Assembly: GCA_014380365.1 (NCBI GenBank)
Contig: JACMJZ010000002.1
Span: 1 to 45,528, forward strand
Length of the DNA stretch: 45,528 bases
Reading direction: 5' to 3'
Source of the DNA: Pyrinomonadaceae bacterium
GTDB taxonomy: Bacteria; Acidobacteriota; Blastocatellia; Pyrinomonadales; Pyrinomonadaceae
Shown: positions 1-45,528 of the stretch, one piece after another
Layout of the letters: each line of letters opens with the position of its first letter
Position numbering within the stretch: position 1 is the stretch's first letter
Notes under the pieces: model-generated
Told to the model about the DNA's origin: nothing
The model's input: only the letters and a program-made list of their open reading frames with translations
The model's database searches: none
Translations under genes and position numbers: made by a program

Positions 1-92
1 CCTCTGTGCACCTCTGTGTTCTCTGTAGCTCCGCAGTAATGCTCGCTTAGCAAGCCTCACTACCAGGGCACAGAGTTCACAGAGGACGCACT
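1..92. repeat. Inverted word-repeat, CTCTGTG family
   Basis: The left arm (1-27) repeats the word CCTCTGTG with variations. The right arm (68-85) carries its complement, CACAGAG repeated. The arms can pair into a long imperfect hairpin. It lies downstream of the RRM gene on the minus strand, so it could act as a terminator or a 3' RNA-stability element; this is inference. The left edge is cut by the window. Confidence 0.6.
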
Positions 93-119
93 GAGAACTT
101 GTTGTTAGGAAGCAAGTGC

Positions 120-515
120 TTACCAGCGGGGCTCGCGATTGCCGCCACCGCCGCCGCCGCCGCCATAGCCGCCACCGCCGCCACGGTTTCCACCGTAGCC
201 GCCGCCGCCACCGCGATTGCCGCCGCCGCCGCCGCCGAAGCCACGACCGCCGCCACCACCGCGATTTTCGCGGGGTTTCGCTTCATTAACATTCAGCGCA
301 CGGCCGTTAACTTCCTTGCCGTTAAACTGGGCGATAGCTGCCTCGCCTTCTTCCTTGCTGGACATTTCGACAAAGCCAAAGCCACGTGAGCGACCGGTGT
401 CGCGGTCTTCCACGACGCTCGCTGATTCAACCGTGCCGGCAGCTGCAAAAAGCTCCTGCAGATCCTGGCTGGAGGTCGAAAACGCGAGATTTCCTACGTA
501 AAGTTTCATAGACAT
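120..515 (-). CDS. RRM-family RNA-binding protein with glycine-rich tail
   Basis: The product is a 131-residue single-domain RNA-binding protein. The N-terminal RRM (about residues 3-80) shows RNP2 as LYVGNL and RNP1 as RGFGFVEM, the two motifs that contact single-stranded RNA. Residues 85-131 are a Gly-rich, RGG-like tail. Small RRM-Gly proteins in bacteria are generally linked to RNA chaperoning and cold response; that role is not shown here. The reading frame stays open upstream to 698, but that part has no RRM similarity. ATG at 515 follows purine-rich GAGGGGAAAGG on the minus strand, and a second ATG six bases downstream (509) would give MKLYVGNL directly. The Gly codons make a GC-rich tract at 130-270 that opens spurious frames on both strands. 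Confidence 0.9.
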   Translation of the reverse strand: MSMKLYVGNLAFSTSSQDLQELFAAAGTVESASVVEDRDTGRSRGFGFVEMSSKEEGEAAIAQFNGKEVNGRALNVNEAKPRENRGGGGGRGFGGGGGGNRGGGGGYGGNRGGGGGYGGGGGGGGNREPRW

Positions 516-732
516 AAAGGTGTACCTTTCCCCTCGGGGGGATAAAAGAAGCTGCGAATCGGATTGGCTTCGGTCGAACGGTAGGAGCGAAGGGCCGGTT
601 TTCGGATGCTCTAAGAGCGCTTCTGAAGTTGAAATCAGCCTGCTCTCGAACCATCCAAAAACGCCAGCGCTGATAAGTCCATGCGCGGGGCGCATCACCG
701 TCGATGCGCGAGAGAAGGATTAACCGTGCGCC

Positions 733-761
733 ACTATGCACTATTTAGGGCAAACTAGCAA
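733..761 (-). promoter_or_regulatory. Candidate sigma70 promoter for the RRM gene
   Basis: On the minus strand TTGCTA (756-761) and CATAGT (733-738) are separated by 17 bases. This would give a leader of over 200 nt before the RRM start at 515, as in some cold-regulated genes. The match to consensus is only moderate. I see nothing else definite in the spacer 516-846. Confidence 0.25.
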
Positions 762-846
762 GGCGCGAGCGGGGCTGAGGTAGGTCACTTTGAAATGAAG
801 CACGTAAGGAACCGCATGAACGCCGAAGGCGTTAACCGGTAGTCGG

Positions 847-3800
847 TCATGTCAGCTTCTCATACTCCTCTCTGGCCTCTTGCAGAATTCGCAGGTCCGG
901 GTCTGCGTCTTTCCAGAGTGCGAAGAAATCCTGATAGGCTTTGCGTGCCTTCGTTGTGTCGCCGCTCAAGGCTGCGGCGCGGGCCAGGCCCAATTGCGCG
1001 AGCGGGTACATAGGAGAAGTAGGTAGCGAGCCCCTGTGGTCGAGTATCTTCTGGAATTCGGTTGCGGCCTCCGCTCCCTTTTGTTGATTGAGGTATGCCT
1101 GACCGCGCAGGTAGGCGATCGAGAAAAGAGCGTATCCTTCAAAAGGTCTGGTCGTCTCCAGCAACTGAATTGCCTGCGCCGCATTGCCTCTCTGCAATTC
1201 AATTCGGGCTTGAACAAGCGGCAGCAAAATCTTATTGAGCACCGTGTCTTTCGGGAAACGCCTGGTCAATTCAGCAACGATGGCTTGTGCCTGGCTAAAC
1301 TCGCCACAGTTAGCCAGCACGTTGCCTGCATTAGCCATCGTCAGGGGACGCTGGGAAATGCTGAGCGCCTTGGCGGTCTGTTGTTTCACCTGCGTGCAAT
1401 CACCAAATAGGGCGTCCCGAGTTGCGCCGCCAACCGCAATTTGTGCGGCAACCTCCTTCGGGTCACGGCGTTCTGCTAACTCAAAGGCGTGGTTAGAAAG
1501 CTCTTTGGCTTTTCGCAACTGGCCTGAAAACGCCGCAGTCTCGGACTGCCAGCCTTGAGCAAGATAGTCATCCGGCCTTCCCTTTAGCCATTCGATCTGT
1601 TGCTGCATCCTCGCCGCATCGCCTTGCACAAAAGCAATTCGATAAAGATTTCTGCGCATGGGTGTGGTTTCGAGCTTCTGTGCCTGCGCCTGCCCGATGA
1701 TTTCCTTAGCTTCATCGAAGCGATTGAGCCCTACGAAGGCGGTGGCCGAAAGCGAGTAACCTGAAGCCGAACCCGGATTGAGACGAATCGCTTCAGGCGC
1801 CGCTTCGAGTGCTTTATCGAATCGCCCCAGCTCAACGTATTTCACCGCCAGATTGTTATGCGGCGAAGCGTCGCGCGGATATGTGTGCTTCCAGAGGTCC
1901 AGCGTCTCAAGATATTTCTCCAACTCTCCAGTTACGTTGTCGTAGTAACCCGCCGAGATGTAAAGGCGTTCGCGCTCGCTGACTCGATCACGCAACTCGA
2001 ATGCCTTTTGGGAGGCTTCGGCGGTAAGGTCATACTGCCTGGTGTTGTAGTACATCGAGGCCATACGACCATAAGCGAGCGCGAAATTCGGATCCAGATC
2101 TGTCGCGCGTTTGAGAAACGGAATAGCTTCGAGGTACTTGCCCTTTAATTGTTGTTCAACTCCCAGGGAGAAAGCTTTGAAGGCTTCAAGTGAAGAGGTG
2201 GTGCCCTGTTCAATCGGGGCGTCGAACTCCTGGATTGATTGCAGCGACTCGCCCAGCGTCTCTCTTAACTTCATCGCCGCCTGGCCAAGCGCATGAAGCA
2301 CCTGCTCCTTCTTTTCAACTTCCGCCTGTTCGCGCCCAATCGCGTCACCCGTCTGCGCGTTCATAGCTTCGAGCGTGATAACGTAATGGTCTCCCAAGCT
2401 GGCAATCGAACCCACCAGCATCGCTTTCAATCCCTGACGCTGGCAAATTTCTCGTCCCACGTCTCTCGTCACACGCTCGTCCGGCGAGCGTCCCATGAAC
2501 TTGAGCGCCTCGCGCACACGATCTTCCGAGAAGATATTTAGAAACGGAGATTGACCGAGTTGCACGGCCAGAGCTTGCTTGAGCGTGCCGTCAAAGACTG
2601 AGTCTCCGGTCGTGTTGACGAAATCCGTGAGCAGGATCGTATCTTTTTCGGTCAAGGCACGCTCGCTACTAAAGTTGAAGAAGAGAATCGAAGCTGCGAT
2701 GGCAACCGCTGCGAGCGAAGCAATCAGGATTACAGCTGTCTTGTGACGCTTGATTCCAGCAGCGATATACTCGGCACTCGATGTCCGGCGCGCGCCCGTC
2801 GCTGGCTCGCCGACAGTCGATCCAATTGTTCCGCTCTCTCCAATTGTTCGGCTCCCGCCAATTGTTTCGCCGCCGATTGTGGAACCAGCCGGACGACGAA
2901 TACCTTGACTGCTCAGGCTCGTGGTGCCGATAGCGGAAGGTGCGATCGTGCCCTCGAGGTGGGGATCACCCTCGAGCTCGCGTCGCAAGTCTCTCAATTC
3001 AATTGCTACATCCTGGATCGTCTGATACCTGTCCTCCGGATCCTTCGCCAGGCAGCGACGGATAATTCGCTGCAATTCACTAGGAGCTGAAGGGTCAAGC
3101 TCGGTGATATTGCGCGCGGGTTCGTAGACAATTTTGTAAAGCGATGCGACGTTTGATTCACCCTGGAACGGTCTTTGGCGCGTGACTGCCTCATAGAGCA
3201 TGCAGCCAAAAGAGAAAACATCCGAACGATGATCTATCTCACCCGTTTTTCCCTGGGCCTGCTCCGGCGACATATACCCAACCGTGCCCATGAGTCGTCC
3301 TGGTACTGAGTACTGCATCTGCGCCACCGTCGGTGCATCGCTGGTCGTCTCCCCATCAGGGCCAGGTGTGGGAATCTCAACTAGTTTAGCCAAACCAAAA
3401 TCGAGAATCTTGGCGTAGCCGTCGTCAGAGATCATCACGTTGTCTGGCTTCAAATCGCGGTGGACTATTCCCGCGGCGTGAGCCTTCGCCAGTCCACTTG
3501 CCACCTGCTGAAGATACTTGAGAAGCCTTTTTAGCTCGAGCTGTTCGTAGTGGATTTTCTCCCTGAGCGTCTTCCCTTCAACGTATTCCATCGCTATGAA
3601 ATGCAAGCCGTCAGCCTCGCCAATTTCATACACGTGGGCCACGTTTGGATGGTTAAGCGCCGCGGCAGCCCTGGCCTCCTGTTCGAAGCGCCGCATGCGG
3701 TCTTGATTGGCCGCCAGCTCCGCAGGCAGGACCTTGAGCGCAATCTTCCGATTCAAACTCGCGTCCTGCGCCAGATAGACTTCCCCCATCCCGCCCTTGC

Positions 3801-3855
3801 CGAGCTGCGAGAGGATTTCATAACGACCAAGCTTTGTGCCGGAGGAAAGCGTCAT
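847..3855 (-). CDS. Membrane-anchored Ser/Thr protein kinase with C-terminal TPRs
   Basis: This is a 1002-residue Hanks-type kinase. The kinase domain (about 12-290) has the Gly-rich loop GKGGMGEV, Lys41 in ALKVL, the catalytic loop HRDLKPDN (132-139), DFG at 152-154 and SPE at 196-198, so it should be active. Residues 325-350 contain the word TIGG/TIGE/TIGS repeated four to five times, an unusual Thr-rich juxtamembrane stretch. One transmembrane helix (about 373-394) follows. The remaining ~600 residues are predicted outside the membrane; their first part resembles a FlgO-like fold, then come TPR-type helical pairs from about residue 560. It starts one base after the stop of the upstream PQQ-propeller gene, so the two are probably co-transcribed. 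The ligand and substrates are unknown. Kinase-TM-TPR architecture is common in Acidobacteriota. Confidence 0.93.
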   Translation of the reverse strand: MTLSSGTKLGRYEILSQLGKGGMGEVYLAQDASLNRKIALKVLPAELAANQDRMRRFEQEARAAAALNHPNVAHVYEIGEADGLHFIAMEYVEGKTLREKIHYEQLELKRLLKYLQQVASGLAKAHAAGIVHRDLKPDNVMISDDGYAKILDFGLAKLVEIPTPGPDGETTSDAPTVAQMQYSVPGRLMGTVGYMSPEQAQGKTGEIDHRSDVFSFGCMLYEAVTRQRPFQGESNVASLYKIVYEPARNITELDPSAPSELQRIIRRCLAKDPEDRYQTIQDVAIELRDLRRELEGDPHLEGTIAPSAIGTTSLSSQGIRRPAGSTIGGETIGGSRTIGESGTIGSTVGEPATGARRTSSAEYIAAGIKRHKTAVILIASLAAVAIAASILFFNFSSERALTEKDTILLTDFVNTTGDSVFDGTLKQALAVQLGQSPFLNIFSEDRVREALKFMGRSPDERVTRDVGREICQRQGLKAMLVGSIASLGDHYVITLEAMNAQTGDAIGREQAEVEKKEQVLHALGQAAMKLRETLGESLQSIQEFDAPIEQGTTSSLEAFKAFSLGVEQQLKGKYLEAIPFLKRATDLDPNFALAYGRMASMYYNTRQYDLTAEASQKAFELRDRVSERERLYISAGYYDNVTGELEKYLETLDLWKHTYPRDASPHNNLAVKYVELGRFDKALEAAPEAIRLNPGSASGYSLSATAFVGLNRFDEAKEIIGQAQAQKLETTPMRRNLYRIAFVQGDAARMQQQIEWLKGRPDDYLAQGWQSETAAFSGQLRKAKELSNHAFELAERRDPKEVAAQIAVGGATRDALFGDCTQVKQQTAKALSISQRPLTMANAGNVLANCGEFSQAQAIVAELTRRFPKDTVLNKILLPLVQARIELQRGNAAQAIQLLETTRPFEGYALFSIAYLRGQAYLNQQKGAEAATEFQKILDHRGSLPTSPMYPLAQLGLARAAALSGDTTKARKAYQDFFALWKDADPDLRILQEAREEYEKLT

Positions 3856-3856
3856 C

Positions 3857-5263
3857 TCACTGAAGTCTTTTATGAGAACGATCTTTTACTATCCGTGAGC
3901 TCTTCTGGCTAATGCAAAAGAGATGGTTCTGACCGCGCAGGAACAGCTCGCCTCCTGCAATGACCGGCGTCGCGATGAATACCTGGTCCTCAAGGTTGTT
4001 CGTCGCGATCACTTCAAACTTTTCGCCCAGCTTGATTACGACTACATCACCATCCTCCGTGGCAAGATACAGCTTTCCATTTGCCCCGACCGGTGACGCT
4101 TTCAGGTTGTAAGCCTTCGGCAAGCGCACTTGCGCATAATGAGGCTCGCCCGTCGTCGCATTGAAGACACTGACTAATCCATTGTCAGTCACTACGTAGA
4201 GTCTGTTGTCGTGGAGCACCGGCGACGTTGTGTAGGCCAGTCCGCGCGTGTGACTCCACAGGATCGAATCGGACTCGCTTAGATCTCCCTCTTTCCCAAG
4301 TTTGATCGCCATCAACCGCGGGTCGCGAAATCCGCTCATCACATAGACGACGCCGTTCTGATCCACAGGGACTGGGATCGCGTTAGCTCCCAGGCCGGCG
4401 GATTCCCAGAGCACTTTGCCGTTTTCCGGATTGTAGCTGCGCACCCTGGTGGTGCCGGTAACGACGACCTGTTTACGGCCCGCGTGCTGTACCGCCAACG
4501 GTGTGCTCCACGAGCTGCGCTCGTCCCTCGGAACTCGCCACAATTCTTTGCCGGTGCGCTTGTCGAGCGAAACGATGAAGGAGTCAGCCTCATGATCGAA
4601 AATCAGAACAAGCCGATTGCCTACCAGCGTCGGTCCCGATCCTTCGCCGAATCCAAGACGCATTCGCATCTGGACACCCAGGTCCTTCTCCCAGATCAAC
4701 TTTCCGTTGAAGTCGTAGCAGTAGACGCCGCGCGATCCGAAAGAGGCATAGACATATTTGCCGTCTGTAACCGGCGAATTGGACGCGAAGCTGCCGTACG
4801 CCCGATGGTAACCTTCGTGGGGAACCGCGACCTTTGCCGTCCTCTGCCACAGCAGCTTTCCGGTCTTGCGATCCAGACAAAGCACTTCGAACTTATGTTC
4901 GGCCTGGGGGCCGGAATCGCGCCCACGACGTTGTTGCCCGCCCCCTTGCTGGTTAACTGGTTCTGGAGTACCGGCCGCCGCAGGTGGAGCTGAAGCGGGT
5001 TTGCCCGTCGGAATTGCGGTAGTGAGGAAGATTCTGTCACCCCAGATGACGGGCGTCGAATGACCGCGTCCGGGGATGTCAGCTTTCCACTTGATGTTGC
5101 TGGTTTCGCTCCAGACAGTTGGGGCATCACCACGCGCCATGCCGTTATAGAAGGGCCCACGCCATTGCGGCCAGTGTGCCTGATCAGGACCCTGAGCTCC
5201 GACGATGGCGCCAGCCCCGGCCATCAGCAGTCCTAGCAAAACGCCGGCAACAGCCTTTTTCAT
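3857..5263 (-). CDS. Exported PQQ-type beta-propeller protein
   Basis: This 468-residue protein has a signal peptide (about 1-23, ending AGAIVGAQ) followed by repeated blades of the PQQ/BamB-like propeller type, e.g. DRKTGKLLW, DKRTGKELW, NPENGKVLW and NATTGEP. The N-terminal stretch WPQWRGP is typical of this class. A low-complexity Gln/Gly/Arg insert lies at about 95-120. No PQQ-enzyme catalytic signature is evident, so I infer a periplasmic scaffold or sensor rather than a dehydrogenase. ATG at 5263 is preceded by GGAGAG seven bases away. Its stop lies one base before the kinase start, suggesting it may serve the kinase's extracellular TPR part; this is inference. Confidence 0.85.
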   Translation of the reverse strand: MKKAVAGVLLGLLMAGAGAIVGAQGPDQAHWPQWRGPFYNGMARGDAPTVWSETSNIKWKADIPGRGHSTPVIWGDRIFLTTAIPTGKPASAPPAAAGTPEPVNQQGGGQQRRGRDSGPQAEHKFEVLCLDRKTGKLLWQRTAKVAVPHEGYHRAYGSFASNSPVTDGKYVYASFGSRGVYCYDFNGKLIWEKDLGVQMRMRLGFGEGSGPTLVGNRLVLIFDHEADSFIVSLDKRTGKELWRVPRDERSSWSTPLAVQHAGRKQVVVTGTTRVRSYNPENGKVLWESAGLGANAIPVPVDQNGVVYVMSGFRDPRLMAIKLGKEGDLSESDSILWSHTRGLAYTTSPVLHDNRLYVVTDNGLVSVFNATTGEPHYAQVRLPKAYNLKASPVGANGKLYLATEDGDVVVIKLGEKFEVIATNNLEDQVFIATPVIAGGELFLRGQNHLFCISQKSSRIVKDRSHKRLQ

Positions 5264-5568
5264 CTTACTCTCCTATCCATGGTCGAGCGGTAGCTGCGCG
5301 CGGATTTCATAAGGGGCCTGCTTTGTTCGCCCATCCATCCCGCACCGAGTTGGAAAATGGTTTCGGATTGGTATCGACGTGAACCGCTGGTTAACGGTCA
5401 GGAAAGCGACCCTCCGTGCTCTTCGGATTGGTACATTAGCTGCGCATATTACCAGACGACGGGGCGGGTTAATAGATTCAGTTTGCTCCCCACTGCACCC
5501 ATGGCAACGAAAAGCACTGATCGTAACTAGTTTTCTCCTTTCCTGGCTTTGCCGTTATCCTTGACGGC
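5264..5568. other. Divergent intergenic region, PQQ-propeller gene / hemL
   Basis: This 305-bp spacer must hold promoters for both directions. I see no clear consensus promoter. TTCGGATTGGTA occurs twice, near 5363 and 5421, as a direct repeat 58 bases apart, which could be an operator pair or chance. No word-repeat palindrome is present, unlike most spacers of this window. Confidence 0.4.
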
Positions 5569-6867
5569 ATGACATCCATCGACGTTTCTCCAGACCGTTC
5601 CCAGGAACTCTTCGCGCGCGCGCTGGAGTTGATCCCGGGCGGCGTCAACTCGCCAGTGCGCGCTTTTCGCGGCGTTGGTGGCACGCCACTCTTCATCAAG
5701 AGCGCGAGCGGGGCCACGATCACCGATGCCGACGAACGCACCTACATCGACTACGTCGGCTCATGGGGCCCGATGATTCTGGGCCATGCCGACGAGGAGA
5801 TTGTGAACGCGCTTGCGGAAGCCGCAGCCAACGGCACCAGCTTCGGCGCGCCGAATGAACTCGAAGTACAACTCGCCGAAGAGATCGTCGCGGCCATCCC
5901 TTCGATCGAGATGGTGCGTATGGTGAACAGCGGCACCGAGGCAACCATGTCGGCCATCCGCCTCGCTCGTGGCCTCACGGCGCGTGACAAGATTGTAAAG
6001 TTTGAAGGCTGCTATCACGGACACGCGGATAGTTTGCTCGTCAAAGCTGGCTCGGGCGTCGCCACGCTAGGGCTTCCAGACAGTCCCGGAGTGCCTGCAT
6101 CGCTCGCGCAGCACACGCTCACAGTGCCCTTCAACAACGCAGGAGCGCTCGCGGATGTTTTTAAACAACATCAGGACATCGCGGCAGTGATCATTGAACC
6201 AGTGGTGGGAAATATGGGTTGCGTTCCACCCCAGCCTGGTTTTCTGAACTCCGTGCGACAGATGACTAGCCAACACGGCGCGCTCCTAATCTTCGATGAA
6301 GTGATGACGGGATTTCGCGTAGCACGCGGCGGCGCGCAGCAACGCTATGACATTCGCCCGGACATTACTTGTCTGGGAAAAATCATTGGTGGGGGGTTAC
6401 CCGTCGGAGCTTATGGGGGCAGCCGCGAGTTGATGCGCAACATCGCGCCGACTGGCCCCATCTACCAGGCCGGCACGTTGTCGGGTAACCCTTTAGCCAT
6501 GACTGCCGGTTTGTTAACTCTAAGACGCCTGCGTGATGAGACGATTTACCAAACGTTGGAGGACAACTCGGCAAGGTTATGCGAAGGACTATCAAGCGCG
6601 GCGGCAGCGGCAGGCTTCAGGACAGTAACGAACCGTGTCGGTTCGATGTGGACCAGCTTCTTCAACGGGGAACCAGTTAAGGATTGGGCTGGAGCAAACA
6701 AAAGCGATCGCGCACTCTACGGTCGCTTCTTCCACGCCATGCTCGATGAAGGAGTTTACCTGGCGCCGTCGCAGTTCGAGGCCGGGTTCGTCAGTATCAC
6801 GCACACGAATGATATTATTGACCAGACAATCGACGCGGCACGAAAAGCCTTCCAACACGTTAGCTAA
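5569..6867 (+). CDS. hemL: Glutamate-1-semialdehyde 2,1-aminomutase
   Basis: The enzyme converts glutamate-1-semialdehyde to 5-aminolevulinate, the C5-pathway entry to haem and other tetrapyrroles, in the cytoplasm. The 432-residue length is normal. Visible signatures are [12 protein letters not shown] (22-33), the phosphate-binding SGTEA (121-125), [10 protein letters not shown] with Asp243 for the PLP ring nitrogen, and [17 protein letters not shown] with Lys271 as the Schiff-base lysine. GCYHGHAD is also diagnostic against other class III aminotransferases. The ATG at 5569 gives the family's usual N-terminus, although no strong ribosome binding site precedes it. The nucleotidyltransferase gene follows 19 bases later on the same strand; a functional link is not apparent. 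Confidence 0.97.
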
Positions 6868-6886
6868 AGGATCGAGCACGTCAGTA

Positions 6887-7411
6887 ATGGAAAAGGTTCT
6901 TCAAGTCCTGAATCGCATGCAAACTGATGGCGTCATCGAGAAGTTTGCTATTGGTGGCGGCATAGCGGCGATTCGCTATTTGGAGCCCTACTTAACTGAC
7001 GACATCGACGTCTTCATCTCACCAGTGGTAGTTGGCGCGAATGGATTGGTCTCGTTTGGACGAATTTACTCGTATCTCGAGGAGCTCGGGTATAATGTCG
7101 ACAGAGAATACGTCACGATAGAGGGATGGCTGGTGCAATTTCTCCCAGCATCCGAATCAGTGCAAGAGGAAGCTGTCGCACAAGCCGAGCGCGTGATGTT
7201 TGAAGGAACCCAGACATTAATATTCTCAGTGGAGCATCTCGCAGCCGAACTTCTGCGATCAGGCAGGTTGAAAGATCATGTGCGCGTAGTAGCGTTGCTG
7301 GAATCGGAACAAATGGACATGAACATCTTTCGCGGAATTATCAGTCGCCACAGTTTGGTGGAGAAATGGGCAGACTTCTCGACGCACTTCACGTGGAGGA
7401 CTCATGAGTAA
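6887..7411 (+). CDS. AbiEii-like nucleotidyltransferase
   Basis: This 174-residue protein has the nucleotidyltransferase signature: GGG near residue 22, then TDDIDVFI about 15 residues later, i.e. the hG[GS]...DhDh pattern of the pol-beta superfamily. The segment GWLVQFLPAS and the following acidic helix resemble proteins annotated as AbiEii/AbiGii-type toxin-family transferases. A third catalytic carboxylate is not obvious at VQFLP, so activity is uncertain. The open frame begins at 6635 inside hemL, but ATG 6887 is chosen because similarity begins there and hemL ends at 6867. It overlaps the next small gene by 8 bases. It could be the toxin-like half of a two-gene module or a housekeeping transferase. 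Confidence 0.72.
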   Translation: MEKVLQVLNRMQTDGVIEKFAIGGGIAAIRYLEPYLTDDIDVFISPVVVGANGLVSFGRIYSYLEELGYNVDREYVTIEGWLVQFLPASESVQEEAVAQAERVMFEGTQTLIFSVEHLAAELLRSGRLKDHVRVVALLESEQMDMNIFRGIISRHSLVEKWADFSTHFTWRTHE

Positions 7412-7589
7412 GAAGACTTTTGATCCGGACAAGGTAACCGTGGAAGCCCTTTTTCAGGCTAAAGATGAATGGCGCAAGGAGCAAGCCAAACTACCTTTTG
7501 AGAAAAAGATCGAAATCGTGAAGAAGCTTCAAACCCTCGCTACCCAGATGCCGAAGGCCGAGCGAAATTCAAAGGTCAACGAGAAATGA
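7404..7589 (+). CDS. Small partner protein of the nucleotidyltransferase
   Basis: A 61-residue, charged, probably helical protein, with the central motif LPFEKKIEIVKKLQTLA. Small proteins with LPFEEKI-like motifs are, from memory, often encoded beside AbiEii-type nucleotidyltransferases. The ATG lies within the end of the upstream gene (8-base overlap), indicating translational coupling. A GTGGAGGA sequence just upstream can serve as ribosome binding site. It may be the antidote or modulator of the upstream protein; this is inference. No DNA-binding motif is visible. Confidence 0.65.
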   Translation: MSKKTFDPDKVTVEALFQAKDEWRKEQAKLPFEKKIEIVKKLQTLATQMPKAERNSKVNEK

Positions 7590-7627
7590 CTCGCGCGTTT
7601 CTACTCGCACCACGATAGTGATTCATG

Positions 7628-9460
7628 TCAAAGCGGTAGTTCGATTACAAACCTCGCGCCGGCGCCCGGTTCGCTTTCCGCAGCGATCGTGCCGCCGTGT
7701 TGCTCGACGATCTGCTTCACAATTGCGAGTCCCAACCCGGTGCCTCGTTTCTTGGTAGAAAAGAACGGCTCGAAAACGCGATCCAGCGCGGCCTCCTCGA
7801 TACCTTTTCCTTTGTCGGAGATTGTGAGTCGCGCGTGCTTCCTCGGCGTCAAGTCCTGCCCCTCGATCACTGCTGCCGCCGTCACAACTTCCGTGGAGAT
7901 AGTTACCGGACCATATTGCGGGCTGGCGTCGATTGCATTTGCGATGACGTTAACAAGGACCTGCCTCAATTGATCCGGATCCCAGTTGCCCACCAGTTTT
8001 TGTTTACTGTATTTCTTTTCGATGGGCGTTGCTTTTTCTTTGATCTTGTCTGAGACCAGCTCAAGACTTGGTCCAATCAGGTCATGCAGATCGACACTGG
8101 ATCGTTCGAGCGCCTTGCGACTCGAGAATTGAGCCACATCCACCACCAGCTTGTTCAAGTGCTTAATTCCCCGCTCGACCAGCTCAATAGTATTTAGGCC
8201 TTCGTCATCGTTCACACTGTCCCGCAGCATCGAGACGCCCAAACGTATGCTGCCCAGCGGGTTCCTAATCTCATGCGCCACCTGCGCGGTCGCCTGGCCC
8301 ACAGCCGCAAGCGACTCCTGCCGGCGCAGTCCACGCTCGGCCTCGGCAGCTTCCGTTGCGTCGACGAGGGTGAGAATCTGTCCCCGCGCTCCGTCGATGG
8401 CCAGCGGCGACGAATAAATATCAAACGTCTGTTCCTCTGCACATTCCTCTCCGGGCGCACACACCCAGCGTCCTCGATACGTGGCTTTGTCTACGCGCGT
8501 CGCCGTCGCGGCTTCGAGCATTCTCATGGCGTCCTCGGAGGCAAACTTCTCGAAGAGCGAAGCGCCGATACTCGCCCCCGGAAAGATTCGAAAGAAGGCG
8601 GCATTAGCGCTGCGGATGCGAGAGTTGTCGTCGATGGCAGCGATGGCGCTGACCATTCCTTCGAGTAGCTGGCTGGTAAACACTCTTTCGCGGCTGGCTT
8701 CTTTCACGCTTCGCTGCATCTGGCCAAACCGCCGTTGCACTTCCCAAACTGTGCCAGCGGCGACGAGCGCGCCAAATATCAGCGCGATGGTGCTCCAGGT
8801 TCGAATTGACCGCGCGGCGTCTTGTTCGATTAGCTCACTCTGACGGAAAACCTCGATCTGCTCGTCTCCCGAACGTTCCAGCAAAGCGTCGAGCTCTTTG
8901 TCCACCACACTGAACTTTTCAAAACCCTCCAGGGAGTAACGCCGCAGATCCTTGGTGGCCTCGACGTAAGTCTTCAAGTCTGTCTGAAGCTTGTGCCAGG
9001 CTGGATCATCTTTGAGCGGTAGCCTTTCTAACAGGCCCACAAGTTGGTTCATCTCATGCTGAGCGGAGATGAGACGCAAATCGAATGGAGGCCTTAACTC
9101 ATCGCGTGATTCCGAATCTGCGCGAGCGCGGGCTTCGTTGTTGAGTTTGGTGACTGCCAATCGCAGCTTGAGTAAGAGGCTCAACTTGGCAGCGTGGCTC
9201 TGCTCCAGGTCCATGACGGCGACACTAACTTCATCCATGCGCCGCCCGCTTAAGAGGCCGAGCATGAAAATCAGTACGAGCAACAACGCGAAGCCGCCGA
9301 TCAAAGGAATAATTGCCGGCGCAATTCCCTGTAGCCTCCGCCTCGGCACGGTAGCCGGTCCCGGCTGCGGCCCTGAGTCATCCGCAGGATCGGTGCGACG
9401 GTAAACCACTCCGACTTCACGCTCCTGCTTCTCTAAATTGTCTTGTTCGTTTTCGACCAT
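7628..9460 (-). CDS. PAS-domain sensor histidine kinase
   Basis: A 610-residue two-transmembrane sensor kinase: TM1 about 47-70, a periplasmic helical sensor about 71-221, TM2 222-239, PAS about 262-368, then a HisKA dimerisation domain with VAHEIRNPLGSI (His396) and a HATPase_c domain with NVIANAID (N box), DKGKGI and GTGLGLAI (G boxes). It should autophosphorylate and pass phosphate to a response regulator, but none is adjacent. The frame stays open to 9544, but that N-terminal extension is the translation of a dispersed 49-nt repeat (9492-9540), so ATG 9460 is preferred. It lies 84 bases downstream of polA on the same strand and may be co-transcribed. Confidence 0.92.
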   Translation of the reverse strand: MVENEQDNLEKQEREVGVVYRRTDPADDSGPQPGPATVPRRRLQGIAPAIIPLIGGFALLLVLIFMLGLLSGRRMDEVSVAVMDLEQSHAAKLSLLLKLRLAVTKLNNEARARADSESRDELRPPFDLRLISAQHEMNQLVGLLERLPLKDDPAWHKLQTDLKTYVEATKDLRRYSLEGFEKFSVVDKELDALLERSGDEQIEVFRQSELIEQDAARSIRTWSTIALIFGALVAAGTVWEVQRRFGQMQRSVKEASRERVFTSQLLEGMVSAIAAIDDNSRIRSANAAFFRIFPGASIGASLFEKFASEDAMRMLEAATATRVDKATYRGRWVCAPGEECAEEQTFDIYSSPLAIDGARGQILTLVDATEAAEAERGLRRQESLAAVGQATAQVAHEIRNPLGSIRLGVSMLRDSVNDDEGLNTIELVERGIKHLNKLVVDVAQFSSRKALERSSVDLHDLIGPSLELVSDKIKEKATPIEKKYSKQKLVGNWDPDQLRQVLVNVIANAIDASPQYGPVTISTEVVTAAAVIEGQDLTPRKHARLTISDKGKGIEEAALDRVFEPFFSTKKRGTGLGLAIVKQIVEQHGGTIAAESEPGAGARFVIELPL

Positions 9461-9491
9461 GGCTCTCGTAACACAAACTCTTAGTTTGCTC

Positions 9492-9540
9492 GTGGCACGG
9501 GCGTCTCGCCCGTGAATCACGCGCAGGATGCGTGTGCCAC
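9492..9540. repeat. 49-nt three-way-junction repeat, copy 1
   Basis: The outer stem is GTGGCAC/GTGCCAC. Inside are two hairpins, GGGCG-TCT-CGCCC and CACGC-(7 nt)-GCGTG. The copy at 19472-19520 has the same length and differs at only 4 of 49 positions, and the paired architecture is conserved. It sits between polA and the histidine kinase gene, immediately after the polA stop. Confidence 0.75.
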
Positions 9541-9544
9541 ACAA

Positions 9545-12325
9545 CTAAGGCTTGGCGTCCATCCAGTTGTCAGCGATGCCGACATCAACGATCAGCGGGA
9601 CATCCAGAACCACCGCCGACTCCATTTGTCTCTTCAAAATTCCCGCGACATGTTCGGCGGTCTCAGCTGACGCTTCAACCAGCAGTTCATCGTGTACCTG
9701 CATCAGCAGTTGCGCCTCGATGCCTTCTCGTTTGAACTCCTCGTCAACTTTGAGCATGGCAATTTTCACGATGTCGCTGGCCGTACCCTGAATTGGCATG
9801 TTGATAGCTTCGCGTTCGGCGGCTTTCCGAATATTTGCATTGCGATCGCTGATGCCGGGCAACGGGCGAATGCGTCCATAGATCGAGCGGACGTAGCCAT
9901 GCTCACGCGCCCTGAGCGGCACCTCTTCCATGTAACGCCGGACGCCTTTGTAGGTGTCGTAGTAATCCGCGATCACTTTCTTAGCTTCCGGCCGCGTGAT
10001 ACCGACTCGCTGCGAAAGTCCCCACGGCTCGATCGCATAGGCGATGGCGAAGTTTACTATCTTCGCGAACCGGCGCGCTTCCTTTAGCTCCTCATCGGTC
10101 TGGGCGCCGAAGACGAGCCGCGCCGTCCGCGCATGGATATCTTCGCCGTTCTGAAACGCCTCCAACATCACCGGGTCCTGCGTTATGTGTGCGAGGAGCC
10201 GCAACTCAAGCTGCGAATAGTCTGCTGAAATGATCTTGTTTCCCTTCTCGGCGACGAATGCGCGCCTGATGCGTCGCCCGAGCTCAGTGCGGATAGGAAC
10301 GTTCTGCAAATTGGGTTCACTGGACGAAAGACGTCCGGTGGCAGCCACCGTTTGATTCAGCAGGCAGTGAATTCTTCCGTCCGCGGCAATCTGGTGCGGC
10401 AGGGCGTCCGTGTAGACGCTCTTCAGCTTATCCAATTCCCGGTATTCGATAATCAACTTGGGCAGATCATGAGTGAGTGCCAACTCTTCCAGCACGGCCT
10501 TGCTGGTGGAAACCCGCCCCGTCGAAGTCTTCCGTCCGGACATGATGTTCAACTCGGAAAGCACTTCGCCGACCTGTTTCGGCGATCCGATGTTGAATTC
10601 CCTTGCCGCCATTTCATAGATTTTCAGAGTCAACTTGTTCAACTCGAGGCCGAGATAGTTTGAAAGGTCCTTGAGCGTCGCGCGATCCACTTTCAAACCA
10701 ACCCGCTCCATCCGGTAAAGCAGCGGGGCGAGCGGCAACTCCATTTCCGTGTAGATCGTCTCGAGCTTCTTTTCGAGAATCCGGCTGTGCAGCACCTTCG
10801 CCGTGCGCGCGGTCAGATCAGCGGCGGCTGCAGTGTCCCATTGAATGTCCGTCCAACCGTTTGCCGGTTTATCGATCCGCTCCACGCCGACGGCCTCGCG
10901 CGCCAGATCGCTCAGCTCATACTTGCTGCGGTTTGGATCGAGTAAGTAAGCGGCCAGGAAAGTATCGTCTTTGACGCCTTCGAGCGTGATGTCAAGTTTG
11001 GTTAAAAGTCCGATCGCGCGCTTTAGATCATGAACTGACTTTTCTAACAGACCGTTGGACAGGACCTCTCTGAGCGATGCGATGACGGCATCCTGCCCCC
11101 CCTCAAATCGATTGAAGTCAACTAGCGCCGAGACGCCGGGCGCGGTCGAAAACGCAATTCCTTCCGCCAGCCCAAAATCCATCGCGCACTGCTCATCGCC
11201 AAACTGCGCCGCTTCCTGTTCACCTTTTTTCGCCTTCTTTTCGTTGTCGCCGGAAGCCGTCGTATCCGCGATAGCAATTCCCACACTCTCAGCGTCCCAG
11301 AGACTCTGAATCAACGCATCCAAAGCGGGACGCGAATCGACGAGCTGATATTTCACCGGGCTATCGTTAGAAGGCGTCGCGACCGGAGCCCCGTCAGCGA
11401 ACTCGCGCGTCAACGCCGAGAATTCAAGTTCCTTGAATAGTTCATAAGCTGCGGCACGGTCTGGCGGCCTGGCTTTGATTTGATCGAGGTCGAGCTCGAT
11501 GTCCAGATCCAATCTAATCCGCGCGAGCTCTCGCGACTGAAGAATCAACTCGGCGTTGTTGCGCAGAGATTCCCGGTAAGTCTTGTGCTTGACCTCCTCC
11601 CAGCGCCGAAGCGCTTCCTCGATCGAGCCAAACTGCGTGATAAGCTGCACCGCGCCCTTTGAGCCAATGCCCGGCGCTCCCGGGATGTTGTCTATCGAGT
11701 CGCCCATCAACCCCAGCAGATCAACTATCTTGTCCGCAGTCACACCAAACTTCTTCTCAACCCAGGCCTCATCACACCACTCAATCGGCGGCACATACTC
11801 CTTGCGCTTCGCCACCTGGGAATTCGTTCGCATCGAGACGATGTAAGGATCTGAGACGAGCTGGCACATGTCTTTGTCATTCGAAACGATGACGGCCCGC
11901 AACTTCTGTTCAGCAATTTTCTTTGCCAGCGTGCCGATCACGTCGTCCGCTTCGAAGCCGGGCGCGTTGATTACGGGAATATTGAAGGCTTCACAAAGTC
12001 GAATGATATAGGGCAGCTGCGAAGCAAGATCTTCGGGCATCGCCAGGCGGTTGGCCTTGTAACCGGCAAAGGTTTCATGACGGAAAGTCTTTTCTTTCGA
12101 TTCGAAGATCGCGGCGATGTAGTCTGGCTTTTCATCCAACAGCAACTTGCGCAACATGTTGGTAAAGATGTAAACGGCCTGCGTCACCTGGCCTTTTGAG
12201 TTGGAGAGCGCTGCCACACGATTAGCCATCGGCGCAAAGAAAGCGCGAAAGATGTGCGACATTGAATCGATCAGAAAAACGCGTCCGACTGGTTTGTCAC
12301 CAGTAGAAGCTTGCGGAGTTGGCAT
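9545..12325 (-). CDS. polA: DNA polymerase I
   Basis: This 926-residue repair and Okazaki-fragment polymerase has the 5' nuclease domain at about 15-290 (GFEADDVIGTLA, LMGDSIDNIPG), a 3'-5' exonuclease fold at about 325-500, and the polymerase domain at about 520-926. Motif A is ADYSQLELR (Asp702) and motif C is QVHDELL (Asp879). The proofreading site looks decayed: IADTTAS replaces the Asp-x-Glu motif (Asp354 kept, Thr356 where Glu is expected) and Ala437 stands for the second Asp, so exonuclease activity is probably lost. The O-helix reads AKIVNFAIAYAIEPWGL, with Ala760 and Ala764 in place of the usual Gly residues. ATG 12325 gives the normal N-terminus. The histidine kinase gene follows. 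Confidence 0.97.
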   Translation of the reverse strand: MPTPQASTGDKPVGRVFLIDSMSHIFRAFFAPMANRVAALSNSKGQVTQAVYIFTNMLRKLLLDEKPDYIAAIFESKEKTFRHETFAGYKANRLAMPEDLASQLPYIIRLCEAFNIPVINAPGFEADDVIGTLAKKIAEQKLRAVIVSNDKDMCQLVSDPYIVSMRTNSQVAKRKEYVPPIEWCDEAWVEKKFGVTADKIVDLLGLMGDSIDNIPGAPGIGSKGAVQLITQFGSIEEALRRWEEVKHKTYRESLRNNAELILQSRELARIRLDLDIELDLDQIKARPPDRAAAYELFKELEFSALTREFADGAPVATPSNDSPVKYQLVDSRPALDALIQSLWDAESVGIAIADTTASGDNEKKAKKGEQEAAQFGDEQCAMDFGLAEGIAFSTAPGVSALVDFNRFEGGQDAVIASLREVLSNGLLEKSVHDLKRAIGLLTKLDITLEGVKDDTFLAAYLLDPNRSKYELSDLAREAVGVERIDKPANGWTDIQWDTAAAADLTARTAKVLHSRILEKKLETIYTEMELPLAPLLYRMERVGLKVDRATLKDLSNYLGLELNKLTLKIYEMAAREFNIGSPKQVGEVLSELNIMSGRKTSTGRVSTSKAVLEELALTHDLPKLIIEYRELDKLKSVYTDALPHQIAADGRIHCLLNQTVAATGRLSSSEPNLQNVPIRTELGRRIRRAFVAEKGNKIISADYSQLELRLLAHITQDPVMLEAFQNGEDIHARTARLVFGAQTDEELKEARRFAKIVNFAIAYAIEPWGLSQRVGITRPEAKKVIADYYDTYKGVRRYMEEVPLRAREHGYVRSIYGRIRPLPGISDRNANIRKAAEREAINMPIQGTASDIVKIAMLKVDEEFKREGIEAQLLMQVHDELLVEASAETAEHVAGILKRQMESAVVLDVPLIVDVGIADNWMDAKP

Positions 12326-12380
12326 GTGTTTCGATCATAGAGAGGCGATTTAGGAGTGTCAATCAGAAGGTCATCACGGC

Positions 12381-12467
12381 TTCGACAGGATTCACAGGAT
12401 GAACAGGATTTAAGCTCACCTCAACATAGTTTCATTGAATCCTGTCCATCCTGTTAATCCTGTCGAA
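12381..12467. repeat. Inverted word-repeat, ACAGGAT family
   Basis: The left arm 12381-12411 is built on the word ACAGGAT (three copies) after TTCG. The right arm 12436-12467 is its complement (ATCCTGT three times, ending CGAA). The intervening loop is about 24 bases. It lies in the polA/lpxC divergent spacer (12326-12659). The rest of that spacer shows no confident promoter. Confidence 0.75.
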
Positions 12468-12659
12468 GTGAACTCTTGTTCGCATGGGCTTGGGCCAGTA
12501 ACTGTGGCTTTCTCACCTTTGGTTCTCGACTCGTGTGGCCGGTCCGCCACACTCTAAGCCACGATGTCTTTTATTACAGCGGTCAGACGAGAGGCACAAC
12601 CATTGCTCATGTATTTGTGTTATCACATTTGACCACTAGCCCAGCAGAAGGCGCCCGAC

Positions 12660-13568
12660 TTGATCAAACAAACTACGCTTAGCTCAGCAGTTGAAACTGA
12701 CGGCATTGGACTTCACACCGCCGTGCCGGTGCACGTGCGTCTCGCGCCGGCGCCACCGGATACGGGCTACGTTTTCCGCCGCACTGATCTCGGTGGCTTT
12801 GAAATTCCCGCGACCGTTGAATCAGTTGCGCATTGCGGCTACGCCACGACGCTTATGCGAACCGGCGTGATGCTCTCGACAGTTGAACACCTGCTGTCAG
12901 CCTTGCGGGGTCTCGGCGTGGACAACGTTTACATCGAAGTTGATAACCTGGAGATTCCCATTCTGGATGGCTCGGCGGAAGTCTTTGCCGACATGATTGA
13001 GGAAGCGGGAATTACCGATCAGCCGCTGGCGCGCAGGGCGTTGCTGGTGCGCGAGAAGGTTTCTTTCGAACAGGGGAACCGGCGGATCAGTGTCGAGCCG
13101 GGCGATCATTATCAAATCGATTGCTTGATCGACTTCCCTCACCCAATGATTGGCGTCCAGGATTTTTCTCTCAACGTAGATAACGGTTCTTTCAGTCGAG
13201 AGATTGCCGCGGCTCGCACGTTTGGCTTTACCGACGAGATCGAAGCGCTCAGGCGGGACAACCTGATTCGAGGAGGATCGCTCGACAACGCCATCGTGCT
13301 CACGCGCGACGGGATGTTGAATCAAACGGGTCTGAGGTTTCGCGATGAATTTGTGCGCCACAAGATCCTCGACATCATTGGAGACCTCGCGCTGCTGGGA
13401 ATGCCGATTCTTGGCAAAGTCGTGGCCGAACGAAGCGGCCACATCATGCATGCCGGTTTGATGTCAAAACTCCTGCGCATGCGCTCAGCGTGGGATATCG
13501 TTGACATGCCTGAAATACAAGTCCAACGTCCCGAGTCCAAAGTCCAAAGTCAGTTTTTGGCGACTTGA
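12660..13568 (+). CDS. lpxC: UDP-3-O-acyl-N-acetylglucosamine deacetylase
   Basis: The zinc-dependent second enzyme of lipid A synthesis, acting in the cytoplasm; its presence implies a lipid A-bearing outer membrane. Length is 302 residues. Zinc ligands are visible: His77 in STVEHLLSAL, and His234 and Asp238 in RHKILDIIGDLALLG. His261 in SGHIMHAGL is the catalytic histidine. ILDGSA (101-106) is also characteristic. The start is TTG at 12660, preceded by AGAAGG about seven bases upstream; no ATG is available before the conserved GIGLHT. The last ~15 residues (QVQRPESKVQSQFLAT) are translated from the TCCAAAGTCC word-repeat and are not expected in the family. tRNA-Arg follows. No other lpx genes are in the window. 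Confidence 0.96.
   Translation: MIKQTTLSSAVETDGIGLHTAVPVHVRLAPAPPDTGYVFRRTDLGGFEIPATVESVAHCGYATTLMRTGVMLSTVEHLLSALRGLGVDNVYIEVDNLEIPILDGSAEVFADMIEEAGITDQPLARRALLVREKVSFEQGNRRISVEPGDHYQIDCLIDFPHPMIGVQDFSLNVDNGSFSREIAAARTFGFTDEIEALRRDNLIRGGSLDNAIVLTRDGMLNQTGLRFRDEFVRHKILDIIGDLALLGMPILGKVVAERSGHIMHAGLMSKLLRMRSAWDIVDMPEIQVQRPESKVQSQFLAT
13520..13553. repeat. TCCAAAGTCC word-repeat inside the lpxC 3' end
   Basis: Four variants of the word GTCCAA(A) occur in tandem, overlapping the last codons of lpxC. No complementary arm is seen close by, so this is a solitary arm of the family found paired at 16258, 17690, 20579 and 24498. Confidence 0.65.
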
Positions 13569-13653
13569 TTGTCCCAAGGATTGATCGTGTATTGGTTTTA
13601 GCGACGATGGCAGGCGACGCGGCGGTATGTTATCTTTTCTGGCCTCTCAGTCT

Positions 13654-13730
13654 GCCCGCGTAGCTCAGTGGATTAGAGCGTTCGCCTCCGGAGCGAAAGG
13701 TCGCAGGTTCGACCCCTGCCGCGGGTACCA
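13654..13730 (+). tRNA. tRNA-Arg (anticodon CCG)
   Basis: A complete cloverleaf of 77 nt including an encoded CCA. The acceptor stem GCCCGCG pairs with CGCGGGT (first pair G-U). The anticodon stem-loop is TTCGC-CTCCGGA-GCGAA, giving anticodon CCG for the arginine codon CGG. The T arm is GCAGG-TTCGACC-CCTGC. It follows lpxC by 85 bases. Confidence 0.96.
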
Positions 13731-13737
13731 AAAGAAG

Positions 13738-13775
13738 CAGAGGTCAGAAATCAGAGGTCAGCGATCAGAAAATCA
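13738..13775. repeat. AGAGGTCAG word-repeat, left arm around the four-helix-bundle gene
   Basis: Tandem variants of AGAGGTCAG and ATCAG. The complement is at 14228-14278 on the far side of the four-helix-bundle gene; about 24 of 29 bases can pair. A shorter solitary copy is at 15617-15650. It begins eight bases after tRNA-Arg. Confidence 0.7.
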
Positions 13776-13861
13776 GATGAAAGGAATCTGATAAAAACCT
13801 GATTCAATGCCCTACTCCCACCCGTTTGACAAGGCGACAACCCTGTGTCGTTTTGTAAGCT

Positions 13862-14242
13862 ATGCAAATTAACTCAGCGAAAGACCTCACGGTCTATGCA
13901 AAAGCGTATGAACTGGCGATGCGAGTATTCGAGTTAAGCAGGAACTTTCCAGCTGAGGAGAGATTTGCGTTGACGGGTCAAATTCGTCGGTCATCACGGT
14001 CGGTATGTTTGAATCTGCGTGAGGCCTGGGCTAAGCGAAGATATGAAGCTCACTTCATCAGCAAACTGACGGATTGCGACGGTGAGAATAGCGAAACTGA
14101 TTCTTCGCTGGACTTTGCAAAGGACTGCCGTTACATCACCGTCGAGCAACACGGGGAACTTACGTCCCTCTGCCGCGAAATCGGCAAGATGCTCGGAAGT
14201 ATGATCAGGTATCCACGCGCCTTTCTGACTCCTAACCTCTGA
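13862..14242 (+). CDS. Four-helix-bundle protein (S23-like / Avd-like family)
   Basis: This 126-residue all-helical protein matches the four-helix-bundle family known from 23S rRNA intervening sequences and as accessory proteins of diversity-generating retroelements. Visible signatures are an AYELAMRVFELSRNFP-like first helix, the LTGQIRRSSRSVCLNLREAWA segment and a KLTDCDGENSET third helix. The usual Pro/Ala of the 'S..IP.NIAEG' region is replaced by SSRSVCLNLREA. The function of stand-alone members is unknown. It is bracketed by inverted AGAGGTCAG repeats (13738-13775 and 14228-14278), and its stop codon lies inside the right arm, so the C-terminal LTPNL is repeat-encoded. No reverse transcriptase or variable repeat is nearby, so it is not a complete diversity-generating element. 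Confidence 0.82.
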   Translation: MQINSAKDLTVYAKAYELAMRVFELSRNFPAEERFALTGQIRRSSRSVCLNLREAWAKRRYEAHFISKLTDCDGENSETDSSLDFAKDCRYITVEQHGELTSLCREIGKMLGSMIRYPRAFLTPNL

Positions 14243-14278
14243 CCGCTGACCTCTGATCTCTGACCGCTGACCTATGAT
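14228..14278. repeat. AGAGGTCAG word-repeat, right arm
   Basis: Tandem CTGACCTCTGA/CTGACCGCTGA words, complementary to 13738-13775. It contains the stop codon of the four-helix-bundle gene and ends three bases before the stop of the minus-strand aminotransferase gene. It can therefore serve as a bidirectional 3'-end hairpin only with the distant left arm, or fold locally with weak pairing. Confidence 0.7.
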
Positions 14279-14280
14279 CA

Positions 14281-15603
14281 CTACGCCACCGCGCGGTCGG
14301 TAATCTCAAGTCCCTTGTCGATGATCGCAAACGCCTCGCGCATCTCGGCTTCAGTAATACACAGCGGCGGATTTGTAAAGAACGTATTCCAGCGAACAAA
14401 CGTATAGAGGCCTTCCTGACGGAAGAACTTGCCGAGCGCCTGCATCTCGGGCGAGGTGCCATTGAACGGGGCCATCGGTTCGCGCGTCTCGCGATTGCGG
14501 ACCAACTCGACGATTCCGAAGAGCCCGATGTTGCGCGTCGCGCCCACCGATGGGTGACAACCTTGCAGATCCTCAAGCAGGCCGCGCATCACGCTTCCCA
14601 GGTTCCGCGCATTCTCGATGAGACGATCTTCTTCATACACAGCGATCGTTGCCAACGCCGCGGCACAGGCGAGCGGGTGGCTGTTGTAAGTAAGGCCGCC
14701 CCAGAAAACGTTCTTCTGAAAATGATCCGCGATCTGTCGCCGCATACCCACCGCGCCCAGCTGCACGTACGCACTGGTCAGGCCTTTGGCCATCGAAATC
14801 AGATCTGGCACGACCTTCCAGTGATCCACCGAGAACCATTCGCCGGTGCGGCCAAAGCCAGCCATTACTTCATCGGCAATCAGCAGTATGCCGTGTCTGT
14901 CGCAAAGCTCGCGTAACCCCTGCATGTAACCATCGGGCGGAACGAGGATGCCGTTAGTTCCGACAACCGGCTCGACGATTATCGCGGCTATAGTCTTCGG
15001 TCCTTCCAGTTCCAGCACCTCTTCAGTCAGCGCCAAAACCTGCTCAGCACTGTCCGAGCCCTTCTGAATGCCATGGTAAAAGTCGGGAATTCGGAAGACG
15101 CCGGGGATGCCGGGTTCCGCCGCCCAGCGGCGCGGATCGCCGGTCAGCGTGAGGGCGCCCGCTGTTCCGCCATGGTACGACCGGTATCGTGCGCCAATCT
15201 TGTGACGACCCGTAAACATCCGCGCGATGCGAATCGCATTCTCGTTTGCTTCGGCGCCGCCGTTGGTGAAGAAGAAGGCGTCGATGTCGCCGGGTGTTAT
15301 CTTGGCGAGCTTCGCGCCCAGACGCGCGCGCACGTCGGTTGCCATGAATGGGTTCGCATAGGGGAGCGTCGCTGCCTGCTCATTGATAGCGCGGACCACG
15401 CGCTCGTCGCCGTGCCCGATGTTCACGCACATCAACTGGCTGTTGAAGTCGATGAAGCGCTTTCCTTCGGATGTCCAGAAGTAGATGCCCTTCGCCCGCG
15501 CGACGGGAATCGGATCCACCGCAGACTGTGCGGACCACTCGAAGAGGGTGTGTCGGCGACAGAGTTCGACTATCTGCTCGCCCGTCATGGTTTCTGTAGT
15601 CAT
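14281..15603 (-). CDS. Class III PLP-dependent aminotransferase
   Basis: A 440-residue fold-type I aminotransferase. Visible features are FTNGGAEANENAIR (phosphate binding, 112-125), YHGGTAGA, ADEVMAGFGRTG with Asp244 contacting the PLP ring, and SMAKGLTSAY with Lys273 as Schiff-base lysine. The overall pattern (FEWSAQSAVDPIPVARAKG, WGGLTYNSHPLACAAALA) resembles taurine-pyruvate and other omega-aminotransferases rather than ornithine or GABA enzymes; the substrate cannot be settled from sequence. The start at ATG 15603 is the first in frame; ATG 15588 is possible. It stands alone on this strand between word-repeat elements. Confidence 0.88.
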   Translation of the reverse strand: MTTETMTGEQIVELCRRHTLFEWSAQSAVDPIPVARAKGIYFWTSEGKRFIDFNSQLMCVNIGHGDERVVRAINEQAATLPYANPFMATDVRARLGAKLAKITPGDIDAFFFTNGGAEANENAIRIARMFTGRHKIGARYRSYHGGTAGALTLTGDPRRWAAEPGIPGVFRIPDFYHGIQKGSDSAEQVLALTEEVLELEGPKTIAAIIVEPVVGTNGILVPPDGYMQGLRELCDRHGILLIADEVMAGFGRTGEWFSVDHWKVVPDLISMAKGLTSAYVQLGAVGMRRQIADHFQKNVFWGGLTYNSHPLACAAALATIAVYEEDRLIENARNLGSVMRGLLEDLQGCHPSVGATRNIGLFGIVELVRNRETREPMAPFNGTSPEMQALGKFFRQEGLYTFVRWNTFFTNPPLCITEAEMREAFAIIDKGLEITDRAVA

Positions 15604-15616
15604 GGGCCGCGATGTT

Positions 15617-15808
15617 ACCAGAAGTCAGAGGTCAGAGAACAGAAGTCAGGTTCATCCACTGAATACGCCGGGTTACTACTATTCGCAGATTACACAGATT
15701 TCGCAGACTAAGACTGACGTAAACCTAGAACCGAGCCGTTCGGCCCCTCCCGCCGTTCCACCGCCTTCAGTCTTGGCAATCTGTGTAATCCGCGTAATCT
15801 GCGGATAG
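15617..15808. repeat. Word-repeat cluster: AGAGGTCAG copy and CAGATTACACAGATT inverted repeat
   Basis: 15617-15650 is a copy of the AGAGGTCAG family. 15681-15712 (CGCAGATTACACAGATT words) is complementary to 15775-15808 (AATCTGTGTAATCCGCG words), with a ~60-base loop. The spacer 15604-15863 separates divergent genes, so both promoters must lie in or near these repeats. None is convincing. Confidence 0.7.
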
Positions 15809-15863
15809 TCATCGAGCAGTATATATTGGCACGCGAGATTGAAAATGGTAGGCTCGAATCGCC

Positions 15864-16259
15864 ATGTCAGCTGATGCAAACAACTCTAATGGCAGCCCGC
15901 GGACGGTTCTGGTCGTCGATGATTTTGACGACACACGGCTCCTCTTACGGACATGGCTAAAGAAAAAAGGTTTTCGGGTCATTGAAGCCGAGAATGGAAA
16001 GCAGGCGGTAGCGGCTGCGCAGAGCCATAATCCAGACTTCATAATCATGGACGTGGAGATGCCTCAGCTTGACGGGCTCAGTGCTACCCGCCAGATTCGC
16101 GAGTTGAACCATAACCCGCGCGTCCCAATCGTGGCCGTCTCTGCATATGGCGCCGATGAGTATCGTTCGCAAGCCCTGGAGGCTGGTTGTGATGAGTATG
16201 TCTCGACACCGTTTGATCCCGAAGAGTTGGAGAAACTGATTCGATCGCTGATCCGGTAG
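15864..16259 (+). CDS. Stand-alone receiver-domain protein with altered switch lysine
   Basis: A 131-residue CheY-like receiver with no output domain. The acidic pocket is VVDDFDD (Asp19, Asp20), the phosphoacceptor is Asp63 in IIMDVEMPQLDG, and the switch Ser93 is in AVSAY. At the position of the invariant lysine the sequence is VSTPFDP, with Thr115 instead of Lys (usually KPF/KPV). That lysine contacts the phosphoryl group, so activation may be altered or lost. It may receive phosphate from a distant kinase or work as a phosphorylation-independent adaptor; both are inference. ATG 15864 has only a weak ribosome binding site. A TCCAAAGTCC repeat follows the stop directly. Confidence 0.9.
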   Translation: MSADANNSNGSPRTVLVVDDFDDTRLLLRTWLKKKGFRVIEAENGKQAVAAAQSHNPDFIIMDVEMPQLDGLSATRQIRELNHNPRVPIVAVSAYGADEYRSQALEAGCDEYVSTPFDPEELEKLIRSLIR

Positions 16260-16373
16260 TCCAAAGTCCAATGTTCAAAGTCCAAAGTCAAAATCAAGAC
16301 TGTAAGCGACGATTGAAAACCAGACCTCCTGGAAAGAAACACTTTGGACTTTGGACTTTGAACTTTGGACTGG
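16258..16373. repeat. TCCAAAGTCC inverted word-repeat, copy overlapping a gene start
   Basis: The left arm 16258-16292 (TCCAAAGTCCAA words) is complementary to the right arm 16341-16373 (ACTTTGGACTTTGG words). The right arm lies inside the following reading frame and encodes part of its signal peptide. Confidence 0.7.
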
Positions 16374-17068
16374 TATTAATCCTCCTCAGCGCTGCCAGTG
16401 TTTTCGCGCAAGACAACAAGTGTGCGTTGAAGCTAAGCGCTCTTCCGCAGTCTGCCGACCTGTTTGGGTTTCGCCCCGGCATGACACCAGATCAGGTTAA
16501 GGTCAGGGTGCCCCAGATCGTTTTCGGACGAATGAACGAATTCGGCGTGGCGCAGACAAGCATTAGCCCCGACTTCGATCCACGATTCGACAAAGCAAGC
16601 TTTGCCGGAATCAGAACCGTCTCACTGGACTTTCTCGACAACCGGCTAACGTCTATTTGGCTTGGCCATGACGGCACGTTTAAGTGGCAGACAGTGGCAG
16701 ACTATGTTAAGGGAATCTCGCAATCACTTCGGCTGCCAAACGCCTGGACGTCCTGGAAGACGCGCGGGCAGCGACTTGTCTGCGCTGACTTTGAGATGAC
16801 TGTGACGATGGTAGGCGAGGGACCGAGCTTCCGCATCATCGATTCCAGCGCCGAACAAGTGGTAGCCGCGCGCAGGCAGGCCAAAGAGGAACTGGAGTCC
16901 GCCGGTGAAGAAGCCGCAGACGAAATCGTGGCGGATAAAGATGGCAAGGTCTACTACGCGGAAGGATGCCAGCCGGTGAAGGAGATAAAGGAAACAAATC
17001 GCGTCGTGTTTAAGAGCGTCGAGGATGCGGAAAAGGCGGGCTACAAATTGGCCAAGGAGTGCCAATGA
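16271..17068 (+). CDS. Exported protein with C-terminal Ada-like/sunset-type motif
   Basis: An unrecognised 265-residue protein. After a basic N-terminus the hydrophobic stretch FGLVLILLSAASVFAQ (about 37-52) looks like a signal peptide. The central part (60-200) matches no family I know but has the pattern FRPGMTPDQVK.RVPQI seen in small acidobacterial exported proteins. The C-terminus (about 222-265) reads GKVYYAEGCQPV...NRVVFKSVEDAEKAGYKLAKEC, which resembles the small metal-binding Ada-like or 'sunset' domain with two Cys. The start is uncertain: ATG 16271 lies in the left arm of a word-repeat, and the sequence HFGLWTLNFGL just before the hydrophobic core is repeat-encoded. A TTG at 16357 is an alternative start. 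Confidence 0.7.
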   Translation: MFKVQSQNQDCKRRLKTRPPGKKHFGLWTLNFGLVLILLSAASVFAQDNKCALKLSALPQSADLFGFRPGMTPDQVKVRVPQIVFGRMNEFGVAQTSISPDFDPRFDKASFAGIRTVSLDFLDNRLTSIWLGHDGTFKWQTVADYVKGISQSLRLPNAWTSWKTRGQRLVCADFEMTVTMVGEGPSFRIIDSSAEQVVAARRQAKEELESAGEEAADEIVADKDGKVYYAEGCQPVKEIKETNRVVFKSVEDAEKAGYKLAKECQ

Positions 17069-17070
17069 CG

Positions 17071-17217
17071 CAGGTCAGGTGTCGGGTATCGGGTGTCAGG
17101 TGTCAGGACACACGAAAACCAGGCGCGTCCTTCCTCAAGAAAGATTTGGATCGTTGAACTCCTGAGTCTGACACCTGACACCCGACACCCGACACCTAAC
17201 TTCTGACTTCTAACTTC
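17071..17217. repeat. Inverted word-repeat, GGTGTCAGGTGTC family
   Basis: The left arm 17071-17108 (GTCAGGTGTCGGG words) is complementary to the right arm 17168-17217 (GACACCTGACACCCGACA words), with a ~60-base loop. It sits between the exported protein gene and mscL; the right arm ends just before the mscL ribosome binding site. Confidence 0.75.
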
Positions 17218-17232
17218 GGAGGACGATCCAAA

Positions 17233-17685
17233 ATGCTAAAAGAGTTTCGCGATTTCATTACTCGCGGCAATGTCATCGATTTGGCGATCGCTGTGATCAT
17301 CGGCGCAGCGTTTGGCAAGCTCGTGACTTCGCTGGTTGATGGCATCATCATGCCGCCGATTGGTTTGCTTCTCGGAAATGTAGACTTTGCGAACCTGTTC
17401 ATAGACCTGTCGGGGCAACGGCCGCTTTCATTGGCAGACGCACAACTAAAGGGCCTGCCCGTGATCGCTTACGGCGCGTTCATTAACGACGTCATCGCCT
17501 TTTTGATCATCGCCCTCGTAGTTTTCCTGATCGTTAGAGCGATAAATAAATACAGACGCGAAGAGGCACCCGCCACGAAAGCCTGTCCCTATTGTCTGAC
17601 TTCGATTCCGATCGAGGCCACCAAGTGCTCGGGTTGCACCTCGCCTTTGGTCGCGGCTGCCGACCTTCGTCAGGGCACCCCGTAA
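17233..17685 (+). CDS. mscL: Large-conductance mechanosensitive channel with C-terminal zinc ribbon
   Basis: MscL is the homopentameric inner-membrane valve that opens under hypo-osmotic tension. Residues 1-105 are typical: KEFRDFITRGNVIDLAIAVIIGAAFG in the first helix and pore, a short periplasmic loop, and a second helix at about 79-104. The usual C-terminal amphipathic bundle is replaced by a zinc-ribbon-like module: Cys118-x2-Cys121 and Cys132-x2-Cys135 (CPYCLTSIPIEATKCSGC). The total of 150 residues is slightly longer than E. coli MscL. GGAGG lies 10 bases before ATG 17233. It precedes a group of zinc-ribbon signalling genes on the same strand. Confidence 0.95.
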   Translation: MLKEFRDFITRGNVIDLAIAVIIGAAFGKLVTSLVDGIIMPPIGLLLGNVDFANLFIDLSGQRPLSLADAQLKGLPVIAYGAFINDVIAFLIIALVVFLIVRAINKYRREEAPATKACPYCLTSIPIEATKCSGCTSPLVAAADLRQGTP

Positions 17686-17689
17686 TCTA

Positions 17690-17770
17690 GTCCAAAGTCC
17701 CGAGTCCAATGTCTTTCGGTGTTACGATGACACCGGACTCTGGACTCTGGACTCGGGACTTTGGACTTTT
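17690..17770. repeat. TCCAAAGTCC inverted word-repeat between mscL and kinase gene
   Basis: The left arm 17690-17714 pairs with the right arm 17734-17770 (GGACTCTGGACTC and GGACTTTGGACTTT words) across a ~20-base loop. The right arm ends in T6 only ten bases before the kinase ATG, so it can act as terminator for mscL and leaves no room for a normal ribosome binding site. Confidence 0.75.
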
Positions 17771-17779
17771 TTGAATACC

Positions 17780-19423
17780 ATGCGCGAGTGCCCCCGTTGC
17801 GAAACCTGTTACGAAGACGACGTCATCGTCTGTCCCGTCGACCAGGGAAACACCAAACAGACTTTGCCGGGCTCGACTCTTCTTTCGTCGCGCTATCTTC
17901 TCGAGAAGCGACTTGGGCGCGGCGCGATGGGCCAGGTCTACCTCGCTCGGGACCAGAATCTGGTAACCCGCCGGGTCGCTGTCAAAACGGTCCGGCCGGA
18001 CATTCTCAGCGACGAAATGCTTCAGGAAGGCGAGGCAATCGCGAGGTTTGAGCGCGAAGCTCGCGCAGCAGCGTCGATTCGCCATCCCAACGTCGTTGAC
18101 GTCACCGACTTCGGCAAGAGCGAAGAAGGCGTGTTCTTTCTGGTGATGGAATACGTTGATGGTGAAAGCCTCTACCAGCTCCTCAGGCGTGAAGGAACTC
18201 TGGACCTCCAGCGTACGCTGGCAATTATGGGTCAGGTGGTAGCAGGCGTGGACGCGGCTCACGACGAAGGGATACTGCACCGCGATCTCAAGCCCGCAAA
18301 TATCTTCATCATGCAGCAACGCAAGCGGACCGCACCCAACTCCACCGACGGGTTTGTAAAGGTTGGCGATTTTGGCCTGGCGAAGATCGTCCATTCGGAT
18401 CAATCGGAGACGGTGAGCGGACCTGAATCACGCGGGATTATCGGCACGCCGGAATACATGGCGCCCGAGCAGATGCAGAGCGGGGTGCAGTTGGACGCGC
18501 GCGCGGACATCTACGCGCTCGGCGCCATCGCTTATCACATGCTCGGCGGTCGTCAACCCTTCATTGGAGACATAACTCAACTCGTGGCGCAGAAGCTGAT
18601 GCAGTCTCCTCCGTCGCTGCGGAGTTTGCGTTCGGACGTTTCGACGGCAGTGGACAAGGCCATCCTGCACGCACTCGAGCGCAACCCCGCTGACAGGCCA
18701 ACGAGCGCGAGTGAATGGTTTGAAGAATTGGAGACAGCGCGCGGAAGGCAAGCCGAACCTCACGACAAAAGCGATTCGCGTTTGGTGGTAATGGCGCCCA
18801 ATGGGTCCGAGGTCTATGTCGACGACGAGCGCCAAGCCAGCGTGGGACGTTCCGGCCGCGTCGTCCTCAGGTCGATTGCGCCGGGTCAGCACGTGTTGCG
18901 CGTGGCTCGTTCCGGTGAAGTGGACGACGAGCGGGTAATTGAGATTAGGGCAGACGGTATCGAACAGATTATCCAGGCGCAATTCGGGCGGTCGCCTTCG
19001 AGTCAGCAGTTGACGCCTTCACGCGGTGGGAGTCTCGACAGCCGCACGGGGGGACCATCGGCGGCGCCGGGAGTGGTTGCATGTACCGAGTGCGGGTCGC
19101 GATTCGCGGCGGGAACGAGATTTTGCGGACGCTGCGGCAATCGGAGTTTCCAGAATGTATCGACGGCCTCCACCGGGATGTTGCCGGCGCCCGCGGTTAG
19201 TGGCGCGACTCCTTCATCGCCGGCGACGGTCGCCTGCCCTCGTTGCCGGCGCGAATATCCATCATCTATCAAATTCTGTGGAAAATGCGGCATTCCAATC
19301 GGCGCGCAGTCGCTTGACTGGCGACAGCCACGGCCAGTCGAGGTTGTTTGCAAAACGTGCGGCGTCAGCTATCCCATGGGCACCAAATTCTGTGGACGCT
19401 GCGGCAAGCCAATCAGCCCTTGA
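17780..19423 (+). CDS. Ser/Thr protein kinase with PEGA domain and zinc ribbons
   Basis: A 547-residue cytoplasmic-looking kinase with no transmembrane segment. Order: an N-terminal Cys motif CPRCETCYEDDVIVCPVD (residues 4-21); a kinase domain (about 38-318) with LGRGAMGQV, Lys69 in VAVKTV, HRDLKPAN (167-174), DFG (197-199) and APE (228-230); a PEGA-type beta domain (about 334-400); then three double-Cys zinc ribbons (about 435-457, 485-507 and 524-546), each of the pattern C-x2-C...FCG-x-CG. The multiple ribbons suggest protein or nucleic-acid docking. TTG 17771 is a possible alternative start, but ATG 17780 gives MRECPRC, typical of related kinases. It heads the group with the genes at 19542 and 20718. 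Confidence 0.93.
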   Translation: MRECPRCETCYEDDVIVCPVDQGNTKQTLPGSTLLSSRYLLEKRLGRGAMGQVYLARDQNLVTRRVAVKTVRPDILSDEMLQEGEAIARFEREARAAASIRHPNVVDVTDFGKSEEGVFFLVMEYVDGESLYQLLRREGTLDLQRTLAIMGQVVAGVDAAHDEGILHRDLKPANIFIMQQRKRTAPNSTDGFVKVGDFGLAKIVHSDQSETVSGPESRGIIGTPEYMAPEQMQSGVQLDARADIYALGAIAYHMLGGRQPFIGDITQLVAQKLMQSPPSLRSLRSDVSTAVDKAILHALERNPADRPTSASEWFEELETARGRQAEPHDKSDSRLVVMAPNGSEVYVDDERQASVGRSGRVVLRSIAPGQHVLRVARSGEVDDERVIEIRADGIEQIIQAQFGRSPSSQQLTPSRGGSLDSRTGGPSAAPGVVACTECGSRFAAGTRFCGRCGNRSFQNVSTASTGMLPAPAVSGATPSSPATVACPRCRREYPSSIKFCGKCGIPIGAQSLDWRQPRPVEVVCKTCGVSYPMGTKFCGRCGKPISP

Positions 19424-19446
19424 GCCTCGCGAGTCTTTCCTATAAT
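19420..19446 (+). promoter_or_regulatory. Candidate sigma70 promoter before the 19542 gene
   Basis: TATAAT (19441-19446) is a perfect -10. TTGAGC (19420-19425) lies 15 bases upstream, a slightly short spacing. Transcription would start near 19453, placing the 49-nt three-way-junction repeat (19472-19520) in the leader of the next gene. Confidence 0.4.
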
Positions 19447-19471
19447 GTTCGTACTGTTGTCATGAGTTAAC

Positions 19472-19520
19472 GTGGCACGGGCGTCTGGCCCGTGACTCAC
19501 GCGCAAGATGCGCGTGCCAC
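19472..19520. repeat. 49-nt three-way-junction repeat, copy 2
   Basis: Same length and fold as 9492-9540: outer stem GTGGCAC/GTGCCAC, hairpins GGGC-GTCTG-GCCC and CACGCGC-AAGAT-GCGCGTG. One of the four differences (T to C at repeat position 42) strengthens the second hairpin. It lies in the spacer between two signalling genes. Confidence 0.75.
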
Positions 19521-19541
19521 GATTCACCCGAGTTCATCAGT

Positions 19542-20570
19542 ATGAAACGCTGCCCGAGTTGTAGTCGCACCTTTACGGACGTATCGCTTAACTTCTGCCT
19601 GGAAGATGGGACACCGCTGGTTAACGACACGGCCATGGACCCCGGCGCCACCCTTCGCTACGATTCGCGCGAGACTGCTCCGCCAGCTACTGAGATTTAT
19701 TCGCCGCGTGCACCCGTCCAAACGCCGCGCACTCCAGTGCGATATGAAACGCCCTCCGCTGCCAAATCTCCGCCGATATCAAACCAGTGGTCTCCTCTGC
19801 AGCCGATGCCGGCGCAGAAAAAATCCAACGCGGTATGGTGGATAGTCGGCGGAATTGTAGTCGCGGGAATAGTCGTCGTCGGCGTTGCGGTTATGATTCT
19901 CGCGCTCGCCAGTATGGGCTCAAACGGAAACAGCAACACAAATACCAGGAACTCAAATGCACGCGTCACGAACCGCAACACCAACACCAACAATTCGAAC
20001 CTGAACACTAACGCGAGTTTGCCATCGTCTAAGGCCGATGACTTTTCAGACGAGACGTGGGGCAAAGGCAATTTTTCCTACGGCGACATCTCCTACGTCG
20101 ATGGCGAATATCGTATGAAGGCCAAGGAGAATTCCTATCTGGTTATGTATGCTCCTTCGAATGACTTCAGCACCGAGAACGCCAGAGTGCGGGTCACCGC
20201 ACAGGATGTTGACGGCGGTGCAGTATCTTCCGGTTACGGGCTAATCGTTCACGGTCAAAAAGATGCAGCGGGACAGCTCAATGATTACGCGCTCCTTATT
20301 TTTACGGGCGATCAGCCGCAGTATCAGATCGTCAAACATAAAGCCGGCGTGCAGACCACGGTGGTTCCCTGGACCAAATCCAGCGCGATCCTTACCGGCA
20401 CCGGTGCGAATCAACTTGAAGTGCGCGCCAGAGGGGCCGAGCTTTCCTTCTATATCAACGGCCAACAGGTGAACAGGATCACGGATAACGAAATCAAGAA
20501 GGGTGTGGCCGGATTTTACACCAGCGGCATAAGTGAAGTGGCCTTCGACAATCTTGAGATAAAACGATAG
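19542..20570 (+). CDS. Zinc-ribbon membrane protein with LamG/DUF1080-like domain
   Basis: This 342-residue protein begins with a Cys motif, CPSCSRTFTDVSLNFCLEDG (4-23), closely resembling the N-termini of acidobacterial kinases but without a kinase. A Pro-rich segment (45-95) leads to one transmembrane helix (about 98-123). An Asn/Thr-rich linker (128-160) follows, then a C-terminal beta domain (about 165-342) with the feel of concanavalin/3-keto-disaccharide-hydrolase (DUF1080) folds, e.g. YGLIVHG and AGFYTSGISEVAFDNLEIKR. The topology suggests a cytoplasmic zinc ribbon and an external sugar-binding-like domain. Lying between two kinase genes, it could be a co-sensor; this is inference. Confidence 0.75.
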   Translation: MKRCPSCSRTFTDVSLNFCLEDGTPLVNDTAMDPGATLRYDSRETAPPATEIYSPRAPVQTPRTPVRYETPSAAKSPPISNQWSPLQPMPAQKKSNAVWWIVGGIVVAGIVVVGVAVMILALASMGSNGNSNTNTRNSNARVTNRNTNTNNSNLNTNASLPSSKADDFSDETWGKGNFSYGDISYVDGEYRMKAKENSYLVMYAPSNDFSTENARVRVTAQDVDGGAVSSGYGLIVHGQKDAAGQLNDYALLIFTGDQPQYQIVKHKAGVQTTVVPWTKSSAILTGTGANQLEVRARGAELSFYINGQQVNRITDNEIKKGVAGFYTSGISEVAFDNLEIKR

Positions 20571-20578
20571 CAACTTCG

Positions 20579-20709
20579 TCCAAAATCCAATGTCCAAGGT
20601 CCAAAGTCCGTAGGCTCGATTGATTTGTTGCTAGGCTGTGGTGAACCGTGGTTTGACTTTGGACTTTGGACTTTGGACTTTGGATCTTGGACTTTGGACT
20701 TTGGACTTT
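20579..20709. repeat. TCCAAAGTCC inverted word-repeat between 19542 gene and FHA kinase
   Basis: The left arm 20579-20609 is complementary to part of a longer right arm, 20652-20709, in which GGACTTT(G) is repeated seven times. The right arm ends eight bases before the FHA-kinase ATG, so the element must contain or replace that gene's leader. Confidence 0.8.
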
Positions 20710-20717
20710 AATGCCCG

Positions 20718-22028
20718 ATGCAAGTCAACCTAAGAGTCTTGGCTGGACCTTATCGCGGCCGGGTCTTCAGTTTCACGCAGCCGGATACTTTTCTGATTGG
20801 CCGCACCGACGATTCCCACCTTTGCCTGCCTGAGGACAAGTTTTTTTCCCGTCATCATTGTCTGCTGGAAGTGAATCCGCCGCGTTGCTTTATGCGAGAC
20901 CTGGGTTCGACGAACGGAACCTTTGTAAATGGGCAACGCGTCGGTGAGGCCTTCCTTAAGAGCGGCGATCAGATCCAGGGCGGTGAGACAGTGCTGCTCG
21001 TTGAAGTAAACGCCAATGACGTCTCTGTTCAAACCTCGGCGGGCGTTTCACGTGAGGAGAACCTTAGCCGGCCCACAATCGTCAACGTTGAGTGCTTGAA
21101 CTGCGGCCGACGCGAAAAGGCGGAAGCAGCGACAGCCGACGAGCACCTGACCTTCCTCTGCGAAGACTGTCGCATAGAACTCAAACATGCGCCTCAGCCC
21201 ATTCCGGGTTACGACACGATTCGCATTCTTGGTCGCGGGGGCATGGGCTCTGTGATGTTGGCGCGCGATCAGGTCTCCGGGCGGGCCGTGGCCATCAAAA
21301 CTCTGCTGCCGGAGTTTGCGGTCAGTGACAAGGCGATGCGACGGTTCATGCGCGAGATCGATGTGGCCGCCGCACTCAAGCATGCAAACATCGTGGAGTT
21401 TCTCGACCGCGGTGTGAACCAGGGAGTGGTGTACCTGGTTACGGAGTTTATCGACGGACCGGATGCCGCGAAGCTTGCGGATGCCCGCGGCGGTCACCTC
21501 CCACTCCAGGAAGGCCTGGCAATTATCTCGCAAGCTCTGGCTGCGCTGTCGCATGCGCACGGGCAAGGCTACATTCATCGTGACATCAAAGATCAGAATA
21601 TCCTGGTAAGCGGAAGTTGGCCCAATATCACGGCCAAGTTAACAGACTTCGGATTGGCCAAGAGCTTCACCCAATCCGGCATGAGCGGCGTGACGGTGGC
21701 AGGTGAGATGGCCGGAACTCTGGCTTACATGCCGCCCGAACAACTCAAGAATTTTCGCGACGTCCAACCGCAGTCAGACATTTATGCACTGGGAATGACA
21801 GCTTACAGTTTACTCGCCGGGACGCTTGCCTTGAGCCTCGGCCGAAAGACGAGTATGGCTGAGACGATCAAGGCCATCTTCGAGCAGCCGCCCATACCCT
21901 TGCGCGAACGCGCACCACAGCTTCCCGCACAAGTTTGCGAGATCATCGATCGGGCGCTGGTGAAGGATCCCACGGAACGCTGGCAATCGGCTAACGCCAT
22001 GCGCAACGCGCTAAAGCATGTAAGCTAA
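20718..22028 (+). CDS. FHA - zinc ribbon - Ser/Thr kinase fusion
   Basis: A 436-residue cytoplasmic protein. The FHA domain (about 5-97) keeps the phosphothreonine-binding residues: IGRT (Arg29), SRHH (44-47) and STNGTFVNG (64-72). A zinc ribbon follows (Cys126, Cys129, Cys148, Cys151). The kinase domain (about 165-435) has LGRGGMGSV, Lys194 in VAIK, HRDIKDQN (287-294; Asp replaces the usual Pro after Lys291) and DFG (310-312). FHA plus kinase in one chain allows binding to autophosphorylated partners; the two other Ser/Thr kinases in the window are candidates by inference. ATG 20718 abuts a word-repeat and has no clear ribosome binding site. Confidence 0.94.
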   Translation: MQVNLRVLAGPYRGRVFSFTQPDTFLIGRTDDSHLCLPEDKFFSRHHCLLEVNPPRCFMRDLGSTNGTFVNGQRVGEAFLKSGDQIQGGETVLLVEVNANDVSVQTSAGVSREENLSRPTIVNVECLNCGRREKAEAATADEHLTFLCEDCRIELKHAPQPIPGYDTIRILGRGGMGSVMLARDQVSGRAVAIKTLLPEFAVSDKAMRRFMREIDVAAALKHANIVEFLDRGVNQGVVYLVTEFIDGPDAAKLADARGGHLPLQEGLAIISQALAALSHAHGQGYIHRDIKDQNILVSGSWPNITAKLTDFGLAKSFTQSGMSGVTVAGEMAGTLAYMPPEQLKNFRDVQPQSDIYALGMTAYSLLAGTLALSLGRKTSMAETIKAIFEQPPIPLRERAPQLPAQVCEIIDRALVKDPTERWQSANAMRNALKHVS

Positions 22029-22035
22029 TCGCGCT

Positions 22036-22416
22036 CTAGTCATCCTTGGTGGTGATAGTCGCGGAAACGCCGGGCCCAGTAGCCACTCGGACGCTGCCGG
22101 TATCCAACAGGACTGAAATGGACGCATCATCGTAACGCAACTTCATTTGCGTTTCCGGAAGCACCTCGACTCGTCCGAGTTTTCCCAAACTTACGACGGC
22201 GCTTGAGCCCTTCGCTGTCTCAACAGTGCTGCCTGAAGAAACAATGTCGCCGGTAGCCGCCGGCTGCCCATTGACTCTGACTTTGCCCGTGACAGTCAGG
22301 TGGCCCATCGGGTCCTGAGCTGTAGCCGTTGGCAAGGCAAGTTGCGCGGCGACCGCCAGGAAGGTCAAAGTCAGGCACAATGCCAGAGATCGAGTGCTGC
22401 AAGTATTCGTAATCAT
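22036..22416 (-). CDS. Small exported FecR-domain-like protein
   Basis: A 126-residue protein with a signal peptide (about 1-34, ending TATAQ) and a FecR-like beta domain: VNGQPAATGDIVSSGSTVET, AVVSLGKLGRVEVLPET, then SVLLDTGSVRVATG. FecR-type domains usually sense or transmit envelope signals, but stand-alone short versions are of unknown role. The frame is open to 22533, but ATG 22416 has a strong GGAGG eight bases upstream and begins the signal peptide. It converges on the FHA-kinase gene with a seven-base gap. Confidence 0.85.
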   Translation of the reverse strand: MITNTCSTRSLALCLTLTFLAVAAQLALPTATAQDPMGHLTVTGKVRVNGQPAATGDIVSSGSTVETAKGSSAVVSLGKLGRVEVLPETQMKLRYDDASISVLLDTGSVRVATGPGVSATITTKDD

Positions 22417-22770
22417 TAGTTCGTCCTCCGTGAGTGGTATTGGTTGGTGCCGCTTTGCCGCGGCCCCTAATTGGAGTCTTGGCTTCCGCAATCTGCCGGG
22501 GATTAGGTTTTCATTCGCTTCGGAAAGTAACACAGTGAGAGGTCTCCTGAAAGCCGCAAGCCTTCTTTTTAAGACAACATGCTGTCACCAATCTCGTTGA
22601 ATCAGACAAAAAACCTCAATGAAATAAGCCTTTACTTAAGGGGCCGTGAACCGCATAATACGGCCCTACCACCGGCCCAGAGCCGGTGAAACAGTCTAAA
22701 GGCGCGACATGCCGCGCAGCCCCAGGTTCGGCAAACTGAAGTTTGACGGACAATATCAGGAGAATTGAAT
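22417..22770. other. Intergenic region between FecR-like gene and ku
   Basis: This 354-bp spacer holds two short inverted repeats: GGGCCGT...ACGGCCC around 22640-22666, and CACCGGC-CCAGA-GCCGGTG around 22671-22690. The string CAAACTGAAGTTTG near 22732 is a partial palindrome. These look like remnants of another dispersed-repeat family. No convincing promoter was found for either flanking gene. Confidence 0.4.
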
Positions 22771-23652
22771 ATGAGATCGATTTGGAAAGGCCACATCCGA
22801 TTCCTGCTCGTCGCTATTCCCGTGCGTATCTACAACGCAATTGAGACTGCCGAGAAGATCCAGTTTAACCAACTCCATCGCGACGATTATGGCCCGATCG
22901 GCTATGACAAGAAGTGCAAGAAGTGTGGCCAGGTTGTCACCAGCGACCAGATAACTAAAGGCTATCAATACGAGCCGGATCGTTATGCGATTATCGAGCC
23001 AGAAGACATAGCCAAAGTAAAGATCAAGACGACGCGGGCCGTGGACATCATCGGCTTCGTTGATAGTTCGGAAATCCCTGCCACGTTTTACGACTCACCT
23101 TATTACGCCGGACCAGACGGTCCCGTTGCCGAAAAGCCATACGCATTGTTGCGCGAAGTGATGAAGCAGACCGGCAAGGTCGGCATTGGCAAAGTGGTGC
23201 TCAGGGACCGCGAGGATCTGGTTGCAGTGTTTCCGCATGAAGACGGACTGGTGATGCAGAAGCTTCACTACCCACACGAGATCCGAAAGATGAAGGATGT
23301 TCCTGAGCTGGATAACACGAAGAAGGCCGACAAAAACGAAATGAAGCTGGCGACTATGCTGGTCGAGCAGATGGTCACCTCGCTATCGGAAATCGATACT
23401 GTCGACCAGTATCATCAGGCACTCCGGAAAATCATCGAGTCGAAGATCAAAGGCAAGAAAGTGGTGGAGTTTGCCGAGGTTGAAGAAATACCCAGACTTG
23501 ATATTATGAGCGCGCTGAAGAAGAGCTTGCAGCAGTCGAATCGCAAGCCGATGGTCAAGGCCACCGCTGCTGCGTCGAAGAAGAAGGCGCTTACGCTGGT
23601 GAAGGCCGAGGCGAAACCCAAGGCCGCCGCGCGGAAGCGCAAGGCTTCGTGA
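22771..23652 (+). CDS. ku: Non-homologous end-joining protein Ku
   Basis: Prokaryotic Ku is a homodimer that rings DNA ends and recruits LigD. The 293-residue chain begins MRSIWKGHIRFLLVAIPVRIYNA, the standard beta-barrel entry, and shows KKCKKCGQVV...KGYQYE, TTRAVDIIGFV and HEIRKMKD. The C-terminal ~40 residues are Lys/Ala-rich, as in Ku proteins whose tail binds DNA non-specifically. ATG 22771 is chosen over TTG 22765 because AGGAGA lies seven bases before it. LigD is not in the window. A MerR-TPR gene follows 36 bases downstream and may be in the same transcript. Confidence 0.96.
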   Translation: MRSIWKGHIRFLLVAIPVRIYNAIETAEKIQFNQLHRDDYGPIGYDKKCKKCGQVVTSDQITKGYQYEPDRYAIIEPEDIAKVKIKTTRAVDIIGFVDSSEIPATFYDSPYYAGPDGPVAEKPYALLREVMKQTGKVGIGKVVLRDREDLVAVFPHEDGLVMQKLHYPHEIRKMKDVPELDNTKKADKNEMKLATMLVEQMVTSLSEIDTVDQYHQALRKIIESKIKGKKVVEFAEVEEIPRLDIMSALKKSLQQSNRKPMVKATAAASKKKALTLVKAEAKPKAAARKRKAS

Positions 23653-23688
23653 GCTTAAACCAACAGACTTGAAATCTCGCGTTACTCG

Positions 23689-24495
23689 ATGAAAGAAAAC
23701 AGTAATAAGCTTCTTTCGTTCCCCTCACGTGTTCCCGCGAAGGCGGATTACCAACGCGTCAAGTCGAGCTATTCACTTCGCGAAATCAAACAGATGTTTG
23801 GTTTGAGCGAGCGCACCATCCGCCGCTGGACCGAACAAGGGATCATCCAGGGCACCCCTACCGCAGAACCCAGCGATTACAATTACGACTTCCAGGCGCT
23901 CACGCAGTTTAGGCGTGTGCGCGAACTGCGTGCTCAGGGTCAAAGCATCAAGCAGATCGAGGCTGAGCTTCAGGGACAGTTAAACCTTTTCCGCAGTTTT
24001 GAAGGTGGCAAGCTCTCACGGCTGCTGACGCCGCTTGAGGAAGCGTTGTTGCTGGATCAGCAGGGCGACCCGCGGGCGGCGGAATGGTATCTGGAAGCAA
24101 TCAACGACGGCGACAACGTGGCTGAGGCTTATTGCAACCTGGGGATAATCAACAAGGAGAAGGGCGACCTCGGCAAGGCGTTGGACAATTTTACCCTCTC
24201 CTTAAAACACGAACCGAGACACGTGGAGGCCCACTACAATCTGGGTAACCTCTACTACGACGCCGGCAATTTTCAGCTGGCGCGTCTTCACTACGAAGCA
24301 GCCGCCCAAATTGCGCCTGACTTTTCTCTTGTCTATTTCAATCTCTCTCTCGCCCACTTCAAGTTGGACGACTTGGTGGCATCCCTTGCCGCACTGGAGA
24401 CGTACCGGCAGCTTCGGCAACCCGATGACGAAGAGAACGATGCAATAAATCAACTTCTTAAGGCGATGCAGGAGCCGCGGCCGCCGGGCCGGTGA
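23689..24495 (+). CDS. MerR-type DNA-binding domain fused to TPRs
   Basis: This 268-residue protein has an N-terminal winged HTH of the MerR type (about 26-100): YSLREIKQMFGLSERTIRRW, then GII and a helix FRRVRELRAQGQSIKQIEAEL. It lacks the long MerR dimerisation helix. Residues ~118-262 form about four TPR units (AEAYCNLGIINKEKGDLGKAL, VEAHYNLGNLYYDAGNF, SLVYFNLSLAHFKLDDL). The TPRs may replace the effector domain by binding a protein. It lies directly downstream of ku, so a role in the control of end joining is possible but only inferred. Word-repeats follow the stop. Confidence 0.85.
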   Translation: MKENSNKLLSFPSRVPAKADYQRVKSSYSLREIKQMFGLSERTIRRWTEQGIIQGTPTAEPSDYNYDFQALTQFRRVRELRAQGQSIKQIEAELQGQLNLFRSFEGGKLSRLLTPLEEALLLDQQGDPRAAEWYLEAINDGDNVAEAYCNLGIINKEKGDLGKALDNFTLSLKHEPRHVEAHYNLGNLYYDAGNFQLARLHYEAAAQIAPDFSLVYFNLSLAHFKLDDLVASLAALETYRQLRQPDDEENDAINQLLKAMQEPRPPGR

Positions 24496-24497
24496 AC

Positions 24498-24606
24498 GTC
24501 CAAAGTCCAATGTCTAAAGTCCGCGTCGGTTAGCATGAATTGTTTCTAAGCCCGGCTGAGGTGGTAGTTTTTTTGACTTTGGCCTTTGGACTTTGGACTT
24601 TGGACC
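24498..24606. repeat. TCCAAAGTCC inverted word-repeat after the MerR-TPR gene
   Basis: The left arm 24498-24522 pairs with the right arm 24574-24606 (GACTTTGGCCTTTGGACTTTGG words), with a ~50-base loop. It starts three bases after the MerR-TPR stop and may end its transcript. Confidence 0.7.
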
Positions 24607-24701
24607 TTCGGTACCCTGAACATTGTGCTGGCTAGCTGGGCCAAATAAGTTTAGAATTCAGTCCTCTATCCGCACCATACTTTATCCAGGAGGGGCCCCC
24701 T

Positions 24702-25091
24702 ATGCCGCAACCGAAATGTCGCATACTCTGCATCGACGATCACGAAGACACGTCCGAGATGCTCAAGCTGTTATTAGTTCAGGAAGATTACGAAGTGATG
24801 ACTGCGGTCACGATGCGGGACGCGCTGCAGTTGGCGATGGAGCACGAGTTTGATCTTTACGTGTTTGATAAGCACCTGCCCGATGGCAGCGGTATTGACC
24901 TTTGCTCGAAGTTGAATGACGCAACACCCGGCGTTCCCTGCATCGTCTACAGTGGCGATGCTTACGACATTCATAGATCAGAAGCATTGGCGGCCGGCGC
25001 CGACGCCTACGTGGCGAAGCCGGACATCGACGGCTTGATTGAAAACGTTCGCAAACTCCTCTCAGGACGAGAATGCGCCGCTGCCACCTAG
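24702..25091 (+). CDS. Stand-alone receiver-domain protein
   Basis: A 129-residue CheY-like receiver, all of it one domain. The acidic pocket is CIDDHED (Asp12, Asp13), the phosphoacceptor is Asp56 in YVFDKHLPDGSG, the switch Ser84 is in VYSGDA, and Lys106 is in AKPD. All key residues are present, unlike the receiver at 15864. A strong AGGAGG lies eight bases before ATG 24702. No output domain or partner kinase is adjacent. Confidence 0.92.
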   Translation: MPQPKCRILCIDDHEDTSEMLKLLLVQEDYEVMTAVTMRDALQLAMEHEFDLYVFDKHLPDGSGIDLCSKLNDATPGVPCIVYSGDAYDIHRSEALAAGADAYVAKPDIDGLIENVRKLLSGRECAAAT

Positions 25092-25179
25092 TGCCGGTTG
25101 TTGCGCGGAGCGGCGCCAGGTTGGTTCGCGTTGCCAGCCAGTGCTCTACGTTCTAAAGACCCCATTGCGAAGTGCTCGC

Positions 25180-25207
25180 TTGACACTCCAATTTGCGCAC
25201 GTATAAT
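25180..25207 (+). promoter_or_regulatory. Consensus sigma70 promoter of tRNA-Lys
   Basis: TTGACA (25180-25185) and TATAAT (25202-25207) are both perfect consensus hexamers, 16 bases apart. The tRNA begins 13 bases after the -10, so transcription should start about 6-7 bases before the mature 5' end. Confidence 0.88.
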
Positions 25208-25220
25208 TTTCCCCCTCGTT

Positions 25221-25296
<76 letters not shown>

Positions 25297-25304
25297 GTTT
25301 CCAT

Positions 25305-25340
25305 AAGAAGGCGACCATGTGCGGTCGCCTTCTTTGTTTC
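25305..25340 (+). terminator. Terminator of the tRNA-Lys unit
   Basis: A perfect 12-bp hairpin, AAGAAGGCGACC with its complement GGTCGCCTTCTT, around a 6-base loop ATGTGC, followed by TGTTTC. Confidence 0.88.
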
Positions 25341-25376
25341 ACTAACGCTTCCTTCAATCAGTCTTTCTAGATCTCT

Positions 25377-26405
25377 ATGCTTAAAACCAACGGAATCCCC
25401 GATCAACCAAGCCCGAGCTTCGTGCTGGCAGGCTGGCGTCTGCGGCTTCGGCACCGACGAATAGGGACTGTCCTGTTCTCTTTTGTTTGTTTGTTTGCCG
25501 TCGGAGGGGAAATTGTACTTTCGCAGACTGCTGCCGACCGTCATGAGTCGGCGCGCTCGGACAAACTCACAGGCGGTCGTGTCGAGGTCGCCGAGTTTGA
25601 GCCGAACCAACCCGACATCCGCATCACACTGAACGTACCTTCGTTTCGACTGACTTTTTGGCAAAACGGTAAAGAGGTGCAGTCTTACTTTGTCGGCGTG
25701 GGTATGAAGAACCATCCGATCTACATCGGCGACCGTGAAGCGACTGAAGTCATTTGGAACCCGGCCTGGATACCGCCCTCGAGCAACTGGGTCCGCGAAA
25801 TGAAAGGCGTCAGCCCAGGCGAGGTCATCAAAGCCAGCGATCCGCGCAACCCTCTGGGCAAAATGAAAATCCCGTTGGGCGATAGCTATCTAATCCACCA
25901 GGCGCGCGGAACAGGCGACCTTGGCAACCTCGTCTCGCACGGCTGCGTGCGCATGCTGCGTTCCGAGCTTTACGACCTTGCAGAGAAGATCATTGCCGCG
26001 CGTGGCGCGCCTGTGTCGCGCAAGCGCATCGAGGCCGCAAAACGCAGCTCGCGGATGCTGGTCGTCAGACTCGATGAGGTGGTGCCAGTAGACATCAACT
26101 ACGACACCATCGTCGTCGAGGAGCGCGTGCTTCACGTTTACCCGGATGTGTACTCACGCGGGACCAACCGCATCGCAATCCTGCGGGCTGAGTTGGAGTC
26201 TGCCGGCATGGCTGCGTCAAAGATCAACGACAAAACGTTGAGGCAGATACTCGGCAAGGTTACGCGGCGGACGCAGTTTGTCGTGGCCGTCAGCAGCATC
26301 GAGCAGGGCCGCGCGCTAGAGGATGGAAAAGTGATGCCGCTCATACCGAGGAAGGCAAGGCAGAAACCAGCGGGGGCAGTAGCCCGACCGTCAGGAAGGG
26401 CGTGA
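25377..26405 (+). CDS. L,D-transpeptidase (YkuD family)
   Basis: The catalytic domain (about 80-230) carries the YkuD signature IHQARG...GNLVSHGCVRM, with His187 or His188 region (SHGC) and catalytic Cys190. Such enzymes make 3-3 peptidoglycan cross-links or attach proteins to peptidoglycan in the periplasm. A hydrophobic N-terminal segment (about 30-50) is a signal anchor. A C-terminal domain (about 240-330) of unknown role follows. The last residues, GAVARPSGRA, are encoded by a GCCCGACCGTC repeat. The gene converges on a VanY-type peptidase gene whose C-terminus is written by the other arm of the same repeat. The start ATG is not preceded by a strong ribosome binding site. Confidence 0.92.
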   Translation: MLKTNGIPDQPSPSFVLAGWRLRLRHRRIGTVLFSFVCLFAVGGEIVLSQTAADRHESARSDKLTGGRVEVAEFEPNQPDIRITLNVPSFRLTFWQNGKEVQSYFVGVGMKNHPIYIGDREATEVIWNPAWIPPSSNWVREMKGVSPGEVIKASDPRNPLGKMKIPLGDSYLIHQARGTGDLGNLVSHGCVRMLRSELYDLAEKIIAARGAPVSRKRIEAAKRSSRMLVVRLDEVVPVDINYDTIVVEERVLHVYPDVYSRGTNRIAILRAELESAGMAASKINDKTLRQILGKVTRRTQFVVAVSSIEQGRALEDGKVMPLIPRKARQKPAGAVARPSGRA

Positions 26406-26487
26406 TTTATCTTGGCCAAAGAGAAATAGAAAAAGGAGTCTGCCTTCTGCTCAGATGCGCCCTCCCTCACGGTCGGGCCACTGCCCC
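26372..26487. repeat. GCCCGACCGTC inverted repeat joining two convergent gene ends
   Basis: The left arm 26372-26402 and right arm 26458-26487 are complementary at about 27 of 30 positions, with a 55-base loop. The left arm encodes the L,D-transpeptidase C-terminus and the right arm the VanY C-terminus (both read GAVARP). Confidence 0.8.
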
Positions 26488-27405
26488 TTTTCCGACGTAC
26501 TCCCAATGCCACGGCTCATAGAAATACGGCCTGAACCCAAAGCGCTCGGCGTTGCGTACGAGCCAGAGGTAAACGCGGGTCTGTACCTGGATGGCGCGGT
26601 TTGAGTCTCTCGTATCAACCGGGTCGCCGCCGACGTAGAGATCGAGCGCCCGGCCTGTGAAGTGTGGACTATTGACTGCGAGGCCCGCTGTTCCTGAATT
26701 CGGCGACTCACGGCGCAGTTTCTCCTGGTATGCACGCGAACGAAACGCAGAGATGATCTTGAGATACTTCTCGCCCGCCGCCAGCTCGCCCCTAGGTCGT
26801 TTCGGGTTACGAGCAAGACCGAGCGAACGCTCGGCGACCGCCGCCGCGACCATTCGTTTGTAAGCCGCGTAGGTATTGCGTTCCACCGAGCGAAGCTCTT
26901 CAGCGCGGGTAGGATCGTAGAAGTCGGAGATGGGAGCTGTAAGAAGTTGGCCAGGTTGGGCCGGCGTACGGTCCTTAATTCGTCTTCCCTGCCACTCAAC
27001 GATCATCTTATAAAGCGTCTCGTCGTCCAGCACGCCGCTGGGCATGTGGCCCGACTTCTTCTGCCATCGCGCGAGGGCAGAAGCGAAGCGCCTGGAAGCC
27101 GGCTCGTGTTTCGTGTCGATTAACCGATTGATTAATGGCGTGTAGAGATACCATCCGCGCTGTTGCTTGCTGCCGAATGTCCAGTTGAGATCCGTGCGCA
27201 GCAGCTCATTGCGTTTCGCCGGTTGGCTCGCGGAGGAAGACTGTGGGCTGGGGACAATCGGTTCGAGGTATTCATCGTTGCCGGCGGTAGCACCTCGTGC
27301 ATCCTTCACAGCGCCGCGATTCGCACTAGCGTCGAGCCAAACGACTGCGATGCTCGTGGCAATGGCGATAAAGAATATTGTGATCCGTATTTGAAAACGA
27401 TTCAT
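26467..27405 (-). CDS. VanY-type D-alanyl-D-alanine carboxypeptidase-like protein
   Basis: A 312-residue exported or membrane-anchored protein (hydrophobic helix about 5-25). The C-terminal part holds the metallopeptidase motifs of the VanY family: SPHFTGRALDLYVG (His and Asp zinc ligands) and EPWHWEYV (catalytic Glu or His and third ligand). The family trims D-Ala from peptidoglycan stems. An N-terminal region around LARWQKKSGHMPSGVLDDETL resembles a peptidoglycan-binding fold. ATG 27405 is preferred to GTG 27426. It is the last gene of a probable minus-strand operon (PKD protein, hypothetical protein, VanY), 40 bases after the hypothetical gene. Confidence 0.88.
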   Translation of the reverse strand: MNRFQIRITIFFIAIATSIAVVWLDASANRGAVKDARGATAGNDEYLEPIVPSPQSSSASQPAKRNELLRTDLNWTFGSKQQRGWYLYTPLINRLIDTKHEPASRRFASALARWQKKSGHMPSGVLDDETLYKMIVEWQGRRIKDRTPAQPGQLLTAPISDFYDPTRAEELRSVERNTYAAYKRMVAAAVAERSLGLARNPKRPRGELAAGEKYLKIISAFRSRAYQEKLRRESPNSGTAGLAVNSPHFTGRALDLYVGGDPVDTRDSNRAIQVQTRVYLWLVRNAERFGFRPYFYEPWHWEYVGKGAVARP

Positions 27406-27445
27406 GCTTACTCGCCCCAGTCGCACCAGCGTTATTGATTCTCAA

Positions 27446-28066
27446 TCATCCACTCTTCGTTGCCGTACTCACGAGGCGACTGTCCTTCGATTCCGTAGAC
27501 GCGTTCTCTGCTGATTGTCCCTCCTCCCGGCTAAACTTTATCGAGCCCGGCAAAGTGATGGGCGCAAGTTTCTTCTCCGCAATAGTAAGTTTTTCATATT
27601 CGACTGTCCCCTTCACGTGGCACACGCCTGTTTGCATCTCCCGAATTGCGCCATTTTGAATTTTGAGATTGAAGCCCTTCAGTATGAATCCGAGTCGCAA
27701 CGTAAACTCGAGCTTCTTTACCATAACATTCTGAATCTTAACTTCGATGGCAGGGTTATGTTGACTGACGATCGTGTGCTCTCCCAGCTCGATGTTCATG
27801 ACTGTTTCCGGAGACTTGCGCGATTCCTCCAGCACGCTCTGGACCGCGTTGGCTTTCTTCCACGACGCCAGGAATATGTCGGGGATAGGAATATCAAAAA
27901 GCTCTCCAAACTTTTTGGTGATGTCGGGCATGGAGGCGAGCTTAATCCCTTTGACCTCCTTGATAATATTCTCCTGAAAGTTTTTCCAACCATCAGGTGC
28001 ACGCTCCGGGGCGCCCGGTTCGGGGAGTTCAAAGACATCGCGAAGAGTAGCGGGTGAATCAGTCAT
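27446..28066 (-). CDS. Hypothetical protein, coupled to the PKD-repeat gene
   Basis: I do not recognise this 206-residue protein. It has no signal peptide or membrane helix. The middle (about 90-185) is predicted beta-rich, with FTLRLGFILKGFNLKIQNG and KGTVEYEKLTIAEKKLAPI, and the last 25 residues are Ser/Thr-rich and charged. A strong AGGAGGGAG sequence precedes its ATG, which overlaps the stop of the upstream PKD gene by 8 bases, so the two are translationally coupled and probably act together, with the VanY gene downstream. Confidence 0.8.
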   Translation of the reverse strand: MTDSPATLRDVFELPEPGAPERAPDGWKNFQENIIKEVKGIKLASMPDITKKFGELFDIPIPDIFLASWKKANAVQSVLEESRKSPETVMNIELGEHTIVSQHNPAIEVKIQNVMVKKLEFTLRLGFILKGFNLKIQNGAIREMQTGVCHVKGTVEYEKLTIAEKKLAPITLPGSIKFSREEGQSAENASTESKDSRLVSTATKSG

Positions 28067-29723
28067 TCTCCCTCCTTATTGATCGCACAAGGTTTGGTTC
28101 GTCCGTGTTGACCCTATATAGACCGTCAGCGATGCCAGGCTTTAGAAGTATTTGGGAGTTTATCGCTAATGGATTAGTTACTTCATCCACTCCTGAACCA
28201 CCGGCATCCGGCACGGGACGGAAAGTTGGACGTGGAGCGAATAGCAATCCATAGGTCCGGTACCCGACGAAGGCAATCAGCAGCGCGACGAGCAGATATT
28301 TCCACCAGCTTCTCGCGGGGGGGTCTCCATCGGCGGGAGGCGGGGAGGAGTCGGTGATGGATCTCGGTGGGCCGGGCGACGTCGGCGAACTACCCGGCGA
28401 TGACGACGGCGAACTACCAGGCGATGACGTCGGTGAACTACCCGGCGATGACGTCGGTGAACTACCAGGAGTTGGCGTCGGTGTTGGTGATGGTGTCGGT
28501 GGTGCTATTGGCGTCACAGCGACCTGTTTTGTTTTGCTCGTAGCCTCTACATTAATAGCCAGATTGTTGTTCAACAGCCCTGCCTCGACATAAGCGAAGT
28601 AAGTATTGGCAACTGGATATCTGCGGCTCGACCGTCGACCGACTTGCCATTCGCTCGCAGACCCGTCGCCATAGAAAAACCGATACCTGATATTCGTGTC
28701 TCTGGAATTAACTCGAGCCGTCAAGGTCACGAGAGTCTCTGTGTTAGCCGTAGCTGGGTCAACAGTGAGATCCACTGCGAGGCGCCTCTGCGGCGCTATC
28801 ACTTGGATCGGCTGGCGCGCGCTGCTGATGACCGGCCGGCCAAACGTGATACTGCTCGACCTAATCTGGACGTACGCCTGGTAGGAATTTGGCGAAGCAT
28901 AATCATAGAGAGCTTGTGAGCTGGTCTGCCAATCAGTTGCGGAGCCGTCACCAAAGACAAATCGATAGCTGATATTCAGATCTCGCGAGATAGCGCGCGC
29001 GTTAAATGTGACCCGACGTCCGACTGCAACCGTGGTTGGGTTTGCGTTGAGGTTCACGGAGTCGCGTGGCTGAGGCTGAGCATTAACTCGTACCGTTTCA
29101 CGCGCGCTGCCACCCAGGGGTTTAAATGACCCATTGTCGTCCGCGCCGATTTCTACATACGCACGATACGTGTTGGCCTGCGCATACTCGTGCGTAGTTA
29201 GTGGCTGGTCTTGCCAGGCTGTTTGATCGTTATCGCCAAACACAAAGCGGTACTTGATACCCGGATAGCTGCTGGAAAGTTGCGCGTTGAATGTTACCGG
29301 CTTCTCCACCGGAGTAGTGTTTGGGGCAACAGAAAGAACGACGCGCGGGACTGGCGGAGGTGGAGGGGGGGCTTCAGACTCAACCGAGGCATAGATGTCG
29401 TAGTGGCCCACCCTGCCATACTTATGATCGATTTGACGATTACGCGTCACCTCTTCTCTACCGTCCCCGAAACTGACCCGGAAAAGAGGACGATTAACGC
29501 CGGCCGGGGGAGCCAGACTAACCATCAGCCACTCACCCACGCGCACCCGGCTCTTACTGACAGTAACGCGAGCAGGCACGCGTCCGGGCCGTCCGGGAGG
29601 AGCAGTAGCTCGAATGATGACCCAGGTTGCGTCCTGACCCAAAGCAGTTCCGCTCGGGACGGCTGGCAGGCAGGTCAGGACCGCAAGTAGAGGGACTATC
29701 AGATAACGACCTTGAATCTTCAT
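28059..29723 (-). CDS. Membrane protein with four PKD-like repeats and Ser/Pro stalk
   Basis: A 554-residue protein with a signal peptide (about 1-30, ending TALGQ), four PKD/Ig-like beta domains (marked by VSFGDGREE, FVFGDNDQT, FVFGDGSAT and FFYGDGSAS, each followed by an H/D-Y-x-x-x-x-x-Y-x-A-Y-V pattern), a Ser/Pro/Gly stalk containing SSPGSSPT repeats, one transmembrane helix (about 478-496, WWKYLLVALLIAFVGYRTYG) and a ~58-residue cytoplasmic tail. Topology: repeats in the periplasm. PKD domains usually mediate protein or polysaccharide contacts. The frame continues to 29939, but ATG 29723 begins the signal peptide. The coupled gene at 28066 encodes a soluble protein that could contact the tail. 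Confidence 0.86.
   Translation of the reverse strand: MKIQGRYLIVPLLAVLTCLPAVPSGTALGQDATWVIIRATAPPGRPGRVPARVTVSKSRVRVGEWLMVSLAPPAGVNRPLFRVSFGDGREEVTRNRQIDHKYGRVGHYDIYASVESEAPPPPPPVPRVVLSVAPNTTPVEKPVTFNAQLSSSYPGIKYRFVFGDNDQTAWQDQPLTTHEYAQANTYRAYVEIGADDNGSFKPLGGSARETVRVNAQPQPRDSVNLNANPTTVAVGRRVTFNARAISRDLNISYRFVFGDGSATDWQTSSQALYDYASPNSYQAYVQIRSSSITFGRPVISSARQPIQVIAPQRRLAVDLTVDPATANTETLVTLTARVNSRDTNIRYRFFYGDGSASEWQVGRRSSRRYPVANTYFAYVEAGLLNNNLAINVEATSKTKQVAVTPIAPPTPSPTPTPTPGSSPTSSPGSSPTSSPGSSPSSSPGSSPTSPGPPRSITDSSPPPADGDPPARSWWKYLLVALLIAFVGYRTYGLLFAPRPTFRPVPDAGGSGVDEVTNPLAINSQILLKPGIADGLYRVNTDEPNLVRSIRREND
28378..28473. repeat. Four tandem 24-bp repeats in the stalk of the PKD protein
   Basis: Four consecutive 24-bp units of the form GACGTCGGCGAACTACC(C/A)GG.. 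(plus strand), differing at a few positions. On the coding strand they read SSPGSSPT. Such repeats can change copy number by slippage and so change stalk length. Confidence 0.85.
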
Positions 29724-29989
29724 AGTCTTTAAAATGCTTACAGGGTTAATTGGAGGCAACTTCCATCCGACTGGGAAATTCGGCCGCGTGACGCTGATGA
29801 GTGCAATGGAAAGCGTTGTCGGCCGGCTGCCCATTTCGAGCTGTAGGTAGCGAAGTGCCAAACTGGCAGGCTCGTGAGAATTCAACCGCCGACTAGAGTG
29901 CCTCTTGAAACACCGCGACGATATTCGGCTCAACGGCAAAAGTCAAACAATTAGGCTGCCGGGTAGTGCCCGAATTTGAAGTTCCTCTC

Positions 29990-30084
29990 AGCGTAATCTC
30001 CGCGCTCTCTGCGACTCCGCGGTTAATATCGCTGCGAACACACTCACCCCAGAGACGCGGAGCTCGCCGAGTAAACGCAGAGAC
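29990..30084. repeat. Inverted word-repeat, CTCTGCG family
   Basis: The left arm 29990-30024 (CGCGCTCTCTGCGACTCCGCGG) is partly complementary to the right arm 30047-30084 (AGAGACGCGGAG...CGCAGAGA). It lies in the 413-bp spacer (29724-30136) between the acyltransferase-like gene and the PKD gene. The remainder of the spacer shows nothing I can name. Confidence 0.6.
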
Positions 30085-30136
30085 CTGAAAACTAGGTCAC
30101 CACCGGCGGCCGCGTGTCGAACGCTCGGCCATGTCT

Positions 30137-31489
30137 TCACAAATAGGATAGCCACCAATCGCGTCGCCGGGCCTTCACCCCGGCGAACCATTTGCAAAGC
30201 GGATACAACAACAGTACGCCCACAATCCAACAGACATAAACGACTGCCAGACTAAACCCAACCCCCGGCGGCGGCCCAGTAATGAAAGTGTCGCTTTCAA
30301 ACATCCAACGGACGGGTTTACCGGCAACGAAGTGTGCGATTACTGAAATGATGTGCGCCGTGAACCATTGCAGGATATAGAAGAAAAGCGGAACGCGTCC
30401 AAAGGTAACCAACGCGCCCCGCAATCGGCCGACTAAAGACTGCGGTCTTGGGAGCGCGGGCATCCTGCCCGCATTGGTGACGGCTGGTGCCGTACCCGAT
30501 TCAAACCACGCCAACATCAGAAGTGCCGGCCCCAGCGTCATCAGCAGAAACAGCAGCGACGGCGGATACTTCGTCGTGTTGAGGAATGACAGCAGAGTGA
30601 AGGATGCCGTGTTTTGTTTTGCCCAGCGCGCAGGATCACCGTAGGCGTTTATTAGCCTCAGAATAATGAAGAGGGCAGTCGCGATACTTCCCATCACCAA
30701 CAACAGTCGTCGTCGTTGCTGAACGTCCCATCGGTAGACGGCGCCAAAAGCGTACCCGGCAGCCATCACACCCACCCACGGAATTATTGGATAGACGACA
30801 AACACGACCGGACTGGGGAAAAACCACAACACGGGGAATGCTTCAAAGCCCTGATGCAAAAGGATCCAGAGTTTGGCTCCGAAACTCGGCACCGCGCTCT
30901 GGGGTCCTTGCCAACTCTGCACCTTGATTCCATCGAGTAAATTGTGTAGCGCAATCATCCCGACGCCGAAGACGCCCACCACTCGCAGCGGCAAATAGAT
31001 CAGTGCCGCCAACACAATCATCGAAACGCCGAGCGCCCAAATTACCTGAAGCCCGCCGAGGAAGCTGTAGTCGACATTGAAGGTTACCGCCACGCGTATC
31101 ACAGTAAACTCCAACACGATCAGCCACAGCCCGCGCGTTAACAGAAAACGCGACAACTCCCGCTTACTCTTCCCGCGCGCAAACTGTAAATACGCGCCAG
31201 TGCCGGCGAGAAAAACAAACACGGGTGCGCAGAAGTGTGTGATCCAGCGCGTAAAGAAAAGTACCACGTTGGTGCGCGCGAGGTCGGTGGGATCAAAACC
31301 CAGCAGGACGTCGCGATGAACGAAGTCGCGCGTGTGATCCAGCATCATGATTACCATCACGATTCCCCGCAACAGATCGATTGAATCGATCCGCGTCGTC
31401 GTTGGTGTCACCGGGCGTGGTGGCGCATCAGCCGCGGGCTGCGGGATGATTTCAGGCAAGGAACCATCGGGAGAAACATTAGTTGACAT
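30137..31489 (-). CDS. Polytopic membrane protein, DUF1624/heparan-acetyltransferase-like
   Basis: A 450-residue inner-membrane protein with about ten hydrophobic helices. The first motif, IDSIDLLRGIVMVIMMLDHTRDF, is the signature of the DUF1624/HGSNAT-like acyltransferase superfamily; the His in MLDHTRDF is the presumed catalytic or acyl-carrying residue. These proteins transfer acyl groups across membranes onto glycans; the substrate here is unknown. ATG 31489 is preceded by GGAG seven bases away; the open frame extends to 31546. Residues near 345-362 (AVTNAGRMPALPRPQS) match a dispersed non-coding repeat (about 30447-30494) and look like an insertion in a cytoplasmic or periplasmic loop. 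Confidence 0.85.
   Translation of the reverse strand: MSTNVSPDGSLPEIIPQPAADAPPRPVTPTTTRIDSIDLLRGIVMVIMMLDHTRDFVHRDVLLGFDPTDLARTNVVLFFTRWITHFCAPVFVFLAGTGAYLQFARGKSKRELSRFLLTRGLWLIVLEFTVIRVAVTFNVDYSFLGGLQVIWALGVSMIVLAALIYLPLRVVGVFGVGMIALHNLLDGIKVQSWQGPQSAVPSFGAKLWILLHQGFEAFPVLWFFPSPVVFVVYPIIPWVGVMAAGYAFGAVYRWDVQQRRRLLLVMGSIATALFIILRLINAYGDPARWAKQNTASFTLLSFLNTTKYPPSLLFLLMTLGPALLMLAWFESGTAPAVTNAGRMPALPRPQSLVGRLRGALVTFGRVPLFFYILQWFTAHIISVIAHFVAGKPVRWMFESDTFITGPPPGVGFSLAVVYVCWIVGVLLLYPLCKWFAGVKARRRDWWLSYL
30447..30494. repeat. Dispersed GCGGGCATCCTGCCCGC repeat inside a coding region
   Basis: The palindrome GCGGGCA-TCC-TGCCCGC at about 30456-30473 and its flanks read NAGRMPALPRP in the minus-strand gene. 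The word composition matches repeats that are normally intergenic, so it probably inserted in frame into this gene. Confidence 0.6.
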
Positions 31490-31574
31490 AGACAACTCCG
31501 TGAACCGGCGCGTGCAAAAGTACGAAAAGAGTCTACCGCAGCGCACTCTTGCAGAACAGACTCTATAGACTCCG

Positions 31575-31647
31575 GGGCACTAGCCCGACCGTCAGGGAGG
31601 GCTCCCATGTATGAATGGAGCCCTCCCTGACGGTCGGGCTAGTGCCC
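31575..31647. repeat. Perfect 31-bp inverted repeat, GCCCGACCGTC family
   Basis: The arms 31575-31605 and 31617-31647 are exact reverse complements over 31 bases, with an 11-base loop. It lies in the divergent spacer between the acyltransferase-like gene and the VWFA gene, 120 bases before the latter. The same word family forms the ends of three genes elsewhere (26372-26487, 41511-41590). Confidence 0.95.
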
Positions 31648-31693
31648 TGCATCGCGGTCCGACTGGTACCCTAATGCTCAATCTCTGTACTTG

Positions 31694-31722
31694 TTAAGCG
31701 GTCACAACGGCTGTGCTATACT
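31694..31722 (+). promoter_or_regulatory. Possible promoter of the VWFA gene
   Basis: TATACT (31717-31722) is a good -10. TTAAGC (31694-31699) with 17 bases spacing is a weak -35; TTGTTA at 31691 would need 20 bases. The gene start is 46 bases downstream. Confidence 0.35.
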
Positions 31723-31767
31723 CCGGCCACGAACTCCCCGTTTCCGCATTACTCCGAGGTCAAAATC

Positions 31768-34032
31768 ATGTCATTCCCTCTTGCGAAAGCGCCGCGACTT
31801 GTCGCCGTGTCGTTGGTATTTCTGACGACGATTGCCGGTGTCCTCGCTCAGCAACCTCAGAAGCCGGTCGACGATTCTGAAGTCGTACGAATCAGCACCG
31901 AACTGGCGCAAACGGGCGTCGTGGTGCTTGATAAGCAAGGACGCTTCGTCGATGGCCTGACGCCTGAACAGTTTCAATTGCGGGTTGATGGAAAGCCTGT
32001 TACTCCGGCTTTCATTGAGCACGTGATTGCAGGGACGGTGAAGGAAGAAAAACTGGAGTCAGCCGTGGCCCGCGGTCTCCCTGCGACGAACGTGGCAGCT
32101 GCTCCCGTCTCAAGTTCATATCGTGGGCGTACGATCATCTTCTTCATTGACGACTTACACCTCAGCGCTGAAAGCGTGGTGCAGACGCGCAAGGCGATTC
32201 TGGATTTCGTTGAAAACCAGATGGGAACGGACGATCACGTGGCAATCGCTTCCCCCAGCGGGCAGCTCGGTTTCCTGCAAAAGTTTACCGATCTGAAACC
32301 GGTGTTGCGCGCGGCTATCGCACGATTGACTTACCGCAACTATGCAGCCCGTGACGTTGAAAACGCTTCGATGACGGAGTATACCGCGCTCAAAATCGAG
32401 CAGGGTGACAGAGATGCTCTCTCTTTCTTCACCGAGGAGTTGCTTAAAGCAAGTAACTTTCGCAGCGCCGGCGGCCCGCTTGGGCCCTCGTCCCCCAGCC
32501 CGTTTGGCGGAAAGTCCTCCGCGCGGCCAAACTCTTCCGGGATGTCACGCGAGATGGCGGAACGCCAGATAAAGGAGCGCGCCCAGATCCTGCTCAAGCA
32601 GTCTGCGAGCGTGACCGTTAGCACGTTGGCGACGTTGGAGAGTCTGATGCGCTCTTCCAGCCAGATGGCCGGGCGCAAACTCGTCTTCTTCGTCTCCGAC
32701 GGCTTCTACTTAAATGATCGGAACACCGCGTTTGGCGACAAACTGAAACAAATCACCGACGCGGCAGTACGCGCAGGGGTAGTTATCTACACATTGGACG
32801 CGAGGGGCCTGGTGAGTATGACCGATGCCAGCAGCAATCTCGCCGATCCACAGGGCCGTCTGGCCCGCGCGAATATCGGCGAGCTCTCGGCCTCCCAGGA
32901 TGCCTTGAGTGCGTTGGCGGCGGACACGGGCGGTCGCGCTTTGCTGAATTCCGGGGCGCTGACTACCGCAGTTAACAACGCTCTCAAAGAAACTTCAAAC
33001 TACTATCTGCTGGCGTGGCGGCCGCCGGTAGAAGAACAGAAGGGTGGAAACTTCAAGCGGCTTGAGGTCAGCATCGCTAATCGTCCAGAGCTAACAGTGC
33101 GTCTCCCGCGCGGTTTTCTCGTCAGTGAGCCACGCGCTGCGGCCAAAAGCGGTGAGGCTGCGACTCCCAATCCGGAAAGCCCGCTGCCAAATGCCGGCAA
33201 TGCCAAGGGCCCTGATGCTGCCCTGATGGCTGCGCTCGCAGCGCCGTCAGCGCGCAAGGGTTTGCCTACTCAGCTGTCAGTTAGTTTCATTGACGTACCG
33301 GGCACTGGTCCTGTCCTGACGGTCTCTACGCAAATGGCCACTAATGTGCTGGGATACGGCGCGGACGGGAAGCAACCCGCGGCGATTGCTGTGGCGGGCA
33401 TTGTACAAAACGACCAGGGTAAGCAGGCCGGCGGATACATGAATCGGGTCACCGTCAATCCCTCTGCAAACACTGAGGGACAACATCCCAGCGTGACCTA
33501 TAGCCATCGGATTCCTCTGAAACCGGGCATCTACTTGATACGTGTGGCCGCAAAAGACGATAAGAGCGGCAGGGTTGGCAGCGCCGTGAAGTGGATAGAG
33601 ATTCCCGATCTTGCTTCGAAGAAGCTCACCTTGAGCAGTCTATTAGTCGGCGGGCAGTTTGTTGGCGCAACCCAGCAACAGACCAGTGCCGGCGGGGCAG
33701 CCGATCAAATGCAGTTTAGTGTCGACCGGCGGTTTGCGCGCGGTTCACACCTTTCCGTTCTCACAATGATTTACAACGCGGCCCGATCGACTGGCGCCGC
33801 CGTACCCGATCTGGAGGCGCAGATAAAAATTCTGCGAGGTGGTCAGCCGGTTATGTCCAGTCCTGTGCGTAAACTTAACCTCGAGGCTGGCGCTGATGTT
33901 GCGCGTATCCCATACGGCGCGGATATCAAACTCAACACTTTGACGCCGGGGCGGTATCTGCTCCGAATAGAGATAAATGATCGCGTCGCGAACACGAGCG
34001 CTTCGCAGGAAACTGTCTTTGAAGTTGAGTGA
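31768..34032 (+). CDS. VWFA-related exported protein (acidobacterial type)
   Basis: A 754-residue protein with a signal peptide (1-27, ending GVLAQ) and the 'VWFA-related Acidobacterial domain': VVVLDKQGRFVDGLTPEQFQLRVDGK, then IIFFIDDLHLS in place of the classical DxSxS MIDAS motif, and LVFFVSDGFYL further on. The second half (about 420-754) is beta-rich with no family I can name. The predicted role is binding of an envelope or secreted partner; the metal site is probably degenerate (DDLHLS). GAGGT lies nine bases before ATG 31768. It is highly characteristic of Acidobacteriota genomes. Confidence 0.9.
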   Translation: MSFPLAKAPRLVAVSLVFLTTIAGVLAQQPQKPVDDSEVVRISTELAQTGVVVLDKQGRFVDGLTPEQFQLRVDGKPVTPAFIEHVIAGTVKEEKLESAVARGLPATNVAAAPVSSSYRGRTIIFFIDDLHLSAESVVQTRKAILDFVENQMGTDDHVAIASPSGQLGFLQKFTDLKPVLRAAIARLTYRNYAARDVENASMTEYTALKIEQGDRDALSFFTEELLKASNFRSAGGPLGPSSPSPFGGKSSARPNSSGMSREMAERQIKERAQILLKQSASVTVSTLATLESLMRSSSQMAGRKLVFFVSDGFYLNDRNTAFGDKLKQITDAAVRAGVVIYTLDARGLVSMTDASSNLADPQGRLARANIGELSASQDALSALAADTGGRALLNSGALTTAVNNALKETSNYYLLAWRPPVEEQKGGNFKRLEVSIANRPELTVRLPRGFLVSEPRAAAKSGEAATPNPESPLPNAGNAKGPDAALMAALAAPSARKGLPTQLSVSFIDVPGTGPVLTVSTQMATNVLGYGADGKQPAAIAVAGIVQNDQGKQAGGYMNRVTVNPSANTEGQHPSVTYSHRIPLKPGIYLIRVAAKDDKSGRVGSAVKWIEIPDLASKKLTLSSLLVGGQFVGATQQQTSAGGAADQMQFSVDRRFARGSHLSVLTMIYNAARSTGAAVPDLEAQIKILRGGQPVMSSPVRKLNLEAGADVARIPYGADIKLNTLTPGRYLLRIEINDRVANTSASQETVFEVE

Positions 34033-34234
34033 TCCGGATTCCCGGCATTCAGCGCAGCTAAGACAAAATCAGACCCCCACGAGTCGGGGTACCGGGTGTG
34101 CGTTTCGGACGGTGATCGGGTTTTATCACCATCACAATGCCGCACTGAAGATCGATTGAATCAATGTGGAAATTTGGTGAGATTTCGCGAGATGCACTCA
34201 TCTTTTCTTTGGTTAAGCGCTCTTTACACGTTGG

Positions 34235-34855
34235 TTACATAACAAGCTCATCGTCCGCGCCCCGCTCGGGATCGTACTCCGACATTGTCTCGATACAACT
34301 CTTAAAGACATCGACGATGCGCGCCAGCAGCCACCCCAAACCTTCGACTAAAGTATCAACATTTTCCTCATGCACTCTTAATTCACTGGTCTCTCTGGAG
34401 TATTGCAAAGCACTCCTGATATGCACTATCTCCTTAATGAGAATCCAACCTGGTTCGTGGATTGGAAGGATGTAATCGGAGTAGTGGACTCGAGCAACCG
34501 CATTAAAGGCAAATCGAATGTCATCAAGTGTTTGGGTTCTGCTGAATATTGCCGCGGGCTCGCGATCTTCATCGAAATCATAAGCCGTCTCCAGCCGCGT
34601 CAACTCGTCGAGAGAGAAGCTAACGTCAGGACGATTGCGGGCAGCAAAAGCTTGAAACATCATTCCGTAAATAGCGCTATCCATGAGCGCGAAGACCGCT
34701 CGCGCAGTCATTCGCCGCCATATCGACTTACCTTCCGAATCATCCTCGGCAGTTTCATCAAGCATAGTCATGCAGATCTTCACGTCAGTGTTGAGACGCC
34801 TCACAACGTTCCAAAACTCTTCCAGTGAGACATTGTTATCGCCCACCGCTCTCAC
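34235..34855 (-). CDS. Hypothetical protein downstream of serA
   Basis: An unrecognised 206-residue soluble, mainly helical protein without signal peptide. It has no obvious catalytic motif; the segment SSLDELTRLETAYDFDEDREP-like acidic centre (about 80-100) and two long C-terminal helices are the main features. It starts with GTG at 34855 (GTG 34846 is an alternative with GAGGTGAG upstream), 17 bases after the serA stop, so it may share the serA transcript. The composition differs slightly from neighbours (more AT-rich), which could indicate transfer. The spacer 34033-34234 between it and the VWFA gene shows only a short GACCCC...GGGGT-type hairpin near 34072-34090. Confidence 0.65.
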   Translation of the reverse strand: MRAVGDNNVSLEEFWNVVRRLNTDVKICMTMLDETAEDDSEGKSIWRRMTARAVFALMDSAIYGMMFQAFAARNRPDVSFSLDELTRLETAYDFDEDREPAAIFSRTQTLDDIRFAFNAVARVHYSDYILPIHEPGWILIKEIVHIRSALQYSRETSELRVHEENVDTLVEGLGWLLARIVDVFKSCIETMSEYDPERGADDELVM

Positions 34856-34872
34856 CTCTGCTACTTGAATGG

Positions 34873-36471
34873 TTAAAGCTCGATCTCCCGGGCAGAAACA
34901 ACCTGCTCCATTGATCGCAGGTCTACGAGTGTACTTTTATCGACAGCTGCATCGACTTCAATCACGGCCATCGCATCCCCACCCCGTTCGCGGCGCCCAA
35001 GATGAAAGCGGCTGATGTTGACGCCGCGGTCGCCGAGTAGCGTACCAACCCGTCCGATAACGCCCGGAACATCGCGGTTGCGCATTACCAGCATGTGTCC
35101 CTGCGGGAGGGCCTCGATGTGAAAACCATCAATTTCGGTGATCCGGCCTTCGCGCTTTTGTTCGCCAAAGCCAAATATCGTCCCCGACAGAGACTGTTCA
35201 CCCAAACTGCCAATCACACTCGTGCGTATGGCCGGCGCCGAGTCGGCGACGGTGCGAACGTAGCTTGTCGTCACAGCAATGCCGCGTTCCTCCGCAATCA
35301 AAAAAGCGTTGACCGCGTTTACCCGGGCGCTAACATCGCGCAGCAATCCGGCCAGAAACGCTCTGGTTACCGGAGCCGCGTTTAAGTCAACAGTCTCACC
35401 CGCGTATTCAATCCTCACCTGCGTCACCGCGCCATCAACTACCTGGGCCTGGAAGCGCCCCAGACTTTCGGCCAGCTCGATGTACGGCAGCAATGCGTGC
35501 AGCTCCTGGGTGCCCAGCGCGGGAACGTTCACCGCCCCATGCAATGCTCCTGTTAGAAGGTAATCACGCATCTGTTGCGCGACGGTGAACGCCACGCCTT
35601 CCTGCGCTTCCGCGGTTGATGCGCCGAGGTGAGGTGTGACAATCACTTCATCCAGGCCAAGCAAGAGGTTGTCTCCATCCGGAGGTTCCTTTTCGAACAC
35701 GTCCAACGCGGCGCCGGCGACGATTCCCGATTTGATCGCCTCGTAAAGAGCGCGTTCATCTACCAATCCGCCGCGCGCGCAATTGATAATCCGCACGCCC
35801 TTCTTCATTTTGGCAAACGCTGCCGGGCCCACGATGCCGCGAGTCTCAGCAGTCAAAGGTGTGTGCACCGTAAGGAAGTCTGCGCGGGCAAACACGTCGT
35901 CAAGTGAAGCAACTTCGATCTCGAGATCGCGTGCCTGCTCCGCTGCCACAAAAGGATCAAACGCAACGATCTGCATGCCGAACGCGCGTGCTCTGGCCGA
36001 CACAGTTCTGCCAATGCGCCCCAGGCCGACGACGCCGAGTGTCTTGCCTTGCAGCTCGACTCCGATAAAACCCTTGCGTGCCCATTTCCCAGCCTTGAGA
36101 CTGGAGTTAGCCTGGGGCACGTTGCGAGCCAGCGCTATCAAAAGAGCGATGGTGTGCTCGGCAGTCGTAATCGTGTTCCCATCAGGCGCGTTCATCACGA
36201 CGATGCCGCGCGCGGTCGCGGCGCCGACGTCGATGTTGTCCACCCCGACGCCGGCCCGTCCAATCACGCGTAACTCAATCGCCGCATCCATCACCTGCGC
36301 GGTAACCTTTGTTTCACTCCTCACGACTAAACCCTGGCAGCCAACCAACGCCGCGGCCAGATCGGCAGGAGAGAGTCCCGTTTTTTTCTCGACATCAAAC
36401 TCGGCGTCGCGTAGCGGTTGAAGGCCACTGTCGCTCACGTCATCGGCCACCAATATTTTTGTTTTTCCCAT
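34873..36471 (-). CDS. serA: D-3-phosphoglycerate dehydrogenase
   Basis: The enzyme oxidises 3-phosphoglycerate with NAD+ to start serine biosynthesis. The 532-residue long form has a substrate-binding half, then the Rossmann domain with VGLGRIGRTVSARARAFGM, IINCARGGLVDE, DVFEKEPP and TPHLGAST (catalytic His and Glu region). An ASB-type intervening domain (about 320-450) and a C-terminal ACT domain (about 455-525, MLVMRNRDVPGVIGRVGTLLG) follow, the latter normally for serine feedback inhibition. ATG 36471 is preferred to upstream starts because it begins MGKTKILVADD. A 206-residue hypothetical gene follows. Confidence 0.96.
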   Translation of the reverse strand: MGKTKILVADDVSDSGLQPLRDAEFDVEKKTGLSPADLAAALVGCQGLVVRSETKVTAQVMDAAIELRVIGRAGVGVDNIDVGAATARGIVVMNAPDGNTITTAEHTIALLIALARNVPQANSSLKAGKWARKGFIGVELQGKTLGVVGLGRIGRTVSARARAFGMQIVAFDPFVAAEQARDLEIEVASLDDVFARADFLTVHTPLTAETRGIVGPAAFAKMKKGVRIINCARGGLVDERALYEAIKSGIVAGAALDVFEKEPPDGDNLLLGLDEVIVTPHLGASTAEAQEGVAFTVAQQMRDYLLTGALHGAVNVPALGTQELHALLPYIELAESLGRFQAQVVDGAVTQVRIEYAGETVDLNAAPVTRAFLAGLLRDVSARVNAVNAFLIAEERGIAVTTSYVRTVADSAPAIRTSVIGSLGEQSLSGTIFGFGEQKREGRITEIDGFHIEALPQGHMLVMRNRDVPGVIGRVGTLLGDRGVNISRFHLGRRERGGDAMAVIEVDAAVDKSTLVDLRSMEQVVSAREIEL

Positions 36472-36542
36472 GGGTGGGCGGATTATAGCGGTTTTCGTTT
36501 CGGCCTGTCTCAAACGGCCGGCGGAGGCACTGATGCGGTTTA

Positions 36543-36636
36543 CCTTTGCGACTCTTTGCGTCTACCTTGCGCTCTTTGCGGTTCCGGTGTTTGTTTTTAC
36601 CGAAAGAACGCAAAGTGCGCGCAAAGGAACACTAAG
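36543..36636. repeat. Inverted word-repeat, CTTTGCG family
   Basis: The left arm 36543-36582 (CTTTGCG three times with spacers) is complementary to the right arm 36605-36636 (AACGCAAAG and GCGCAAAGG). It lies in the divergent serA/corA spacer (36472-36747). Confidence 0.65.
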
Positions 36637-36747
36637 ATAACTGCACCAGTCCCCCCAAGTATTTACTTCGTAGGCTTGCCGGAAAGTTATAAGATACCCT
36701 CGCTGTTTCACTGAAGCCACATACGTCAGCAGGGGAGACCGACTCAG

Positions 36748-37719
36748 TTGATCACCACCGCCTATCTGAACGCCAAGACCAGGCTGTTCACGGAAAACTG
36801 CAATGCCGCGGATATAAGCGAACTGCGCGAGGACCCTGGAAACATTATCTGGGCCGACGTGAGCGATCCGACGAGCCAGGATTTCGAGGCTCTGGCTGAG
36901 GAATTTGGTTTCCATCATCTCTCGATCGAAGACTGCCGCAACGCACACCAACGCCCAAAAGTCGAAGAGTATGAAGGCTACTACTTCATCGTGCTTTATG
37001 AGGCCGAGCTCGCCGGGCCAACTGACCGGCTCGAGCTGCGCGAGCTGAATATCTTTCTCGGCAAAAACTATCTCGTCACTGTGCATAGCCGGCCGATTCG
37101 CGCCATTGCCACGGCCGCCCGCCTCTGGCACGAATGGACCGATCGAGCGGAACAGGGCTCCGGACTGCTCGCCTACCTCTTAATTGACGGCATCGTCGAC
37201 GACTACCTGCCTCTGCTCGACATCATTAGCGACCGCATGGACGAACTCGAAGATGCAATCTTTGGGCAATGGCGCGCCGAGGTCATCGAAGACATTTTCT
37301 CAATCAAGAAGAAACTGCTCTACCTGCGTCGTAGCATCACACCGCTTCGCGACGTCTTTAACACGATGCTCAGGCGCGAGCAGCCAATCTTTCCACGCGA
37401 AACACACGTTTATTTTCAGGACGTATTTGACCATCTGATTCGCGTCGCCGACACGATTGACAGTTTGCGCGACATGCTCAGCTCCACGATGGATGCTTAT
37501 CTGTCCGTTTCCGGAAATCGCATGAACAAGATCATGAAGCGGCTTACGTCGATCTCCACGATCCTGATGTCCGTAACTCTGATCGCCGGAATCTACGGCA
37601 TGAACTTCACTCTTATGCCCGAATTGAGGTGGCGTTTCGGTTACGTCTTCGCCCTGGGTTCCATGGTGGCGGTAGGAATCGCGTTGTACGTGTATTTGAA
37701 GAGGGTGAAATGGATCTAA
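36748..37719 (+). CDS. corA: CorA-family magnesium/cobalt transporter
   Basis: A pentameric inner-membrane divalent-cation channel. The 323-residue protein has a large cytoplasmic funnel (1-255) and two C-terminal helices. The pore signature GIYGMNF sits at the end of the first (about 278-284), and the last helix is [47 protein letters not shown] is typical of CorA. The start is TTG at 36748 with AGGGGAG 10 bases upstream; no ATG fits the conserved N-terminus. A small membrane protein gene overlaps its end by 10 bases. Confidence 0.95.
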
Positions 37720-38054
37720 AGAAAACGCTGCACATCCACTCCAGGGGAAAACACAAGAAGGGCGACACCGCGCGACTCGCGGCCCAGCTTGCTCCGCTTG
37801 AAGAACAAGATCGTCAGGCAGCCAAACAACAATTGGCGACGAGCCCATCGAGCCCTGGCGACCTGCATGGGGATCCGGGTTTTAGCGCGATTGTTGTCGA
37901 CAACGACAATCTCCAGGTGCCGAAAGACATTATGGAGGGCGGCGACGAAAAGACGTATTTGGGAATGGAACCTGTCGTACTCGTGATCCTGGGCGTCATG
38001 CTACTCTTCATCGCCTTTATTGCCTGGCAGATCAAGCTGATGCCGGCGGAATGA
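37710..38054 (+). CDS. Small single-pass membrane protein coupled to corA
   Basis: A 114-residue protein with a Lys/His-rich N-terminus ([18 protein letters not shown]), an Ala/Gln-rich helix, and one C-terminal transmembrane helix (about 89-109, [20 protein letters not shown]). Tail-anchored with the N-terminus probably cytoplasmic. GAGGGTGAA lies immediately before the ATG, which is inside the corA 3' end (10-base overlap). Co-translation suggests it may assist or regulate CorA; there is no family match I recognise. Confidence 0.7.
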
Positions 38055-38057
38055 CAA

Positions 38058-38130
38058 CAAGGATGAAGGCGGAAGGATGAAATGACTGTAGCGGCATCTT
38101 TCATCCTTCCGCCTTCCGCCTTCATCCTTG
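38058..38130. repeat. Inverted word-repeat, AAGGATGAAGGCGG family
   Basis: The left arm 38058-38082 matches the complement of 38099-38130 apart from one extra 7-base word (CCGCCTT) in the right arm. The loop is about 16 bases. It lies between two convergent genes, three bases after the stop of the corA-coupled gene, a typical place for a bidirectional terminator. Confidence 0.85.
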
Positions 38131-38133
38131 CTC

Positions 38134-38346
38134 TTACATCGGGCCGGCGTCTTTGATCTCGGCGCTCTCGTCGAGGGCACCGTCCGGAGAGAGCCCTCCG
38201 CCTTGATCCTCGCCTGCATCGATTTTCGTACGACTCTGGTCAGCTTCTCCTAGAGTCTCGTCGTCCGTGGCGTCGGACTGACGCTGTTCCAGAAGTTCAT
38301 CGACGCTCTTTTGAGACTCAGCTCTTTCTTGTTTCGGATCGTCCAT
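38134..38346 (-). CDS. Small acidic protein downstream of pgpA
   Basis: A 70-residue, strongly acidic and probably disordered protein (many Asp, Glu, Gln, Ser; no hydrophobic core). GGAGG lies eight bases before its ATG, and it starts 12 bases after pgpA, so it is very likely translated from the pgpA transcript. Function unknown. Confidence 0.6.
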   Translation of the reverse strand: MDDPKQERAESQKSVDELLEQRQSDATDDETLGEADQSRTKIDAGEDQGGGLSPDGALDESAEIKDAGPM

Positions 38347-38358
38347 ACTCGTCCTCCC

Positions 38359-38979
38359 TTATACGAACCAGCTCGCACAGACAGCCAGCATCACACCTAA
38401 CGCAGCGTAGACGCCCGCAACCACGTCGTCCGCCATGATGCCGAGGCCGCCCGGTAGAGACTCCAGCCTACGCGCGGGATATGGCTTAACAATGTCGAAA
38501 AACCTGAAAAGAATAAACGCGAGGATTGCCGTCCACCACGCCGTTTCCAAAACAAATGGCACGGGTATGAAGGCGATGAACTGACCGGCAACTTCGTCTA
38601 TGACAACCTTGCCCGGATCCTTCCTGGCCGACAACCTTTCAACATGTGAGGCAGCCCAGATTCCGGCCAGCGCAACTGCGGACACTACGACTAACTCAAA
38701 GGCAATAACACCATAGTAAATATGAAGCAGATTAAAGTTGCCCCCGGCGGAACCATCGAAGAACACTTTCATCGCCAGGCCACGAACCCCGGCGTACAGC
38801 CCGATTCCGACCAGCGATCCCCACGTCCCCGGCGCCAGCGGAAGATAACCGACCCCGCAAGTCGCGATCGTCAGCGCCAGATAATCCTTCGTCGTTCGCG
38901 CTGGCCGAGAAGGCCCGATGTTAATGCCGCTAACAACGGGCGGGTTTAATTCGTCGCTCGATTCTTTAATCGTACTCAT
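38359..38979 (-). CDS. pgpA: Phosphatidylglycerophosphatase A
   Basis: Dephosphorylates phosphatidylglycerol phosphate, the last step of phosphatidylglycerol synthesis, in the inner membrane. The 206-residue protein has the PgpA signatures GVGYLPLAPGTWGSLVG, DPGKVVIDEVAGQ and FRFFDIVKPYPARRLESLPGGLGIMADD. Four hydrophobic helices are visible. The N-terminal ~28 residues are an extension relative to typical PgpA. The TonB-domain gene lies 99 bases upstream on the same strand, and the 70-aa acidic gene follows. Confidence 0.95.
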   Translation of the reverse strand: MSTIKESSDELNPPVVSGINIGPSRPARTTKDYLALTIATCGVGYLPLAPGTWGSLVGIGLYAGVRGLAMKVFFDGSAGGNFNLLHIYYGVIAFELVVVSAVALAGIWAASHVERLSARKDPGKVVIDEVAGQFIAFIPVPFVLETAWWTAILAFILFRFFDIVKPYPARRLESLPGGLGIMADDVVAGVYAALGVMLAVCASWFV

Positions 38980-39078
38980 GGGTTCATGGTGAACGGCTAC
39001 CTCAATGATGAGGCCTCGCGATTACTTTCAAACCCTCGCAGTTTCCATCGGCATGCTTGGCAGTACGCGAGATATGCT

Positions 39079-40110
39079 TTAGAACAGATTGAACTGGTAT
39101 TCAAGCTGAATGTGCATCGACACCGCGTGTCCATCCTTTGACGCGGGGATGAACGTGATGTCCCTGGCAGCCGCTACCGCTCTTTGCGTCAAGCCGTGCG
39201 GTAGCCTTTTCACGACTCTGATGCTGGTCACTTGTCCAGAGCTGGAAAAGACGGCGCGGAGTACGACTGTTCCCTGAACAGAATATCTGCGCGCGCTCTC
39301 AGTGTAACTTGGTTCGGGCTTGGAAAGGACGCGCGCTTTTCCTGTAACTTCTCGCCCCGAGAAGACTCGATTGTAATCCGTGGAATCGCCTGGCCCGGTT
39401 GATGGCCCGCCGCCACCGACCTTTTGGTCTCCGCCGCCCGTACTTCCGCCCCGTCCCGGACCGATTCCCGCGTCGGTACCGCCACTTGCAGCCGGCGGAA
39501 AGAGTTTCGGGTCTGCCTGCATGGTTGCCGCTACCGGCAACCCCGGTGTGTTTAGGACGAAGGAATTAAAGAAGCGTTGTGTGGCGGCGCTATTAGCAAA
39601 CGCATTTAAGGCTGTTAGGAAATATATCTGCGGCCCGGCGACATAGAAATGAGTCACTCCGGATCTGTTACCCAGCGTGATGGTATATTCGCGCCCCGGC
39701 GGCAGTCTGCTCGATTCCAGCTCACGCTGGTACGACATATAGGACGCAACCTCGGGCGATTTCGGGAGCTGATCGCGGAGCGGTTTAAGGAGCGACTCCC
39801 AGACAAGGTCAGCGCAGGAGTCAAGGTACGCCTCGTTGTCCGAGGGGCCGTTGCTCTCGTAGCCCTCATTAACCAAAGACCAGAAGGTGTAGTCAACGCC
39901 ATCACTGGTCGCCGTGTAAATGCTCCCGTCAACCTTGAATTGGTCGAAACTATTCTTCTGCGATTTCACAACATGCCCGTTTGGCAGCTGGATCGTGAAA
40001 CGCTCGCCCGCTGGAGAGACAGTAACCCAGGAGTCAGCCGCTTGCGCCCTGACCGTCTGAGACCAAGAGCAAACAAGAAGCAGAATTAACAGAGCAGTGG
40101 GATGTTTCAT
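39079..40110 (-). CDS. Exported protein with TonB C-terminal domain
   Basis: A 343-residue protein with a signal peptide (1-22), an unassigned N-terminal region (to ~190), a Gly/Ser/Pro-rich linker (about 205-245) and a TonB C-terminal domain (about 255-343): SKPEPSYTESARRYSVQGTVVLRAVF, GQVTSIRVVK and the helix LTQRAVAAARDITFIPA. It lacks the N-terminal anchor of classical TonB, so it is not a canonical energy transducer. Such proteins are frequent in Acidobacteriota, role unknown. It lies 33 bases after rimO on the same strand. Confidence 0.85.
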   Translation of the reverse strand: MKHPTALLILLLVCSWSQTVRAQAADSWVTVSPAGERFTIQLPNGHVVKSQKNSFDQFKVDGSIYTATSDGVDYTFWSLVNEGYESNGPSDNEAYLDSCADLVWESLLKPLRDQLPKSPEVASYMSYQRELESSRLPPGREYTITLGNRSGVTHFYVAGPQIYFLTALNAFANSAATQRFFNSFVLNTPGLPVAATMQADPKLFPPAASGGTDAGIGPGRGGSTGGGDQKVGGGGPSTGPGDSTDYNRVFSGREVTGKARVLSKPEPSYTESARRYSVQGTVVLRAVFSSSGQVTSIRVVKRLPHGLTQRAVAAARDITFIPASKDGHAVSMHIQLEYQFNLF

Positions 40111-40143
40111 GTCATGCCTCCGGAGTGGGACGGAAAAATATCA

Positions 40144-41499
40144 TCACTTAAGAACGATTTGTCCGACCAGATCGTATTCCTGCGCTTCGGTAATCAAAAC
40201 GTTAACCAATTCACCTGCCAAGGGAGCAAAGTCTTCCGGCACATCATTGATAAGAACACAACCATCGATGTCAGGCGCCTGAGTTTCCATTCTTCCCTGC
40301 CAGAGGAGTTCGCTCTCACTCGATTCACCTTCGAAAAGAACCCGCACGGTTTGGCCGACGCGTCTTTTGTTATTCCGCCGCGAGATGATTCTTTGCTCCT
40401 TCATCAATCGTGCGCGGCGCTGCTTCGCTACCTTGGGATCGACTTTGTTCGTCAAGTCGAATGCGGGGGTCCCTTCTTCGTCGGAATACGTAAAGACGCC
40501 AACGCGATCGAATTCGACATTCTTAACAAACTGGAGCAACTCTTCGAAGTCTGCATCAGTTTCCCCGGGAAAGCCGGTGATGAAGGTGGTGCGCACCGCA
40601 ATCCCAGGCACGCGCGCCCGCACCCGCTTGATCAATTTCTCCAGCGACGCGCGATTGCCGCCGCGCTTCATCAGTTTCAAAACATTCTGAGACGCATGCT
40701 GCAATGGCATGTCGAGATACTTCACAGCTTTGGGTTCTTCGGCAAGCACATCGAGAAACGCGTCGCTGATGTGCGTCGGGTATGTGTACATCACGCGCAC
40801 CCATTCGATTCCGTCCGTATGGGACAACTCCCGCAGCAGATGCGCCAGCGCGTCAGACTTGCCAAGGTCTTCACCGTAGCGCGAAGAATCCTGGGCCACG
40901 AGGATTAGTTCCTTGATCCCCTCCTCGGCGAGCTGGTGCGCTTCCGCCACTATCGATCCAAACCGCCGACTGCGAAAATGGCCGCGCATCTGCGGAATAA
41001 AGCAAAAAGCGCACGGACGATCGCACCCTTCGGCGATTTTGATGAAGGCGTAGTGACCGGGCGTGGCCAGTACTCGCGGCGTCGATTCGTCGTAAAGATA
41101 CGTCGCGCTCTGATTTCCGAGTGAAACAATGGGGAGCGAACGTGTATCTGTCTTTGGATCGCAAACGGCGAGGATGTCGTTAATTTGGCTAGTACCAATG
41201 AAGGCATCGACTTCCGGAATCGAAGCTTTCAACTCATCGCGATAACGCTCCACCAGACAGCCGGCGACAACCACCCTGGCTGCTTTGCCGTCCGCCTTCC
41301 AACGCGTCGCCTCAAGAATGGTGTCGATCGATTCCTGTTTTGCCGAGTCGATAAAGCCACAGGTGTTTACCACGACGGTGTCGGCTTCGCGGGCGTCAGC
41401 GGTTAGCTCATAGCCATTGGCTCTTAGCTGGCCCATCATGACCTCGCTATCGACGAGGTTCTTTGGACAGCCCAAACTGATAAATCCAACTTTCTTCAT
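40144..41499 (-). CDS. rimO: Ribosomal protein S12 methylthiotransferase
   Basis: A radical-SAM enzyme with two iron-sulfur clusters that methylthiolates an aspartate of ribosomal protein S12. The 451-residue chain has the UPF0004 domain with Cys11 (LGCPKNLVDSEVM), Cys47 (VNTCGFI) and Cys81 (AGCLVERY), the radical-SAM motif CDRPCAFC (Cys159, Cys163, Cys166), and a C-terminal TRAM domain (about 380-450). GFISLGCPKNLVDSE distinguishes RimO from the tRNA enzyme MiaB. ATG 41499 gives MKKVGFISLGCPKN. tgpA lies upstream across a hairpin repeat, and the TonB-domain gene downstream. Confidence 0.97.
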   Translation of the reverse strand: MKKVGFISLGCPKNLVDSEVMMGQLRANGYELTADAREADTVVVNTCGFIDSAKQESIDTILEATRWKADGKAARVVVAGCLVERYRDELKASIPEVDAFIGTSQINDILAVCDPKTDTRSLPIVSLGNQSATYLYDESTPRVLATPGHYAFIKIAEGCDRPCAFCFIPQMRGHFRSRRFGSIVAEAHQLAEEGIKELILVAQDSSRYGEDLGKSDALAHLLRELSHTDGIEWVRVMYTYPTHISDAFLDVLAEEPKAVKYLDMPLQHASQNVLKLMKRGGNRASLEKLIKRVRARVPGIAVRTTFITGFPGETDADFEELLQFVKNVEFDRVGVFTYSDEEGTPAFDLTNKVDPKVAKQRRARLMKEQRIISRRNNKRRVGQTVRVLFEGESSESELLWQGRMETQAPDIDGCVLINDVPEDFAPLAGELVNVLITEAQEYDLVGQIVLK

Positions 41500-41510
41500 A
41501 TTCGTATCAA

Positions 41511-41590
41511 GCAGAAGCCCGCGCGTAAGCAAGGGCTCTCCTACAATGCATTCTCGAAACTTGCTGAGCCTCCCTTACGGTCGGGCTTCT
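41511..41590. repeat. GCCCGACCGTC-family inverted repeat between tgpA and rimO
   Basis: The left arm 41511-41538 (GCAGAAGCCCG...AAGGGCTC) pairs with the right arm 41562-41590 (GAGCCTCCC...GGGCTTCTGC). The right arm encodes the C-terminus of TgpA (AEARP) on the minus strand. Confidence 0.75.
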
Positions 41591-43746
41591 GCCTGGCTTT
41601 CGAGCTGTTCCAGAGTCCTTTCGATCTCGCGGAGTTCCGCTGTGGAAAGTTGCTGGCCTCCGAACCTTACGCGATTGTAGGCTCGAGTGATAGTTAGCGC
41701 AGGCTCGAGTGCAAGGTCGCCGGCAAACTCCAGGGGTGTCAGGTGCGCATCTCGCTCCATGCCACGTCGGGCGAGCAATCCTGTCAGACGTTCATAAAAA
41801 AGCACCGGTGAACCTGCGGGGATTTCCCGCTCGGGTCGAATCCTTAAACTTTGTCGCCAACCGAAGCGTCGCACTCGGCGAACCGCAAACAAAAGCAGGA
41901 ACGCGCCCGCTATCAACAGTCCAACGAAATAAAGGGTGCCCGCCTGCGAAGAAATGGTTTTCCGCAGGGCAAGAACGAACTGCGCCAGAGCGCGCCGAAA
42001 ATCGTAGAGACTACTCTGAAAGGAGGCGGCCAGCGAGCGTTGCTCCTGCTTGTCGTAACCAATCACATATTGAAACCAAATCAACTCGAAAGCTTCGGCA
42101 TATTTTCCCAGTTGCGCCGCAATACCGGTTCGCGCCGTGACCTCACGACCGACAGAAGGAGTTGGATCAAACGTAACCCAGGAACCACTCTCAGGAAAAT
42201 AAACCTCAACCCAGGAATGCGCATCGCTCTGCCTTACGGTGTACGCGCCGGCTGCTTCGTTATATTCACCTGGTAAGAAACCATTGACGACACGCGCGGG
42301 AATGTTGCGAGTTCTCAGCATCACCGCCATTGCAGTGGAAAAGTATTCGCAGTGACCGGCCTTAACATTGAACAGGAAGTCCGCCAAGGGATCGGCGCCG
42401 CCGGCAGTCATCTCCAGACTATATCCGTAGTCCTGTTGCAGGTGCGCTTCGATTGCTTTGGCGACGTCGTAGCGGTTGCGCGCATGCGCGTTTACCACGA
42501 TCGCGTTCACCCGCGCGTCTATCCTGGGATCGAGCGCTTCCGGAAGTTCTTTATAACGGCCGAAGGTAACGGGATCGCGTTGCGAGTCCTGTCGTAGCAA
42601 ACGCGGATCCGGTTGCGTCATGTCCGAGAAAGCTGTGTACATCGTTCGCGCCGACTGGCTTCGGGCCACCTGCACTGAGCCTTCATTGTCGACACGCAGT
42701 TTGGCAAAGTCTCCCTGAATGCCGACTGGGCGTGACGCGGCGAAGAGTACGGGAGAATCGATTTGTTCGAGGAAAACCGTCTGCTTGGTCAGACGATTTA
42801 GAGCCACGGTCGTCCCCAGCTGGAAGAAACCCGGCCCGTCGAATGTCCGTTCGTTGCGGCGCACCTCAGTGGATTTTTTCCAGCCACGCCCTGTGAATTC
42901 ATCCAGTGCCACTCCCCTCCATCTGATGTCGACGTTCGGCTGCGGATCTTCGATCCGGACGTGCATGACTATCGCATCGTCTCTCTTGAGATTACCGATC
43001 TCGCCGAGCATCACGCTTTCCGAGAACCCGGTAAAGTTTGACAACGCCGAGCCGGAGCGCGTGAAAGCCGCCGCGCCGGAACGCGGCGCGACCAGAAACA
43101 GCGGCAGGGCGAGGACAAAGATCAGGACAAACAGCAAGACCGCGACGATTGGCAGCCGGCCAGTCTCGACGTTTAGCCTGCTCGGTTTACGTTGCCGGCG
43201 CGCAGCATTCTTGAAGATGCGGGAATCGGGCGGGACCAACAGAAGTGTTTCAGCTACGGGGATCAATCGTCTGGATTTCTGAATCTCGAAAGAAATTATT
43301 GTGGAAAGGCCACAGAGCAGGTAGAGGGTTAGGGTGCCCAGGAAAACCGGGCTAAAGCTCAGGCCCGCGGCAAGTAAGACTTCGAAGAATGAAATCAGGT
43401 ACAGAAAGACCCAGTCTCGATCCTTCTTCAACTGCAAGAGCTTCACTGCCGAGAGGAAGACTATGAGGTGGGCAAGAGCAGTCACACCCAGTCGTCCCAC
43501 TGGCTCGCCCACGGCTTTCTGGTAATTCCAATCAAGGATGAATAGCGGAACGGAAAGCAGCACGATTACCAGGCCGACCCGTTCGGATAGTTGCCACCTA
43601 GTTCCCTCCCACGTCCAGGCCAGCACCATGACAATCGCGAACACGCCAGCGAGCGCGACGTGCAGACCGCCAGCCAAAACCAGCGCGATGGTCGCGCAGC
43701 CGATCATGGCGTAGGAGGAAGCTCGGAAGTAGTTACTAAAGTCCAT
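41575..43746 (-). CDS. TgpA-type membrane transglutaminase-like protein
   Basis: A 723-residue protein of the DUF3488-transglutaminase-DUF4129 type. Six or seven transmembrane helices occupy about 10-220; a large external region follows with a transglutaminase-like core (about 420-530) having Cys466 (KAGHCEYFSTAMAVMLR), His510 (SDAHSWVEVYF) and Asp527 (FDPTPS). One helix (about 612-632) and a C-terminal cytoplasmic segment of the DUF4129 type complete it. The family member in Pseudomonas is essential, but the substrate is unknown. Often preceded by a MoxR ATPase and a DUF58 gene; neither is seen here. It opens the run tgpA-rimO-TonB-pgpA. Confidence 0.93.
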   Translation of the reverse strand: MDFSNYFRASSYAMIGCATIALVLAGGLHVALAGVFAIVMVLAWTWEGTRWQLSERVGLVIVLLSVPLFILDWNYQKAVGEPVGRLGVTALAHLIVFLSAVKLLQLKKDRDWVFLYLISFFEVLLAAGLSFSPVFLGTLTLYLLCGLSTIISFEIQKSRRLIPVAETLLLVPPDSRIFKNAARRQRKPSRLNVETGRLPIVAVLLFVLIFVLALPLFLVAPRSGAAAFTRSGSALSNFTGFSESVMLGEIGNLKRDDAIVMHVRIEDPQPNVDIRWRGVALDEFTGRGWKKSTEVRRNERTFDGPGFFQLGTTVALNRLTKQTVFLEQIDSPVLFAASRPVGIQGDFAKLRVDNEGSVQVARSQSARTMYTAFSDMTQPDPRLLRQDSQRDPVTFGRYKELPEALDPRIDARVNAIVVNAHARNRYDVAKAIEAHLQQDYGYSLEMTAGGADPLADFLFNVKAGHCEYFSTAMAVMLRTRNIPARVVNGFLPGEYNEAAGAYTVRQSDAHSWVEVYFPESGSWVTFDPTPSVGREVTARTGIAAQLGKYAEAFELIWFQYVIGYDKQEQRSLAASFQSSLYDFRRALAQFVLALRKTISSQAGTLYFVGLLIAGAFLLLFAVRRVRRFGWRQSLRIRPEREIPAGSPVLFYERLTGLLARRGMERDAHLTPLEFAGDLALEPALTITRAYNRVRFGGQQLSTAELREIERTLEQLESQAEARP

Positions 43747-43891
43747 TCGGGATTCGTCTAACCAGAACTATGTTGTTAGCTTAACACCGGCGTGCAATTG
43801 GTAGAAAACCCAGGGCTGTCCAAGAATGCGCGGAACTCTGGTCGAGGCCACATTGGTGAAGGTGGAGCGCTGGTATCGTCACGACAGATCA

Positions 43892-43925
43892 AAAAGCCCA
43901 CTCGATATGAACCGAGCGGGCTTTC
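43892..43925 (-). terminator. Second copy of the rrn terminator
   Basis: On the minus strand AAAGCCCGCTCGG-TTCATAT-CGAGTGGGCTTT followed by TTTTT. It matches the terminator at 44632-44661 with few differences and directly follows the partial 5S copy. Confidence 0.85.
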
Positions 43926-43932
43926 GTTAAAT

Positions 43933-43983
43933 AATCCCGGCGACTCCAACTCTCCCACACAGTTACCTGCGGTACCATCGGCT
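43933..43983 (-). pseudogene. Partial, decayed 5S rRNA copy (3' half)
   Basis: Positions 43933-43983 match the 3' ~50 nt of the intact 5S (44672-44723) with a few substitutions and one short deletion (TTACCTGCGG for TTACCCGTGCAG). The homology continues into the terminator. Upstream of 43983 it stops abruptly. It cannot form a 5S rRNA. Confidence 0.85.
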
Positions 43984-44034
43984 GATCTTATACGCTATTG
44001 AATTGCGTTTCGCTGTGGCGCGTTCCGCGGAACT

Positions 44035-44361
44035 TCAGAGCTTTGGCGTTCCGAAGCCGCACGCGATCATGAGGGCGCGCTCCGCTTCAGGCCATCGTGA
44101 TTCGGGCATATTGCAAAGGACGCTGCCGATGCGATCGCGCTGCGCTAGTGAGACATGATCGAAGTTGAGCGCGCACTCAACCGGCACCCCGTCGTCCGTC
44201 GTCAAAATTACTTCGGTTGTTAGTCCGCGAATTGTTCGCGTCACCGGTACCACGATGATCTCGTGAAGCCGGTCGATGACTTCGTTTCGGGTGAGGATCA
44301 AGACCGGTCGGCGTTTATCTGGAAGACGAAATGTGTACCAGCGAATCTCGCCGCGCTTCAC
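44035..44361 (-). CDS. MazF/PemK-family endoribonuclease toxin
   Basis: A 108-residue MazF-type mRNA interferase. Typical features are VKRGEIRWYTF at the N-terminus, RPVLILTRNEVID, IIVVPVTRTIRG, and SLAQRDRI near the C-terminus. The GTG start at 44361 overlaps the antitoxin stop as GTGA, the classical coupled arrangement, so the longer open frame to 44391 is not used. It sits between two copies of the 5S 3' end plus terminator. Confidence 0.93.
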   Translation of the reverse strand: MKRGEIRWYTFRLPDKRRPVLILTRNEVIDRLHEIIVVPVTRTIRGLTTEVILTTDDGVPVECALNFDHVSLAQRDRIGSVLCNMPESRWPEAERALMIACGFGTPKL

Positions 44362-44591
44362 GCGACATTCTCCCAACCGTCTGCGTCCCACGCAAGCGGC
44401 TCCTCGTCTGTCGAAAACTCATCCCGACTTGGCAACGGCGACTGGTAAAGGGCAGCGTCAGCAGCCGGAACTAGACGAGCTAAAGGTTTGCCGTCTTGCA
44501 CAATGATAACTTCGCCGCCTTCTGAGGCAATCGTGATTAAGTCTGACAACTGATTCTTGACGTCATCAATATCTACTGTTTGAGCCCGCAT
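44358..44591 (-). CDS. Phd/YefM-family antitoxin
   Basis: A 77-residue antitoxin: MRAQTVDIDDVKNQLSDLI followed by GGEVIIVQDGKPLARLVP, the usual Phd/YefM N-terminal DNA-binding fold. The C-terminal ~30 residues (DEFSTDEEPLAWDAD) are acidic and would wrap the toxin. The Phd-type antitoxin with a MazF-type toxin is a mixed but known combination. It overlaps the toxin gene by four bases. Autoregulation is expected from the family. Confidence 0.9.
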   Translation of the reverse strand: MRAQTVDIDDVKNQLSDLITIASEGGEVIIVQDGKPLARLVPAADAALYQSPLPSRDEFSTDEEPLAWDADGWENVA

Positions 44592-44631
44592 GAGTTGATA
44601 ATAGATTGCTGAGGGGAAGCGGTCAACGACA

Positions 44632-44661
44632 AAGCCCGCTCGATATGAACCGAGCGGGCTT
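44632..44661 (-). terminator. rrn operon terminator
   Basis: A perfect 11-bp stem AAGCCCGCTCG / CGAGCGGGCTT with an 8-base loop, followed on the minus strand by TTGTCGTT. It lies 10 bases after the 5S 3' end. Confidence 0.85.
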
Positions 44662-44671
44662 GGTTAAATAA

Positions 44672-44788
<117 letters not shown>

Positions 44789-44796
44789 AAACCGGT

Positions 44797-44890
44797 TTGA
44801 GATTTCAGATTTGAGATCTCAGATTCAGGATTTAGTTTTCAACTACTCACTTGTACAGCCGAATCTCAGATTTGAAATTTGAGACTTCAG
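44797..44890. repeat. Inverted word-repeat in the 23S-5S spacer, GAGATTTCAGATTT family
   Basis: The left arm 44797-44829 (TTTGAGATTTCAGATTTGAGATCTCAGATTC) is complementary in words to the right arm 44861-44890 (GAATCTCAGATTTGAAATTTGAG). It is transcribed as part of the rRNA precursor and could be a processing stem. Confidence 0.75.
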
Positions 44891-44977
44891 AAAGAGAGCT
44901 CTGAGAATCGAATAGTGATGTTTGCTTTCCTTGGGCAAGTTCGCGCAAGCGCGAATTTGTTGCTTGAGTAAATTTTA

Positions 44978-45528
<551 letters not shown>

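Follow-up and report, generated by a model that had tools for sequence, protein, structure and literature searches.

Inverted arrays of seven-base words bracket S23 four-helix-bundle genes in a Pyrinomonadaceae genome and in many other bacteria

The window, the whole 45,528-nucleotide stretch of Pyrinomonadaceae DNA analysed here, carries an S23 gene in the loop of a long inverted repeat just behind a tRNA-Arg gene (Table 1). The arms are built from the seven-base word CAGAGGT, and the two arrays (13735-13769 and 14224-14277) enclose a 454-base loop with the S23 gene, which is the only gene between the arms and whose family matches are S23 and Avd. An earlier note on this DNA had paired the arms over about 29 bases with 24 matches. 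That pairing is real, and a better alignment gives two 32-nt arms (13738-13769 and 14238-14269) that are 91% complementary. The note was also right that the stop codon of the S23 gene falls within the right arm. The tRNA gene does adjoin the unit, as it had said, although the gap between the tRNA end at 13730 and the arm start at 13738 is 7 bases rather than eight.

Table 1. Features of the window bearing on the S23 unit and its words
Feature	Position	Strand	Basis or remark
tRNA-Arg (ccg), neighbour of the unit	13654..13730	+	
Whole unit, arm to arm	13738..14277	.	Arm alignment and array calls; left array readable from 13735
Left arm, imperfect tandem heptads CAGAGGT CAGAAAT CAGAGGT CAGCGAT CAG	13738..13769	+	Arm alignment
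S23 / 23S_rRNA_IVP four-helix-bundle gene, 126 aa	13862..14242	+	PF05635 2e-30; TIGR02436 1.4e-28
Right arm, same word inverted	14224..14277	-	Includes S23 stop codon 14240-14242
Short gene-free hairpin, word GTCCAAA	16258..16371	.	Word of S23 units L096 and L104 in relatives
Short gene-free hairpin, word GGTGTCG	17074..17217	.	Matches own-genome S23 unit L004, score 19
Short gene-free hairpin, word GTCCAAA	20579..20709	.	
Short gene-free hairpin, word GTCCAAA	24495..24608	.	
Short gene-free hairpin, word GGATGAA	38059-38129		No S23-unit word matched at the score used

The score of the arm alignment is 24.5, whereas 300 dinucleotide shuffles reached 12.5 at most. When folding of the 550-nt strand is predicted, pairing of the arms makes up the outer stem (z -5.16), and none of 100 shuffles was equally stable. 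A weakly informative search found no sigma-70-like promoter site inside the unit. There is no rRNA match at the unit; the window's LSU rRNA match is at 44977-45528.

The protein clearly belongs to the S23 family, scoring 105.6 bits against PF05635 (curated cut-off 33.8) and 99.3 bits against TIGR02436 (cut-off 24), and it also matches PF22296 (E 1.6e-13). Its predicted monomer structure is a four-helix bundle with a mean pLDDT of 96.8. Chains of the solved S23 proteins 2GSC (XCC0516) and 2RLD make up the top ten fold matches. They are followed by Avd of diversity-generating retroelements (4DWL, TMq 0.76; 8UB8, TMq 0.73), with 15-18% identity to the solved Avd chains. The S23 protein of X. campestris is a pentamer and the family has no known function, according to the part of PMC4990558 available to us. 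Estimates of dN/dS for S23 lay between 0.04 and 0.19 in the 6 of 12 protein pairs for which they could be made (dS was saturated in the other six), and on these ratios the gene is under purifying selection.

The arrangement in the window is repeated throughout its genome. All nine PF05635 genes found there lie between inverted word arrays, with nine different words, and at each locus the true flank pairing outscores both the shuffled pairings and all pairings among the nine. Thresholds, including the arm score of 15, were chosen after a first look at these nine loci. A search of relatives gave S23 matches in 50 of 59 genomes and none in the other 9. The loci from the window's class comprise 29 returned at the best places and 41 genes fetched by place (40 regions), a non-random set drawn mostly from the window's genus. 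Over all the sets analysed, L010, L254 and L266 were dropped as their flanks were cut. Of 78 S23 genes in this set with both flanks present, 75 have flank pairings exceeding 100 shuffles (L033, L038 and L090 being the exceptions), and 74 units with an arm score of at least 15 were used for later counts. In just 42 of the 78 did the true pairing outrank every other possible pairing, because many loci are orthologous or have words in common. The arms mostly have a period of 7, with other periods in some, and 77 of 118 measured arms are 4-5 heptads long, a count that leaves out units with weak period 7.

Inverted flanks of this kind were found at 1 of 30 PIN-domain genes in relatives and in none of 400 random windows of the window's genome. 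The earlier note had proposed comparing the flanks of family members with those of other genes, and the enrichment it looked for is there. The single PIN gene with inverted flanks, L212, has a longer and different repeat. Irrespective of the word, the left arm is G-rich (G 36.7%, C 14.1%), with more G than C in 116 of 129 units from relatives and named loci together.

The unit structure is general. Among named loci from many phyla, 78 of 80 had usable flanks; 55 of the 78 are bracketed, and 23 have no arms by the rule applied. With phyla assigned from record titles, the bracketed loci are 11/16 in Bacteroidota, 7/13 in Pseudomonadota, 9/10 in both Planctomycetota and Acidobacteriota, 5/8 in both Patescibacteria and Bacillota, 3/3 in Chloroflexota, 2/2 in Desulfobacterota, 1/2 in Nitrospirota and 1/1 each in Verrucomicrobiota, Gemmatimonadota and UBP2. 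No arms were found at the single named loci of SAR324, an archaeon and an unassigned bin. A search with one query protein gave S23 matches in 42 plasmid records out of 72,556, and 50,697 phage records yielded no match, so S23 seems mainly chromosomal. Six of the 42 plasmid records were taken further, and the S23 loci of all six are bracketed. One of the plasmid genes, L308 of an Anabaena plasmid, has cas6 on one side and cas4 on the other, within a type I-D CRISPR locus, and is still bracketed by word arrays.

A second family has arrays of its own. Genes of the GxxExxY / PDDEXK_3 family (PF13366) in relatives (L160-L189) have inverted word arrays at 22 of 30 loci. Their best periods are longer (8-12) and their words are other ones; 2 of 1,628 comparisons matched their arms to those of S23 units.

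Word and protein are coupled. Among the 74 units, pairs at non-orthologous sites had the same word in 46 of 80 cases where the proteins matched at 160 bits or more, in 26 of 114 at 130-160 bits and in 7 of 2,476 below 130. The 72 same-word pairs at 130 bits or more compare with at most 20 in 5000 word permutations. A protein tree of 58 units in 12 word groups needs 12 word changes, against at least 38 in 200 shuffles, in a count that omits 16 units with singleton words and in which single-linkage grouping merges some unlike words. The orientation of the word is also held constant, with 102 same-orientation pairs against 1 opposite among 2,701 pairs. Each protein lineage thus tends to have its own word in a fixed orientation. 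The window protein is itself an example, being 79.5% identical to that of L087 in another genome, with which it has the CAGAGGT word in common at a non-orthologous site. In many orthologous units the word is kept across species. Genome G010 has two S23 units about 2.6 kb apart (L109), both with the GAGACGGG word.

Between taxonomic groups, in a comparison that omits one pair of arms at least 90 nt long, protein pairs at 150 bits or more had the same word in 6 of 7 cases at score 13 and 4 of 7 at score 15. The word was the same in 9 of 80 pairs at 130-150 bits and in 127 of 5,945 below. Coupling between groups is clear only among the few closest protein pairs. L310, on a plasmid of the cyanobacterium Trichormus variabilis ATCC 29413, is 72% identical to L084 of the window's genus. 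Coupling does not in itself prove recognition, as linkage of the arms to the gene would be enough to yield it if the unit spreads as a block.

Could inverted arrays arise by chance from slippage-prone, low-complexity DNA beside the gene? Tandem heptads are slippage-prone in principle, but this explanation is refuted by the shuffle, random-window and PIN-gene controls, by the fixed orientation of the words and by the way in which they follow the protein tree. We give it virtually no chance of being correct.

The words are also found in hairpins that contain no gene. A scan of 845,528 bases of the window's genome gave 81 word arrays, against 1 in shuffled sequence. Among the 81 are 21 pairs that lie inverted within 3 kb of each other: 17 have loops of 7-62 bases, three have loops of more than 1,400 bases and are copies of a common word, and the one intermediate pair, with a loop of 454 bases, is the S23 unit of the window. 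Under a looser rule the same 845 kb gave 26 short hairpins, 22 of which have a word that matches one of the 74 S23 units and 12 of which match a word of the genome's own nine units. GTCCAAA, which three of the five window hairpins carry, is the word of none of the nine S23 units of this genome.

The arrays go with the S23 genes across genomes. Six genomes with S23 (1,299,900 bases) had 126 heptad arrays, called at lags 7 and 14 after removal of three arrays of N in G008, and 28 hairpins. Seven genomes without S23 (524,780 bases), unmatched for lineage and sampled at five contigs each, had 2 heptad arrays and no hairpins (Mann-Whitney p 0.0026). With other periods added, the counts with and without S23 were 154 against 12 arrays and 28 against 1 hairpins (p 0.012). 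G027 is an exception, having 13 S23 genes yet 2 heptad arrays per 100 kb.

The existence of short gene-free hairpins would fit a model in which some other enzyme, such as a Y1 (RAYT-type) transposase, moves the hairpins and the S23 gene rides as a passenger in the loop. The window's genome does have seven Y1_Tnp matches (L300-L306), five of them above the cut-off, and word arrays lie within 1.5 kb of two (L301 and L306). The other five loci have no word array, however, and the Y1 genes have as their best inverted flanks, judged by eye, mostly palindromes of another, REP-like sort. The tracking of S23 lineages by the words on the tree, the near absence of heptad arrays from the sampled genomes without S23 and the purifying selection on S23 also speak against a mere passenger. 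We consider this model very improbable.

Comparison of units places their edges close to the arms. Nine pairs of related units from non-orthologous sites were compared, and in all of them the similarity in DNA breaks off no more than about 32 nt from the arm ends. L082 and L105 are the clearest case, matching in one block; the other pairs match piecewise. At one site two different units are found: the flanks of L014 and L109a are 96% identical, but their proteins are 32% identical, their words differ and their genes are on opposite strands. By eye, the change begins directly after an in-frame stop codon. At this one swapped site no target duplication was seen by eye, and no transposition or excision of units was seen. 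At the site of L103, genome G000 carries a same-word hairpin in which, by eye, a 16-base loop replaces the gene, and at the site shared by L025, L102 and L108 it has a short hairpin of another word. Units face gene 3' ends in 99 cases and 5' ends in 41, as called by a rough ORF caller.

The window unit's own site is harder to follow. The earlier note had suggested looking behind the tRNA-Arg in relatives for an empty site; no clean one was found, because synteny is unconserved on both sides, and the swapped or gene-less sites are at loci other than the tRNA-Arg neighbourhood. Orthologues of the aminotransferase side were found in relatives, with a tRNA-Arg adjoining only at the window's own locus. 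On the lpxC side, 11 of 16 congeners, counting the window's genome, have the gene. Behind it (L149-L159), G004 and G012 have GTCCAAA arrays in a hairpin; no array was detected in the other eight relatives, including G006, which by eye has another inverted repeat, and a tRNA-Arg is there in none of the 10. At the lpxC site short hairpins turn over, but an empty counterpart of the window unit is not seen there.

The position of units at gene 3' ends could reflect a service to the host. The arrays would then be sites bound by S23 with a cellular job (in the nucleoid, at mRNA 3' ends or in transcription), maintained by selection and spread through recombination without being selfish. Purifying selection on S23 is consistent with this, as are the conservation of the word across species in many orthologous units and the few plasmid and absent phage matches to the one query. 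The turnover of sites, the swapping of units and the lack of any S23 match in 9 of 59 relatives fit it poorly, and we regard it as improbable.

The same build is found within an rRNA gene. On a plasmid of Azospirillum lipoferum, a 23S rRNA gene (cmscan 1743.7 bits across the unit) contains the S23 unit L312, whose arms are heptad, with a lag-7 identity of 0.72 against 0.33 in shuffles. No rRNA inserts were found among 20 of the 80 named loci. The accessible part of PMC4990558 describes a Coxiella insert with a 28-bp terminal stem. The 5' side of this insert has tandem GACAGAT heptamers in a strain-variable number, and RNase III excises the insert at its heptad stem; the same text calls the origin of rRNA intervening sequences unclear. 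PMC11270868, in the part we could use, places 23S_rRNA_IVP genes at several sites in the 16S and 23S genes of CPR bacteria. The window unit had been read in the earlier note as a possible escaped rRNA intervening sequence. L312 confirms that a 23S insert of the same build exists, but the direction is better reversed: L312 would be a landing site, and instead of being the source of the class, which is mostly intergenic, the rRNA intervening sequence looks like a special landing site for it.

Excision by RNase III in Coxiella (PMC4990558, seen in part) raises the possibility that the whole element works at the RNA level. Its arms would be an RNA stem cut by RNase III, S23 would bind RNA, and the unit would spread by way of RNA or cDNA, helped by a reverse transcriptase acting in trans. 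This would suit the resemblance of the S23 fold to Avd, a component of the ribonucleoproteins of diversity-generating retroelements, and the position of L312 within an rRNA gene. Sites behind gene ends would be transcribed, and the window's genome has one RVT_1 gene. That gene, however, is the sole reverse transcriptase gene found in a search of this genome and is on a contig without S23 genes, and the gene strand differs between the two units at the L014/L109a site. The RNA-level explanation seems unlikely, but it retains a real chance. The present data do not separate folding as RNA from folding as DNA.

The best reading of the unit is a repeat-plus-protein element resembling REPIN/RAYT but with an unrelated protein of the Avd fold. 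The window feature would be one copy of a dispersed element whose arms are mostly 4-5 tandem 7-base words and whose loop holds the S23 gene. The Avd-like bundle, a solved relative of which is reported to be pentameric, would recognise consecutive heptads of the folded-out single strand, whether DNA or RNA, perhaps with one heptad bound per subunit. Recognition would lead to the copying of the protein's own unit to new intergenic sites, often just behind genes, and short hairpins with the same word would be copied in trans by the same protein. The chemistry would be supplied by the host or by other enzymes, the protein being no known enzyme. The earlier note had already likened the unit to REP elements with their RAYT gene and cast the protein as a possible handler of the repeats. 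A repeat-plus-protein unit is supported by the enrichment of arms and by the tracking of lineages by words; as for the handler role, we infer that the S23 protein probably reads the word and drives copying.

A wider generalisation can be put forward tentatively, and on it our own judgement is nearly balanced, leaning slightly to doubt. There may be a bacteria-wide class of element in which a non-enzymatic pentameric bundle, with one heptad per subunit and words specific to each lineage, spreads hairpins. This class would include the rRNA intervening sequences, the GGGAATC repeats of Xanthomonas and many unexplained intergenic heptads, and GxxExxY/PDDEXK_3 would run a parallel system with longer periods. 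Hairpins of heptad words give a setting to the S23 family, for which there are solved structures and many genomic copies. They offer a possible origin for rRNA intervening sequences and may account for intergenic heptad repeats that have lacked an explanation. They also suggest a readable code between protein and nucleic acid, in which a single protein lineage corresponds to a single 7-base word.

The window unit lacks a defining feature of every known kind of element with which it was compared. The rRNA insert is the known special case of the class, unrecognised as such in the literature searched, and the general class of S23-heptad hairpins was not found in that literature, which consisted of the accessible parts of open-licence PubMed Central papers. 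In the IS/MITE class the autonomous element carries a transposase, whereas the window unit has none between its arms. Type III toxin-antitoxin systems were set aside, as the arrays here are on both sides and inverted.

Two published sets of heptad repeats can be compared with these arrays. The GGGAATC repeats of Xanthomonas (PMC4692102) are likewise dispersed heptad arrays, mostly intergenic and mostly of 4 units, with 186 arrays and 70 convergent inverted pairs in X. campestris; they have been treated as G-quadruplex repeats, and the main text of that paper contains neither 'S23' nor 'four helix'. The TAACTGA repeats of Beggiatoaceae (PMC4679880) are abundant, intergenic 7-mer tandem repeats, but they are direct repeats with one inverted set, and again neither term occurs in the main text. 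No link between S23 and word arrays appears in the accessible parts of PMC4679880, PMC11637426, PMC10910872, PMC8700078 or PMC8934634.

With bAvd of diversity-generating retroelements the window protein has in common its fold and the PF22296 match. Those systems differ in that the S23 genes of the window's genome have no reverse transcriptase nearby, the sole RVT_1 match being on contig C5. The 23S intervening sequences of Coxiella and Leptospira also have an S23 ORF looped out by a terminal inverted-repeat stem. The window unit, unlike them, is intergenic and outside rRNA genes, and the S23 class has gene-free satellites and many words.

In REPIN-RAYT systems the gene-bearing copies are flanked by REPs. 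The window class resembles them in that hairpins without a gene carry the same repeat as units with one (22 of 26, or 12 of 26 for the genome's own words). A classical RAYT explanation was rejected, since Y1 genes are present but their flanks are mostly of another kind. Both systems consist of scattered intergenic inverted-repeat hairpins whose repeats are linked to particular proteins (PMC3116915, in the part available). The differences lie in the protein, which is an S23/Avd four-helix bundle in the window unit and a tyrosine (HUH) transposase in RAYT, and in the repeat, where the arms of S23 units are tandem heptads in a fixed orientation and REPs are short palindromes.
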